Source of the DNA: Omphiscola glabra | Lineage: Eukaryota > Mollusca > Gastropoda > Lymnaeidae | Reading direction: 5' to 3' | NCBI GenBank assembly: GCA_964017045.1 | Contig: OZ024802.1 | Coordinates: forward strand, 27,964,293 to 28,028,292 | Length of the DNA: 64,000 nucleotides | Part shown: in pieces, positions 1 to 64,000 of the stretch | Layout of the letters: each line of letters opens with the position of its first letter | Numbering within the stretch: the stretch's first letter is position 1 | Position numbers and translations under genes: made by a program | Notes under the pieces: generated by a model | The model's input: the letters and a program-made list of their open reading frames with translations, nothing else | Told to the model about the DNA's origin: nothing | Database searches by the model: none

Positions 1-640
1 ACTGTCATTAGGGCCATAATGTCATTAAAGCGCTACTGTCATTGACACTCTACTGTCATTAGAGCCATAATGTCTTTAAAGCGCTACTGTCATTGGCACT
101 CTACTGTCATTAAGGCTATAATGTCTTTAAAACATTTCTGTCATTGGCACTTTACTGTCATTAGAGCCATAATGTCTTTAAAGCGCTACTGTCATTGGCA
201 CTCTACTGTCATTAGAGCCATAATGTCTTTAAAGCGCTATTGTCATTAGGGCGCTACTGTTATTAGAGAGCTACAGTTACTAACGTGCTACTTTAATTAG
301 CGCAATTTTGCTATTAGATTACTACTGTCATAAATTATTACTGTCATAAATTATTACTGTCATTTGAACACTACTGACATTAGAACACTACTGTCATTAG
401 AACACTACTGTCATTAGAACACTACTGACATTAGAACACTACTGACATTAGAACACTACTGTCATTAGCACACTACTGTCATTAGAACACTACTGTCATT
501 AGAAAACTACTGTCATTAGAACACTACTGTCATTAACACACTACTGACATTAGAACACTATTGTCATTAGAACACTACTGTCATTAGAACACTACTGTCA
601 TTAGAGCTTTACTGTCATTGGAGCACTAATTTCATTAGAG
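1..640. repeat. 17-bp satellite array (core actgtcatta)
   Basis: The core actgtcatta recurs about every 17 bases. From about 350 to 610 the unit is close to ctactgtcattagaaca. In the first 245 bases it is organised into a longer unit of about 60 bases, in which gcgctactgtcattgg, ctctactgtcattag and agccataatgtctttaa alternate. The array decays after 640. It reaches the left edge, so its full length is unknown. No coding potential is seen. Confidence 0.9.
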
Positions 641-866
641 CGCTATTCCAATAAAGTACTACTGGCCATCAGCGCAATGCTGTTATTTGAGCATAACTGT
701 CGTTAGAGCACTCCTGCCTTTAAAGTACTACTGTGAGTGGTGCACTGTTGTCGTTAGAGCACTTGAAGCATTGATGTATTTTCCACATCGAATCACGACA
801 AGCTCACGACAACCTCTTCAAGGTTTCCATTAGCGTATACGATCACATGACTCTAACATTCACATT

Positions 867-958
867 AGATCAAATAGTAATGTGAAAGTTGTGACAAGAC
901 TTGATACAGGAATTGCATCACATGCTTGAAGGAAAATTTGATCGTGTGAACCGACCCT
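867..958. mobile_element. Truncated MITE, same family as 44471-44647
   Basis: This stretch, from gatcaaatagtaatgtgaaa to the end ttgatcgtgtgaaccgaccct, matches the right half of the element at 44471-44647. That element has inverted ends of the form agggtc-gttcacacgatcaa. The left terminus is missing here. The superfamily is not assigned, because no clear target-site duplication is visible in either copy. Confidence 0.6.
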
Positions 959-1029
959 TAGTAATTCTACACGTATACTTTTGAGTAGATCTCTCTTTGT
1001 TGTCTGTAAAAGTATGTGTCTGACACGTA

Positions 1030-1425
1030 AAGTGGTTGCGTTGGACATGTAACCTGGGTCTGCTTGGAGGCCAGTGGTCACGTTGGACTTGTAACCTGAG
1101 TCTGCTGGAAAGCCAGCGGTCGCGTTGCATCTGTAACCTGGGTCTGTTTGGAGTCCAGTGGTCAGTCTGAACCTGTAACCCGGATCAGTTTGGAGGCCAG
1201 TGGTCGAGTTGAACCTGTGATCTGGGTCTGTTTGAAAGCCAGCTGTTGCTTGGACCTGTAACCTGGGTCTGCTTGGAGCCCAGTGGTCAAGATATACCTG
1301 TTACCTGGGTCTGCTTGAAGGACAGTGGTCGTTTTGGATCTGCAGCCTGGGTTAGCTTGGGGGCCAAAGGTCGCGTTGGACCTGTATCCTGTGTGTGCTT
1401 GGGGACCCATGGTTGTGATGTGGAA
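1030..1425. repeat. 42-bp tandem array, about nine units
   Basis: Units of about 42 bases carry gtaacctgggtctgcttgga followed by gccagtggtc. Copies differ by 10-20 percent, so the array is old. Open frames across it come from the period being divisible by three and do not resemble a protein. Confidence 0.9.
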
Positions 1426-1499
1426 CAAAAGTAATAGAAAATGTTTAAATTGTATTCTGGCTAAGTAACAAATACAAGAAAGTGACTGTGGTTTGTCTA

Positions 1500-2075
1500 A
1501 GGATAGTGCCACAGGTGGCTTCTATAAGGTTAGTGCCACCCGAGGCTTGTATAGGGTTAGTGCCACCCGTGGCTTCTATAGGGTTAGTGCCACCCGTGGC
1601 TTGTATAGGGTTAGTGCCATCCATGGTTTGTCTAGGGTTAGTGCCACCCATCGCTTGAATATGATTGATGCCACCCCTGGCTTCTCTATGGTTAGTGCGA
1701 CCCGTGACTTGTCTAGTGTTAACGCCACACGATGTTTATCTGGGTTTAGTGCCACCGTGTCTTGTCTAGTGGCAATGCTCCCCATGGCTTGTCTAGGGTT
1801 AGAGTCCCTCCTGGCTTGTCTAAGGTAAGTGTCATCCGTGGCCTGTCTGTGGTTAGTGTTCCCCGTGGCTTGTCTAGGGTTAGTGTCCCCATGGCTTGTC
1901 TATGGTTAGTGTCCCCATGGCTTGTCTCGGGTTAATGTTCCCAATGGCTTGTCTAGGGTTAGTGTCCCTCCTGGCTTGTCTAAGGTAAGTGTCATCCGTG
2001 GCCTGTCTGTGGTTAGTGTTCCCCGTGGCTTGTCTAGTTTTCGTGCCACCTTTGGCTTGTCTAGGATTAGCATCC
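1500..2075. repeat. 27-bp tandem array, about 21 units
   Basis: Unit of 27 bases built from ggttagtgccacccgtggct and tgtctag. A block of about six units starting near 1797 recurs near 1957, so there is a higher-order period of about 160 bases. All apparent reading frames here are nine-residue repeats. Confidence 0.9.
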
Positions 2076-2099
2076 ACTTCGCGTGCTGAAATTTACGCT

Positions 2100-3700
2100 G
2101 CATTTTTTTTCAGGATAGGACCCAACAAACCGATGAAAATGACGACGCTTAAAGAAATCAAATAAAATACAGCCGGTGTCGGGAAACCCCGTTTCATAAG
2201 TAACTTGGCAGAGGGCACTAAAAGTTACACCATATTTCTGCTGACGTGAATTGATGGAAAAGCATTTTCAAACATTCTATGCTATTACGATAAAAGGAAA
2301 TGGTTCTTTACAGTGATGAGCTATGTCAGAGTTGAAGTCGCTGGTTAGTGACTTGTAGAGAAAAAAGGGATTAACAGAAACTTAGTTTTGCTTGATTATC
2401 GTGGGTTTTAAGAAAAGAGAACCAAAAATCGAATTTAGTTTACGTAAGAAAAGATATAAATTTTAAAGAACTTGGAATTTGTACATAAAATGGAAATTAA
2501 AAAAAAAAATATATATCTGTTTGCTAAGGACCGGATCTAATGCCGCATATGAATTATGCGTCCTCAACATGCGTAAACGGCAAAAATCACTGGAAATCAG
2601 AAGCTTCTTTAAAATCCTAAAATCCAGAACATTAAAAAAAAAATTCTGCCTGTATTTTCCAATAACTTGACGCCCCCCCCCCCCCCCCCCAAAAAAAAAA
2701 ATAAATAAATAATTAAGTTTACATTTGCTCAGTGTGTAGTCAGAAGCTGTAGTGAAAGAATCTTGTTTGTTTGTTTGTTTGTTTGTTTGTTTGTTTGTGC
2801 TGGTACTTTAATGCATAGACTGTGCTTTGTAGTGTGGGTTTTTTTTTAGTACTATTATATTGCTAATGTGTTCGCCATGTGCCGTACACAGTGTCGGGAG
2901 GAAGAGACGAGTGTTGGGACAGCTACAATTCAATGTTAACTGTTAGTTCAGTTAGGGTGAGCGGGATATCGGTACCAAAAAAGGATTGCTGAAATCTTCG
3001 TACAATGAGACTTGCTTTCATAGTGAAGATATCTTTAGATAATGAAGCTGTTTTTACTGTAGAATATTCTCGTGCATGGTTGCTAATTTAAGCACAATGA
3101 AACACACTTTTCGTCACACAGAGTATACCAATGACTTCACGAATTCAGGTTATGTAAGCCAGGGGAAGCTATAATGCTATAGTTTAAAAACGTATTTTCC
3201 TTGATCAAAAGTTCAAAGAAAGTCGATGAATTCAGGTAGATTAAAAATGATCCTCTTTTTAAAAAAAAATAATCTACAATTTCTTGGACGGAACCAGACA
3301 CCTCTTCCACTCAAGAGCCATCGGCGCTCTCGATTTCCGGCCTACTTTCCAATAAAATTGATCGCAAAGTTTGGTGCCGATATATTCTCCGCCTAGTGGC
3401 GTAACTAGCATAAGGGCACCCGATCGAAGCCCCATCAGTCCCGCTTTATGTGCCATAGTCAGAAGCGCTAGGGGACTAGATTCCTTTTTAAACCCACCCC
3501 TTCTAAACACTGAAAACCACTATTTACATCCTTTAAAATCTACCAAGGCCATTTTCGCTCACTCGCTAGTTTGATGCCCGGGGTCATTTGCCCCCTGACC
3601 TTCTTTAGCTACGGCTATGGCCTATTGCAGTGTGAGCATGAAAATCTGAAACCTCCACCCCCCTTTCCGAGGATATTGTCTGACAGAAACAATGCTAATT
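2100..3700. other. Unassigned AT-rich DNA with simple repeats
   Basis: No gene is supported. There is a run of about 18 C followed by A at 2673-2700, a (TTTG)n microsatellite at about 2763-2798, and a possible MITE terminus at 3389-3405 (tagtggcgtaactag) of the ggcgtagctag type seen elsewhere in the window. Confidence 0.5.
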
Positions 3701-3803
3701 ACTCACATGTCAGGTACGCCTCTGCTAAAGACTACCATTCCTGTTGTGCCAGGTACGCCTCTGCTAAAGACTACCTTTCCTGTTGTGCCAGGTACGCCTC
3801 TGC

Positions 3804-3856
3804 CCTAAGCTGGGGTACCGCGCTATATAAGATAGCAAATAATAATAATAATAATA
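3804..3856 (+). mobile_element. Ultra-short LINE 3' end insertion with (AAT)n tail
   Basis: About 53 bases, gctggggtaccgcgctatat followed by aagatagc and an AAT microsatellite, interrupt a unit of the surrounding array. The same 3' end appears in opposite orientation at the left ends of the LINE copies at 32720 and 39895 (tatagcgtggtaccccagcc). This fits extreme 5' truncation during target-primed reverse transcription. Confidence 0.65.
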
Positions 3857-3933
3857 AAGACTACCCTTTCTGTTGTGCAAGGTACTCCTCTGAAAAAAAC
3901 TATACTTTCTGTTGTGCCACGTACGCCTCTGAT

Positions 3934-4343
3934 ATTAAAAGTTCTACGAGATCTCCATTGGGTTCCTGTTAGTGAGCGCATTGACTACAAGATTCTGTCC
4001 CTGGCGTACGGCTGCATAGAAGGCTCTGCACCGGAATATCTGAAAGAACTGCTTTATAAACAAGTAACCTTAAAGAACCTGCGGTCCTCAACACAGTCCT
4101 TACTGAAAATTCCCAGTGTGGATGAACACAGAAAAAAGTCGTACGGAGTGCGCTCTTTTGAATCGGTAGCGCCAAAGTTATGGAATATTTTACCTCCATC
4201 TTTGATGAGTATTGAAAAGGACAGAAAATCATTTAGGAAACATTTAAAGACTTTTTTGTTTAATATATTTCATGCAACCAGAGCGCAGTGAGCATGCTAA
4301 AGTAGCATGGATACCAGCGCTATAGAAGTATCCAATCAATCAA
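3934..4343 (+). mobile_element. 5'-truncated non-LTR retrotransposon, RT C-terminal end
   Basis: The + frame encodes the C-terminal end of a LINE ORF2. It contains LRDLHWVPVSERIDYKIL, then a segment ending in KLWNILPPSL and FRKHLKTFLFNIF, and a stop at about 4290. A short 3' UTR follows (gagcatgctaaagtagcatg) with an ATCA-type tail (aatcaatcaatc). Such LHWLP-RIDYK and LWN-LP segments are typical of CR1/L2-like elements; the exact clade is not determined. The insertion is flanked by tctgat on both sides (3928-3933 and 4344-4349), a likely target-site duplication. A second copy of this family lies at 60628-61097 on the other strand. Confidence 0.85.
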
Positions 4344-4379
4344 TCTGATCAAGACTACCCTTTTTGTTGTGCCGGGTAC

Positions 4380-5300
4380 ACGAAAGTTCAGAACACCCCT
4401 TCAATTCGTACTAGGTAACCCTTGCTAAAGACTACCTCCCCGTCGTAAAAAGCCCCGCGTCTATATGAACAGCGTTCAAGACGCACAGGTCCACCCCAGG
4501 TCAGATAATACAATTATTCGTGATGCTTTTATCATTGTTTTTCTCTATTGTCGTTGAACACAAACTTTATTTGTTCCAAAGGTTTTAACGGGTTCAGTCT
4601 CTGCATCCGATTTAATGTTGGACCGCGTCCCACACTTAATGGCTAGACATTGTACAGAACAATAGATACAACATACCAAGATACCCTGAAAAAACCAAAG
4701 ATTTCCATAAACCTAATGGCAAAATAAATAGACTTCACCGTATCCAGACAATGTACAGAATCAATGAAAATATGGATTCAATCTTAACACACAAAAGATT
4801 TTATTACAGTAATATTCCCCGTGAACTTGTAGGAAATGGAACAGCTCACCTTATCAACAGCACTCTGTGTAGGTCTCGTACACCTGGCCTTATCAACACC
4901 ACTATGTGTTGGTCTATTACAGCTGGTCCTATCAACAGCACTATGTGTAGGTCTCATACACCTGGCCCTATCAACAGCACTATGTGTAGGTCTCGTACAG
5001 CTGGCCTTATCAACAGCACTATGTGTAGGTCTCGTACACCTGGCCTTATCAACAGCACTCTGTGTAGGTCTCGTACACCTGACCCTATAAACAGCACTAT
5101 GTGTAGGTCTCGTACACTTGACCATATCAACAGCACTATGTGTAGGTCTATTACAGCTGGTCCTATCAACAGCACTGTGTGTAGGTCTCGTGCAGCTGGC
5201 CTTATCAACAGCACTATGTGTAGGTCTCGTACACCTGGCCTTATCAACAGCATTCTGTGTAGCTCTCGCACTGCTTTCCCTATCAACAGCACTGTAGTTT
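4380..5300. repeat. Left arm of a large inverted repeat (foldback-like)
   Basis: The reverse complement of 6660-7295 matches this segment along its length with indels. Shared landmarks are ttcaattcgtactaggtaac, gatgcttttatcatt followed by ctctattgtcgttgaaca, tttatttgttccaaagg, cgtcccacacttaatggc and atattccccg. The matching tandem part starts at about 4850. Inverted arms made partly of tandem units recall foldback elements (Drosophila FB, sea urchin TU). The classification is inference. Confidence 0.7.
4850..5295. repeat. 39-bp tandem array, about 11 units
   Basis: The unit contains tgtgtaggtctcgtacacct and ggccttatcaacagcac. Because 39 is divisible by three, several frames stay open as 13-residue repeats. 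The array is homologous, in inverted orientation, to the one at 6665-6895. Confidence 0.9.
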
Positions 5301-5416
5301 TGTTAAAAACATTTAAAATAGTTTATAGATTTTGGGTTGACAAGTTAAAGACACGCTTTAAGTTTTAAAATGTTGAGATATATTTTTTTAGTCCAGGGGC
5401 GGGCAAATGTGTAGGC

Positions 5417-5775
5417 CAGGGGTGGGCAAACTTGTTGTGCTGAGGGCCACATTGACATATGTAAAACTATTTGGGGGCCTCATGTATATTATGTCCAATT
5501 TTTACGTGTCGATAAATATTTATCTATATTAAAAATCGCATTTTAGCATTACAAGTACAAGACAAAAGTCAAGGACTGTTTTTAAAAAATTGAAAATTAG
5601 AAAAATGTTGATACAAAATGTAAAAACAATTATAACGGTACATGAAATTCTGTAAAATTTAACAATATGACTTAAAAACAAAGAGTTTTTTAAAATTAAT
5701 AAATGCCTCAGAGGGCCGTATAAAATCAAATGCCGGGCCGCATGCAGCCCGCGGGCCGTAGTTTGCTCACCCCTG
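5417..5775. mobile_element. hAT-type MITE with perfect 8-bp target duplication
   Basis: The termini are caggggtgggcaaac on the left and gtttgctcacccctg on the right. A perfect 8-bp duplication, gtgtaggc, flanks the element at 5409-5416 and 5776-5783. Length is 359 bases. The right interior carries the gggccg-catgc-gcccgcgggccg motif often seen in non-autonomous hAT elements. No transposase is encoded. An extra solo copy of the left end (caggggcgggcaaa) lies just upstream at 5395. Confidence 0.9.
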
Positions 5776-6164
5776 GTGTAGGCTATGCCAATATAATACT
5801 GCAGATCAATATTCCTCAAAACTATATGATTTTAAAAACGTAAACATCAATTTATAGATGTATCTTTTAAAAATAAGAATATCATATTAACTGTTTCCTA
5901 AATATTTCAATGTGTGGCATACGGTCAAATTTTTTTTTTTTTTTTTTTAGTTAATAAAATGTCAAATCCCATCAGTCAAAATGTTTAAATATGTGATTGT
6001 ATGATTCTAAACTTCGCAATCGCGAGTGGAAAGAAGCGCACAATTCCCATCGCTATTTGTCCGGCAACATCGGGTCATATTATCTAGTACTAGACTTAGA
6101 AATATAGTCTAAATATGTGATCAAAAGAATAGAACTACATTGTCTAAATTCAACCTGTCTAAAA

Positions 6165-6625
6165 TCATGAGTTGAGAGAGAGATAGATAGAGAGAGACAG
6201 AGAGAGAGAGAGAGACAGAGAGAGAGACAGAGAGAGGGTGTTTGAGATTGAGTGGGAGAGACAGAATGAGAAAGAGAGTGAGAAAGACACTGAGATAAAG
6301 AGAGAAAGTAAGAGAGATTGAGTGGGAGAGACAGAATGAGAAAGAGAGTGAGAAAGACACTGAGATAAAGAGAGAAAGTAAGAGAGATTGAGTGGGAGAG
6401 ACAGAATGAGAAAGAGAGTGAGAAAGACACTGAGATAAAGAGAGAAAGTAAGAGAGATTGAGTGGGAGAGTCAGAATGAGAAAGAGAGGGAGAAAGACAC
6501 TGAGATAAAGAGAGAAAGTAAGAGAGATTGAGTGGGAGAGACAGAATGAGAAAGAGAGTGAGAAAGACACTGAGATAAAGAGAGAAAGTAAGAGAGATTG
6601 AGAGACAAAAAAGAGAGAGTGAGCG
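6165..6625. repeat. 70-bp purine-rich tandem array, about five units
   Basis: Unit of about 70 bases, nearly all purine on +, including agagattgagtgggagagac and gataaagagagaaagtaag. The 5' part (6175-6240) is simple GAGACA repeat. Copies are almost identical, so the array is recent. On - it gives Ser/Leu-rich shadow frames only. Confidence 0.9.
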
Positions 6626-6659
6626 AGAGCTACATACATGTTAAATTTTACGGGAGCCA

Positions 6660-7295
6660 CATACAGCGTTGTTGATAGGGCAAACTGATCTAGAGCTACT
6701 TACAAGAATGTTGATAGGGCAAGCTGATCTAGGGCTACATACAGCAATGTTGATAGGGCAAGCTGATCTATAGAGCTACATACAACACTGTTGATAGGGC
6801 AAGCTGATCTAAAGCTACATAGAGTGTTGTTGATAGGGCAAGCTGATCTAGAGCTACATACAACACTGTTGATACGGCAAGCTGTTAATCTCTTGCTGCT
6901 TCTCGGGGAATATGTCCTGTCATGAAATCTTTTATTTGTACGAATTATCTTGGTGTAATAGAATTTATTTGTTCCCATTCATTCTGTACGACGTCTAGCT
7001 ACGGTGAGGCCCAATGAGACCGCCATTAAGTGTGGGACGTGGTCCAACATCGAATCAGATAGGAAGAATGGTGTTAGAGCGATTGAACTCGCTAACACCT
7101 TTGGAACAAATAAATTTTATGTTCAACGACAATAGAGAAAAATAATGATAAAAGCATCAAGAAGAATTGTATGATCTAAATTGGGGAGGACCTGTGATTC
7201 TTGAACGTCGTTCACGCATGGGCGTGCCTTTCACAGTGGGAAGGTAGTCTTTATCAGGTGTTACCTACCTAGTACGACTTGAAGGGAGGTGTCCC
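6660..7295. repeat. Right arm of the inverted repeat, with 39-bp units
   Basis: Inverted partner of 4380-5300. The part at 6665-6895 is a 39-bp array (ttgatagggcaagctgatct, agagctacat). The rest (6900-7295) matches the left arm's non-tandem part in reverse order. The arms enclose about 1.4 kb that holds the hAT MITE and the purine-rich array. Confidence 0.7.
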
Positions 7296-7299
7296 TGAG

Positions 7300-7580
7300 A
7301 GATAGTGGGAAAGAGAATGAGTGTTAGACGATAGAGTGAGAGAGTGAGGGGGTGGTCAAATATATAGAAAAAGGTAAAAGAGAGATTGAGAGAGAGAAAA
7401 AGTGAATAGAAGAGAGAGAGAGAGAGTTAGTAATTGAAAGAATAATTGAGAGATAGAGTGCGCGTGAGAGATTGGGAGAGAGATAGTAAGGGAGAGATAT
7501 AGTGTGAGAGAGAGAGAGAGAGGGAGTGAGGGAGATTGTGGTGCAGCGAGAAAGAGAGAGAGAGAGAGTGAGGTGAGAAT
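7300..7580. repeat. GA-rich microsatellite region
   Basis: Imperfect GAGAGA tract interspersed with tagtgaga-type variants. It is low complexity, and its Ser/Leu-rich frames on - are artefacts. Confidence 0.85.
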
Positions 7581-7775
7581 CAAATGTCAAGTATAGTAAG
7601 ATAAAAAAAGCCATTATGGTTCTACTTTAAAGAGTATCTGTCCATTGCCATGGTATGGGGTGTATATGTTTTTATACCGTACATAATGCTTCTTCCATTT
7701 GAAAATCCGCCTCTGTATTTTTTATGCTAATGATGAGCTGGCAAGTTTTTGCAAGTTTTTGTCACCTCTGACAAC

Positions 7776-7853
7776 TATAAAGGCACCCGCTTTGGCTGCT
7801 CTCCACGTTCTTCAACATCGTGGCCATACCCGTGATCTGAGAAGTTCTGCCAA
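7776..7853 (+). promoter_or_regulatory. TATA box and possible untranslated first exon of the EF-hand gene
   Basis: TATAAAGG at 7776-7783 is followed about 25-30 bases later by ctctccacgttcttcaac, a plausible start region, and then by a possible donor, ccaa|gtaaag, after 7853. The first coding exon of the EF-hand gene downstream is preceded by a good acceptor (tttaattccag, ending at 12968) only seven bases before its ATG. A separate 5' UTR exon is therefore expected somewhere upstream on +. Linking the two is inference from position and orientation. The intron would be about 5.1 kb, filled largely by satellite. Confidence 0.35.
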
Positions 7854-8039
7854 GTAAAGGTCATCTTTTGAATCCTAGCTGACATGTAAGTCATCATATT
7901 CAGTTGGTATGGAGATCTATGAAATCGATCAAAATGCTCACAAGATGCGACTCTTAATTTTTTAAAGATTTTAAAAAATGCAGTATTTGCTCATGACTCA
8001 AAAAGTTGATACGAAGTTTAAAACTAAAACTGCATTATT

Positions 8040-8220
8040 TTAAAGAGAGCCAATGAAATACTTGTCTTGGAGAGCCAATGAATTACTTGTCTTAGAGAGC
8101 CAATGGATTACTTGTGTTAGAGAGCCAATGAATTACTTGTGTTAGAGAGACAATGAATTACTTGTGTTAGAGAGCCAAGGAAAAAGTTGTCTTAAAGAGC
8201 CAATAGAATACTTTCTATTA
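8040..8220. repeat. 25-bp tandem array, about seven units
   Basis: Unit agagccaatgaattacttgt plus cttag, seven degenerate copies. It sits directly upstream of the long 16-bp satellite. Confidence 0.85.
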
Positions 8221-8224
8221 ACAT

Positions 8225-9125
8225 CCCACCTAAGCTTCACCAATTGACCAGATGTATAAGTGAACACACAGACAAGTGACTACACAGACAAGTGACCACA
8301 CAGAAAAGGATGACATAGACAAGTGACAAAAAGACAAGGGACCACACAGACATGAGACCACACATACAAGTGACAAAAACGGACAAATTAGAACACGGAC
8401 ATTTGAGAACACGGACAAAAGACCCAAGGAACACACTAACACACGGAATAATTGACCACACGGACAAGTGATCACGCTGACAAATGACCACACGAAAAAA
8501 TGACCAAACGAACACTCTGACTACTGACCACTGAGACAAAGGACCATAGCGACGAATAACAACTCGGACACTTAAAAACATGCGGAAGAAATGATCACAT
8601 GGACAAATGACCACACAGAAATGTGAGCAGACAGACAATTGACCACACAGACAAGTGAACACACAGACATGAGACCAAACAGACATGTGAACATACAGAC
8701 AAGGGACCACATGAACACATGACCACGCGCACAATTGAAGACACGGAAAAATGTTTAAAAAGACGAGTTACCACAGGGAAAAAAGACCAAATGGCCTAAT
8801 GACCACACGGACAATTGAAAACATGGACACACGACCACATGGACAAGGGACAACATGGACAAGTGATCACACGGAAAACTGACCGCAAAGACATGTGACC
8901 ACATAGACAAATGACAATATGGACAAGTGACAAAATGGACAAGTGACAATATGGACAAGTGACAATATTGACAAGTGATCACACGGATAACTGACTACAA
9001 AGACATGTGACCACATAGACAAGGAACCACACAGATAAGTTACAACACTATCAAATGACCTCACGAAAAATGATCACGCGGACAAAGAACCACAAGGGTA
9101 AAAAACCATACGCCTAAAATTACTC
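8225..9125. repeat. Degenerate 16-bp satellite, diverged part
   Basis: Repeats close to gaccacacagacaagt with a period near 16 and many substitutions. Period and the gaca-tga-ca pattern match the more uniform array that follows at 9130-11060, so both probably belong to one satellite tract whose left end has decayed. Confidence 0.8.
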
Positions 9126-9129
9126 ACGG

Positions 9130-11060
9130 TTAACTGATATCATAGACATATGAAATCATAGACACCTGAACTCATAGACACCTGCACTCATAGACACCTG
9201 AACTATTAGACAACTGAACTCATAGACACCTGCACTCATAGACACCTGAACTATTAGACAACTGAACTCATAGACACCTGAACTCATAGACAACTGAACT
9301 AATACACATCTGAACTCATAGACAACTGAACTCATAGACACCTGCACTCATAGACACCTGAACTATTAGACAACTGAACTCATAGACACCTGCACTCATA
9401 GACACCTGAACTATTAGACAACTGAACTCATAGACACCTGAACTCATAGACAACTGAACTAATACACATCTGAACTCATAGACAACTGAACTCATAGACA
9501 ACTGAACTCATAGACACTTGAAATCATAGAACTTTGAATTCATAGACAACTGAACTCATAGACAACTGAACTCATAGACACCTGAACTCATAGACAACTG
9601 AACTCATAGACACCTGAACTCATAGACAACTGAACTCATAGACAGTTGAACTCATAGACACTTAAACTCATAGACAGTTGAAATCATAGTCAACTAAACT
9701 CAAAGACACTTGAACTCATAGACAACTGAACTCATAGAAATCTGAACTCATAGACAACTGAACTCATAGACAACTGAACTCATAGACACCTGAACTCATA
9801 GACAACTGAACTCATAGACAACTGAACTCATAGACACCTGAACTCATAGACACCTGAACTCATAGAAAACTGAACTCATAGAAACCTGAACTGATAGACA
9901 CATAAACTCATAGACAACTGAACTCATAGAAATCTGAACTCATAGAAAACTGAGCTCATAGACACTGAACTTTAGACACCTGAACTTATAGACAACTGAA
10001 CTCATAGACACCTGAACTCATATACACCTGAACTCATAGACAGTTGAACTCATAGACAGTTGAACTCATAGACACCTGAACTCATAGACAGTTGAACTCA
10101 TAGACACCTGAATTCATAGACAGTTGAACTCATAGACACCTGAACTCATAGACAGTTGAACTCATATCCACTTAAACTCATAAACAGTTGAAATCATAGT
10201 CAACTAAACTCAAAGACACTTGAACTGACAGACAACTGAACTCATAGAAATCTGAACTCATAGACACATGAACTCATAGACAACTGAACTCATAGACAAC
10301 TGAACTCATAGACAAGTGAACTCATAGACATCTGAACTCATAGAAAACTGAACTCATACACCTGAACTCATAGACAACTGAACTCATAGAAACCTGAACT
10401 GATAGACACATGAACTCATAGACAACTGAACTCATACACCTGAACTCATAGACAACTGAACTCATAGACAACTGAACTCATAGACACTTGAACTCATAGA
10501 AAACTTAACTCGTAGACAGTTGAACACATAGACAGTTGAAGTCATAGACAACTGAACTCATAGACAGTTGAACTCATAGATACTTGAACTCATAGACAGT
10601 TGAAGTCATAGACAACTGAACTCATAGACAACTGAACTCATAGAAACCTGAACTCATTGACACCTGAACTCATAGAAACCTGAACTCATAGACAACTGAA
10701 CTCTAGACAACTGAACTCATAGACACCTGAACTCATAGACACATGACCTCATAGACAACTGAACTCATAGTCAACTGAACTCATAGACAACTGAACTCAT
10801 AGACACTTGAACTCATAGACATTTGAACTTATAGACAACTGAATTCATAGACAGTTGAACTCATAGACAACTGAACTCATGGACAACTGAACTCATAGAC
10901 ATTTGAACTCATAGAAACTTGAACTCATAGACAGTTGAGCTCATAAACAGCTTAGCTCATAGACACCTGAACACATGGGCAACTGAAATCATAGAAAACT
11001 GAACTCATAAACACATGAGCTCATAGACAACCGAACTAATTGACAAATGAACGCAAGCAC
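9130..11060. repeat. 16-bp satellite, over 100 units
   Basis: Unit aactcatagacacctg, with variants ending in caactg and cagttg. Unit types are interspersed, and blocks of several units are duplicated; for example the run ending in ctaatacacatctg occurs near 9296 and 9456. It is the longest array in the window, about 1.9 kb, and no coding is supported. Confidence 0.95.
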
Positions 11061-11499
11061 AACTGAAAAAGAAAATCAATGTACTATGTAAATTGCACTG
11101 ACTAAAACAGGAAGAACTAAATGGTATCTTATAGAAGTAGATTTCTAACTTACTCCATATCGAAAGAGCCAAAGCGGTTGGAGCATTTCTTCAGAAGGTA
11201 AAGTAATCTGGTATTGTGTTCCAATACCGAGGGCCTTAAAAATCTCTCATGACCCACAAAAATCGATACTTTTTGTGGAATCTTCGAATCTGTAATTTAA
11301 GGCTGTGATTCTGCACAAAGGAAACTTCTATATATTCCATGAGAATTAGATGATTCTGTCCACGTGATAGAGAAATAGGATAACTTAAAGCAGCCACTGA
11401 ATTCCATTAACTACAACATTTACAGTAGGCAACTCTCTGGTCATTTAAAGGTAGTTGCCTTATTATTGTGACTGAAAAAGGGACATACATAATAAATGT

Positions 11500-11760
11500 G
11501 TGTCTTATGTGAGTGGGAGAGGCCAGCCAGAGAATTGCACTAATTGTGGAAGACATGCACTCTCAGACCAAATGTAGCAGTTGCAGAGAAGAATACCCAT
11601 CACTGACCTCTGGTCAAAGCTCCCAAAACCTATCTATCACGCCTTCGCATCAAACCTAGTTTGATGAAGAACTTCGTGAAAGCCATGGACCTGACTTCGT
11701 CAGCTCTCCGATACCTGGAGGAAACATTCCCTCGATTCCAGGAAGTTATTAAACTTATTG
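11500..11760 (+). pseudogene. Degenerate coding relic, probably from a transposable element
   Basis: Broken frames contain NFVKAMDLTSSALRYLEE followed by TFPRFQE. I associate this pattern loosely with proteins encoded in or near animal transposable elements. Frames shift and stops occur within 100 bases on either side, and no splice sites support an exon. The assignment is tentative. Confidence 0.3.
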
Positions 11761-12004
11761 TCATTGCTAAGGAAAACTTCTGCATAGTTTTTTCTATATA
11801 TCAATCAAAATTTAACAACTACAACATTTCGTATTTTATTGGAAGTAGAGTAAAGGCAATCGTTCTATAGATTATAGAGTATATGGTTATAGTGGTAGTA
11901 TACTATAGGCCTTTCGTACTATAGACTATAATGTATATATTTATAGTTTTATTATAGTATATACTATCATTCTATATACTATAGATTGACATAGGGTGTA
12001 GAGG

Positions 12005-12440
12005 CTTGCCGAATAAAGAGGCGCCGCCACCGACACGCGAAGTTACAAGGGGAACAAAACCACCATTGTGTGAGCCTGTGAAAACACCCGAAGTTACAAG
12101 GGGAACAAAACCATCATTGTATGAGCCTGTGAGGACACCCGAAGTTACAAGGGGAACAAAACCATCATTGTATGAGCCTGTGAGGGCACCCGGCGTTACA
12201 AGGGAACAAAACCATCATTGTATGAGCCTGTGAGGGCACCCGGAGTTACAAGGGGAACAAAACCATCATTGTATGAGCCTGTGAGGGCACACGGCGTTAC
12301 AAAGGGAACAAAACCACCATAGTATGAGCCTGTGAGGGCACCCGGCGTTACACGGGGAACAAAACCATCATTGTATGAGCCCGTGAGGGCACCCGGCGTT
12401 ACAAGGGGAACAAAACCATCATTGTATGAGCCTGTGAGGG
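12005..12440. repeat. 51-bp tandem array, about eight units
   Basis: Unit of 51 bases including gttacaaggggaacaaaacc, atcattgtatgagcctgtga and gggcacccgg. The period is 17 codons, so frames stay open on both strands. On - it continues without a stop from the open frame at 12438-12738. Confidence 0.9.
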
Positions 12441-12738
12441 CAGACCAAGGGCATGCATGGTGTCTGCCAAATATGGTAGCATCTACAGTGCAACTACCAG
12501 CTGTGGACATGTTGCCTCTGGCGGATATGAGGCATAAGGTTTTAGCAGCAATCTGAGGCCCCCATGATTCTATATACGCAGTCTCTGAAGGGGGCTGATC
12601 AATGGCAAACATTTCCTTCCAACTACTTTCGTGAACGTTGTGCGGGGTAGATACCCACTGTAGAAAACCCCTTTTAGTAGGTTTTTCGACTCTTTCCTGG
12701 GATGGGCAGTGAGATGTATTAGGACGTTTATATACCAT
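12438..12738 (-). CDS. Unrecognised open frame running into the 51-bp array
   Basis: About 100 codons on -, from an ATG at about 12738 (MVYKRPNTSHCPSQ at the start, IFGRHHACPW at the end), run directly into 17-residue repeats (ALTGSYNDGFVPLVTPG) encoded by the 51-bp array. The whole frame is about 180 codons. I recognise no domain. A tatataaac motif overlaps the start region but is not positioned as a convincing TATA box. It may be a chance frame, a pseudogene piece or a lineage-specific protein. Confidence 0.2.
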
Positions 12739-12975
12739 ACTAACACCTGAGAAAGTCTACTGCTGATGTTGTGAGAGCAACATCCGCGGACGTCCGAGTG
12801 TCAATAGGCTGATATGGCCCATGTAAACAAAGTCAAACGCGTAAAGCTGCGATTGGAGTCAGAAGGACAAAAAACATTTCTCAAATTTCCTGGATAATTT
12901 CTTTACTGATAAGACTTGAAAATATTATAACACAGACATTCCTTTGAAAACACTTTGTTTAATTCCAGGAAAAAT

Positions 12976-15900
12976 ATGTACTTCTTCTGGGTTTTTCTGA
13001 TATTCGTGGCGCCCTTGGCTTTGGCGCAGTTACCAGGACTCACCTCTCTGCCATACTACAATTATTCCGCACAAGCGTTTAGTAGTATTGACACCAATAA
13101 TAACAGCATGCTTGAACCGGCAGAGAACATCGCAAGCTTCAATGTGAGTCACACACTCCTTTAACTTATAGATTACAATTAGGGTGTTCGAATCTGTGAA
13201 ATATTGATAAATGGTGTTACTAATACTAAGGTGAAGCCTCAAATATAATAACCCCCAGACCCCTCTGGTATGACAGCACTAATACTAGATTAGCCACTAC
13301 TTCAGTTAAAAGTATTTTACAGTTATATTTAACCAGGGAAAGACAATTTTTTTTTTCGTTTAGTTGTAAATATACAAATATGTAGATCAATATATTATAT
13401 AAATAATTTGACTTATTCATAGAGTTTTCAGGACGTCTGAAAAAAAGTAGAGTTTAGAATTGCTTAAAGTTGTGTGATCCTGGGAAATAGAAATATATGG
13501 CGTTTAAAAATACTCATACAATGTTGAAACTGGAAAATAGAAGTAGATATGTACAACATGTACAATGACTTGTATAAATTAAAACGACCATTTTTCTCTG
13601 ATTCCGAGTTGGTCTTTTCGCCAATAAAAGTATGAATATGTTCTCTACTCTGATATTTGAAGTATCTCTTCATCTTGCTCCGGTCGAGGGGCGCGGGGGG
13701 AGGGGGTAGTGTTTGAAGGTCCAGTGGCCTGCGACGTACCGATGGGAGGCAGACGGGATAGCTGTGCAAGGACACCAAGCTAACAGGGCACCAAAATGAG
13801 TATTTTGTTGATGAAAATATTCCGTTTCAGAAAGGAGGCGTGGGGGGGAGGGTAAAAAATTAAACTTGTCTCATGCGCTAAACACGCTAGTTACGCCTCT
13901 GCCAGTGGCGTAGAAATATGATACGGATAGGCGTTTTCCGGGTAGGTATAATTTTTTTTTTTAAATGAAAGAGTATTATTCTAAGGGAGCAACAGAGTTT
14001 TTCAATGGAAAGGGAACATGACTACCGCATTTGGTTCCTAGACAGTTTCGATACAGAGAACCGCAGGGATGCTCAACTTTTTTTTTGGTACAGATGGCCG
14101 CATGGAAATTATAATATATTATATTTAATTTTTAAAAAATTTAATGTCTAGGATCTCTAGAGTTATACACAATACATTTTTTTCTTCAAAAGTTCAAATA
14201 AGTATAGTGATATAAAATTTAACAGTAGCCTAAATCCGAAAATTCGCTACAATACTAGTCAGTAGTATATATAGAGATGCTTAATGAGATTTTAGTATCA
14301 GCAAATAGTTAACCATTTTCCGGTATCAGATAATTGAGATCGTTAAAGAAAGGAATATTTGGCTTGGGCTTTTATCATTGCTCGTTGTAAGCTGAAAATA
14401 GAACTGGAAAAAACTGTTTAAAAAAAAAGTGCAATCGATTTATGTCAGAATGTTGTTTTGTGATCACGTGTCTTGTAGATATTTAGGAAAATTCAAACTG
14501 TTTCACAGGACTAAGTGACGTTGACATATTTATATTTTAAAAAACAACAACATAAAAACAGCTGAAACGTGCAATATAAACAGTTGTCTGAAATTAAACC
14601 TTTTTTTTTTCATGACACTGAAAGATTCAGTTCAACATCTTATCAGCGGTGTATTGCCAAATTCGTAACAAAGGGTTCGCAGTTAGTATGTCCCCTTATG
14701 TTAGTAGCCTGTGACTTCTTGTTCTGAGTTTCACTTTTTTGCTTAGAGCTGAATTTCGCTATATTTTTGCCGAAAGGCTAAATTTTAGAAACGGATATTT
14801 TTTTCAATTAAAATTTGTTGATTTTTCTAAAAATTAGTACTTGATATTAGGCATATTTATTATTTTGAACTAACGGTTCACACGAATCTGACCGAACCGG
14901 CTCCAAACCACCGCTGCATCTTATGGGGTGAAAGTCCACCATTATCAGACCAACCAAGGCCATTTTTTAGATACTTTAAAAAAAACTAACTTTTATTCTT
15001 CAGAGATTAAAAAGGAACCGGACCGACGCCAGCGTCAGCAGGGAATGGTTCGTTCAACGCCTAGGTGGCTACGGGCTGTCTGCTCCGGCTGCGACGTCTA
15101 TGTTTAATCAGTGTGACCGCGATGGCAACGGTCTCCTGACTACAAGCGATTTCTCCAATATGTACACCCACTACGACGTAGATCGAGACAATCAAGTCAG
15201 CCGTGAGGAATTTATTAGGTGAGCCAGAGAGAACCCCTTTTAAACTTTTGTTCATAAACATGTTATAGAAATGGGTTGAGACTGCGCTGTTTGTAGCGCT
15301 GTTTGTAGTGCTGTTTGTAGCGCTGTTTAAAAAACAATATTTTATGTTTCAGATTTTTTTAAACTTTAATATATTGTATGAATTTGTTCACGGTATCATA
15401 CGACCAACATGCTCAGAGCTGAGGCCTGAAACAGCAGTGCTCCTTATGAGTAGTTCAATTTGAAGGTCCTAAAATCTTTTAGAGATAAAGCAATGTCAAG
15501 ATTAGGCTACGGGTTAATGTGAGTAGTTCAATTTGAAGGTCCTAAAATCTTTTAGAGATAAAGCAATGTCAAGATTAGGCTACGGGTTAATGTGAGTAGT
15601 TCAATTTGAAGGTCCTAAAATCTTTTAGAGATAAAGCGATGTCAAGATTAGGCTACGTGCCATTATGAGTAGCTCGACTTGAAGGTCCTAAAATCTTTTA
15701 GAGATAAAGCGATTATGAGGAGTTCTATTTGAAAGCTCTAACTTCTTTAGAGATTGTTGCAGGGATGGTGTCGTTAATTCCTTAATGGGGTGATTCAAAC
15801 AGTTAATGTTAACGTTGTCTTCTTTCCCTCGTTTGATCTTCCACTTTTGTTATTTGGAACATGCAAACTATTTGATGGAAAACCCAACGATTTAAGTCCT

Positions 15901-16315
15901 TTTTTAGTTGTACATTCAAACTGATTGATGGAAGGCTAAACGATTTTAGACCATTTCGTTTATTTGTTAATTCAAACTGATTGATAGAAAGCTAAACGAT
16001 TTTTAGACCATTTCGTTTGTTTGGTAATGCAAACTAATTGATGGAAGGCTAAACGATTTCAGCCAATGTTTACCATTCAGCTTCGTAAAGAAATCTTTCT
16101 TTAACACAGATCTTCCCTATTGGGAAATTTAAAAAAAAACAAAACTATTTGGATTCCATTGAAAATACTTTGTGGCCAAACAATGCACATTTTCATGTAT
16201 AAACTTTCCGGTTAATGGAACACTCGCAAAGTCAATGACTTTAATTACATTCCGTTTCAGAGCTGATAACGCCATCCTCGTACAGGCCTACAACAACACC
16301 GTAGCTTCTGGATAA
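12976..16315 (+). CDS. Secreted three-EF-hand calcium-binding protein (3 coding exons)
   Basis: Coding exons are 12976-13143, 15004-15218 and 16261-16315, giving 145 aa. Junctions are AAT|gtgagt, cttcag|AGA, TTAG|gtgagc and tttcag|AGC, and phases agree. Residues 1-18 (MYFFWVFLIFVAPLALAQ) are a clear signal peptide. Three 12-residue calcium loops follow. Loop 1 (DTNNNSMLEPAE, about 39-50) ends in Glu. Loop 2 (DRDGNGLLTTSD) has Asp instead of Glu at position 12, which is known to favour weaker or altered binding. Loop 3 (DVDRDNQVSREE) is canonical. The C-terminus is short (AYNNTVASG, then TAA). The acceptor at 12968 means transcription starts in an upstream exon. Small secreted EF-hand proteins occur in mollusc haemolymph, mantle and egg fluids, but no specific role can be read here. 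The family assignment is firm and the ortholog is unknown. Confidence 0.9.
13150..15000 (+). other. Intron between EF-hand exons 1 and 2
   Basis: AT-rich sequence with no tandem array. At 13880-13915 two MITE-like ends lie back to back (gctagttacgcctctg, then cagtggcgtagaaat). They look like termini of the ggcgtaactag family and suggest nested or rearranged insertions. Otherwise nothing is seen. Confidence 0.5.
15425..15725. repeat. 73-bp tandem duplication, about four units in the second intron
   Basis: Unit of about 73 bases starting gtgagtagttcaatttgaag and including cctaaaatcttttagagata. The first three copies are nearly identical and the fourth is partial. It lies in the intron between EF-hand exons 2 and 3. 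Confidence 0.85.
15860..16070. repeat. Degenerate repeat of about 60 bp, four copies
   Basis: The motif aaactgattgatggaaggct followed by aaacgatttt recurs four times in the second EF-hand intron. Confidence 0.7.
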
Positions 16316-16674
16316 TGAACAGTTCTGCTTCAAGTCATCCCTAATGACATTAGAAGACTTGAACTAACACAGATGAAAAGTTTATGAAATTTATTCGAAT
16401 TGACTGAAAGTGAAAATGAAGGGCCGGGTAGAAAAAGTACTTTAATGCATTTTTTGAAGTTTTGAGAAAATTGAGTTAAAAATTTTTAAATTCTTATTTA
16501 GATACATTTAAATCTGCTCGAGGTAACTCTGAATCAAACATTTGTGGGCATTTTTCATGAATGATATTTACAGGAATGATTCAGGGGAAGTACTCAAATA
16601 TAATGCCTGTCTTAACTCATTTTTGGAAAATTGTAACTTAAGTACTTTTTCTACTCAGCCCTTCAAATAGTAAG

Positions 16675-16685
16675 AATAAAATAAA
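16675..16685 (+). terminator. Polyadenylation signals of the EF-hand gene
   Basis: Two overlapping AATAAA hexamers (16675-16680 and 16680-16685) lie 360 bases after the stop codon on the same strand. They are the first clear signals downstream. Confidence 0.55.
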
Positions 16686-16859
16686 TGATCGCATAGAAAA
16701 TAATCTTCTTACAGTTTTGTCTGTTTTGAAAAATGTTCGAAAAGAGATTGGAGAATGTTTTAAAAACATTCATGAGCGAAAGAACACTGAAAAAGTGATT
16801 GAACAGTGTTAACTGTGATTCAATGTGAGCTTGGAAATGTTAACGCCTACACAAGCCCC

Positions 16860-18165
16860 CCCCCCTCCGCCCTCATATATTTTGTTGGCACCACTGTCTC
16901 CTCACGTAGGTTGTTGGCACCCCTGTCTCCTCACGTAGGTTGTTGGCACCCCTGTCTCCTCGCGTAAGTTGTTGGCACTCTTGTCTCCTCACATGGATTG
17001 TGGATAACCCTGAATTCTCTAAAGGTTTGACTGCATCCCAGATTTCTTACGAATGTGCGAGCTTCCAGTCTCACCACATGATTTTTGGTACCCAGCTGTC
17101 TCCTGACATGATTTGGTGAGCCCAGGCTGTCTCCTGACATGATTTGGTGAACCCCAGCTGTCTCCTGACATGATTTGGTTAACCTCAGCTGTCTCCTGAC
17201 ATGATTTGGTGAGCCCCGGGTGTCTTCTCTCATGGTTTGGGGCATCCCGACTTCCTTCTCTCATGGCTGTGGGTACCACTATCACTTAATATAGCTGTTG
17301 GTCCACCTTAAGTCTCACGTAGCTGTGGGTACCACTATCACTTAATATAGCTGTTGGTCCACCTTAAGTCTCACGTAGCTGTGGGTACCCCTGTTGTATC
17401 ACATGGTTTTGAGCACCCCTGAAATCTCAATTTATTATTAGCCACCCTGACATCTCACATGATTGTGAGCACCCCTGACATATCACATGATTGTGAGCAC
17501 CATGAAATCTTACAGTGTTGTGAGCACCCATGACATCTCACATGGTTGTGAGCAGCCCTAAAATCTGACATGGTTTGGAGCACCACTGACATCGTACATG
17601 GTTGTGAGCACCTTTGTCATTTCACATGTTTGTAAGCACCACTGACATCCCTGATGGTTGTGAGCACCCATGACATCTCACATGAATGTAACAGCCTGTT
17701 TACCCCCCTAACTCTTAAAATCCTTCAATATCATCACAAAATCGTTCAATACATTATCTTAATGGTAAAAAAATAAACATACAGTATATATAAATGTTTA
17801 CACCTCAAAATCGTACATTGTGCGCCAAAATCGCAAGAGTAAACAGGTCTGTTGTAAGCACCACTGACATCTCACATGATTGTGAGCACCCCTGACATCT
17901 CATATGATTGTGAGCAACCCTGACATATCACATGATTGTAAGCACCACTGACATCTCACATGATTGTAAGCACCCCTGACATCTCACATGATTGTGAGCA
18001 TCCCTGACATCTCACATGATTGTGAGCACCCTTGACATCTCACATGATTGTGAGCCCCTCTGACATCTCACATGATTGTGAGCACCTCTGACATCTCACA
18101 TGATTGTGGGCACCCCTGACATATCACATGATTGTGAGCACCCCTGTCTCGTCGTAGTTGTTAGC
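16860..18165. repeat. 28-bp tandem array with a 153-bp insertion
   Basis: The main unit is ctgacatctcacatgattgt plus gagcaccc, 28 bases, clearest at 17860-18140. The left part (16860-17400) has diverged variants (ctgtctcctgacatgatttg, tcctcacgtaggttgttggc). At 17695-17847 the array is interrupted by a separate element. Confidence 0.9.
17695..17847. mobile_element. Small terminal-inverted-repeat element inside the 28-bp array
   Basis: The 153-base segment starts cctgtttac and ends gtaaacagg, an inverted pair of nine bases. It is unrelated to the array units on both sides. No open frame is present. It is a non-autonomous insertion of unknown superfamily. Confidence 0.55.
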
Positions 18166-18439
18166 GACCTTACGACGTCACAAATGTCAATTAAAATCTT
18201 TGTTACTCTCTATTCCGTATTTGGATTCATAACAATGGTAAGTTGAATCTATTTTTTTTTTAATTTGAATTTTTTTCCATCCATTTAAAATCGTTTTTAA
18301 CGCAGATTACTTTGTAATTTTTTAAAAAGTTAATTTTGCTCATCGATTGATCTGTTTATGAGTTCATCATGTCATCTGTTTATCCATTCATCCGTTTACC
18401 TGTTCATGTTATAATCAGTTCATGTTTTGATTTGTTCGT

Positions 18440-19300
18440 TAGTTCATCTCTGCATCTATTCATCAGTTCATTTGTACAATTTTTTTCAAAAGTTCATTTG
18501 TTCATCTGTTAATGTGTTCATTTGTTCATCGATTAATGTGTTCATTTGTTCATCGGTTAATGTGTTCATTTGTTCATCGGTTAATGTGTTCATTTGATCA
18601 TCGGTTAATGTGTTCATTTGTTCATCGGTTAATGGGTTCATTTTTTCATCGGTTAATGTGTTTCATTTGTTCATCGATTAATGTGTTTCATTTGTTCATC
18701 GATTAATGTGTTTCATTTCCTTAATGTGTTTCATTTCTTCATCGATTAATGTGTTTCATTTGTTCATCGATTAATGTGTTTCATTTGTTCATCGGATAAT
18801 GTGTTCATTTGTTCATCGGCTATTGTGTTCATTTGTTCATCAGTTCATCTCATCATCAGTTCACCTCATCATCAGTTCATCTCATCGTCAGTTCATCTCA
18901 TCATCAGTTCATCTCATCATCAGTTCATCTCATCATCAGTTCACCTCATCATCAGTTCATCTCATCATCAGTTCATCTCATCATCAGTTCATCTCATCAT
19001 CATTTCACCTCATCATCAGTTCACTTCATCATCAGTTCATCTCATTATCATTTCACCTCATCATCAGTTCACCTCATCATCAGTTCATCTCATCATCAGT
19101 TCACCTCATCATCAGTTCACCTCAACATCTGTTCATCTCATCATCTTTTCGCCTCACCATCAGTTCATCTCACCATCTGTTCATCTCATCGTCAGTTCAT
19201 CTCATCGTCAGTTCATCTCATCATCATTTCACCTCATCATCATTTCACCTCATCATCATTTCACCTCATCATCAGTTCATTTGTCAATCTATCATCAGTT
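18440..19300. repeat. Compound 24-bp and 16-bp tandem array
   Basis: From about 18490 to 18840 the unit is 24 bases (gtgttcatttgttcatcggt, taat). From about 18840 it changes to a 16-bp unit (cagttcatctcatcat). Because 16 is not divisible by three and the unit lacks stops in this direction, three frames stay open for about 190 codons each. All are artefacts. Confidence 0.95.
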
Positions 19301-19309
19301 CTTCTGTCA

Positions 19310-21365
19310 CTCTGTTTATCGCCCAACCAGAACAGGTCAGAAATTAAATTGAAAGACACCTATGGAGTAAATGATTCTCATTCGGATTAATGTGAAGATT
19401 AAGACATTGAAAACCATTTCATTAATTTTTAATGATTATAATTACGGAGAGAAATTCAAGAGAAATGAATTTAAAATGTCTCTTCCAATTTTTTTAAACC
19501 CTTACCATCCAATTATTTCTAGTAAATGTCCAGATATTTATCCCCAAAATGCGAACGCATCAATTAATATTATTATGTTGTAAATGTGCCGTAAGAACAA
19601 ATATCATGGTTTAAGAGCTGTCCATGTTGTGTTGACTTAGAAACACTTCTTTTCTTTTACTCCTGGAGTATCCGGGAATTTGCCACCTACGCGTGAGCTT
19701 TATGGCTCTACGAGCGGGGTGGGCCGCGAAGAGATGTGTACTTCTGATCTCGTTCTACTCGTCCTCCTTGACACATTAGTTGTACGAGATAGATCAAAAT
19801 GTTTAACGAGTGTTAGTTTTTTTAAAGGGACGTAACTGACATTACCTTGTGAATGTTTATGTACAAGTTACTCCTTGTGTCCATTGTCAAATCGCCAGAA
19901 GGCCCCCCCCCCAACCTTATTTTTTCTGTATACCTGCTGGTTTACGAAATGGTGATTGCTGCAGCCACTGTGTACCAACATCAATTGTTGATGACCCACA
20001 CCCACAGGCAAGAGCAAATGTCTACAACCTTCAGATGATGATGATGACCCAAACCAAACTTACATTGAAACTTGAAACAGGAAGTCGAGTTGCATCGCAC
20101 AGCGACACACACTTGCAGGAACCCACACACACACACACACATTCATACACATACACACATATACACAAACACACAAAAAGCAGTAGTCGATGTACAACCT
20201 GTTGAGCAGACACAGCAACTAGATCAAAGCATCATTCTGTCAATAAATTTAATACATTTTATTCAAACAGTTTTAGAGCTGAAAACTTAGGTAAGGAAAC
20301 AAACACGTCCATTATCAGATGGTTTACCGTACCGTTTTTAATTCACCGAGTTACAGAAGTCATTTTTTTATTTTTTTTTGTAAAGCAAAACACAATTGCA
20401 TAATTCGGCTGACAAACATATTATTTCTACAGTACTTAAATGGTTGTTTTTTTTTAAGGCATCAAGAAAACAATACATATAACTGTAACAGTGCGTACTA
20501 GAAGGCACTGTGTACACGTGGCACCGGAGTTTTCAAACGTTGTGATAAATATCATTTTTTATACAGCACATGTGCACCACAACTGGGTAAATACAACAAA
20601 ACGAATTTAATGCATAAATCTCGGGTATTGTGGTGGAGATACCCCCATGTGAGTAAGTGATATTACCATAACGAATGGTTCTTGAAACATAAACGAAACA
20701 ACAAATTAATAAATATATTAGTTTAACCTGAGAATGTACCACTTTTATGTACAGACTTGACTTAAGCTGCGATGTGAGAACTTAAAGGCGCGACAGCTGG
20801 TGAAAATGGGAAGGTACCACATTCGGAACCTGAACATACCTGCCAGTATAAGGCAACACGGCATGCGTTTGAAAACCTTATAAAAACGCTTGGCCGTCAA
20901 CCAGCGTGGCTAGTCTACAACAGCCGTTGAAATGGAGTTTTTTCAGGCGCCAGGATGAGTGTTGGTCAATTTCATAGACTTCTAAAAGTATAGTATGCAA
21001 AATCTCGTGATCATTCTATAATTACGTTTAAAGGTTCTCAGACGAAAATAAAAATGGATGCACAAAATGTAATTCACTTTATACATAATTATAATTGTTT
21101 TCACGTAATTGTTTTCTCGGTCTTTTGTGTAACCTCTCTGAAAACAATTAAGATTGTATTTGTCATTTGCGATTTCGAGCTGATACTATTTGCCACACAT
21201 GACTGTCTCAAATGATTCTAAAAAGGGCTACGCGTGGCCAGATGGTTGGGAACCACTCCATTTTATCTGAACCGAGAGACGCAATTAAGGAGCGATTTTG
21301 AATCTTATAACTTTAGAACCGCTATAGTATGTTAATAATTGCAATTCTTACAGTAACCCATCAGT

Positions 21366-21407
<42 letters not shown>

Positions 21408-21490
21408 CAATAGTTATGAAAAACTGAATAAATATAACAATGCCTTACAACAAATATAATCCGGAAGACAGTAAAACCCAAAGTCCCCCT
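19310..21490. other. Unassigned region with CA repeat and a possible TATA motif
   Basis: No exon could be supported. Contents: a (CA)n tract at about 20125-20175; TATAAAAA at 20879-20886 on +, with no gene recognised downstream; and a (TA)n run at about 21370-21403. Confidence 0.4.
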
Positions 21491-21496
21491 TTACTT

Positions 21497-21644
21497 CAGT
21501 GGTTCTCAGCCTCTCCAATGTCGTGACCCTATAATACAGTTTCATCTGTTGTGGTGACCCACAACCATAAAATTATTTTCGTTGCCACTTCAAAAATATG
21601 TGTTTTCCGTTGGTCTTAGGCAACCCCTGTGTTGAGAACCACTG
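21497..21644. mobile_element. hAT-type MITE
   Basis: The 148-base element has termini cagtggttctcagcc and gttgagaaccactg, a classic hAT terminal sequence. The flanking 8-bp segments (ctttactt, ctatacgg) match only partly, so the copy is old or my boundary is off by a little. Confidence 0.75.
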
Positions 21645-21784
21645 CTATACGGCATGTAGTATGTCAGACATAGAATATTGAGATCAGAATGGACACGATG
21701 TGCTTTTGCATTACATAATGTACATATTGAGTATGGTGTTTGTCACAGAAAAATACTTATGAACGACTTCACGATCACATCATT

Positions 21785-21895
21785 AGAAACAGGGTGCAAT
21801 GGTGTGCGTTGCCGTGGAAAAGGAATGCAAAAAAAAGTGCAATGCTGAGGAATGGTATGCAATGGTGTACAATAGTGTGTAATTGTGAATCTGTT
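21785..21895. repeat. Dispersed gtgcaatggtgtgc repeat, copy 1
   Basis: Contains cgatcacatcattagaaaca and then a degenerate 10-11 bp gtgtgcaatg series. The same arrangement is found at 25130-25330, so this is an interspersed family whose tail expands as a short repeat. Confidence 0.6.
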
Positions 21896-22520
21896 GAGAT
21901 TAACTATTGATGTATACTAGAAGATATGACCTGCTGTTACCGGGACATTAAAGGGAGTCTTTCTGCGATACTTTCTACCTGCTACTGATCATAAAGGGCA
22001 ATCCAACCCTTTCCCAAGCCCATGGACTACAAAGAAAACACGTTTTCTAAACATTGTAAAAAACATATTTAAAAATATGTACCATTTTTTTGAATACCTG
22101 TAGCATTTACGGATTTTGATGAATTGGAATATTCATTAAAATTCACCCAACATCTGCCTCGCACCTGAATTAAATTCTTGGAAAATCGTTAAAAATGGAA
22201 TTCTTACATTTAAAGACAAACTTCTTATACAATTTTCACGTCAAAAATTCAAGTTTTTTAACAACTTTTCTCAATCTCATAAAATTGTCCAATGCAACTT
22301 AAACAGTTTTTTTTTGTTGCTCAAAATGGAAAAACAAATATTTCTTTAAATAAAAATTTAAAAATCTAACCATATTTGCTAAAGCCCTTACCTGTATTTT
22401 CCAGAAATTACAAAAAAAAATATGAATCTATTTTTAACGATACTATTCTCAAGTATGTAAATGATTATGTTTTAGATATTGTCATCCACATAAACTATCG
22501 CCCTCCCTCGTATTACCATA

Positions 22521-23322
22521 CACCCATACCTCGCTTTAAGGCCTAGATACGTTCCAGAAAAGTTGGCCGTAAAGCGAAAAGCCGTATAATGAATCAATAA
22601 TTTTGATATAAACCCATACAAATTTAATTTGATCTGTTCCAATTTTTGTATAAAATAATATAGTCGTTAGTTCATAAATCATTTTATTCTCTTCATTTCC
22701 TATAAAAATAAAAGTACAAAACATTGTAAAAGTAAACAGAAATTAAAAAAAAATAAACATATAAATTAAAAAACAAAAGAAATCATATGCACATATTTAT
22801 ACATAAAATAAAATTCACCAATTAATCCAAACAAACAAAACAGAAACAAACACGTCAACTTACTGAGTCACAGGATATGAATAAGGTGGGATAGCACAGG
22901 AAATAAGGCAGACTACTAAAACAGGAACAAATACGTCAACTTACTGAGTCACATGATATGAATAAGGTGGGATAGCACAGGAAATAAGGCAGACTACTAA
23001 AACAGGAACAAACACGTCAACTTACTGAGTCACAGGATATGAATAAGGTGGGATAGCACAGGAAATAAAGCAGACTACTAAAACAGGAACAAACACGTCA
23101 ACTTACTGAGTCACAGGATATGAATAAGGTGGGATAGCACAGGAAATAAGGCAGACTACTAAGGCAGAGCCGCCTAAGGGGAGAAGCTGAAACTAAAGAG
23201 AGGGTATCTATTGGCCGTATAATGAAACATCGTGGGTCGTAAACCGAAAAAGTGCCATAATTTAAAGTTGGCCGTAAAGCGAAATTCCGTTTAAGGAGCG
23301 GCCGTTTAGCGAGGTATAGGTG
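22521..23322. mobile_element. Mariner-like non-autonomous element carrying 81-bp tandem repeats
   Basis: The ends are cacccatacctcgcttta and its inverse tttagcgaggtataggtg, each bordered by TA, as expected for Tc1/mariner/pogo-type insertion. The near-terminal ggccgtaaagcg and ccgtataatga motifs are mirrored at both ends. The interior (22838-23162) holds four near-identical 81-bp copies (gtcaacttactgagtcac, tgaataaggtgggatagcac). No transposase frame is present. Confidence 0.75.
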
Positions 23323-23329
23323 TACTTTT

Positions 23330-24090
23330 TGAAAAATAAAGATTTCCTCTTAAATATGTGTCCACCCACATCCTTGCCCTACAACTTTATATGTGGAAGA
23401 AATGGGAAAGCTACAATCACTCATTACAAAGATAATGTTATCCACTATTTTCCCCTTTCCAACTTTTAAAATGTACCCCCCCACCTCCACCCTACCCACC
23501 CCCCACGAACACACTCACTTTTTGTTTTTACATTTTCACCACTCTTGAAATGTAAAACATTAAATTTGTATATTTAAAAAAAAAACTTAACAAGTTTCTT
23601 TTTAAATACCATTACCAATGCACTAATTTCCAGTAAACATTAAAAAGTATTGCTTGATCAGCATTTTGCTATTTAACTATTTTTTAAATCTATTTTATTA
23701 AAGTTAAATTCTTTTTTTCCCCTTGATAAATATTAAAATTTAATAAATTGCAATAATTATTTTTTTTAGTGTAAAAAAGCACAATTTTTCTAATGTTAAG
23801 GATACCAAGCATACATTTTGTGAGGCGTGTTAAAACAATAGTTAAAATTTTTAAATGCCAACAATCATATTTATATATTTATTTAAAGAGTGTACAAAAA
23901 CCGATAACATTTGTTTCATGTGGCTCAAGTCACGAAAAGTTCATGATTGCGATTTGACGTTTATTTGAACTTTTAAAAACAATATTTAGATTTAACCCTA
24001 AACCATAACTGAGTTAAGATGATCTTAATTTAAATTTTGAAGCAATATATCGATGGGTTCAAAGAAAAATTTATTCACATTATAATTTAA
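23330..24090. other. AT-rich unassigned DNA
   Basis: Long A and T runs, one C-rich stretch (23477-23510), and no frame or repeat that I can name. Confidence 0.5.
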
Positions 24091-24092
24091 GG

Positions 24093-24277
24093 CAGGCCTG
24101 ATCAATTCAAAATGTAAGGCTGGCCGTAACAATTTATGAAACACTTGTGCGGGCCGAAAAGGGGGGAAAGCTATTAGCATAATAATAATAATGAAGAATA
24201 TTTCGTTACTTCGCGGGCTGCAAAGTGGTTGCTGGCGGGTCGCAGGTGGCCCGCGGGCTGTATATTGTGCAGGCCTG
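24093..24277. mobile_element. hAT-type MITE
   Basis: The termini are caggcctgat and gtgcaggcctg. Flanking 8-mers atttaagg and attttggg agree at six of eight positions. The interior carries gcgggccg and the cgggctg-ctggcgggtcgc-ggcccgcgggctg pattern found in non-autonomous hAT elements. Confidence 0.7.
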
Positions 24278-24279
24278 AT

Positions 24280-25130
24280 TTTGGGTATAGTTACAATAGA
24301 TGCCTTTTTATACAAATTGCAATACAACGTTGAGGTAAAGACTTGAGCTAAAATAATTTGATAAGTCATATTAGCTTTCAAGTTAATGATAGCAATTCAC
24401 AGATGATAGCATTGTCAAAACTCTTCTTTTTAGACACTGCGGGGGAGGGTGCAAAAAAAACCCGATAATCAGATATCGTTATTTCAGTGTCTGTTTAAAA
24501 ATATTTTGGCTCTCTTCATCTGATATACGTAAAATATTTTTTAATGACTATATAAATCTACTTACCTTGCTAAGATTACTTATAATTACCCATATGAAAA
24601 TATATACTATCGGATTTCAGTTGATCAGATTTGATTACAATAAAATATAGATGATTATCATGTTTTTATTTTTTTTAAGGAGATACCTTGAATGCAGAAA
24701 TTTTAGTTTTTGTGTCTATTGAAGACAAATAACACGCTGTTGATGCCATTAAAGGGATCTTTACATCGCGCGCTATTGAAATCCCCATGACATGGTCACG
24801 TTGGCTTATTCTTGTCTATAAAAATAATAATAATCTCCGTGTACACCTATCACGTCCAATCCGCTCTCTCTTCGCACCGTGCTGCGCTCTCATCGTACGC
24901 TTACTAACTTAAGACGGTAATGTTGATCTGATCCCTGCCTGGTATTGAATTGCGGTATTGATTTCATACACTTATTGGGCGGGTTTTGATAATAGTCACG
25001 GGCTACTCATTGAATCAATATCATAGAGTATGCACGATTCATGTCATTTACACGCGTTGCCATATCTAATATATAAATATATATATAATATGTTGATTTT
25101 ATGTTTGGTCGCATAGATATCCCCATTAAC
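24280..25130. other. Unassigned DNA downstream of the SLC39 gene
   Basis: No exon or array is seen. A (TA)n-rich stretch lies near 25063-25095. Confidence 0.45.
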
Positions 25131-25330
25131 AAATGCACGATCACGGCACTGGAAACGGTGTGCAATCGTGTGCAATGTTGGCATTGGTATACAATTGTTT
25201 GCAATGATGTGCAATAGTGTGCATTGGTACGCAATTGTATGCAATTGTTCAAATGTGTTCAAATTTTAAATTGCATACTTAGCAATATGCAATGGTGTGG
25301 AATGGTGTGCAATGGTGCGCAAGTGTACAC
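25130..25330. repeat. Dispersed gtgcaatggtgtgc repeat, copy 2
   Basis: Starts cacgatcacggcactggaaa and continues with about 15 degenerate copies of a 10-11 bp gtgtgcaatg unit. Related to 21785-21895. Confidence 0.6.
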
Positions 25331-25569
25331 CAATTATTTCAAGTTCATCAAACAACACTGGCGTCCTTGGTGCACCCTAACACGTTGTAGCTTCGACACC
25401 TCCACCCCCATCAGACCAGCCAACCAGCTTTATCGTCCCTATGAGATCGAAATGACGTGAGCTCCCTCATCATCTAAATGTTCCCATCACCAAAGAATTG
25501 GACGCACCCCTTTCAATGTTGAAATGTCTCGTTGGTGAACCCCATACTTTAATAAATATGTGTCATCTG

Positions 25570-28500
25570 TTATACAAGCATGTAAGAATTCACGTTGACT
25601 ATAAATATGATGAGCAGGGCGCCAGTGAGCAGGCCCAGAGTATGTAGAAACGCCACAATTTTCGCCTCATTCCCGCCCCTGTGTAGAAGCGTGTCCAGGT
25701 GGTTGCTCATATCCGGAAGCTGCCAGATATAAAATTTGAAAAAAAAAACTTGCAGACCGTATCAGCAATGTAAAATCAATAAACATTGTAAAAAAAATTT
25801 AATCATTGAATTCTAGTGATTTCTGACAACCAAGAATGTATTCATTTGATAATCATAATCAACTGAACACACTTATTATCTACAGATCCACACTTTAGTT
25901 TCCATTTAAGCCATTGACATCTTGTATATGTGATACCCGTTTCTTATACATTATAATTGACGATAATTCTTATATCAGTTGAGCTATAAGCTTTCTCTGT
26001 CCTCACACCTCAACATATCCACAAGTGACACATACAAAAATAGACCACAACTCACCATATCCACAAGTGGCACATACAAAAATAATCCACCACTCACCTT
26101 ATCCACTTGTGACACACACAAAAATTGACCACAACTCACCATATCCACAAGTGACATATAAAAATAGACCACACCTCACCATACCCACAAGTGACACATA
26201 TAAAAATAGACCACAACTCACCATATCCACAAGTGACACATATAAAAATAGACCACAACTCCCCATATCAACAAGGGACACATACAAAAATATTACACAA
26301 CTCACCATACCCACAAGTGGCACAAACAAAAATAGACCACATCTCACCATATCCACAAGTGACACATACAAAAATAAACCACATCTCACCATATCCACAA
26401 GTGACACATACAAAAATAAACCACAACTCACCATATCCACAAGTGGCACATATAAAAATAATCCACCAGCGATGGCAAAGATCCATTTACTGGCCTCGGC
26501 AATATTTGATCCAAGAAACACGCCGATGACGAGGCCAATGTAACAGACACAGGCCGAGAGGAAGTTGATGAGCAGTGATTTCTTGATGGACAGTCCGGAG
26601 TGGAGCAAGATGGCGATGTCCGCTGGTAACGGTGATGGTAAACAATTCATGAAATCAGCAACAAAGTCTCGTGCTAGTGAGTTGGTTTGTATTGTTTAAA
26701 TATTTTTGTGTACTTGCGTGATTTTTTGGTTGTTGTGTTCCGGTGTTGTTGTGTACTTGTTTATTGTTGTGTTTTTGTGTTTTTTTTGGTGTGTTTTTTG
26801 TGCAGTTGTGTTTCTGCATGTGTGTACTTTTGTTTATTTGCGTGTTTCTAGTTAGAGTGTTTGCAACGGGAGGTGCAGCATATTACCCAGTTCATGGGGC
26901 AGCTCCTCGCAAATGATCGCCAGCGATACACTGACCCCGAGGGTCAGGTCCTCCGTGAACGCGGCGCCGATCGACAAGCCGTCCACAAAGTTGTGGATAA
27001 CGTCCCCGGCCATCACCATCCAGGCTAGGGCGACCTTGTCGTGCGTCTGCTCGGACGAGAGGTCAAAGTGAGAGTGGCCGTTCTCCGTTTCGCCGTTCAT
27101 GCGACAGTTCGCCTTGCCCTCGGTCAGGGGCTCCATGCTGTTATCTGCGATGTCTGTGGAGGCTGAACAGTCGGTTTTCTTTTGCTTAGAATAAAAAAAA
27201 TTACGCAATGTCAGATGGTCTACTCATGGCAATCTCGTTGTAATAATCCGGTTAGAACTTTTATGGTTAGAAATGTAACGGTTAGAAATGTAACGGTTAG
27301 AAATGTAACGGTTAGAAAGGTAACAGTAAGAAATGTAATTGCTAGAAATGTAATTGCTAGAAATGCAACCGTTAGAAATGTAATGGTTAGAAATGTAATT
27401 GCTAGAAAAGTAACCATTAGAAATGTAATGGTTAGAAATGTAATGCTAGAAATGTAACCGTTAGAAATGTAATGGTTAGAAATGTAACCGTTAGAAATGT
27501 AACGGTTAGAAATGTAATGGTTAGAAATGTAATGGTTAGAAATGTAATGGTTAGAAATGTAACGGTTAGAAATGTAATGCTTAGAAATGTAACGGTTAGA
27601 AATGTAATGGTTAGAAATCATGACAGTTTTAATATAAAAAATAGAAGCTAGACATGTTTTAACTTGATAATGACGCTGTCAATGTTCTGATTGCATACCA
27701 AAATAGAGAGCGTTGTTATTAGAGCAAGGGATATTTATTATAACAATGTATTGTGTAGCGCAGTGATCGGCAAACTCATTAGTCCAAAGAACCAAAAAAT
27801 GACTTGAGCTTTATGTTTGTTTTAAAGTGAAGAAGAGTGTCTCAATTCGTCAGCCTCACTCTCTCGTCCTTTGCCTATTTGATCAAATGGAAAGACCACT
27901 GGAAACGGACCAGAATGACCAGCAGTGTGTGTGTGTTTCCTTGTGTTCTTTGTGCGATCTACTTTGTCGGAATTTTTATAGTTTCAATGAAATACCGCCT
28001 ACGGGACTCCATCTCCGGGTTTGATTTCAGAGTTTCCCTTCTCTTAGATGAGTTCTCAACTAACGTTGACGAGTCCCATCCACCCGGAGTGCTGGTGATA
28101 TCTTTGCATGTCTCGGCCAACCAGCATCTTTGTTTTGTAATATAGTTTTGTTGACTTACACGAGGCAGCGAGGTGTAAAACAAAAAAAAAATAATATTTT
28201 CTGAGTCATTCACTTAAACTTTTGTATTTAGGAACTCAACGCGTCTTTAAAATAAATTAAAACATCCTACTTACCTTTCTGTTGTACAGGAATGTCTTAA
28301 ACATCCTCTCCAGGCTGAAGAGAGCGTAAATGGATATGATGACCACTGAGGACTTCCATACGTAGACATGACGCATCTCCTCCACGGCCATGATGCCAAA
28401 TGCCTTGAAAGCGTAACAACAGAGAAAGTCATGCAATCATGATTGTCAATGGTTTCACGGAAGCTTACTTTACGGACTTAGGACTTAATCCAAAGGCTGC

Positions 28501-31500
28501 ACCTATCGGTACACGGGTACCAAAATTGAGAGGTTGGGATTAAAAAACGATTTAAAATATTTTTGTTGGGTTCGTAAGACCAAATGAGGTATCAAATGAA
28601 AGATAATTGAATGTACTATACGTTTGTAAACTTAATTCTTCATTTTAACTAAAATAAACTACTACAAATGACATCCCAATAGCATTAGTCAAAATGGACC
28701 CAGACTCGTAGCGCTCCCTTTCGGACCCGGGACACATTAAACTCAATGCTATTCGGATGTCATTTGTGGTAGTTTATTTTAGTTAAACTGAAGAATTAAG
28801 ATTTCAAACGCATAGTACATTCAATTATCTTTCATTTGGTACCTCATTTGGTCTTACAAACCCAACAATAATATTTTAAATCGTTTTTTTTAATCCCAAC
28901 CTCTCAATTCTGGTAGCCGTGTACCAATAGCCACTTCGTAATCCAAATAGGAGTCAGTGTGATCAATACATTGAACGTGGGTCCTCAAAATATAGGATAT
29001 ATATATATATATATTTCATAAACTTATTGTAGGTAACATTAGAGCTTTTTTGTGAGGGATAAAATTAAACACAAGAGGCGTTAACAAGTTGTTAACAGTT
29101 GGGTTAACGTGGGGCAACCACTTTGGCACGGTATAGATTTTAAAACCCGTTATAAAAGTATGTGATTTTTTTCTCTTTCTAAACACATTACCGGCTCCTG
29201 CTAAGGTGCATGAAAGAGTCGATGTTAATTTCAGTAACAGATGTAATTGATCATGAGGCCCCCGAACACTTGCACAGTTAGCCGGGTAAACAGCTTTATA
29301 CAATAGTGGATGTCACCGGCGTAGGAAGAGGGGGTAGTGTGGAGGGGGGGGCGTCAACCACTGGGTGGCACTTATTTTCTTAAATTGCAGGGGCGTCATT
29401 TTAAGGTAACTGCAAAATGCAATTTTTTTTTTCCTTGGAAGGGGGCGGCAAATTCTTGGCCCCGCCCCGGGTGGCACTAACTCTAGCTATGCTACTGGGG
29501 GTATGTACGCTACTGGTGTATGTACGCTACCGGGGGTATATACGCTACTGGGGTATGTACGCTACTGGGGTATGTACGCTACTGGGGTATGTACGCTACT
29601 GGGGTATGTACGCTACTGGGGTATGTACGCTACTGGGGTATGTACGCTACTGGGGTATGTACGCTACTGGTGTATGTACGCTACTGGTGTATTACGCTAC
29701 TGGGGTATGTACGCTACTGGGGTATGTACGCTACTGGTGTATGCACGCTACTGGTGTATGCACGCTACTGGTGTATGCACGCTACTGGTGTATGCACGCT
29801 ACTGGTGTATGTATAAACCTTAAGCAACAAAACTGTATTCAAAATACTAATGAGAATGGAATCAAGTTCACAAAAGCTTTCAAATGTAGGTACAATTGTT
29901 CTAAAAATGATACTCGTTTACTTAAAAAGTAAGAGCCCACCTCAAGTATAAGCATTAACAACGACCCACTTCATGTATTAGCATTAACAACATCCCACCT
30001 CAGGTAATATCTCCAACAAACAAAAAAGATCTCATTATTAGCACTAACAAAAACCCATCTCATGTAGTAGTGCTAACAACAACCCATCTCATGTATTAGC
30101 ACTAACAAAAACCCATCTCATGTAGTAGTGCTAACAACAACCCATCTCATGTATTAGCGCTAACAACAACCGACCTCAGGTATCAGCACCAGTAAACTTG
30201 TTGACGCCAGAGATCCCGCCCCTATAGCCACCAGGAACTGCAGCAGCCGCTTGAAGAAGGTTTTATCCATGATGGGCCCCAGGAAGACGCCGATGTTAGA
30301 AATGAGGATGATGAGTGACACGAAGCCGATGCCGCAGCCCCATGCTGAAAACACCAACACCATGATGATATTGAATGCATTGGCAATCGTCTTTTTTTAA
30401 GAGTCAATATGATATTGTAAAAATAAAATACGAAAATACTTTGTATTCCTATTACAACCAATGCGTGGATATTTAACGTTTTTCGATGGTAGGTCCAAGG
30501 CAACTAACCTTCCGCTTTGGATGGTCTCTTTTTCCCGCTGGCGTGGTAGGTCTCCTCGTTGGCGCCCCTTGTGCAGTTCTCGGATGTTATCGTGTTCAAG
30601 GCCAGCGGAAGTGCGTCCACGAGACCGTCGGCAGCGAGAAGGCCGTCAGGGGCCAAGCTGGTGAAAATCTCGCTGACGCCGGGGCACTAGTTGCACAAAG
30701 AAGGAGAGAGTTATCTTTCTTAATCCAATGACAAAAAAAATTTCAACGGATCAGACTCGAATCGATCGAAGATGTGCTCATGGCAGACAGACGCCAGCTG
30801 TCTGAAAGCCTCGCTGCGCTAACCTCAGTGGATCGGGTCTATCTACATCGACATATAAAAACTGCATTCTTAGCGAAATGTCTTTTTTATTACATTTAAT
30901 CTTTTGTTACTTAATTGGTTTTTCTTGTTTAAACGTGGTAGGAATTAAAAAGTCATTTGACTCAGATATCATGGTCACTGTTGAGGTCTTGAGTGCGAAT
31001 TTGAGTTCAAGTATATAGATGCACACACACAACTATTTAAGAACATTACAAATGAAAATGTTTTACATAAAACGGCCGGGGCAGAGGACATTTATGACAC
31101 CAAGAAAGACGAAATTGTACTAGTTCACGACAGCATACAACAGCAAGATTACAGGACTATTACAGCATACCACAGCAAGATTAGAATACTAGTAATCTAA
31201 GAAGATAGTTGAAGCTGAAAAATGTCGAGAATGCATTTTCTTAAGCAAGAGAACGGTGCCGTGATTAGACCACGGTACCACGCTCCATTTGCGCACTTTA
31301 AACCCTCTTAAATTAATCATGAAAGCCGGTGATGTCACATAAGCTTGTCATGCTTCCCCTGAAAAATTGTTTGAAGAAAAATACTGTTCAAAAGTGATAA
31401 TATATCTTACCCTCTTCATTACAGATTATTATTATTATTATTCGTTTTCGTACCTGAAGAGGACGAATGAATTTTTTTTTAAATTGTTGCTATTTTTGTA

Positions 31501-32061
31501 ATCGCTGCGGTGTAAGGGAAACCAAAGTGTTAAAAAATGCATTGGGCTGGGTCAACATCTAAACTATAAACTCAACATCTATACTGTTCACTCTACATCT
31601 GTATTGTTAACTAAACATCCACACTGTTAACTAAACATCTATACCGTTAACTCAACATTATGCTGTTAACATCTATACTATTAACTAAACATATATTTAA
31701 TTATCATAGACCACTAGAGAAAGATTACAACGCAAGCTCGCACATGTAAATATCAAACATACGTGTGGACATTCACCTCGTTTTTCCACGTGCAGTTCTT
31801 GTCCGGTCGCTGGCACGCCCCCAACAGATTCTCGAGGAACTCGTGCGAGTGTGTGGTGATGGACTCCAAGAGTTTGAGGAACTGGCCCGGCGTCATCCCG
31901 AGGGCGTCGTACGCATCAGGGCCGCCATGTGAGAACCGTCGTATTAGTAATTCTGCGGCGGTGTTGACAGAGTTTGTATCTTGTATGGTTTGAGACCTCG
32001 CCGGCAGAGCACAAGTTGCGATTAGCAACATTATGAGGGAAAATCTGGGAAGCTTCTGCAT
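25570..32061 (-). CDS. SLC39 (ZIP8/ZIP14-type) divalent metal transporter, 7 coding exons
   Basis: Coding exons on - are 32061-31777, 30686-30509, 30344-30175, 28403-28275, 27184-26887, 26622-26432 and 25719-25570. They total 1401 bases (466 aa), with matching phases and GT-AG introns. Residues 1-23 are a signal peptide (MQKLPRFSLIMLLIATCALP). An extracellular domain with two NCT glycosylation sites follows, then eight predicted membrane segments. TM2 ends in LIPEAFG. TM4 carries HNFVDG (318-323) and TM5 EELPHE (347-352). Glu in place of the first His of the LIV-1 HEXPHE motif is the hallmark of ZIP8 and ZIP14, which import Zn, Mn, Fe and Cd across plasma or endosomal membranes. Residue 354 is Ala, where Gly is usual in HELGD. 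His-rich loop residues (GHSHF, 290-294) precede TM4. Length is typical of the family. Introns after exons 3 and 6 begin with arrays that copy the exon end. Family certain; ZIP8/14 orthology probable. Confidence 0.93.
26005..26461 (-). repeat. 42-bp array of duplicated exon end plus 5' splice site (SLC39 intron 6)
   Basis: Read on -, the last 30 bases of coding exon 6 encode LFLYVPLVDM and are followed by the donor gtgagt. This block plus about 12 intron bases is repeated about 11 times toward lower coordinates. Units translate as LFLYVSLVDM plus V-S/R-C-G. Nine units keep a GTGAG donor; the fifth (ggggag) and the last (gttgag) have lost it. Units 1-7 are in frame without a stop, and a 2-base deletion in the eighth shifts the frame. 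The first donor, after 26432, gives the normal ZIP junction (VDM then LPDM in exon 7), so it is the expected site. Confidence 0.92.
27235..27620. repeat. 15-bp tandem array in SLC39 intron 4
   Basis: Unit gttagaaatgtaacg, about 25 copies, ending about 50 bases from the acceptor of exon 5 (attctaag before 27184). Five-codon frames are artefacts. Confidence 0.9.
27766..28150. other. Possible hAT terminus and unexplained open frame in intron 4
   Basis: The start cagtgatcggcaaactcatt resembles a hAT end, but no matching right end was found. A + frame at 27837-28145 (102 codons) has no recognised domain and lies antisense in an intron. I do not call it a gene. Confidence 0.3.
28476..28955. repeat. 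About 480-bp foldback (two arms of about 210 bp)
   Basis: The left arm, from about 28476 to 28694, and the right arm, about 28728-28955, are reverse complements at roughly 90 percent. Paired landmarks are gagaggttgggatt with aatcccaacctctc, gaccaaatgaggta with tacctcatttggtc, and aagataattgaatgtac with its inverse. The loop is only about 30-70 bases and holds a GC-rich piece (gcgctccctttcggacccgg). A transcript of this intron (between exons 3 and 4) would form a long hairpin. No frame is present; it is a foldback MITE of unknown family. Confidence 0.85.
29311..29485. mobile_element. MITE fragment of the ggcgtagctag family
   Basis: The left end caccggcgtaggaag and right end ctagctatgctactg form a degraded inverted pair like cagtggcgtagctag. 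The body contains ggggcgtcaaccactgggtg and ggtggcact, a pattern common to these elements. Its right end passes directly into the 17-bp array. Confidence 0.5.
29480..29815. repeat. 17-bp tandem array, about 19 units, nucleated at a MITE end
   Basis: Unit gctactggggtatgtac. The first unit is the terminus of the adjoining MITE (tatgctactggggg) plus its flank gtatgtac, so the array copies a junction. The right half changes to ggtgtatgcac variants. It lies in SLC39 intron 3, and all frames are artefacts. Confidence 0.9.
29932..30190 (-). repeat. 29-bp array copying the SLC39 exon 3 end and donor
   Basis: On -, exon 3 ends gctgatacctgag followed by the donor gtcggttgtt. Eight further copies of about 29 bases follow in the intron, of the form gctaatacatgagatgggtt plus gttgtta. 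Most have lost the donor GT (gagatggg), but three keep a GT at the corresponding place (gaggtggg twice, gaagtggg once). The exon itself ends at 30175. Confidence 0.85.
31120..31190. repeat. Isolated copies of the gacagcataccacagcaag unit
   Basis: About two copies of the 37-bp unit that forms the array at 33097-33340, here in SLC39 intron 1 and diverged (actagttcacgacagcatac). Confidence 0.6.
31545..31700. repeat. 20-bp tandem array, about seven units, SLC39 intron 1
   Basis: Unit aacatctatactgttaactc, diverged copies. It ends about 80 bases before the exon 1 donor. Confidence 0.8.
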
Positions 32062-32077
32062 CTTTACTGGTCACGTT

Positions 32078-32385
32078 GATTCCAATATTCAATTTACAGA
32101 TTCCAATATTTCATTTACAGATTCCGATATTCCATTTAAAGATTCTGATTTCAATTTACAGATTCCATTATTCAATTTGCAGATTCGAATATTCAATTTA
32201 CAGATTCCAATATTCCATTTACAGATTCCGATATTCAATTTACAGATTCGGATATTCAATTTACAGATTCTAATATTCAATTTACAGTTTGATTTCAGTA
32301 TTCAATTTGATTTCAATTTCACTTTGACGTGTATATCCCATTTGATTTCAATATCCCATTTGATTTCAATGTTTCATTCTATTTA
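32078..32385. repeat. 21-bp tandem array directly upstream of the SLC39 start codon
   Basis: Unit gattccaatattcaatttac plus a; about ten good copies to 32290, then decayed tttgatttcaat variants. It begins 17 bases upstream of the ATG at 32061, so it must lie in the 5' UTR, a 5' intron or the promoter. Copy number changes here could affect expression; this is inference. Confidence 0.9.
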
Positions 32386-32719
32386 TACTCCAAATGCTTT
32401 CCATGTTCCGATTGCTTTAGATATTCTTTTAAAATGTGAAATCCTCGTCACGAGAGCAGAAGTTGACACCGTCATCATTACATCTCCAGAGATCCGTCGT
32501 CAGTTACATGGGGGCTGGGGTGGATTCGACGGCTGAAAAGAGATACACATATCAACTGTTGGACCAAAAAAAGTAGAAATCATGTATTTTAATATAATAA
32601 AAAATTAAAATAGAATAGCTTAGAATAATAGAAAGCATCGCTCAAGAAGAAAGCTTTTCGCATGATTCCTTTATAAAATGTAATATTGAGCAATAGGGAT
32701 CGGGGCTGTACATTTGCCA

Positions 32720-33096
32720 AAACATGAATTATTATTATTATTATGTGTGGTCTTATATAGCGTGGTACCCCAGCCTAGGGCTAGGCTCACCGCGCTGTAC
32801 ATACAAATATTAAAAAAGAGACATAATGGTGATATTAACATAAAATACATATATATAATAAAGAACAGATGTATAGAGACAAAACAAAATCTAATGCATA
32901 TTCACCTCTTCCACACCAGAACTTTTACATGACAAGCCATGGACGGCGGCCAGCAGCAGCGTTTATCGGTCAGATGTGGGGAATCAGTCGGGGTAGTAGG
33001 GTTTAAAGAGATGTGTTTTGAGTGCAGTTTTGAAGGCTGTGATAGTTGATATATTGCCGATGTGTAGTGGAAGAGAATTCCATTGTTTGGGGGCAC
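32720..33096 (-). mobile_element. 5'-truncated LINE, last RT codons and 3' UTR
   Basis: On -, CAPKQWNSLPLHIGN is followed by TAFKTALKTHLFKPYYPD and a stop, typical of the C-terminal end of LINE ORF2. The 3' UTR passes through gctaggctggggtaccacgc and tatataagacca into an (AAT)n tail. The same family recurs at 39895-41335 and, as a 3' end only, at 3804-3856. Confidence 0.8.
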
Positions 33097-33345
33097 AGTA
33101 AGAGTACAGTACTAGTTCATGACAGCATACCACAGCAAGAGTACAGTACTAGTTCATGACAGCATACCACACCAAGAGTGCAGTACTAGTTCATGACAGC
33201 ATACCACAGCAAGAGTACAGTACTAGTTCATGACAGCATACCACAGCAAGAGTGCAGTACTAGTTCATGACAGCATACCACAGCAAGAGTACAGTACTAG
33301 ATCATGACAGCATACCACAGCAAGAGTACATGATTAGTTCATGTA
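33097..33345. repeat. 37-bp tandem array, about 6.5 units, abutting the LINE
   Basis: Unit gagtacagtactagttcatg plus acagcataccacagcaa. The first copy overlaps the LINE coding edge (gggggcacagtaagagtaca), so the array may have started from that junction. Confidence 0.85.
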
Positions 33346-33417
33346 TACAAGTAACGCAGCTGGGTTTCTTATCATTAGCCCGGAAACCTCCCTTTTTTTT
33401 TCAAAAGTCCCTGAACT

Positions 33418-33854
33418 CAGGGCCGGCCCTAACAATTGCAGCGCCCTATGCGAAACGGATTGCGCCAGGCCCAGTCTGGGTAGGGATAAGGAGAATAAGT
33501 GAACATTAAGATTTTGTATTAGAAAATAAATTCGTCTTTGCATTTTATTCATTCTTTACTAAGTACAAAATCTCGATCAAATTAACTTTACTTTACGAGC
33601 CTTGCGTACGGCAAAGTCATACGGTATATTATCAAAATTATGTTTCCTACATAGATCACGCTCAATAGTAGGAATTGCCAAATTGTTCAATCTATCTTCG
33701 TGAAGTGTTGACCTCAAGAAATTCTTGATTAGTTTGAAGCGCGAGAAGCTTACATGATTATAAGTTATAATGGCTTAATTTGATAATTTACACGTAGAAT
33801 TAGTGCGGGGCCCATTGCGGCCGCATTGGTTGCAGTGGCCTAAGGCCGGCCCTG
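33418..33854 (-). mobile_element. Deleted hAT transposon with transposase C-terminal remnant
   Basis: The termini cagggccggccct and ggccggccctg are flanked by near-identical 8-mers (cctgaact at 33410, cctgaaat at 33855). On - the interior encodes SFSRFKLIKNFLRSTLHEDR followed by LNNLAIPTIERDL, the conserved hAT C-terminal dimerisation segment. Only about 55 codons remain. It is an internally deleted, inactive copy. Confidence 0.85.
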
Positions 33855-33859
33855 CCTGA

Positions 33860-35200
33860 AATATATTACTATTCTAATACCCCGACCGCTTTTACACCCT
33901 AGATTTTGTTCACCGACAATTTCAGAAAAACAAAAGAAAATATTACGTACCAAATGCACTTGCGATATATATATATTTATTTTCTAAAGAAATTTGACGA
34001 AAATTTTACGTGTGAACTGAAAAAAAACCATTCGATCAAATTTCCGTCGATCAATTTCCAGTCGTTTCTTTCGATCAAATTTCCGGTAACCGAATAATCT
34101 AGACACGGGAGAGGCTTTTGAATTAACGTATTCAAAAGTATTTATGAAGTGGAAAAAAGTACGTTAAATTTACTTTTAATAAATCAATTTACAAATGGCG
34201 AAGATGATTTGTTCAGAAATGTTAATGGTAAATTATTCGGTTCCAGTAAACTAGCCCTATGAATAATGAAATCAGCAACTCATTTTACTTCGCTGTTGTT
34301 CTGTTGTTAAAATCTATACCACACTTTTCATTGATTAGCACTTGGGAATTTCCGATCCTATTCCTTCTGGAGAAAAAAAAATTACCAAACTCTTTCAGAA
34401 AACTAAGTGTCGGTTCGATGAAACTTTGTTTCAGATAAAAAAAACTGATGCTTGTTCACAATTTAAGAAATGTGTGTCATTATCACACACACACACACGC
34501 GCACACACACACAATAGAACATATTCAATCTATTTCAGTAGTATCAGCAGAGAAACCCACAAACCTTCAGAAACCGTCAGAAAGGTACGTGGCAGAGATG
34601 AGAAGCCCTCACTGAACCGACCCGACGGTCAATGTCCATAGAATCAAAAGCACATTCTCATCGACGTCTGACTGTGAGCAAAGAATCAGTTCGTCTGCTG
34701 TGTGGCGAACACCTTTTGTAAATTTTTCTTGATTTAAAAAAAAAAAATTGTGGAGTGGGCGGGGGGAGAGGGGGTGTGGGTGAGAGGCTGTGTGTCCAAG
34801 TTAACTTTCAGCATTCACTTGGTGCACATGTTACATCCAAGTATTTAAAAAAATTGACGGATTTTATATTGATATATTTACATACAGTGTCGAGCAGAAA
34901 AATGGCCAAAAAATATTTAAAAACAAATAATGGGATGTCGATATATCTTAATGTTAACCTACTTTTTAAAAATATAAACTTGATGTGAGCATTTTTATTT
35001 TTATTCAGTTTGGCTTTTCTGATACACAAGATGCCACAAAGCTGAAATTCAGTTTGGCTTCTCTGCTTCACAAAATGCAACATTGCTGGATTTCAGTTTT
35101 GCTGCTATAAACGACACACGTTGTGTATATAATTTTTTTTCAAGCAAATTTCGATTGTTCGAGTATGCAATATAAATGCGTTGTTCCAGTGATAAAGTCA
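33860..35200. other. Unassigned AT-rich DNA
   Basis: No exon is supported. Contains a short (CA)n tract at 34485-34512 and two copies of a cagtttggctt-ttct segment near 35008-35060. Confidence 0.5.
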
Positions 35201-35204
35201 AATT

Positions 35205-35945
35205 CTGGTAGCCACTTATAGTCTCTTACATTTTATAAATTATGGTAGCCACTTATAGTCCCTTACATTTTATACATTCTGGTAGCCACTTAAAGTCTCT
35301 TACATTTTATAAATTCTGGTAGCCACTTTTAGTCTCTTACATTTTATAAATTCTGGTAGCCACTTTTAGTCTATTAGATTTTATAAATTCTGGTAGCCAC
35401 TTATAGTCTCTTACATTTTATAAATTCTGGAAGCCACTTATAGTCTCTTACATTTTACAAATTCTGGTAACCACTTAAAGTCTCTTACATTTTACAAATT
35501 CTGGTAGCCACTTAAAGTCTCTTACATTTTATAAATTCTGGTAGCCACTTAAAGTCTCTTACATTTTATAAATTCTGGTAGCCACTTATGGTCTCTTTCA
35601 TTTTATAAATTCTGATAGCCACTTATAGTCTCTTACATTTTATAAATTCTGGTAGCCACTTATACTCTCTTTCATTTTATAAATTCTGATAGCCACTTAA
35701 AGTCTCTTACATTTCATAAATTCTGGTAGCCACTTAAATTCTCTTACATTTCATAAATTCTGGTAGCCACTTAAATTCTCTTACATTTCATAAATTCTGG
35801 TAGCCACTTATAGTCTCTTACATTTTACAAATTCTGGTAACCACTTATAGTCTCTTACATTTCATAAATTCTGGTAGCCACTTAAATTCTCTTACATTTC
35901 ATAAATTCTGGTAGCCACTTAAATTCTCTTACATTTTATAAGAAC
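35205..35945. repeat. 37-bp tandem array, about 20 units
   Basis: Unit attctggtagccacttaaag plus tctcttacattttataa. Sub-variants (acttatagtc, acttaaattc) cluster in blocks. Confidence 0.95.
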
Positions 35946-35949
35946 GTTA

Positions 35950-37250
35950 ATTGTTATTTACTTTTTTTTTAAACGTCAAGATGAAGTACTGATAAAAAGA
36001 ATGTGAATTTAAAAAAAATTTGAAAAGTATGAGCAATTCGAAAAACATTCCATGCCCCCCCCCCCACGGGGGCATTTTTACCCTCCCAGGTGTTGATGAC
36101 GGCCCCATGTTTGTTTAAACAATGAAGGCCTCTAATTAAGTAAACTGAGAAAAAGAGCAACAGCTTTCCTTTGGGGCGTGAAAGTACTGGGCCATCTAAG
36201 CTGAACATCGACTCCTTGGGAGAGTGTCCTTTGACGGTGATTAAACTGTTTATTACAAGGGCTCTACAGATGCGTCAAATGGGGATGGATACAACGCACG
36301 ACAGCCTCCAACAATGACAGCATCTGAAAAAAATGACAGCATCTGGTCCTGACAGCATCTAATCAGTTTGACAATAAACTGTAAGGCGTTTCAGAAAAAG
36401 CGGCTCAGGACCTTGAATACGCCTTTGCATCATCACTTTGAACCAGGTGGGGTGGGGGGAGAGAGAGCAAAAACCATGGACCTAAATTGTTATAGGGTGT
36501 ACTTTTATTCGCCTACTAGCAATGCGGTGCACATGAAATTATACGTATTTTAAGAGATAAATTAGCATTGAAGATCAGTCTGGGGGGAGATTAGCTTAGA
36601 TCTATAAGTCTAGATAAATAAGCCCGTATAGAGCGGACCAGAAATGTAGAAAAACGTGTTGTTGGTTTTTTTTTTTTTTTTTAAATTTTGTTTTAACTTC
36701 TAATGTTGATATATAAATTTTACCAGGGATTCCCAAACTGGGGTGCTCACACTCTCAGGTGGTGGAGTTTGGCATTGCAGAGGGGGGGTGGTGACGGTGT
36801 GGTGCGAGGAAAGCTGATTATAAGAAAAACTGAAACGCTATTAAATTTATGTTATATATATATATTAATTACTTCATTAACATTTAACTATATGCAATAA
36901 TTATTAAGTTCATTTTCAAAGTTCAAGAGGTCACGTTGTTATACAAAAATATAATTTACAAAAATCAGTCCATTAAATTTTTTTTTTAATTGCTACTGTT
37001 ATAGAGGCTTACGATCGATTCGAAAAAAAGCCCTAGGGTGGGGTCCAGAATATTGAAAATGTTACGAAGCCTAGAGTTTATAGATTGAATTTTACACGCA
37101 CGGCCTACTAAAAGTTTTTTTTTTTTGTTGTGTTTTTATAGCGGACATTAATTCTATGTGACAGACGCACGAATGCCCGTGTTATCAACCAGCGGCCATA
37201 AATGTCTGTCTCGTCGGCAACTTCGGCCGACATTTACTGTCACACGACCA
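35950..37250. other. Unassigned DNA with a possible hAT terminus
   Basis: A short triplication of tgacagcatct lies at 36315-36362. At 36724 cagggattcccaaactgggg resembles a hAT left end without a partner. No exon is supported. Confidence 0.4.
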
Positions 37251-37252
37251 GG

Positions 37253-37437
37253 CTTCCACCCACCCACCAGGCTTCCACCCACCCACCAGGCTTCCACCCA
37301 CCCACCAGGCTTCCACCCACCCACCAGGCTTCCACCCACCCACCAGGCTTCCACCCACCCACCAGGCTTCCACCCACCCACCAGGCTTCCACCCACCCAC
37401 CAGGCTTCCACCCACCCACCAGGCTTCCACCCACCCC
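37253..37437. repeat. 18-bp tandem array, about ten nearly perfect units
   Basis: Unit ccaccaggcttccaccca, almost without variation, so it is recent. All six frames around it are open and give Pro/His or Trp/Gly/Val repeats. The flanks (to 37160 and 37600) also stay open on both strands, but I recognise no domain. Confidence 0.95.
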
Positions 37438-37449
37438 ACAGTGGCGCCC

Positions 37450-39590
37450 TCTTGGTGAGCCTGACACACATTAAGCGACGCACTATTCTAACTGCGCTCC
37501 CGCGCCGATTTAAACTAAGGTGTAAATCGTCATGTCGCCAACAAAATTCATGGAGGGAAAGACAGCACATACATAATTTTCTCCCAAATGGTTTCCCGTT
37601 GTCGCTATAAAAGGTCTTTAAAAAGGTCTTTTAATTTTATAAATGAGAAATAAAAAAAAAAAATTATTGGGTAAATAAAATAGAAACGATAACATTCTTT
37701 GTTAGAAAAGTAGACGTTAACACGCAATCACTAGGCGTACGGAGAAAGAATGGGGGGGGGGCATACCTTAGTCAAGTGTATATATGTTGTATGACAAAAA
37801 TTTAATTCTGTTTCTTTGATATGATTTCATTGGGGGGAAAGGGGGGGGGCAAAGGATAGCCCCGTGCTTCCAATTCTCTGGCTACTCCACTGAATCGATA
37901 ATAGGTAACATGATTATAACACTGTAGGGGTAAAACAAACAAACAAACAGCCAAAAAGGCAACTTTTAATTAGTGCCTTGAGTTATAGGTCTGTTATTGG
38001 TGCGCTGGTTCCAACAATTGTAAAAATCTCTTGTTTTTGTTTAAGACCTAGCTGAATTTAGATTTATTTTTTTATTTTTTTTACTCTCTGTAAGCCTTAT
38101 TAGGGCAATTTAGTTGAATCGGGATTTCATGGGGGGGGGGGGGGGGGAGTGGAAACAACATTATTTAACATGGGAAACGTATGTGTTTAAATGACCAACA
38201 TTTGACTATTTTATTTTTATATTTCTCATTGTGAACAAACATTTTTCAGTTAAAGGAACAAGATCGAATCCGCTCGCCTGTATTAACTAATTATCTCCAG
38301 AATATTTCGATGGAAAAAACATGAAAGTTTTTGGAAATTCATTTATTTATTTTTAGTTTTAATTTTTTTTTTTAATCAATTCGTCAATTCCCAAGATAAA
38401 AGAACAATATAAAGCAAGCAAATTTAGCTTTAGAAAAAATACCATTTATAAAAAAAAAAATCATATAGTGATTTGTGTAGACATGAAATTGATTCTCTCT
38501 CCACCCCCCCACCCCCCATCCCACAAACCGGTTTACAAAGTGGCTACACGGGTAGCTTTGATTTTCATATCGTTTGGGCTAGTAGAGGCCCACGTGAAAG
38601 CTTGGCGGGCAAAGACGGCGGCCTTCGTTGGGGAAATATTGCTGTCCCAAAAAAATTAAGCCTTAGTAACACAACATCAAATGCATATAAATATGGGATT
38701 GCCTGGTAAATATACATATATATATATAGGCTTACCTGTTATATATATAAAATATAGGCTTGCCTGAACCAATAAATATAAATATAGGTTTGCCTGGTAC
38801 AAATATATATAAATTTGGGCTTGCCTGGTACAAATACATATAAATTTAGGTTTCCCTGGTAAATATATACATTTACATTGCCAAGTTTTAAAATACTTGG
38901 AGCAAAACATTCGATGCAGCTCCAACATGGACTCATCACAAAGGATTCCTTTTCAACGGCAGCCATATCCGGAGATGGATGAAATGCACAAATAGTGAAG
39001 ATTTCTGTTGGACGCCTACTTGGCGTTTGTCCTGTAAGGTCACACCCTAAGGCGTCAATGGGGAAACAACTTCATGTGTGTACAATTGTTATACAAAGTC
39101 TCCAACAGATGTGTTCTTTTAATAATTAAAAGTAATGCTTCATTCATTAAAATGGTATGTGCACATCTCAAAAACTACACCTGGTGTGGAAAAACTGGAA
39201 CAAATTTTTTTTTGTTGAAACAGTGGGTAAAATATCCTTAGAAACAAGTCTAATATTTGAGCCAATAATTTTATGTTGGTCTGTGTAATCTATACAGGTT
39301 ATACATAAAGGAAATCTGTTTTTGGAGATGGGTGTCGATAAGTAAAAAGGTCGATTTCTGAAAGGGTGAGCAATGAGTCTCCAGACCATGGCTCAAAAAT
39401 AAATTTAATGCTAATAGTCTATCTCTTAGAAAAATATGCAATGGCTACCAGGGATGCTCTTGCGAAGGTAGCCTTTCTACCCTGGTGTCTAAAGAATATT
39501 TTAGGTTATGTGAAACCTACAGACGGACTAATCCTGAAGCTAAAGTTAAAGGGAAAAAAAACGTTAAAAAAAAACAGACGTAGCTCTACT
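37450..39590. other. Unassigned DNA with homopolymers and a small degenerate repeat
   Basis: Runs of G at 37752-37760, 37843-37850 and 38131-38147. At 38720-38870 an approximately 30-50 bp repeat (taggcttacctg, taaatataggtttgcctgg) occurs four to five times. No gene is supported. Confidence 0.45.
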
Positions 39591-39594
39591 TGCG

Positions 39595-39830
39595 GCTTTA
39601 AACAATAGAAGTAGCCTTACTTGCGATTTCAACCAATAGACGTAGCACTACTTGCGGTTTTAAGCAATAGACTTAGCCCTACTTGCGGCTTTAAACTAAA
39701 AGACGTAACTCTACTTGCGGTTTCAACCAATAGACGTAGCTCTACTGGCGGCTTCAACCAATAGATGTAGCCTTACTTGTGGCTTTAAGCAATAGACGTA
39801 GGTCTACTTGCGGTTTTGACCAAAGATACA
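39595..39830. repeat. 31-bp tandem array, about eight units
   Basis: Unit caatagacgtagctctactt plus gcggctttaaa, moderately diverged. Confidence 0.85.
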
Positions 39831-39894
39831 AGCTAACGTGGTAGGCTCCGGCCATGGTCGTGGGCAAGAACACATTGCGAGCCCCTATTTAATT

Positions 39895-41335
39895 AATTAA
39901 TGATATTATTATTATTATTATTGCGTGGTTTTCTATAGCACAGTACCCCAGCCTAGGGCTAGAATCACTGCACTTCACGTAAAAATTAGCAATTACAGAA
40001 GCGTGTACATTAACAAACAAAAATTGGTGAAAAACTTGACCTCACCACCCAAGTAATATCTACCCGTGCCCAGCCATGGACAGCACCCAGCAGAATCGAG
40101 CATTGTTTATCCGTCAGAGGGGGGTGAGAATGAGACGGTATAGAGCAGTTTAAAGAGATGGGTCTTTAGGGAAGTTTTGAAAGCTGTGATGGTCAGTATA
40201 TTGCTAATGTGTAATGGGAGAGAATCTCATCGTTTTGGGGAACAGAAAAATAAATATCGTTCACCATATGTTTTAGTGTGTGTTATGAGAACAGAAAATA
40301 ATACGCATGTCTGCAGAGGAACGAAGCTTTCAAAATGGTGAATAGTAATAAAGAATTTCAGAAAGATAGGAATGGAAGGAACCAGATAAAAAGTTGTGAC
40401 AAGGAACAGCCTTCTTGTAATCAATGCGTGCCTGTATGGGGAGCCAATGAAGTGAGTGAAGTGCCTGTATGGGGAGCCAATGAAGTGATTGAAGTTCCTG
40501 TATGGGGAGCCAATGAAGTGAGTGAAGTGCCTGTATGGGGAGCCAAGGAAGTGAGTGAAGTGCCTGTATGGGGAGCCAATGAAGTGAGTGAAGTGCCTGT
40601 ATGGGGAGCCAATGAAGTGAGTGAAGTGCCTGTATGGGGAGCCAATGAAGTGAGTGAAGTGCCTGTATGGGGAGCCAATGAAGTGAGTGAAGTGCCTGTA
40701 TGGGGAGCCAATGAAGTGAGTGAAGTGCCTGTATGGGGAGCCAATGAAACAAGTGTGACGTGCCTGTATGGGGAGCCAATGAAGTGGGTGAAGTGCCTGT
40801 ATGGGGAGCCAATGAAGTGAGTGACGTGCCTGTATGGGGAGCCAATGAAGTGGGTGAAGTGCCTGTATGGGGAGCCAATGAAGTGAGTGAAGTGCCTGTA
40901 TGGGGAGCCAATGAAGTGAGTGACGTGCCTGTATGGGGAGCCAATGAAGTGGGTGAAGTGCCTGTATGGGGAGCCAATGAAGTGAGTGAAGTGCCTGTAT
41001 GGGGAGCCAATGAAGTGAGTGAAGTGGTGGGGTGACGTGATGACATTTTTTTTTTTGGCTTCAGAACTAACCTAGCAGCTGAGTTTTGAACTTTGTACAG
41101 TTTTTCTATGAAATGTTTTGGTGAGCCTGACAGAAGAGAGTTACAACAGTGGAGACGAGAGAGAACTTCGAGCACAGACTAGTGTTTTTTGTTGCGCTAA
41201 CTGTGAAGTAGTGGCGGATTGCGCTGATCTAACGAATAGCGGTGTACGCAGAGCGGCGGTTGTGAGACACACGATTATTGAGAGACGTGTTGTCAGAAAG
41301 AATGTAACCAAGAGTCCTAGCAGAGGATTATAACT
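39895..41335 (-). mobile_element. Degenerate LINE copy with an internal 33-bp expansion
   Basis: Read on -, the order is GYILSDNTSL and AIRHYFTVSATK (41335-41180, frameshifted), LSRLHCCNSLLSGSPKHF with KVQNSAARLV (41170-41065), then about 18 tandem copies of the LHSLHWLPIQA segment. RIDYK and CHNFLSGS follow, then a degraded end with LPLHISNILTITAFKTSLKT and THLFKLL and an (AAT)n tail at 39895-39920. This is a CR1/L2-like reverse transcriptase C-terminal half and 3' UTR. Several frameshifts and stops make it a fossil. Confidence 0.85.
40430..41032 (-). repeat. 33-bp array derived from the LINE LHWLPIQA coding segment
   Basis: Unit gtgcctgtatggggagccaa plus tgaagtgagtgaa, about 18 copies. On - each unit encodes 11 residues (LHSLHWLPIQA or, in another frame, APHTGTSLTSL). 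The segment LHWLPIQARIDY is present once in a normal LINE, so the array grew from coding sequence. Confidence 0.93.
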
Positions 41336-41624
41336 CCATATCGGAGCTACCTATAACATGAGCATACATACACGTTATTTTTGTTGACGGTTTTGGCGCC
41401 CCCTTGAAGTATGCGCCAGCGCGCTATTTCTTTTGGTTTTCTAAAACTATTGGTGAAGTATATCTGCGGTTTAAAATGGGTGCGCATTTAGAATATATAT
41501 ATATATATATATATAGTTCAGGGGCGTGAAAACAATGTTCCGTTGCGAGCATTGGGGGAAGTGGGTGGAGCACCAATTGGGAATCGTTAAAAGTCTGTTA
41601 AATGTAGGCGTGCTGTGTTATATC

Positions 41625-41868
41625 TTCACTTAACACTATTACATTGCACACTATACATTAGCACTATTACATTTAACACTATTACCTTAAACACTATTAC
41701 CTTTAACATTGTTACATTCAACACTATTACATTTAACACTATTACCTTAACCACTATTACCTTTAACATTATTACATTCAACACTATTACATTTAACACT
41801 ATTACCTTAAATAATATTACATTTAACACTATTACCTTAAACACTGTTACATTTAACACCATTAAATT
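41625..41868. repeat. 15-bp tandem array
   Basis: Unit acactattacattta with variant acactattacctta, about 16 copies. Confidence 0.9.
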
Positions 41869-41869
41869 T

Positions 41870-44800
41870 TATTGTGTGGCTTACACATCTATGCTAACTA
41901 CTGTTTCTTGAATATGTTTGGGGAATGTAGAACGGGAAGGTTGAGGGTCGAGGGAACGTTAGGGATTAGTTTATGTTGCCAGTGGGTGTGGGGGAAGGCG
42001 GAGGTCGGAAAGAAAAAAAAAATTGAGAGCCACTGCTCTAACGCAGATTTTATTATTCAGCCAAAGTTCTCCCAGCCAGGACATCGGTGTGCAGGTCATC
42101 GCATTCTCACCCCAAGCCAGTACGCGATTGAAAGTTAGTTGTAAAATGTCATAAAAACAAAACTTAATACTTAATTATTCAACTTAACTTTTGATTACTG
42201 AACTTTTCGGTAATATTTAAAAAAAATATTTTTAAGAAGATCAGTACTAACATCTGCTATCGATGTATATAAAAGTTTTCAGTAAAAAAAATTAACATTT
42301 TAGAGAACAGCACTCCCCCCCCCCCCCCCGCCTCTATAGCTTTTCCTACATTGTTTCCCCAAAAGTTGTTGCTACACAAGAGCACCACATAAGGTTTAAT
42401 GTCGCAAATCCCGTCTTCCAGGTAATCTTAAAATTGCCCCCCTTCCCCCCCCCCCTTATATTTTTTTTGAGCAACGTACTCCCAAACATGTTAGAACATT
42501 GATCTAATATTGGTATGCAGTGGCGTAGCTACTGTAAGTGCCATTCGGGACAGGGAAAGAGTTCCGACGCCCCCTTTTCTTGAACTAAATGTTCCATTTG
42601 GCAGATATTATCGCGGTCCCCCCCCCCCCTCCACATATTAATAAAATAAGTACCACCTATTTACACTACCTAACATTGTCCAACAGATACGCCTGTGAAA
42701 AATTATCTTGCAATATGAATAATATATTCTGAGCATTTCATATCAAAACATTCCGACACTCACACCCTCTCTGTATACGCCTCTGAAAATAGTTTGACCG
42801 CACTCACTCTAATGATTTGAACTCACTCATTTAGCTGCTCGTGATCCTTTAAGCTGATATCTCCCTGAGAGTACATAGTCTTAATAGGGAAAGGTAAGGG
42901 GCGGTGCGTAATACAAACATTCAATGAAATAATATCTCCAAGAAATCAACACACACACATTGCCTTTCCACTAACCGCGACACGTAAATCATGATTTCAA
43001 CACTACACTGCACACACACGTATCCACTAACTGTGACACGTAAAATGGCTTCCAAATCCTTTAGTGCTGTCTCACTGGCGTTCAAACAGAGCAGGGCCAC
43101 CTCTTCCATTGACAAATGCTATAGTCGTCGTCTATCATGGCTCGTAAGGCGAGAACGTAGATCCAATGACGTGGCACACATAACGAAGAGCCGATTGACC
43201 TGGCATAGATCGCCTTTTGGTACATGGGCATGTCTCGGTGTGACGTGGTCGATATTACTGGGACAGAGGAGCGGGCAAGGAGTAAAAGTGACTTGGTTTT
43301 TATGCGCGTGTGTGTGTGGGGGGGGGGGGCGATGTGGATATAAGAAATAAATCAGGATAAGGTATGATCAGTGATGCGACGAATGACCGGGATAACAGGG
43401 TGACATGGGGACTGGATATCATTGTGACTGGTAGACATGGTGACTGGTAACATTGTGACTGGTAGACATAGTTACTGGTAACATTGTGACGGGATGAACT
43501 GACAGTTTGATGACTCTATGTCATGTGACAGGGTGAAAGGGACCATACCGTTTCGTAATGAAATAATTCTTTATATATATATATTACTTTGCTTTTACTT
43601 TGCCTCCTGTGACATCATGTTTATCATGAGAACCATTGCTCGCGTTGTAAATTAATTCATTAGTTGAGAAATGTTTCCAGCAATGTCAATCCTATAGACC
43701 CCAATGACCACGGAGCCCCCATTGCCCGCATTCAACTGGCTAATGGCGAACCACGGCGATGGCTCTGATGTATATTCCTACGTGTAATGGCTAGCGTGTC
43801 CATTTACGATAGATACACTGATCTTCTTCAACAGCGTCCATGGCGCGAACCCCCCCCCCCCCCATTTTCCCAAGTTTAAGTCTTTTCAAATACAATGAGC
43901 TCTTCAATAATCTGACCCTTTCGCGTAAAACCGTGTGAGGACATCTGCTCTAGAATGTATGTTAACCACCCTTTTAAAAAAATATTTCAGGCAAATATTA
44001 ACATTAATACACACCCTTTTTAAGCACACATTTTTTAAAGAAACATTTTTTTTAAAGTATAATTTTTTTTTTTTAAAAGAACTATCGCAATGAAAAATAG
44101 TTAAATAAACTTAACACGTGGTAATAAACTGTGAGGAATTGTTCATCTTTAAATCAACCAACACCACGTGTCGGAACACAATAACAAAATTCGCGAATTC
44201 TTGTAATGGTTCAGATCTAGTCCAGCCCCCACCAACCCCCGTCTCCGGATACAATAGACGCGCAATCTAGTTTTAGCTTATCGAATATCCACTTCCATAT
44301 CCACCCTTCATCCCTGGCATATGTCATCTCTAACACCCTCCGTAAGCTCCAAATCGATACAGGATCGTTATTGTGTTCTTCCCTGATCTACCGATTCCCT
44401 TACTTTCATGCGTAAATGAGAAATTGCCGAACACTGGATACCTCAGTTCGTGTGGTTTGTATTAACATTTAGGGTCGGTTCACACGATCAAATTTCGCGT
44501 CAAATTGTTGTATGAACGCACTATTTTGTGCGCGGTTTCTTTTTGTGGGGAATTTGATCAAATAGTAATTTGAAAGTTGTGACAAGGCTTCATACGCGAA
44601 TTCCATCAAATGCTGGATGGAAAATTTTGATCGTGTGAACAGACCCTGAAACTTATTTTAATTTTAACCTACGTAAAATAATAAAAAAAATAATAAAGTA
44701 ACAAAAGTAAACGTGTATGACCTGCATGTTTAACTGTATAGATCAGTGGTCGGCTAATCACGGCTCGCGGGCCGCATGCGGCTATTTCTAGACAAAAGAG

Positions 44801-45114
44801 CACGCAAATGGAGAAGCATGACAAAAAATTAAACAGACAATAATAATTGTTGCAACGCAATAATGCAATAATAGTTATTGCAACGCAGTAGATGTTTGTT
44901 TTGTGCAAGCTGTGCAGCTATCGGATTAATCAATTCCCAAAAGTTTGAATCGTTAAGGGCTGGCGCTCGGAAGACCTTGAAACTTCTTCAATATGGATAA
45001 TTTTTTATAAAAAAATCCTGTTACTTCAGCCTCCGGTTAAGCTGACGAGATGTTCACCATGGCCAGATCTTAAATAGGTGTCACAACGTCTACATTTTAC
45101 TAAAGCGAATGCCA

Positions 45115-45153
<39 letters not shown>

Positions 45154-47055
45154 AACATCCACAATGGGCCAAATCAGTCATCTCTTGAACAGATGCGATA
45201 GATACAAAAAAGTATTCGTTGGAACAATATTGAAATGAATTTTCACAAGTACAATTTAATTTTTTAAAACTAATTTTTTTTTTTTTAGTATGGTAACCCC
45301 TTTATATCAGATGATGTTTTAAAGAGATCCATTAAAATTTAATTATATTTTATCGACCCAGAGATTTAGAGATGTAACGAGATTAGAGGTTAATGTAAAC
45401 CCATAAAAAGTGGAGATGAAACTGTGTACGAAATTTCAGCCGTTTAAGTAGGTTTTCAAGAACCCTGAGAAATTAGGGCTCAAAGAAACCACGACAAAAC
45501 AAACTAAATCTTACTTATACCAATTTACATTAAAAAAAGGTTTTTTTTTTTAATGGCGCTGCTCAGTGAGTCATTTTGGCGTGGCGGTGTCAATTTAACA
45601 AACATTTGGTGCGTTGGAACTCGGTATAAACTAATTTCCGTGAAGCATCCTGCGTGCACTACCATAAATCAAGGGAAATTGAAAAGAAAGGAAATCACCG
45701 GAATTTATGGGTTTAGTACTTTATTTGATACTCCCCTGTCTCGTGGTGTACTCTCTAAACAAGATCAAATCTATTTCCAACTTTACGTCAAATCCGACTT
45801 TTAAATTCGTTAAATATGTCCATACTAGATATAGCCCGCCAAACATTGGTGCCAACAATCCGTGAACTTCTCATCTCCTAAAGTTATTTGAAAAGACATG
45901 AACTCGAGTAACGCACATTTTTAAGAATCCCTATTTTTACTACACCACTTAACCCCCCCCCCCCCATGATACGTCACTGCACACTTTTTATTTCACTCCC
46001 ATGAACTGTATTAATATTCTGATGTCCCAACCACTTTTGAACCGAATATTTATTACACCATATTTAAATTGAGACGATTTCATTTTCGGCAAAAGAAAAG
46101 AAAATATTACGCAACAAACGCAGGTGAGTGTTTTAAAACAAAAAATCATTTAGCGTTTTTATATGAAATTATATTTTGCACGCCATCGAGAAATGTAAGC
46201 AGACACACCACACGCAAAATAGATAGAATAGATTATTTAAAAGGCACTTGCCATCAATCTTCAACAAATATTCCTATGTGAGTGAATAGCATATTTCTGA
46301 TTCTCGCCATCTGACAATTTAGAGGCGCGTGTATCTGGAATGTTCCACACTGTGTCTTCTTTTGTAACAGCCATAAAGTGCATCATTTTTGTTGAAGGAC
46401 CGTCAGCTATATATTCCTTTAGATCCGCGACCAGCCATGAAGCAATATGTCAGCTACGCCCTTTCTACCAGGAATAGCCCCCCCCCTCTCCCCCACCAGT
46501 AACCTGATGTTGGTTTGGGCAACAGTACAGCTGCTCTAAATCAGGTTTTTAAACACATTGTACCTGGATAACTTAGGTAAATTAGATGTAAAGTTAAACG
46601 CCATTAACTTGATTTAAGTCATTTAACAATATATTAGCATATTATAGTTGGAGAAATATTCACCCCGCCCCCCCCCCCCCCCCCCCCGCCCAACTCACTC
46701 GCAACCGTCTTGATGGCAGATGAACTCACAAAAATAAAGTATTTTGATGTAGCTCTTTGTTGTAAAAGATCTGTGTCGGAGACGGAAATTGTTAATTGTA
46801 TTCACAATATCTGTCTAGATAGCATTAGAGAGGGAGAGAGGATGGAGAGAGGGAGAGGAGAAAAGGAGAGGGGAGAGAGAGAGGGGAGAGAGAGAGGGAA
46901 GAGAGAGAAAGAGGGATGAGAGAGAATATTTACACATAATGTCATAGGAAAGAAAAGCTATATGTTTACATAAGTAAGTGTTCCCAAATGTCGCATGACA
47001 GGATGGAAAATAATTTTATTTGTTATAATAACAACACATATACTTTTATATATAT
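41870..47055. other. Long stretch without a supported gene
   Basis: Contents: C-runs at 42316-42330, 42444-42456, 43850-43863, 45953-45966 and 46667-46687; a possible 177-base MITE at 42520-42696 (cagtggcgtagctac to gatacgcctgtg); a short duplication of ccactaac-gacacgtaaa at 42969 and 43023; gactggtaacattgtgactg repeats at 43430-43490; a hAT-like solo end at 44727 (cagtggtcggctaatcac); (TA)n at 45121-45152; and a GA-rich tract at 46805-46925. Short frames at 43018-43115 (-) and 45553-45804 (+) have no recognised domain. Confidence 0.5.
44471..44647. mobile_element. MITE with inverted ends agggtc-gttcacacgatcaa
   Basis: The left end agggtcggttcacacgatca and the right end tgatcgtgtgaacagaccct are inverted copies, and the element is 177 bases long. 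No clear target-site duplication is seen. A 5'-deleted copy lies at 867-958. Confidence 0.8.
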
Positions 47056-47059
47056 ATTT

Positions 47060-48150
47060 GAGCAGAATGGGCAATGTAGCATCATAACATCACAAAATAT
47101 AACATCATAACATCACACTAGTAACATAACATCACAATCGTAACATTATAACACCACAAATGTACTATCATAACAGCACAACTGTAACATCATAAAATCA
47201 CAAATGTAACATAATAACATCACATTTGAAACGTCATAACATCACAATTATAACATCATAACATCACAATTGTATCATCATAACATCAAAATAGTAACAT
47301 AACATCACAATTACAACATCATAACATCACAATTATAACATCATAACATCACAATTGTAACATCATAACATCACACGTGTAACATCATAACATCCCAAAT
47401 GTAACATCATAACATGACAATTATAACATCATAACATCACAATTATAACATCATAACATCACAATTATAACGTCATAACATCACAATTGTAACAACATAA
47501 CATGACAAATGTGACATCATAGCATCACACTTGTAACATTATAACATCCCAAATGTAACATCATAATTATAACATCATAACATCACAATTATAACATCAT
47601 AACATTAAACTTATAACATCATAACCTTACAATTGTAACATCATAACATCTCAAATGTAACATCATAACATCACACGTGTAACATCATAGCATCCCAAAT
47701 GTAACATCATAACATGACAATTATTACATGATAACATTACAATTATAACATCATAACATCGCAATTATGACATCATTACATCAGAAATTTAACATCATAA
47801 CATTATAATTAAAACATCATAACATCGCCATTGTAACATCATACCATCACAATTGTAACATCATAACATCACAACTGCAGCATCATAACATCACAATTGT
47901 AACTTAATAACATCACAATGGTAATATCATAACATCACAATTGTAACATCATTACATCACAAATGTGACATCATAGCATCACACTTGTAACATTATAACA
48001 TCACAAATGTAACATTATAATACTACAAATGTACTATCATAACAGCACAACTGTAACATCATAACATCACAATTGTAACATCATAACATCACAATTGTAA
48101 CATCATAACATCACAATTTTAACATCATGGTATCATATCTTTAACAAAAT
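47060..48150. repeat. 22-bp tandem array, about 50 units
   Basis: Unit aacatcataacatcacaatt plus gt. Variants with ccaaatgt and cacttgt are intermixed. It spans about 1.1 kb, and stops in all frames exclude coding. Confidence 0.95.
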
Positions 48151-48819
48151 AATATCACAATATTGGCTTCATTGACTGTTACGTCAGAGTTCAAAAGGCA
48201 AAATTCATGTCAACAATGGAATTTTTTTTTTTATATAAATAACGTATTTATGTTTCTATCCTTCACTGTGCTGAACATGGTTCGTACAACAATATTTTTA
48301 AAACAAAACCTTATCACAACTTTTCCTTATAAATTCAGTTCTTATGTGTTTTTCTTTTAAATTGTGTTTCATATAACCATAACACATAGTGAAAGAATTG
48401 GTACACAGTTCCGGTTTAAGCATTTCGGGAGCAAAGGTCATATAATAATATTTTTTTCTTAAATATACATAATTGCGGTTGATGAATTGTGACCAAACGC
48501 TAACAGTCTCGGACAATTTTGTGATGTGAAGTGAACATTCACATTGGATTGAAAGTAAGAGAAACTGTATGCTGGTGTATGCTGCTGTTCTGAAGTCATG
48601 TTAATTCACTTTTTATTTTAAAATCCAAATTTCATAAAACATGCAATTAATAATAGTCAACTAAAATATTAATTTTTTCTACTGACTGAAAAGCTATCTA
48701 ACAGAAGAACAAGGTCAACCCGTGCCTACATCGCATCTTGTTACAAGGATACACAATTTAATGGGATGATCTCAGTGTGGTTTTAGATGAGACAAAACCA
48801 CGATAGGCAAACTGACTCA

Positions 48820-49195
48820 CTGAAACGGAGCCAGAGATTTAGACATCATGAGCTGTCTTCGCGGAGCCAGATAATTATACATCATGAGCTGTCTTCGCAG
48901 AGCCAGAGAATTAGACGTCATGAGCTGTCTTCGCGGAGCCAGAGAATTAGACGTCATGAGCTGTCTTCGCGGAGCCAGAGAAGTAGACGTCATGAGCTGT
49001 CTTCGCGGAGCCAGAGAATTAGACGTCATGAGCTGTCTTCGCGGAGCCAGAGAATTAGACGTCATGAGCTGTCTTCACGGAGCCAGAGAATTAGACATCA
49101 TGAGCTGTCTTCGCGGCGTCAGAGAATTAGACGTCATGAGCTGTCTTCGCGGAGTCAGAGAATTAGACAGCATGAGCTGTCTTCGCAGCGTCGGG
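48820..49195. repeat. 36-bp tandem array, about 10.5 units
   Basis: Unit gagccagagaattagacgtc plus atgagctgtcttcgcg. It is highly uniform, with no spacer between units. Twelve-codon frames on both strands are artefacts. Confidence 0.95.
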
Positions 49196-49394
49196 TTGCC
49201 GGGCCACTGATCCTTCACACCGTCTGGTCCCTGACGTATGACTAAACTCACGGGCTGTTTGCCAAGCTTAACAAAAAATAAAAATCACCATTGTGATGAC
49301 ACGTTAATTGGACCTAAACGCCCGTATCCACTGTGAATGGAACCTATAAAGATCTGACTCCTCGTCTCTGACGGTAACTGATCATGTTTCGGAG

Positions 49395-49670
49395 ATTACC
49401 CATAAGTCATCGTTTGACCACCTGGCCATAGTTTGAAGGTCATTGTTTGACCATCTGGTCGCACTTTGCAGGTCAGCATTTGACCATCTTGTCATAGTTT
49501 GTAGGTCATTGTTTGACCATCTGGACAAAGTTTCTGGGTCATTGTTTGACCATCTGGCTGCAATTTGTAGGTCAGTGTTTGACCATCTGGCCATAGTTTG
49601 AAGGTCATTGTTTGACACTTGGCCCTAGTTTGTAGGTCAATTTTGACCATCTGTTCATAGTTTGACTATG
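49395..49670. repeat. 33-bp tandem array, about eight units
   Basis: Unit tgaccatctggccatagttt plus gaaggtcattgtt, diverged. It lies about 150 bases beyond the stop codon of the nuclear receptor gene, so it could fall in its 3' UTR. Confidence 0.9.
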
Positions 49671-49827
49671 GGAGCAGCATTTGGCCAATATGTCATCCAT
49701 TTGGTCATCAGCTTTTGTTTTCTTTGGCTGATCAGACTTCAATTTGGCACCAGTGATAATGAGGTATCACTTTAAGGTCACATAATTCTACAACCTATTC
49801 ATTATTTACGGTACATAAAGCTTGTCT

Positions 49828-52800
49828 TCACATGTAAGTTGGCAAGAAGTCATATCCCGCAGCCTGATGTTCTTTGTTTGGAAGTTGGTCCTGAAACCCA
49901 AGCCTGGCATCCGCTTGCCCTTGCCTGGAACATTCACCATCTTTTTGGCTATGGATTCCCTTCTCGTCTTCCCCTTCCCCCATATCCGGACCGTAATCCT
50001 GCACCGGGTCCCCGCACATGGCCAGCACGTCGGACAGCAGCTCCCGGAGGATCGGGTTGTCCAGGACCGCCGAGTACTTGAAGATCTTGAACCCCGAGAC
50101 GAGCAGGTCCGTGGCCTGCTGGTGGACGGTGCGCAGGTCCGTCAGGCACTGTATGATGCCGGCCAGCGCCAGGTGCGGCTCGGAGAGTCGCTGCGAGAGG
50201 AGGTGCTCCAGGCATTCCACGAGCTGGGATTGGACGGCTGCCGGGATGGGCGTGGTGACGGTGACGCCGTCACGATCTGAGGACACACGACACGGGTTGT
50301 TATTTGTTAAATATTTGGAGGATTAAACCATATCACTCACAACTTAAAGGACAAACCTATGTTGTTGACTGCCATGTTTTGTGTTTTTTTTTAAAATAAA
50401 TATTTGTATTAGTAGACAAGAACAAACACAAACAATAGATTTTAATTTTTATTTATCTGTGTTATTAGCTATCTGTCAAATTCATTATTTTTGAAAATTC
50501 CGAATTTTGGAAAAAAATATTTTTTCCATAACTTTAAAAAAAAAAAAATAATAATAAACACCAATCACAATTTTTTCTAGTATATTTTCAGAAATCTTTT
50601 TTTCCCCACCGGTATCTTGATTAGAACACAACTTCTGTAAAGAGATTTAATTGTAATTGTATGGAGAATGTCTTGGACATTATTTATTTTCTATCTGAAT
50701 CTGAAATGATAAGACGAAGTAATGGGCTCAAATGTTGAAAGCATTTTTTTAGAATTCATTCAGTTTGGGGAGTTGGGGAGGGGGGGGGGGGGGGGGGGAA
50801 TTCATGTCAAGTGATTGCTTATAAAACACAATTTAATCATGAGAGTATTAAAAATAAAAGAGAGATAACCCTGATTGAATATGAGCGATATATATTTTCA
50901 AAGGAGTTGCTGGACTTTGGAATGATTTCTGTTTTTTTTTTTTTTTAGAACTGCTTATTTATAAATTTATTTTTAATAATAAAATGTAAAAAATAAGAGA
51001 CAACAAAGTTTCCTTACATATTTTTTATTAGTTCTAATTTCGCCAGACCACACTCTAGCTTATTTGTTCTACTTTCGCTAGAGTTCACCCTAGTTCTACT
51101 TTCGCTAGAGTACACCCTCGTTCTATTTTCCCTAGACGACACCCTAGTTCTGCTTTCGCTAGACGACGACCCAGTTCTACTCTCGCTAGACGACACCTAC
51201 TTCTACTTTCACTAGACGACACCCTAGTTCTACTTTCGCTAGAGTACACCCTCGTTCTATTTTCCCTAGACGACACCCTAGTTCTGCTTTCGCTAGACGA
51301 CGACCCAGTTCTACTCTCGCTAGACGACACCCTAGTTCTACTTTCGCGAGGTGACACCCTAGTTTTCAAAACTTCTCTTCTAGATCGTCAACTTCTGGGC
51401 CCAGACTGGGAAAAGATCTAAAGACGCTAGACACCAACTCGCCTGTGGTGAAGACCAACAAAGCCTTGACGACAGCCAGCTCCTCGTCCGTCAGCCCCAG
51501 CTTCTGCACCCTGCGGCACATCTGCGTGTACGACCAGAACAGGTCGTGGTTGACAAACTGACCAAACTCCTTGTGGCAGAAGTGGTTGCCCCCGGCCCAC
51601 ATGCCCACCTTGAGGTCGGCGTTGAACAGGGGCGTGCTGTTCAAAATGTTCACTTCTGGACGGGCACCTTGACGCAAGGTGAAAATAACAATGATAATAA
51701 TCATTTATAACTTTTTGAAGTATAGAGAAAAATAAATCACATTCTAAAGTCAAAGAATCCGTTTCTTTGGTGAGAAAATCAATTTCTATGAAAAAATTAA
51801 GTTTCTAAGGGAGAAATATCAAATTTCTATGAAGAAAATCAATTTCTTAGGGCACAAATCGGTCTCTATGAACAAAATCAATGGCTAAGGGCACTAATCA
51901 GTTTCCATGAACAAAATCAATTTCTAAGGGCACTAATCAGTTTCTATGAACAAAATCAATTTCTAAGGGAACTAATCAGTTTCTATGAACAAAATCAATT
52001 TCTAAGGGCACTAATCAGTTTCTATTAACAAAATCAATTTCTAAGGGAATTTTTTTTAAATAGTATTATTTGATCATTGTAATACTTTTTTTATAAGTAA
52101 CATCTTTACAGTGTATGTAGTAAGTGTAAGTAGTTAAGACTATTTTTGAAAGTAGTTAATACTAATTCAATAATGTGTAACAAATGATGGGTACAAATTA
52201 TTAGTGCACGAGGCTGGACAATTACAAAAAGTCTAGAACACGAACAACAAAAGCATATAGCTTATAGCAACACAACATCACGCGGTTACAACCGATGATC
52301 ACGTGGTTCTGGTCACGTGGTTCTGTTCTCACTTTTAATTAGGTCAGCCTGTGTGGGGAGGTCCAGCAACGTGAAGCCGGGAATCTTTTTAGAGAACTTG
52401 ATCAGGGCGTAGGCGAGGAGCTCACAGTTGACCTCCCAGTTCTTTAACAGCACCTGGTGATTGGCATATTAGACAAATTGGAGGACAATGTATGCAAATT
52501 GAATGACAATGTATGCAAATTGAATGACAATGTATGCAAATTGGATGACAATGTATGTAAACTGGATGACAATGTATGTAAATTGGATGGCACTGTATGT
52601 AAATTGGATGGCACTGTATGTAAATTGGATGGCACTGTATGTAAATTGGATGGTACTGTATGTAAATTGGATGACAATGTATGTAAATTGGATGACACTG
52701 TATGTAAATTGGATGACAATGTATGTAAATTGGATGTCAATGTATGTAAATTGGATGACAATGTATGTAAATTGGATGTCAATGTATGTAAATTGGATGT

Positions 52801-54188
52801 CAATGTATGTAAATTGGATGGCAATGTATGTAAATTGAATGACAATGTATGCAAATTGGATGACAATGTATGCAAATTGAATGACAATGTATGCAAATTG
52901 GAGGACAATGTATGCAAATTGGATGACAATGTATGTAAACTGGATGACAATGTATGCAAATTGGATGGCACTGTATGTAAATTGGATGGCACTGTATGTA
53001 AATTGGATGGTACTGTATGTAAATTGGATGACAATGTATGTAAATTGGATGACACTGTATGTAAATTGGATGACAATGTATGTAAATTGGATGTCAATGT
53101 ATGTAAATTGGATGACAATGTATGTAAATTGGATGTCAATGTATGTAAATTGGATGTCAATGTATGTAAATTGGATGTAAATGTTTGTAAATTGGATGTC
53201 AATGTATGTAAATTTGATGTCAATGTATGTAAATTTGATGTCAATGTATGTAAATTGGATGACAATGTAAATTGGATGTCAATGTATGTAAATTGGATGT
53301 CAATGTATGTAAATTGGATGGCAATGTATGTAAATTGGATGACTATATATGTACTGACAATTAAAATTGTACATATATCATACGAATTTGTCTGTTTCCT
53401 TTGATTTATCCACATTCTTCCCATTATCCATTATGCATCAACATTTCTTTCTTCACGCTTTCCGGAAATATTCATTTCTCTTTCTCCCGTTTTCGGCATC
53501 CCATTCACTCTATTTTTACTTTTATTTCATATCCAATCCCCATGTCTTACCCTTCCCCATTAACTGCATGCGTACAGGAAAATGTATGTTGCTATCCCGT
53601 TACTCATATCAATCAAAGTCTGGCATTATCCATCTGTTCTAAAAAAAAAACCAATCAAGCTCTTTTACCTTCCGGTTATCCACATCCATACCGGTTGTCA
53701 TCCAGATCTCATCATAGTCCTTCTCGGGTAGAAAGAACATCCGACCGAATATCCGTATCCTGTCCTCACACTGCTCCTAAAAAATTACAGCAATAAGACA
53801 TAGCATGTTGTAACATCGTGGTTGCTTCATTAACTGGGGTTATTTTTTTTATTATCTCCAACATTTATTTTAGTTGTTCGATTTATATATCTACTCCATA
53901 AATTAGCGTATAACATTCTTAGACAGGGGTATGATTCTTTGCACGCCAAGTCCGTTACATAAAGATTATATCACTCCCCTATCTTATCTTGATGGCGGAA
54001 ATCTATTAATAGAACATCCGGGCGTACAGTCTGGCCAATCGCATTAGGATACGAATGAGACATCCGGGTATTCCGTTTGGCCTATCTCTCAACGGCAGCT
54101 CGGTGCTTCTGAGTTATTCTGAGACGTAACGTAGACACAAGCGTGTTTACAACTTTATTTTACGCAATATTTTACAAACAAGTTGTTA

Positions 54189-54224
<36 letters not shown>

Positions 54225-57200
54225 GAAATACATTGTTAGAAGCTATGTTTTACGGAAATGTTGCCTAGAAATAGTAACATTACGTAATGGGATGTGACAA
54301 TTTCCGGTCTTAGAAATGACAAACCCTATTTTGCTATAGTCGTATTAGTTCTCTTAATCATCAATTAGTTTTTTTAATTACTCAGTGTAAATTTTCATAG
54401 ATGTTTGCTGGCGCAATTTACATACCAGCTGAAACTTAGTTGAATATATACAATTTGGGACTTTAAAACTGTAAAAAAAAAAAGACACACACAAGAAACA
54501 CGAGTTTGACTTAGTCGAAGGATAAAGTTATAAGGCAAGTGTAAGACGATATTGTCACTTACCCGTAATATCTCATTAGGAAATGGCGTCAGCGGGCCGT
54601 CGAGCTCGCGCTCCTTATGCCCTCCCCGGCGCCCACTCACACCTGCCACACGCCGGGTTTCCCCGACGTCGGGCCGTGCGGGGGAACGCCAGAGACCTCC
54701 CAGGGCGTGGACCATCCCCACCAGCAACCGCTCGATCGGGTTTTCCGCCGGAGACCCTCCCCGCCCGGAGACATCTGGTCGACCGAAGACGCTGCGTTTA
54801 AAGCGTCCGCAGTCCACTTTCCTAGGGACCGGGACGGTAAATACACGTCCTAATATCTCCCCCCACCCGTCCCGGGGAAGCATCGGACGCCCTCTAAGAG
54901 GGATTCTACAGTGGGTTTCCACCTCGCAACTAATTCGCGAAGTAGCTGGGACGAAACGGTTGCCTAGGAGCAGCTTTCTCACGGCTGCATTACTTATCCG
55001 TAATTGACTGGTTTCTTTCATCAAATTTTTTTAGCGCGTTCGTGCGTCGTTATGACACTGGATGGAACACAAAGTGTTTTACATTCGCAATGTCAATTTT
55101 AACCCAGAAAACATTATTTAACAGGCTTTACGATTAATCAAACACATGCACAGCGCAGCTGGCTTTAATATGGGAGAAAATAATGCACAACCATCCACTA
55201 CTCGGTTCTCACAGCCATTGCTGAAACAAACCTGCATGTGCATCAAAGACACTACGGCATAATTACAATAAATACACCAACTGAAATGCGGGAAGAGCGT
55301 TGATTAGATGCTAACCCTCGAATCACAACGCGCACACTAATATATTATATTTGGTGAGCAACAATTAGTAGTGAGCGCACATACAGGCAGTGCCGTCTTA
55401 AGGCATGGGCCCAGTGGGCACTGGCCCAGGGCCCCGCGCTTGTAGGGGGCCCCACGTTTCTAAGAGACTCCCTTTTGATAGAGACATCATGCTTTACATA
55501 TTTATAATGAATATTGAAAGATTTTGATAATTTAAATGGATTTAAAATTTTAATCCACGATATATATCAGCACATTCCAAAAATAATATTAAAAAATGCT
55601 AATCAAAGTTGGACAATTTTAAAACTTTTAAAGGGGAATAACTCTAGTCGACAAGTTTTTGTATTAATCGAAGTTTAAATTAATTGAAAGTTTTATTTTT
55701 ATTTTACATTTTTATTTATCTTGGTGAGTTGGTGGGTAGCAGGAACTGTTTGCCCCCCCCCCCCCACCTCACTGTTTGAGCATGGGGCGAGCACCCCCTT
55801 TCGCCCCCTTCTCGCGGTCCAGGTGTGTTGTGTTGCTAGGGGGCCCCAGTGTATAGCTGTGCCCAGGGCCTACTATGTTGTTAAGACGGCACTGCATACA
55901 CGACAGATACCATTAGGCCATACAACAACACGATAATCACTGCTATGAGCAAAGAGGGTGAATCAATTTGGTTGGAATAGTCGACCGCTTCTCCACCGGT
56001 TAGAATATAGTGATACATGTGAACTTGTAAGTGTCATAGAAGCGTTCACCATCATACTTGATCTTTAAAAATGACAGAATACGACTGCAGAAAATATGGT
56101 ATATTCTGTGCACCCCAAGAGTATATTAACGTGGAAATCACTTTTTGTGATGGTTAATACTCTACCCTTCAGTATAGCGGTTACCCATTACAAACATGAT
56201 AAGAATTACTTCATTAATGATTGCTTTTTGTCGCTTTATAAATTTACTGAAAATTCGAACATTTTCAAAGGTATAAAAAAAAGCGTATATAATGTATACC
56301 CTATTTCAGACATTCCAAGCACAATCTCGGAGTATTTTCCACATGCATTACGGCTCTCCTTGTCCAACCCTCTTAAACAGTGTCGGACAAGGGCCCTCGG
56401 GGGGCTCCTAGGCATTGAAATTGTGTCTCTCCTCAGTTGTGTAAAGCCTCGAAGAGTGTACGTGGGCGGCCGCCCCCGGGTGGCAATTTGAAATCTTTAA
56501 CATTATTGGTGGCGTACCTTGACAAAATTCTGGAAAAGTCGAACTAGCCCCCCCACCCCTCCCCACCCCACCCCACGAAAACAACAACAAAACACTTATT
56601 ATTTACATAATATATAAATATAAAAATAGACCAAAAAATATAAAAAGATAAATAAATATATATATATATAATTGATTTATATATATAAATCTCTACGTAT
56701 AAATCTCAGTAACTTACTGCATGCTGCCTTTGTTGCTCCTGGATGTCTTCGTGACGTTTGACAGATCTGAACAGAGAACTGAAGCACTGCTTGTGGCAGT
56801 CAGAGAGTTGCTGGATGACCTCCCTTTTATTAGCGTAAATCTCTTTCACGATTCGCTCCCCTTCGTGCTCAACCACGGCGGGTCTCTTGTCACTTTCGCT
56901 TTCGTTTTCTTTCCGGCGTGTAAACAAAAGTGGAACATCTTGTGGGGAATTGTTCAAGGGAAGGAGCCGCGAAAATTCATTTTGGGAGCTGGGTGAGGAG
57001 TGATGGTTCTTGCCCGGAACATTTTGAATATTTGGGTAGGCCGATGATGATAAAAGGGCCGAGGGTGACACCACATTCAGGGCGTGGAATGATGGCGGAG
57101 ACTGGCTTGAATGAGGGGTCGTGTCAGATGGGGTATTGTGGGCCTCTCTTCTGTGTGTGGGGAAAAAGGGGGTATTAGGTAGAAATTAAATAATTTAAGG

Positions 57201-60200
57201 CAAAAAAAGACATGGGGTATTTACGTTAACCGTAAAAAGTAGGATGTTTAAGTGAGATGGTTGATTGAAAGACGGATTGGGAGGAAGGATGATGTGAGCT
57301 AAAGAGAAAAATGAAATGGAAGGAGGGAAAGAGCAAGAGAGGGAACACAGATTTGGGGAAAGAGAGAGTTAGGAGGCTGTTGTTGTAACATGAATACAAA
57401 AAAAAAACAAAAAAAAAACACAGAAGTAATGGAATGGTTAATAATAAAATGTTTTTTTTTTTTTTTTTTTGAGTGGTGGGTCAGACAAAGTAAAAATTAT
57501 AAGGTTTCAAATACACCCCTTGTATACAGATAAAAAGAAATGTTATGGTATAATAAAATCAGATCTGAAAATAGCTGTGCAATTTTATAGATGTGTTTGC
57601 TTGATCTTTTGTATCATATCAAATATATTTCAAAGGCTTTGTTTTTTTTCCGGTAAAGTTCATTTACGTGCCTACAAACCTCATAGTTTTATCCAGATCA
57701 CTTTCCATTTGAGTAAATCCGTTAAGAAGATTTGTGTTAAATTTCCCGATGTCTGGGCCCTGCACATCTCCTTGTTCTGAAAAACACATGGCCTCTTCCG
57801 ACACATCCCGATCCTGCGATGCAGCCGTGCAAAAATTGTGTACTAAATCAATGGGCTGATCGCACGACGGCGACCACTGCCCCAGCCAATCGGAATTTGC
57901 CGAGGTGCTCGCCACGCTTCCCGTGGGGGTCTCCAGGCTGGGGCTCATGACCAGGGCGTCGCTGGAGCACGGGGACAGAAAGACGCTGGCACTGGCGGGC
58001 GATGAGGTTTTACGCGGGGAATGGTCTTTCCACAGGGCGGAAAACCTGGGCATTTCCTGGGGGGAGGCCATCGGGGAGGACATGGTCTCCATCCAGGGCG
58101 ACAGGGAGGCAGGCGTGAGCTCCCCGTTCCCATGCTGCGACGCCGTTGCAGATTTCAACGGCGGGGGGAAATAATCCGAGGACAAGTTCGATCGCGTGAG
58201 ATCATCTGAATAGGAATCCACAGTTTCCGTCAACTCCGAGCTGCCGCCGTCATAGGACTTCTTGACCGGAAACTGACCGCTACACTGAAGTGACCTGTGC
58301 AGTTCTTTCACTTCCAAAATATCCTTCGTCTTTTTGTAGCTCGTGTAACGTCCAGTTTTGATGGCTGTGAATTTAAATAAAAGGTAAGAGACTATTAAAT
58401 GTGATCATTTGTTCAGTTAACGATTTTCTTCCAAAAAAAGCAATAAAATATAATTGTGTCCTTTAAAAAAAAACAAAAACAAAACTTTGTCTAACCACCT
58501 GTGAATAAAAGGTTGAAATTGTTGATTATTTTAATCTAATAAAACACGGTTCTTCAATGTACATACATGTGTTGTTTTTTTTAAAATTCCTATTTAAATT
58601 GCATTGTTATGACGTCATACTTCAGTCAGATAATATATACGCATCTGCTATTTAAACTGCCTCACCAAATTTGCTAATGTTTTATTGTTATTATTATTAT
58701 TTAATCTGTTGCAACAAAAAGCAAAATCCTAGCGCAACTCGTTTCAACCGTACACTCCACTAACAATAAATAGTCATTCTTTCCAGAGCAGACTTTAAAG
58801 ATTTAGTTTGGAACGTAGGCATTTAGAGATATATTAATTTTTTTTTTAAAAACTTCATTGGGGGGTTATCGATATCAAACTGCTTAAGTGTTAAATTTTC
58901 TTTAAGCATATTTTTTCCCCGCCTGCATTCTCCCATCTTCCCAAACATACAGCAACCCATAAACCTTAAATGTTATCTCAAGAAATTCGATGAAATATTT
59001 CCATTTTTTTAAAAATATAACAGACGACGCATTATTTTTTTTTGGCCGGGGCGCAAATCATGTCATACTCTACGAATGATTCCTTAAATGCCGTACCTGT
59101 TTTCGACATGCCGACCTGAAGACATTTTTTGTATCGGCACAGCTGGCAACTTCTCTGTTTTTTCGTTTTTCTAACCTCACAGTTGCCGTTACCTGGACAT
59201 TTGTACGTGTGGTTCAGCTTTAGGCTGCGATGGAAGAAACCCTGTGGAGAAAGTTCCGACCAAAAACAAAAGTTATTATTTATGCATTTTTATTAACCTT
59301 CAATTTGGTAAAATTATACCAACGGAGCAGAGAGCACCAACTAATTTTGAACCACAATACGATGGCGTGGAAACTGTACTCTCAGAAACGAATGCTAAGA
59401 ATCCACAGGACCCCATTATTTTATTGTCTCAAGACGTCGCAATAGATTTCAGAATTCTCAGCTAAGTCAAGAGAAACAAAAGTTCTTGTCTTCTTCTATA
59501 TTTTGAGGGCCCACGATCAATGGATTCATCATTCTGGCTCCTTTGTAAGTCAAAATCCCCCCACCCCCCAAAAAAGAAATCTATATGATCACATAGACAC
59601 AAAAGAATGAGGGAGGGCGATAAACAATCTTTTAGCGTTACTGGTTTGTCTGTTTGTTGTTCAGGCCGACGTTCGTTACAATCCACTGACTCTTGGGTCG
59701 CGCAGTACAAATAAAAAAACACGCGGTTCTTGCTTAAGGAATATGGATTTAGCCAGATTTGCGAGAGTCGAGAGAACAGGTCTGCTAAATTTTAAACAAA
59801 ACTTAATGCACCTATTATGTGGTTAGAGTGGGCAATGCTGCATAGTGCCATCGGGGGATACTATAAGGTGCTAGCGGACAACGCTACGTAGAGCCAGTGA
59901 GCAATGCTACCTAGTGCTAGGCGACAGAGCTGCGTCATCCCAGCGGCCAATGCTGTACTAAGCTACTGGGCAGTGCTACTCTGTACCAGCGAACAACGCT
60001 ACTTAGCATCAGGGAGCAGTGCTGCATGATGATACGGGATTTCCTTTCTTAAATCTATAGCCCATTTAAAATCAAATCTTTATGCTCGAGTAACGGCTTA
60101 TTTTTGGAGATAGTGAACAAAACGATTTCTTATTCTATTTCTTTTACAGTTTTCCTTCTCGTGTTCGTTGTTGGTTGGCACCGCGGTGTCGACGCCACCA

Positions 60201-60484
60201 CCACCCCATCCCACCCACCTCCGTATATGATCTCACACTCTGGTCTGGGCAGCTTCGTTTGGGAAGCACTGAATGACGCGTCGTCTTTTCTAATGACACA
60301 GCACATCTCACGAGCCATGCCGTAACGGCGGCACAGCCGATGTTTTTACCTATCTTACCTTGCATGCTTCACAGGTGTTGACGCCATAGTGGAAGCCCGC
60401 CCCTTCGTCGCTGCACACCCTGCACGGGGGCAGAACGTGTTGCTTGGACTCGAGCATTTCGTTGACACTGGCGGAACAGTTCAT
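49828..60484 (-). CDS. NR1-type nuclear receptor, 8 coding exons, 763 aa
   Basis: Exons on - are 60484-60359, 59241-59097, 58364-57680, 57150-56718, 53776-53669, 52453-52333, 51667-51443 and 50276-49828 (2292 bases, phases consistent). The DNA-binding domain is at residues 21-82. Finger 1 cysteines are 21, 24, 38 and 41, with P-box CEACKG. Finger 2 cysteines are 57, 63, 74 and 77, then RYKKCLQVGMS. A Ser/Pro-rich hinge of over 300 residues follows. The ligand-binding domain spans about 450-697, with signature LIKFSKKIPGFTLLDLPTQ, then LTDEELAVVKALLVFTTDRD, and AF-2 helix NPILRELLSDVL (688-699). A 65-residue polar tail ends the protein. It should be a nuclear ligand-regulated or constitutive transcription factor; the intact AF-2 argues for activation ability. 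DBD context and LBD signature resemble NR1 receptors (Rev-erb/E75/PPAR side), but I cannot name an ortholog. An ATG four bases after an acceptor (ccaagcag|GAACCATG) suggests a further 5' exon. Confidence 0.93.
50290..51040 (-). other. Last nuclear receptor intron, left part
   Basis: AT-rich intron sequence with a G-run at about 50778-50799. No array or element is recognised before the 27-bp repeats. Confidence 0.6.
51045..51365. repeat. 27-bp array near the GC donor of the last receptor intron
   Basis: Unit gttctactttcgctagagta plus caccctc, about 12 copies, with a five-unit block repeated at about 134-base spacing (51091 and 51225). On - the unit reads ggtgtcgtctagcgaaagta. The intron start just upstream reads gttggtgtctagcgtcttta, so the unit may derive from it. 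Confidence 0.9.
51437..51443 (-). promoter_or_regulatory. Non-canonical GC 5' splice site in the receptor LBD
   Basis: On -, exon 7 ends ACCACAG and the intron begins gcgagt. Using this GC donor joins G to ATCGTGAC of exon 8 and gives VFTTDRDGV, the expected helix 8-9 joint (compare DRPGL in other NR1 receptors) in the correct phase. The nearby GT (ttg|gtgtct) would give the wrong phase and add residues. GC-AG introns are a known minor class. Confidence 0.8.
51765..52050. repeat. 39-bp tandem array in receptor intron 6
   Basis: Unit tctaagggcactaatcagtt plus tctatgaacaaaatcaatt, about seven copies, roughly 100 bases upstream (on -) of the acceptor of exon 7. Confidence 0.9.
52475..53350. repeat. 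21-bp array with 420-bp higher-order repeat in receptor intron 5
   Basis: Unit ttggatgacaatgtatgtaa plus a, about 42 copies. Variant order (gag, ggc, gtc, gac) repeats with a period of 420 bases, 20 units: gaggacaatg occurs at 52481 and 52901. The array ends about 20 bases from the acceptor of exon 6 (ccaatcaccag before 52453). Long frames on both strands (over 300 codons) are artefacts of the 21-base period. Confidence 0.95.
53780..54560 (-). other. Receptor intron 4, left part
   Basis: Contains a (TA)n run at 54190-54222 and two short related segments (atccgggcgtacagtctggc, atccgggtattccgtttggc) near 54018 and 54063. Otherwise nothing is recognised. Confidence 0.5.
54563..55021 (-). CDS. 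Possible alternative first exon of the nuclear receptor (CpG-rich)
   Basis: On -, an ATG at 55021 opens 153 codons that end at a strong donor, ATATTACGG|gtaagt, in phase 0. The next exon (53776) begins in phase 0, so joining them is in frame and would give a novel N-terminus fused to the LBD without the DNA-binding domain. An in-frame TAA lies four codons upstream of the ATG, as expected for a first exon. The segment is much richer in G, C and CpG than its surroundings, as in promoter islands. The protein (MKETSQLRISNAAVRKLLLG at the start) has no domain I know. The opposite strand is also open over the same stretch, a common effect of high GC. Coding status and use are inference. Confidence 0.45.
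55388..55894. mobile_element. hAT-type non-autonomous element in receptor intron 4
   Basis: Ends cagtgccgtcttaagg and ttaagacggcactg are inverted. Flanking 8-mers catacagg and catacacg agree at seven of eight positions. The interior holds gggcccagtgggcactggcc and gtgcccagggcct, typical of these elements. Length is 507 bases and no transposase frame is kept. Confidence 0.85.
55900..56715 (-). other. Rest of receptor intron 4
   Basis: Begins just downstream (on -) of exon 4. A + frame at 56096-56491 has no recognised domain. A C-rich stretch lies at 56547-56577 and a (TA)n region near 56655-56690. Confidence 0.5.
57155..57675 (-). other. Receptor intron 3
   Basis: Purine-rich on + (57240-57380), with A and T homopolymers at 57399-57420 and 57451-57470. 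No other feature is seen. Confidence 0.5.
58370..59090 (-). other. Receptor intron 2
   Basis: AT-rich intron, no repeat or element recognised. Confidence 0.5.
59825..60030. repeat. Degenerate array of about 30 bp in receptor intron 1
   Basis: The motif gagcaatgctacctagtgct with variants recurs six to seven times between 59830 and 60030. Confidence 0.7.
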
Positions 60485-60627
60485 GGTTCCTGCTTGGGGG
60501 AGAGGGGGGGGGGTGGAGACGAAGATGTGATCATTGGTGAGGCAGATGCAATGAATTTTACAACTGTCAAACAATTTTTATTTTGAAACATATTAAGTAT
60601 GAAAATTTCCTAATTTCAAAAACATTT

Positions 60628-61097
60628 CTAAGATTGATTGATTGATTGATTGGATATTTATCTAGCGCTGGTCTCCATGCTACTTTAGCATGCTCACTGC
60701 TGGTATCCATGCTACTTTAGCATGCTCACTGCTGGTATCCATGCTACTTTAGCATGCTCACTGCTGGTATCCATGCTACTTTAGCATGCTCACTGCTGGT
60801 ATCCATGCTACTTTATCATGCTCAATGCGCTCTGGTTTTCATAAATCTATTTAAACAAAAAAGTATTTAAATGTTTCTTAAATGATTTTTTTTATCCTTT
60901 TCAGTACTCCTCACATATTGAGGTAAACTATTCCATAATTTTGGCGCTATCGCTTCAAAAGAGCGCACTCCGTAAGACTTTTTTCTGTGTTCATCCACAC
61001 TGGGAATTTTCAGTAAGGACTGTGTAGAAGAGCTCAGTTTCTTTAACGATTCGTGTTTATGAATCAGTTCTTTAAGATATTCCGGTGCAGAGCCTAA
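60628..61097 (-). mobile_element. 5'-truncated LINE, same family as 3934-4343, with amplified 3' UTR
   Basis: On -, the frame reads TQSLLKIPSVDEHRKKSYGV and KLWNSLP, matching the + copy at 3934-4343 nearly residue for residue, then breaks at an extra A in a poly-A run (60891 region). The 3' UTR segment catgctaaagtagcatggat is repeated five times in a 32-bp unit before the tail aatcaatcaatc. It lies upstream of receptor exon 1. Confidence 0.88.
60658..60822 (-). repeat. 32-bp array derived from a LINE 3' UTR
   Basis: Unit tggtatccatgctactttag plus catgctcactgc, five copies. The related copy at 4290-4330 has the segment once, so the expansion happened after insertion or in the source element. 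Confidence 0.9.
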
Positions 61098-61099
61098 CT

Positions 61100-61735
61100 A
61101 ACAGGTGTGAGGCCACTTAGAGTGTTTCTTTAACTGATAGCAATTCTTGGGTTTAAAAAAAAAAGTTTAAATTGTCCACGACAGTCCACTATTAAAGAGA
61201 CAGCTTTGCGTCCATCTTAATGGCAGGTTCAGAGTTTGAGCACGACGGTCAGCTGAATAGAGGACCTAGTTTAACGGGGATGCAGGTCAGGGAAGAGTGG
61301 AAATGTGTCCTGCCTTAAGGGTTCGACTGTCATCCAACCATATCCAAAAATGCAAAATGTGATGATAATTAACTAAGCTGTTTCTAAAGCATAAAAAAAT
61401 ATTAATAATTTGTGTCCATTGTATCTGTCCCATCCTGGGTCGCATATTGTCAACAAAGTCTTCATCCATCCCAGGGATGTCAAAGAGGCCATACGGCTAC
61501 TGAAGCGGTTTGGCCAAGCGGAAAGTACGAGAGAAATTATCTTGTCTGTTGATCCTAATAATTATAGGGTGTCGAGTAAATGTACGCTACTTAATTTAAA
61601 CTAGGGCTTTACAGGGTGCAGTTTTTTTAAACACCGGGTCCGGGTAGTTGGAGAAAATACCCGGCGGGTCCAAGTTTTACATGAAAAAAGTTAAGTTCTC
61701 ATTTTCTATAACATATGCCGGCTTTTAAACAATAT
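61100..61735. other. Unassigned DNA upstream of the receptor
   Basis: No exon or element is recognised. A short + frame at 61410-61604 has no known domain. Confidence 0.4.
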
Positions 61736-61739
61736 GCCC

Positions 61740-62180
61740 ACATACTGTCCTTCATCCTACCTGCCGACCTTTATACAATAGTCCTACAGACAGTCCTACG
61801 CCCTAACTGCCGACCTTTAAACAATAGTCCTACAGACAGTCCTACACCGTACCTGTCGGCCTTTAAACAATAGTCCTACGGACAGTTCTACACCCTACCT
61901 GACGGCCTTTAAACAATAGTCCTACGGACAGTTCTACACCCTACCTGGCGGCCTTTAAACAATAGTCCTACAGACAGTTCTACACCCTACCTGGCGGCCT
62001 TTAAACAATAGTCCTACGGACAGTTCTACACCCTACCTGACGGCATTTAAACAATAGTCCTACAGACAGTTCTACACCCTAACTGACGGCCTTTAAACAA
62101 TAGTCCTACGGACAGTTCTACACCCTAACTGACGGCCTTTAAACAATAGTCCTACAGACAGTCCTACACATTACCCGTTG
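61740..62180. repeat. 46-bp tandem array, about nine units
   Basis: Unit ctacctgacggcctttaaac plus aatagtcctacggacagttc and tacacc. Each unit keeps the motif gacggcctttaaacaatag. It lies upstream of the nuclear receptor. Confidence 0.93.
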
Positions 62181-62250
62181 CTCTTTTCGACTAATATAAA
62201 TAGTCACCTTCGAAAAATTCAACGTTTTACCTGAGCTCAACCGTCACGCA

Positions 62251-62297
62251 TGACGTCACGCCATGACGTCACGCCATGACGTCACGCCATGACGTCA
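62251..62297. promoter_or_regulatory. Four tandem CRE palindromes (TGACGTCA)
   Basis: Perfect TGACGTCA sites at 62251-62258, 62264-62271, 62277-62284 and 62290-62297, exactly 13 bases apart in a 13-bp unit (catgacgtcacgc). TGACGTCA is the consensus site for CREB/ATF factors. The cluster is about 1.8 kb upstream of the first recognised exon of the nuclear receptor. Sites are certain; function is inference. Confidence 0.7.
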
Positions 62298-62299
62298 CG

Positions 62300-64000
62300 C
62301 ATGACACTTTTTGCTTGATAGTTGGTTGCTGTTTGTTTTTTTCCCCACTCAGTACTATTATATAAAACATGTTGAGTAGGGAGAGGACCGATTGTGAAAT
62401 TGAAGCAGCCACGCCACAAGCAAAATATATATATATAAGAGATGCATGCTTGGCGATACGGAACCACATAATAGACATTGTCTACTTTACATTTTGATTT
62501 GTTTAAATATTCTTCTCTTGGTCTGTCAAAAAAGTTATTGCGGCCACGCGCTAGAAAAATCTAATACGTCATCGGTAAGCGTCCAGGCAGATGAACATAA
62601 CGCGTCACGTCGTCTGGCACTGACGCATGATCTATTGTTAACTTTAAAATATTTCAACTTGTTTCGGATTTGAAAACCTTACAGTAACGAAATGCGTCCG
62701 AAATCGACCTCCTTGCAGATGCGATCATTTAAATGTTCATATCCATTCGACTGTGACCTGGCATTCTCAAGTCACCACACACACACACTTTGTTGTTGAC
62801 GATGACAGGTTCAACATTGACAGTAGCGATCCTGTAAGAGAGGACGCTGACAGACACTGCGGCCTAGAGGTCTCGAAAATAGGTGACACGGAAGCCCAAC
62901 TGGAACCAAACATGAGTTTTGCTTGAACGAACACAAGGGTTCATCGAACACAGCATAAAGTAGTTCATTTGGTCAGTGGCCTAGAAAAGGCAAACCGCTA
63001 TAGCCTTACTTTGGACAGAAAGATAGGGCTCACATGTTTGGTGGCTTTAAGTATTTTTTTTAAAATAGTGATGAAAGGTTCTCAAACGAACATGGTTTCA
63101 TATAACCTGACATTTTTTTTTAACACTATTTATTTCAAGTGGTGAATTCAGAGCATAGTCTCCAGAAAGACCCCGTGTGTGGTAAAACTCTAAAATATAT
63201 ATATATATATATCATGCAAAAAAATCTTTGATATTATATCATTTGGGTTTTAATCTATTTCCGGAGACACAAAGGTCAAGGTCACTTAAAGATGACGCAC
63301 ACGAACACATCTTCTTTGGATAACTCTCTCTACAACGCTGTTGCCAAGGACAAAGTTTTGAGGACCCGCGATAGAGACACAGCATGTGGTGTCGCAGGTC
63401 ATGGTGATTACACTACCAGCCAGAGATTACGGACATAGTCACAACTGCGCAGGAGTAAGAAACTGTCATAAAGCTGAAGGAGACCTCCAGTCATATTCCA
63501 CGCACACAGTCTGATAAGAGCATGTTGCGCACGGTGTCGTGGAATAAAGGGGGCGCGGTGGGTCGTGTGGTGCTTCATGGAAGTAAGGTTTTTTTTCTTT
63601 AATTTCTGGGTGGGGTGGGGGGGGGGGGGCACTTTAGGCGAAATGCGGAGTTTTGTTTTTCGTGGAGCGTGGCAGCAAAACGCCTGACCAGACCCATGCG
63701 TCGTTAGTCCCCCTCCAGCTACGCCTCTGGTTGCGCAGCCAGGGCTATAAGCTCTTGTGTGCAGATCTAAAGGGGAACAAATAGCTGTGTACTTTTTTTT
63801 TAGTAATTTTGTAATTCACAGTTTCACTCGAGCCCAAAGTAAATGATATGGATCATGTCATGGCGTCGCTTGACTAAATGATGCCTGGGGTTAACTCTCA
63901 AAAGTTTGCCACCTCCTTAACACATCAGCAGCATCATCAGTGCCACTACAGCCCATGTAGGGTGCGGGCCTGCTCCACAGCATCCTTCCATTCGGATCGA
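62300..64000. other. Right edge, possible receptor upstream region
   Basis: No exon is supported. There is a (TA)n run at 63195-63211, a G-run at 63618-63629 and a MITE-like end at 63713-63727 (ccagctacgcctctgg). The last 60 bases (cagcccatgtagggtgcggg, cctgctccacagc) look like the edge of a dispersed repeat that continues beyond the window. Confidence 0.4.

Follow-up and report, generated by a model that had tools for sequence, protein, structure and literature searches.

Exon 6 of an SLC39 gene in the pond snail Omphiscola glabra ends within the first unit of a 42-bp minisatellite, and most later units carry a copy of its 5' splice site. The question raised by this locus is whether the copied donors work as an array that lengthens the transporter in steps, or whether they are passive products of a repeat born at an exon end. 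The window analysed here is the whole stretch of 64,000 nucleotides (27,964,293-28,028,292 of a 37-Mb contig) in a 745-Mb assembly of 37 contigs. Comparison of the sequences favours, with a probability of roughly 0.85, neutral minisatellite birth at the exon 6 end, in which the first donor would be used and the rest would be removed as intron.

The host gene

The gene lies at 25.5-32.1 kb on the minus strand and, by its sequence, is a member of the SLC39/ZIP transporters. Its seven coding exons (Table 1) join into 1398 nt, or 466 codons, which is the length of the Lymnaea stagnalis protein P0001. Across its full extent, the translation of exons 2-7 (371 aa) shares 94% identity with P0001, which fits a lymnaeid host close to Lymnaea stagnalis, and among the best 120 of 479 matches it is aligned with proteins of Physella, Biomphalaria and other snails that their sources name ZIP14-like. 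The SLC39 translation contains the Pfam Zip domain (PF02535, E=1.1e-53), together with HNFVDG and EELPHEL, which we take to be SLC39/ZIP motifs.

The SLC39 gene adjoins a ROR-like nuclear-receptor gene, also on the minus strand (window 49831-60460, about 49.8-60.5 kb), whose intron 7 has an apparent GC donor (CAG/GCGAGT, at 51443). In Bulinus, Biomphalaria and Physella, homologues of both genes are assigned to contigs of equal length, which suggests old synteny. No Pfam match was found for 20 long open reading frames of the window.

Table 1. Window coordinates of the SLC39 coding exons, the two exon-end arrays of the gene and the donor copies of exon 6. A slash marks the exon boundary; on this strand the position of each donor is its higher coordinate.
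Feature	Position	Strand	Detail	Basis
Coding exon 1	31777..32061	-		
Coding exon 2	30509..30686	-		
Coding exon 3	30175..30344	-		
Coding exon 4	28275..28403	-		
Coding exon 5	26887..27184	-	...EELPHEL at end	
Coding exon 6, SLC39/ZIP14-like	26432..26622	-	...LFLYVPLVDM at end	homologues
Coding exon 7	25573..25719	-	LPDMSNHLD...SYMLV; phase 0 to exon 6	
42-bp minisatellite, 11 units	26004..26460	-	unit 1 = last 30 nt of exon 6 + donor, gtgagttgtggt	TRF, unit table, junction test
Second exon-end array, 29-bp units	29936..30189	-	seeded by exon 3 end, GTGCTGATACCTGAG/GTCGGTTGTTGTTA	TRF, unit match, junction test
Authentic donor 1	26426..26431	-	gtgagt	U1 duplex -9.2 kcal/mol
Donor copy 2	26384..26389	-	gtgaga, in frame	unit table
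Donor copy 3	26342..26347	-	gtgaga, in frame	unit table
Donor copy 4	26300..26305	-	gtgagt, in frame	unit table
Donor copy 5	26258..26263	-	gggagt, dead	unit table
Donor copy 6	26216..26221	-	gtgagt, in frame	unit table
Donor copy 7	26174..26179	-	gtgagg, in frame	unit table
Donor copy 8	26134..26139	-	gtgagt, out of frame (2-nt deletion in unit)	unit table
Donor copy 9	26092..26097	-	AAG/gtgagt; U1 -11.8; predicted product a premature stop	unit table
Donor copy 10	26050..26055	-	gtgagt, out of frame	unit table
Donor copy 11	26008..26013	-	ttgagg, dead	unit table

Anatomy of the exon-end arrays

A sequence-only reading of this DNA had described the end of exon 6 and its donor as the first of about 11 units of 42 bp, nine of them with GTGAG. 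TRF, applied to the window, returns an array of period 42 with 10.9 copies and 87% matches; the unit table and the junction test agree with it, and the description is correct. When the 42 nt across the exon end are compared with the downstream intron the score is 79, a value reached by none of 200 first-order Markov resamplings. Successive donors are 42 nt apart, except for one spacing of 40 nt. GTGAG is kept in 9 of the 11 units (8 of the 10 downstream ones), GT being replaced in unit 5 (GGGAG) and unit 11 (TTGAG).

The reading frame is open across units 1-7; a loss of 2 nt in unit 8 then shifts it, and reading on from there meets the first stop at 26101. Exon 6 itself (26622-26432) joins exon 7 (starting at 25719) in phase 0. 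Eight downstream donors are intact: five (2, 3, 4, 6 and 7) are in frame with exon 7 and would give candidate inserts of 14, 28, 42, 70 and 84 residues, and three (8, 9 and 10) are out of frame. The earlier proposal that donors 2 to 7 are all in frame, with inserts from 14 to 84 residues, thus keeps its open frame but loses one step; unit 5 has no GT, so that in-frame inserts are possible only from the five donors named, and an insert of 56 residues drops out. Predicted pairing with the 5' end sequence of U1 is -9.2 kcal/mol for donors 1, 4, 6, 8 and 10, from -8.1 to -8.6 kcal/mol for donors 2, 3 and 7, and best for donor 9.

The same gene has a second array at the end of exon 3, in which eight 29-bp units are recognised, four with GT and four that have lost it. 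Among 12 introns tested in the window (six of the SLC39 gene, six of the nuclear-receptor gene), TRF arrays cross the donor in two and the acceptor in none; both crossed donors belong to the SLC39 gene, and the nuclear-receptor gene has none in six. The exon 7 acceptor is weakly similar to intron 6 (score 26, against 22 for the highest of 100 shuffles; one in 200 resamplings reached the observed value), a candidate that was rejected, there being no TRF array behind it; the similarity probably reflects a shared GGATATG.

Minisatellites are abundant in the sampled sequence. TRF arrays make up 28.6% of the window, 34% of 148 kb nearby and 14.6% of the flanks of the kinase exons described below. 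One array of the window has 121 copies of 16 bp (9132-11067). In the nuclear-receptor gene, a 42-copy array of 21-bp units (52475-53353) stops about 21 nt before the acceptor of the exon at 52453.

Direction of growth and proposed origin

Protein comparison indicates which came first, the exon end or the repeat. VDM or ADM runs on continuously, without an insert, in 24 aligned homologues (24 of the 120 matches listed) from snails, bivalves, an octopus, a brachiopod and a termite; in the Lymnaea stagnalis model P0001, VDM is joined directly to LPDM. This continuity implies that the end of exon 6 is old, the exon being the source and the array the derivative. An origin of the minisatellite from the exon end plus its donor is supported by this comparison.

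In the proposed series of events, the minisatellite would have been born when 42 bp of sequence, covering the 3' end of exon 6 together with its donor, were duplicated in tandem. It would have grown and shrunk by slippage or unequal exchange, as may be supposed for many minisatellites of this snail genome. The extra copies would be tolerated because they fall on the intron side: the spliceosome would take the first, exon-proximal donor, and the remainder would be spliced out as intron. The other GTGAG motifs would be passive decoys carried along from the copied exon end, those of units 5 and 11 having presumably decayed. Gene conversion between two tandem SLC39 paralogues with different unit numbers would also have homogenised exon 6.

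Paralogues and the conversion of exon 6

A DNA search of the genome finds two SLC39 relatives, at distances of 122 and 140 kb. In paralogue B (closest to P0003) the 42-bp array recurs with four units, the last of which reads TT at the donor, as does the last unit of the window gene (A). In local alignments, A and B agree at 186 of 191 sites of exon 6 (B exon 6 region G000:C10:27868289-27868604, locus L002), compared with 71-79% identity for exons 2, 3, 4, 5 and 7. All five differences in exon 6 fall on third positions (5 of 63 codons); in exons 2, 3, 4 and 7, 38-57% of third positions differ. The exon 6 alignment starts 5 nt before the exon and stops within the array. This pattern is probably the result of a gene conversion that took in exon 6 and some or all of the array, after which the unit number changed. 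Paralogue C (closest to P0010) does not have the 42-bp array, and its exon 6 is 74% identical. In Lymnaea stagnalis, the residues encoded by this exon are likewise shared by P0001 and P0003.

Paralogue B has further arrays of this kind. Downstream of its exon 5 (EELPHEL) lies a 48-bp array of 39.4 copies by TRF (G000:C10:27869551-27871433, in L004); pattern matching recovers the exon end 39 times, counting that of the exon itself, and seven of these copies keep CTAG/GT. The end of B exon 4 and its donor are duplicated once (24 bp, 2 copies), and a 20-bp array begins at the donor of B exon 3. Over the three SLC39 genes, arrays touch 6 of the 17 donors placed, two of these being linked by the probable conversion, and none of the acceptors placed; the donor count was partly judged by eye, with B and C taken from TRF coordinates.

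Recurrence at other exon ends

The wider frequency of such duplications was surveyed in unlinked kinase exons. Sixty were hand-picked, with about 400 nt on each side, from 143 protein-kinase matches; the criteria were absence of an internal stop, an open frame (up to 332 aa) and E values (down to 3.6e-11), and a few rows of this kind were passed over. The junction test compares 40 nt over each exon end with the flank, against 300 resamplings, and was also run on the coding 25 nt alone. Exon sides whose array begins outside the exon are excluded from the counts, and nine matches from a PF00083 profile search (L023-L031) lie outside them.

Clear cases occur at 2 of 58 donor sides and 2 of 52 acceptor sides. 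On 40 nt, two donor sides (L053 and L063) exceed all resamplings; on the coding 25 nt, L053 only. L053 has about 10 copies of a 23-bp unit, ATGTCTCCT/GTAAGTC, and L063 about 8 copies of a 17-bp unit, CATACACA/GTAAGTT. At both loci most copies of the exon end and donor have GTAAGT. Three of 52 acceptor sides (L045, L073 and L082) are above the resamplings on 40 nt, whereas on the coding 25 nt L045 and L073 exceed them clearly and L048 and L053 barely. On inspection, L073 consists of tandem 69-bp units over the acceptor and L045 of a single duplication of acceptor plus exon start, while the L082 array is confined to the intron. The mid-exon control exceeds in 1 of 56 kinase exons, and barely. 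Under a looser rule, six exon ends and the same number of exon starts were flagged; most of these were inspected, and their arrays often start a few nucleotides outside the exon. At L064, a 20-bp repeat of 2.7 copies lies over the end of the hit and was not detected by the junction test.

By these sequence counts, exon-end duplication would occur at a rate of a few per cent per exon side, at exon starts and exon ends alike. The exon boundaries counted as affected in the genome are those of SLC39 A exons 3 and 6, SLC39 B exons 4, 5 and 6, the donor sides of L053 and L063 and the acceptor sides of L045 and L073. SLC39 donors are more often affected than kinase donors (6 of 17, partly judged by eye, vs 2 of 58), a difference that weighs against the favoured reading.

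Are the downstream donors used?

Leaky splicing is the rival explanation that survives best. The downstream donors, donor 9 above all, would be used at a low level, giving premature stops and a slightly lower output, either as a cost or in a dosage role. Five in-frame donors of similar strength and a donor 9 that pairs better with U1 than the authentic donor (-11.8 vs -9.2 kcal/mol) mean that some leaky use would be expected, and donors 8-10 shift the frame. The sequence, however, has no sign of regulation, and two reports describe amphioxus exon-boundary repeats (mirages, discussed below) as not disturbing splicing (PMC3087553, PMC3902484). This explanation is on the unlikely side.

A functional array would make a stronger demand: donors 2, 3, 4, 6 and 7 would be used appreciably, adding 14 to 84 hydrophobic residues to the ZIP protein, and length would tune the transporter. 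Five intact in-frame downstream donors, the stop-free units 1-7, and the equality of donors 4 and 6 with donor 1 in U1 pairing speak for it. So does a lean towards synonymous change in units 2-11 if all copies enter the count: 12 substitutions are synonymous (6.7 expected), 19 are non-synonymous (22.5 expected) and 0 create a stop (1.75 expected), with P=0.018. When each distinct change is counted once, however, the figures are 7, 15 and 0 against 4.3, 16.2 and 1.4 (P=0.12), and coding selection in these units is not convincing. Constraint specific to the donors was not found either: positions +1 to +6 have 6 mismatches in 66, compared with 36 in 462 across the whole unit, and the donor hexamer is equalled or surpassed in conservation by 33 of 42 circular six-column windows. 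Selection on the donors was dropped as an explanation, the donor columns varying as much as the rest of the unit.

Protein structure and the other arrays also argue against longer isoforms. AlphaFold2, run on P0001 with a 32-sequence alignment, gives a model (mean pLDDT 81.9, about 90 around the junction) in which the exon 6/7 junction falls at residues 417/418, inside a continuous predicted helix (395-431). An insert would therefore interrupt helix 7, and the model speaks against a useful longer isoform, as do the 24 aligned homologues without an insert. The seven exon-end unit lengths compared are 42, 29, 20, 24, 48, 23 and 17 bp; three of seven are multiples of 3, about what chance gives, and in-frame unit length was rejected as a selected feature. 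Units of 29, 20, 23 and 17 bp in other exon-end arrays of the genome shift the frame, and the strongest decoy of exon 6, donor 9, would lead to a premature stop. The functional array is very improbable. As for the earlier suggestion of a length-variable splice-donor array for longer transporters, a difference in unit number is observed between two paralogues (11 vs 4, in one assembly), whereas the working as a splice-donor array is not supported by the donor columns, the P of 0.12, the homologues, the helix or the frame-shifting units.

A third explanation is that splice donors themselves provoke minisatellite birth. Three SLC39 genes with six donors touched and no placed acceptor (B and C judged by eye) suggest a donor-directed mechanism. 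The kinase sample does not show it, the two sides being alike in the 40-nt test (2 of 58 donor vs 3 of 52 acceptor sides), and arrays already occupy 15-34% of the sampled sequence; donor-directed mutation is given little credence. It would be similarly far-fetched to see here a living length-variable donor bank, in which alleles or tissues would make ZIP with 14 to 84 additional residues in helix 7 and conversion would shuttle the bank between paralogues. An assembly artefact is hardly credible: tandem arrays misassemble easily, but the units differ, the array is just 457 bp long in a 745-Mb, 37-contig assembly, and the paralogue 122 kb away has a four-unit copy with different flanks.

Comparison with known systems

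Neutral birth of a mirage-like exon-end minisatellite, in a snail genome rich in minisatellites, is the most likely account of the exon 6 array on the sequence comparisons. The sequence-only reading knew of no described equivalent; this was mistaken, as amphioxus mirages, human exon-intron boundary minisatellites and human IFI6 have all been published.

Amphioxus mirages (Adh3, TnC and the globins Gb6 and Gb9, with PGBD5 likened to them) are described as minisatellite-like duplications of exon-intron boundaries, in which many copies keep splice signals, length is unstable and splicing is apparently normal (PMC3087553, PMC3902484). Both they and the snail array consist of tandem exon-intron boundary units with splice signals kept in many copies, and in both genomes 5' and 3' boundaries in several genes are affected. 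The Adh3 units of 10-72 bp (quoted in PMC3087553) overlap the 42-bp unit of the snail. The hosts differ, a cephalochordate and a gastropod; the taxon is treated here as incidental, and the snail array is not itself an amphioxus mirage. The evidence also differs: RNA suggests normal splicing and haplotypes differ in length in amphioxus (PMC3087553), whereas the snail array is known from the sequence of one assembly.

The human IFI6 (6-16) minisatellite provides multiple splice donors (Turri, Cuin and Porter; Turri et al. 1995, as cited in PMC4526556); splicing at two of its downstream units is reported to yield three mRNA species (PMC4526556). Like the snail array, it is an exon-end minisatellite with donors as repeat units. 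Two of its downstream donors are thereby used, whereas in the snail transporter inserted residues would break up a predicted transmembrane helix. Minisatellites at exon-intron boundaries also alter the structure of human genes in segmental duplications (PMC2812944). Those units are about 30 bp, and unit number differs between paralogues there as in the snail; however, the human cases were chosen for variable repeats and checked against RNA (PMC2812944), while the snail array was read from sequence.

The Rogers model proposes intron gain by tandem duplication of exon segments bearing AG/GT (as cited in PMC3087553 and PMC2812944). A segment with a splice signal is tandemly duplicated in the snail too, but an existing intron is lengthened and no new intron arises. 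Among molluscs, an abalone kinase gene carries an intronic 27-bp minisatellite whose length varies (PMC6905558). No mollusc exon-end array was found in the literature at the level of titles and the beginnings of abstracts, which is no proof of absence.

Significance

The snail arrays widen the range of exon-end minisatellites beyond chordates to include a pond snail, and the hand-picked sample of unlinked kinase exons suggests that they are common there. That two paralogues share an array but differ in its size (11 and 4 units) points to turnover in the number of units. A genome in which many exon ends precede near-identical decoy donors would let two questions be tested in a natural setting: how the spliceosome selects one of several equal 5' splice sites, and whether arrays of this sort give rise to new introns or isoforms.
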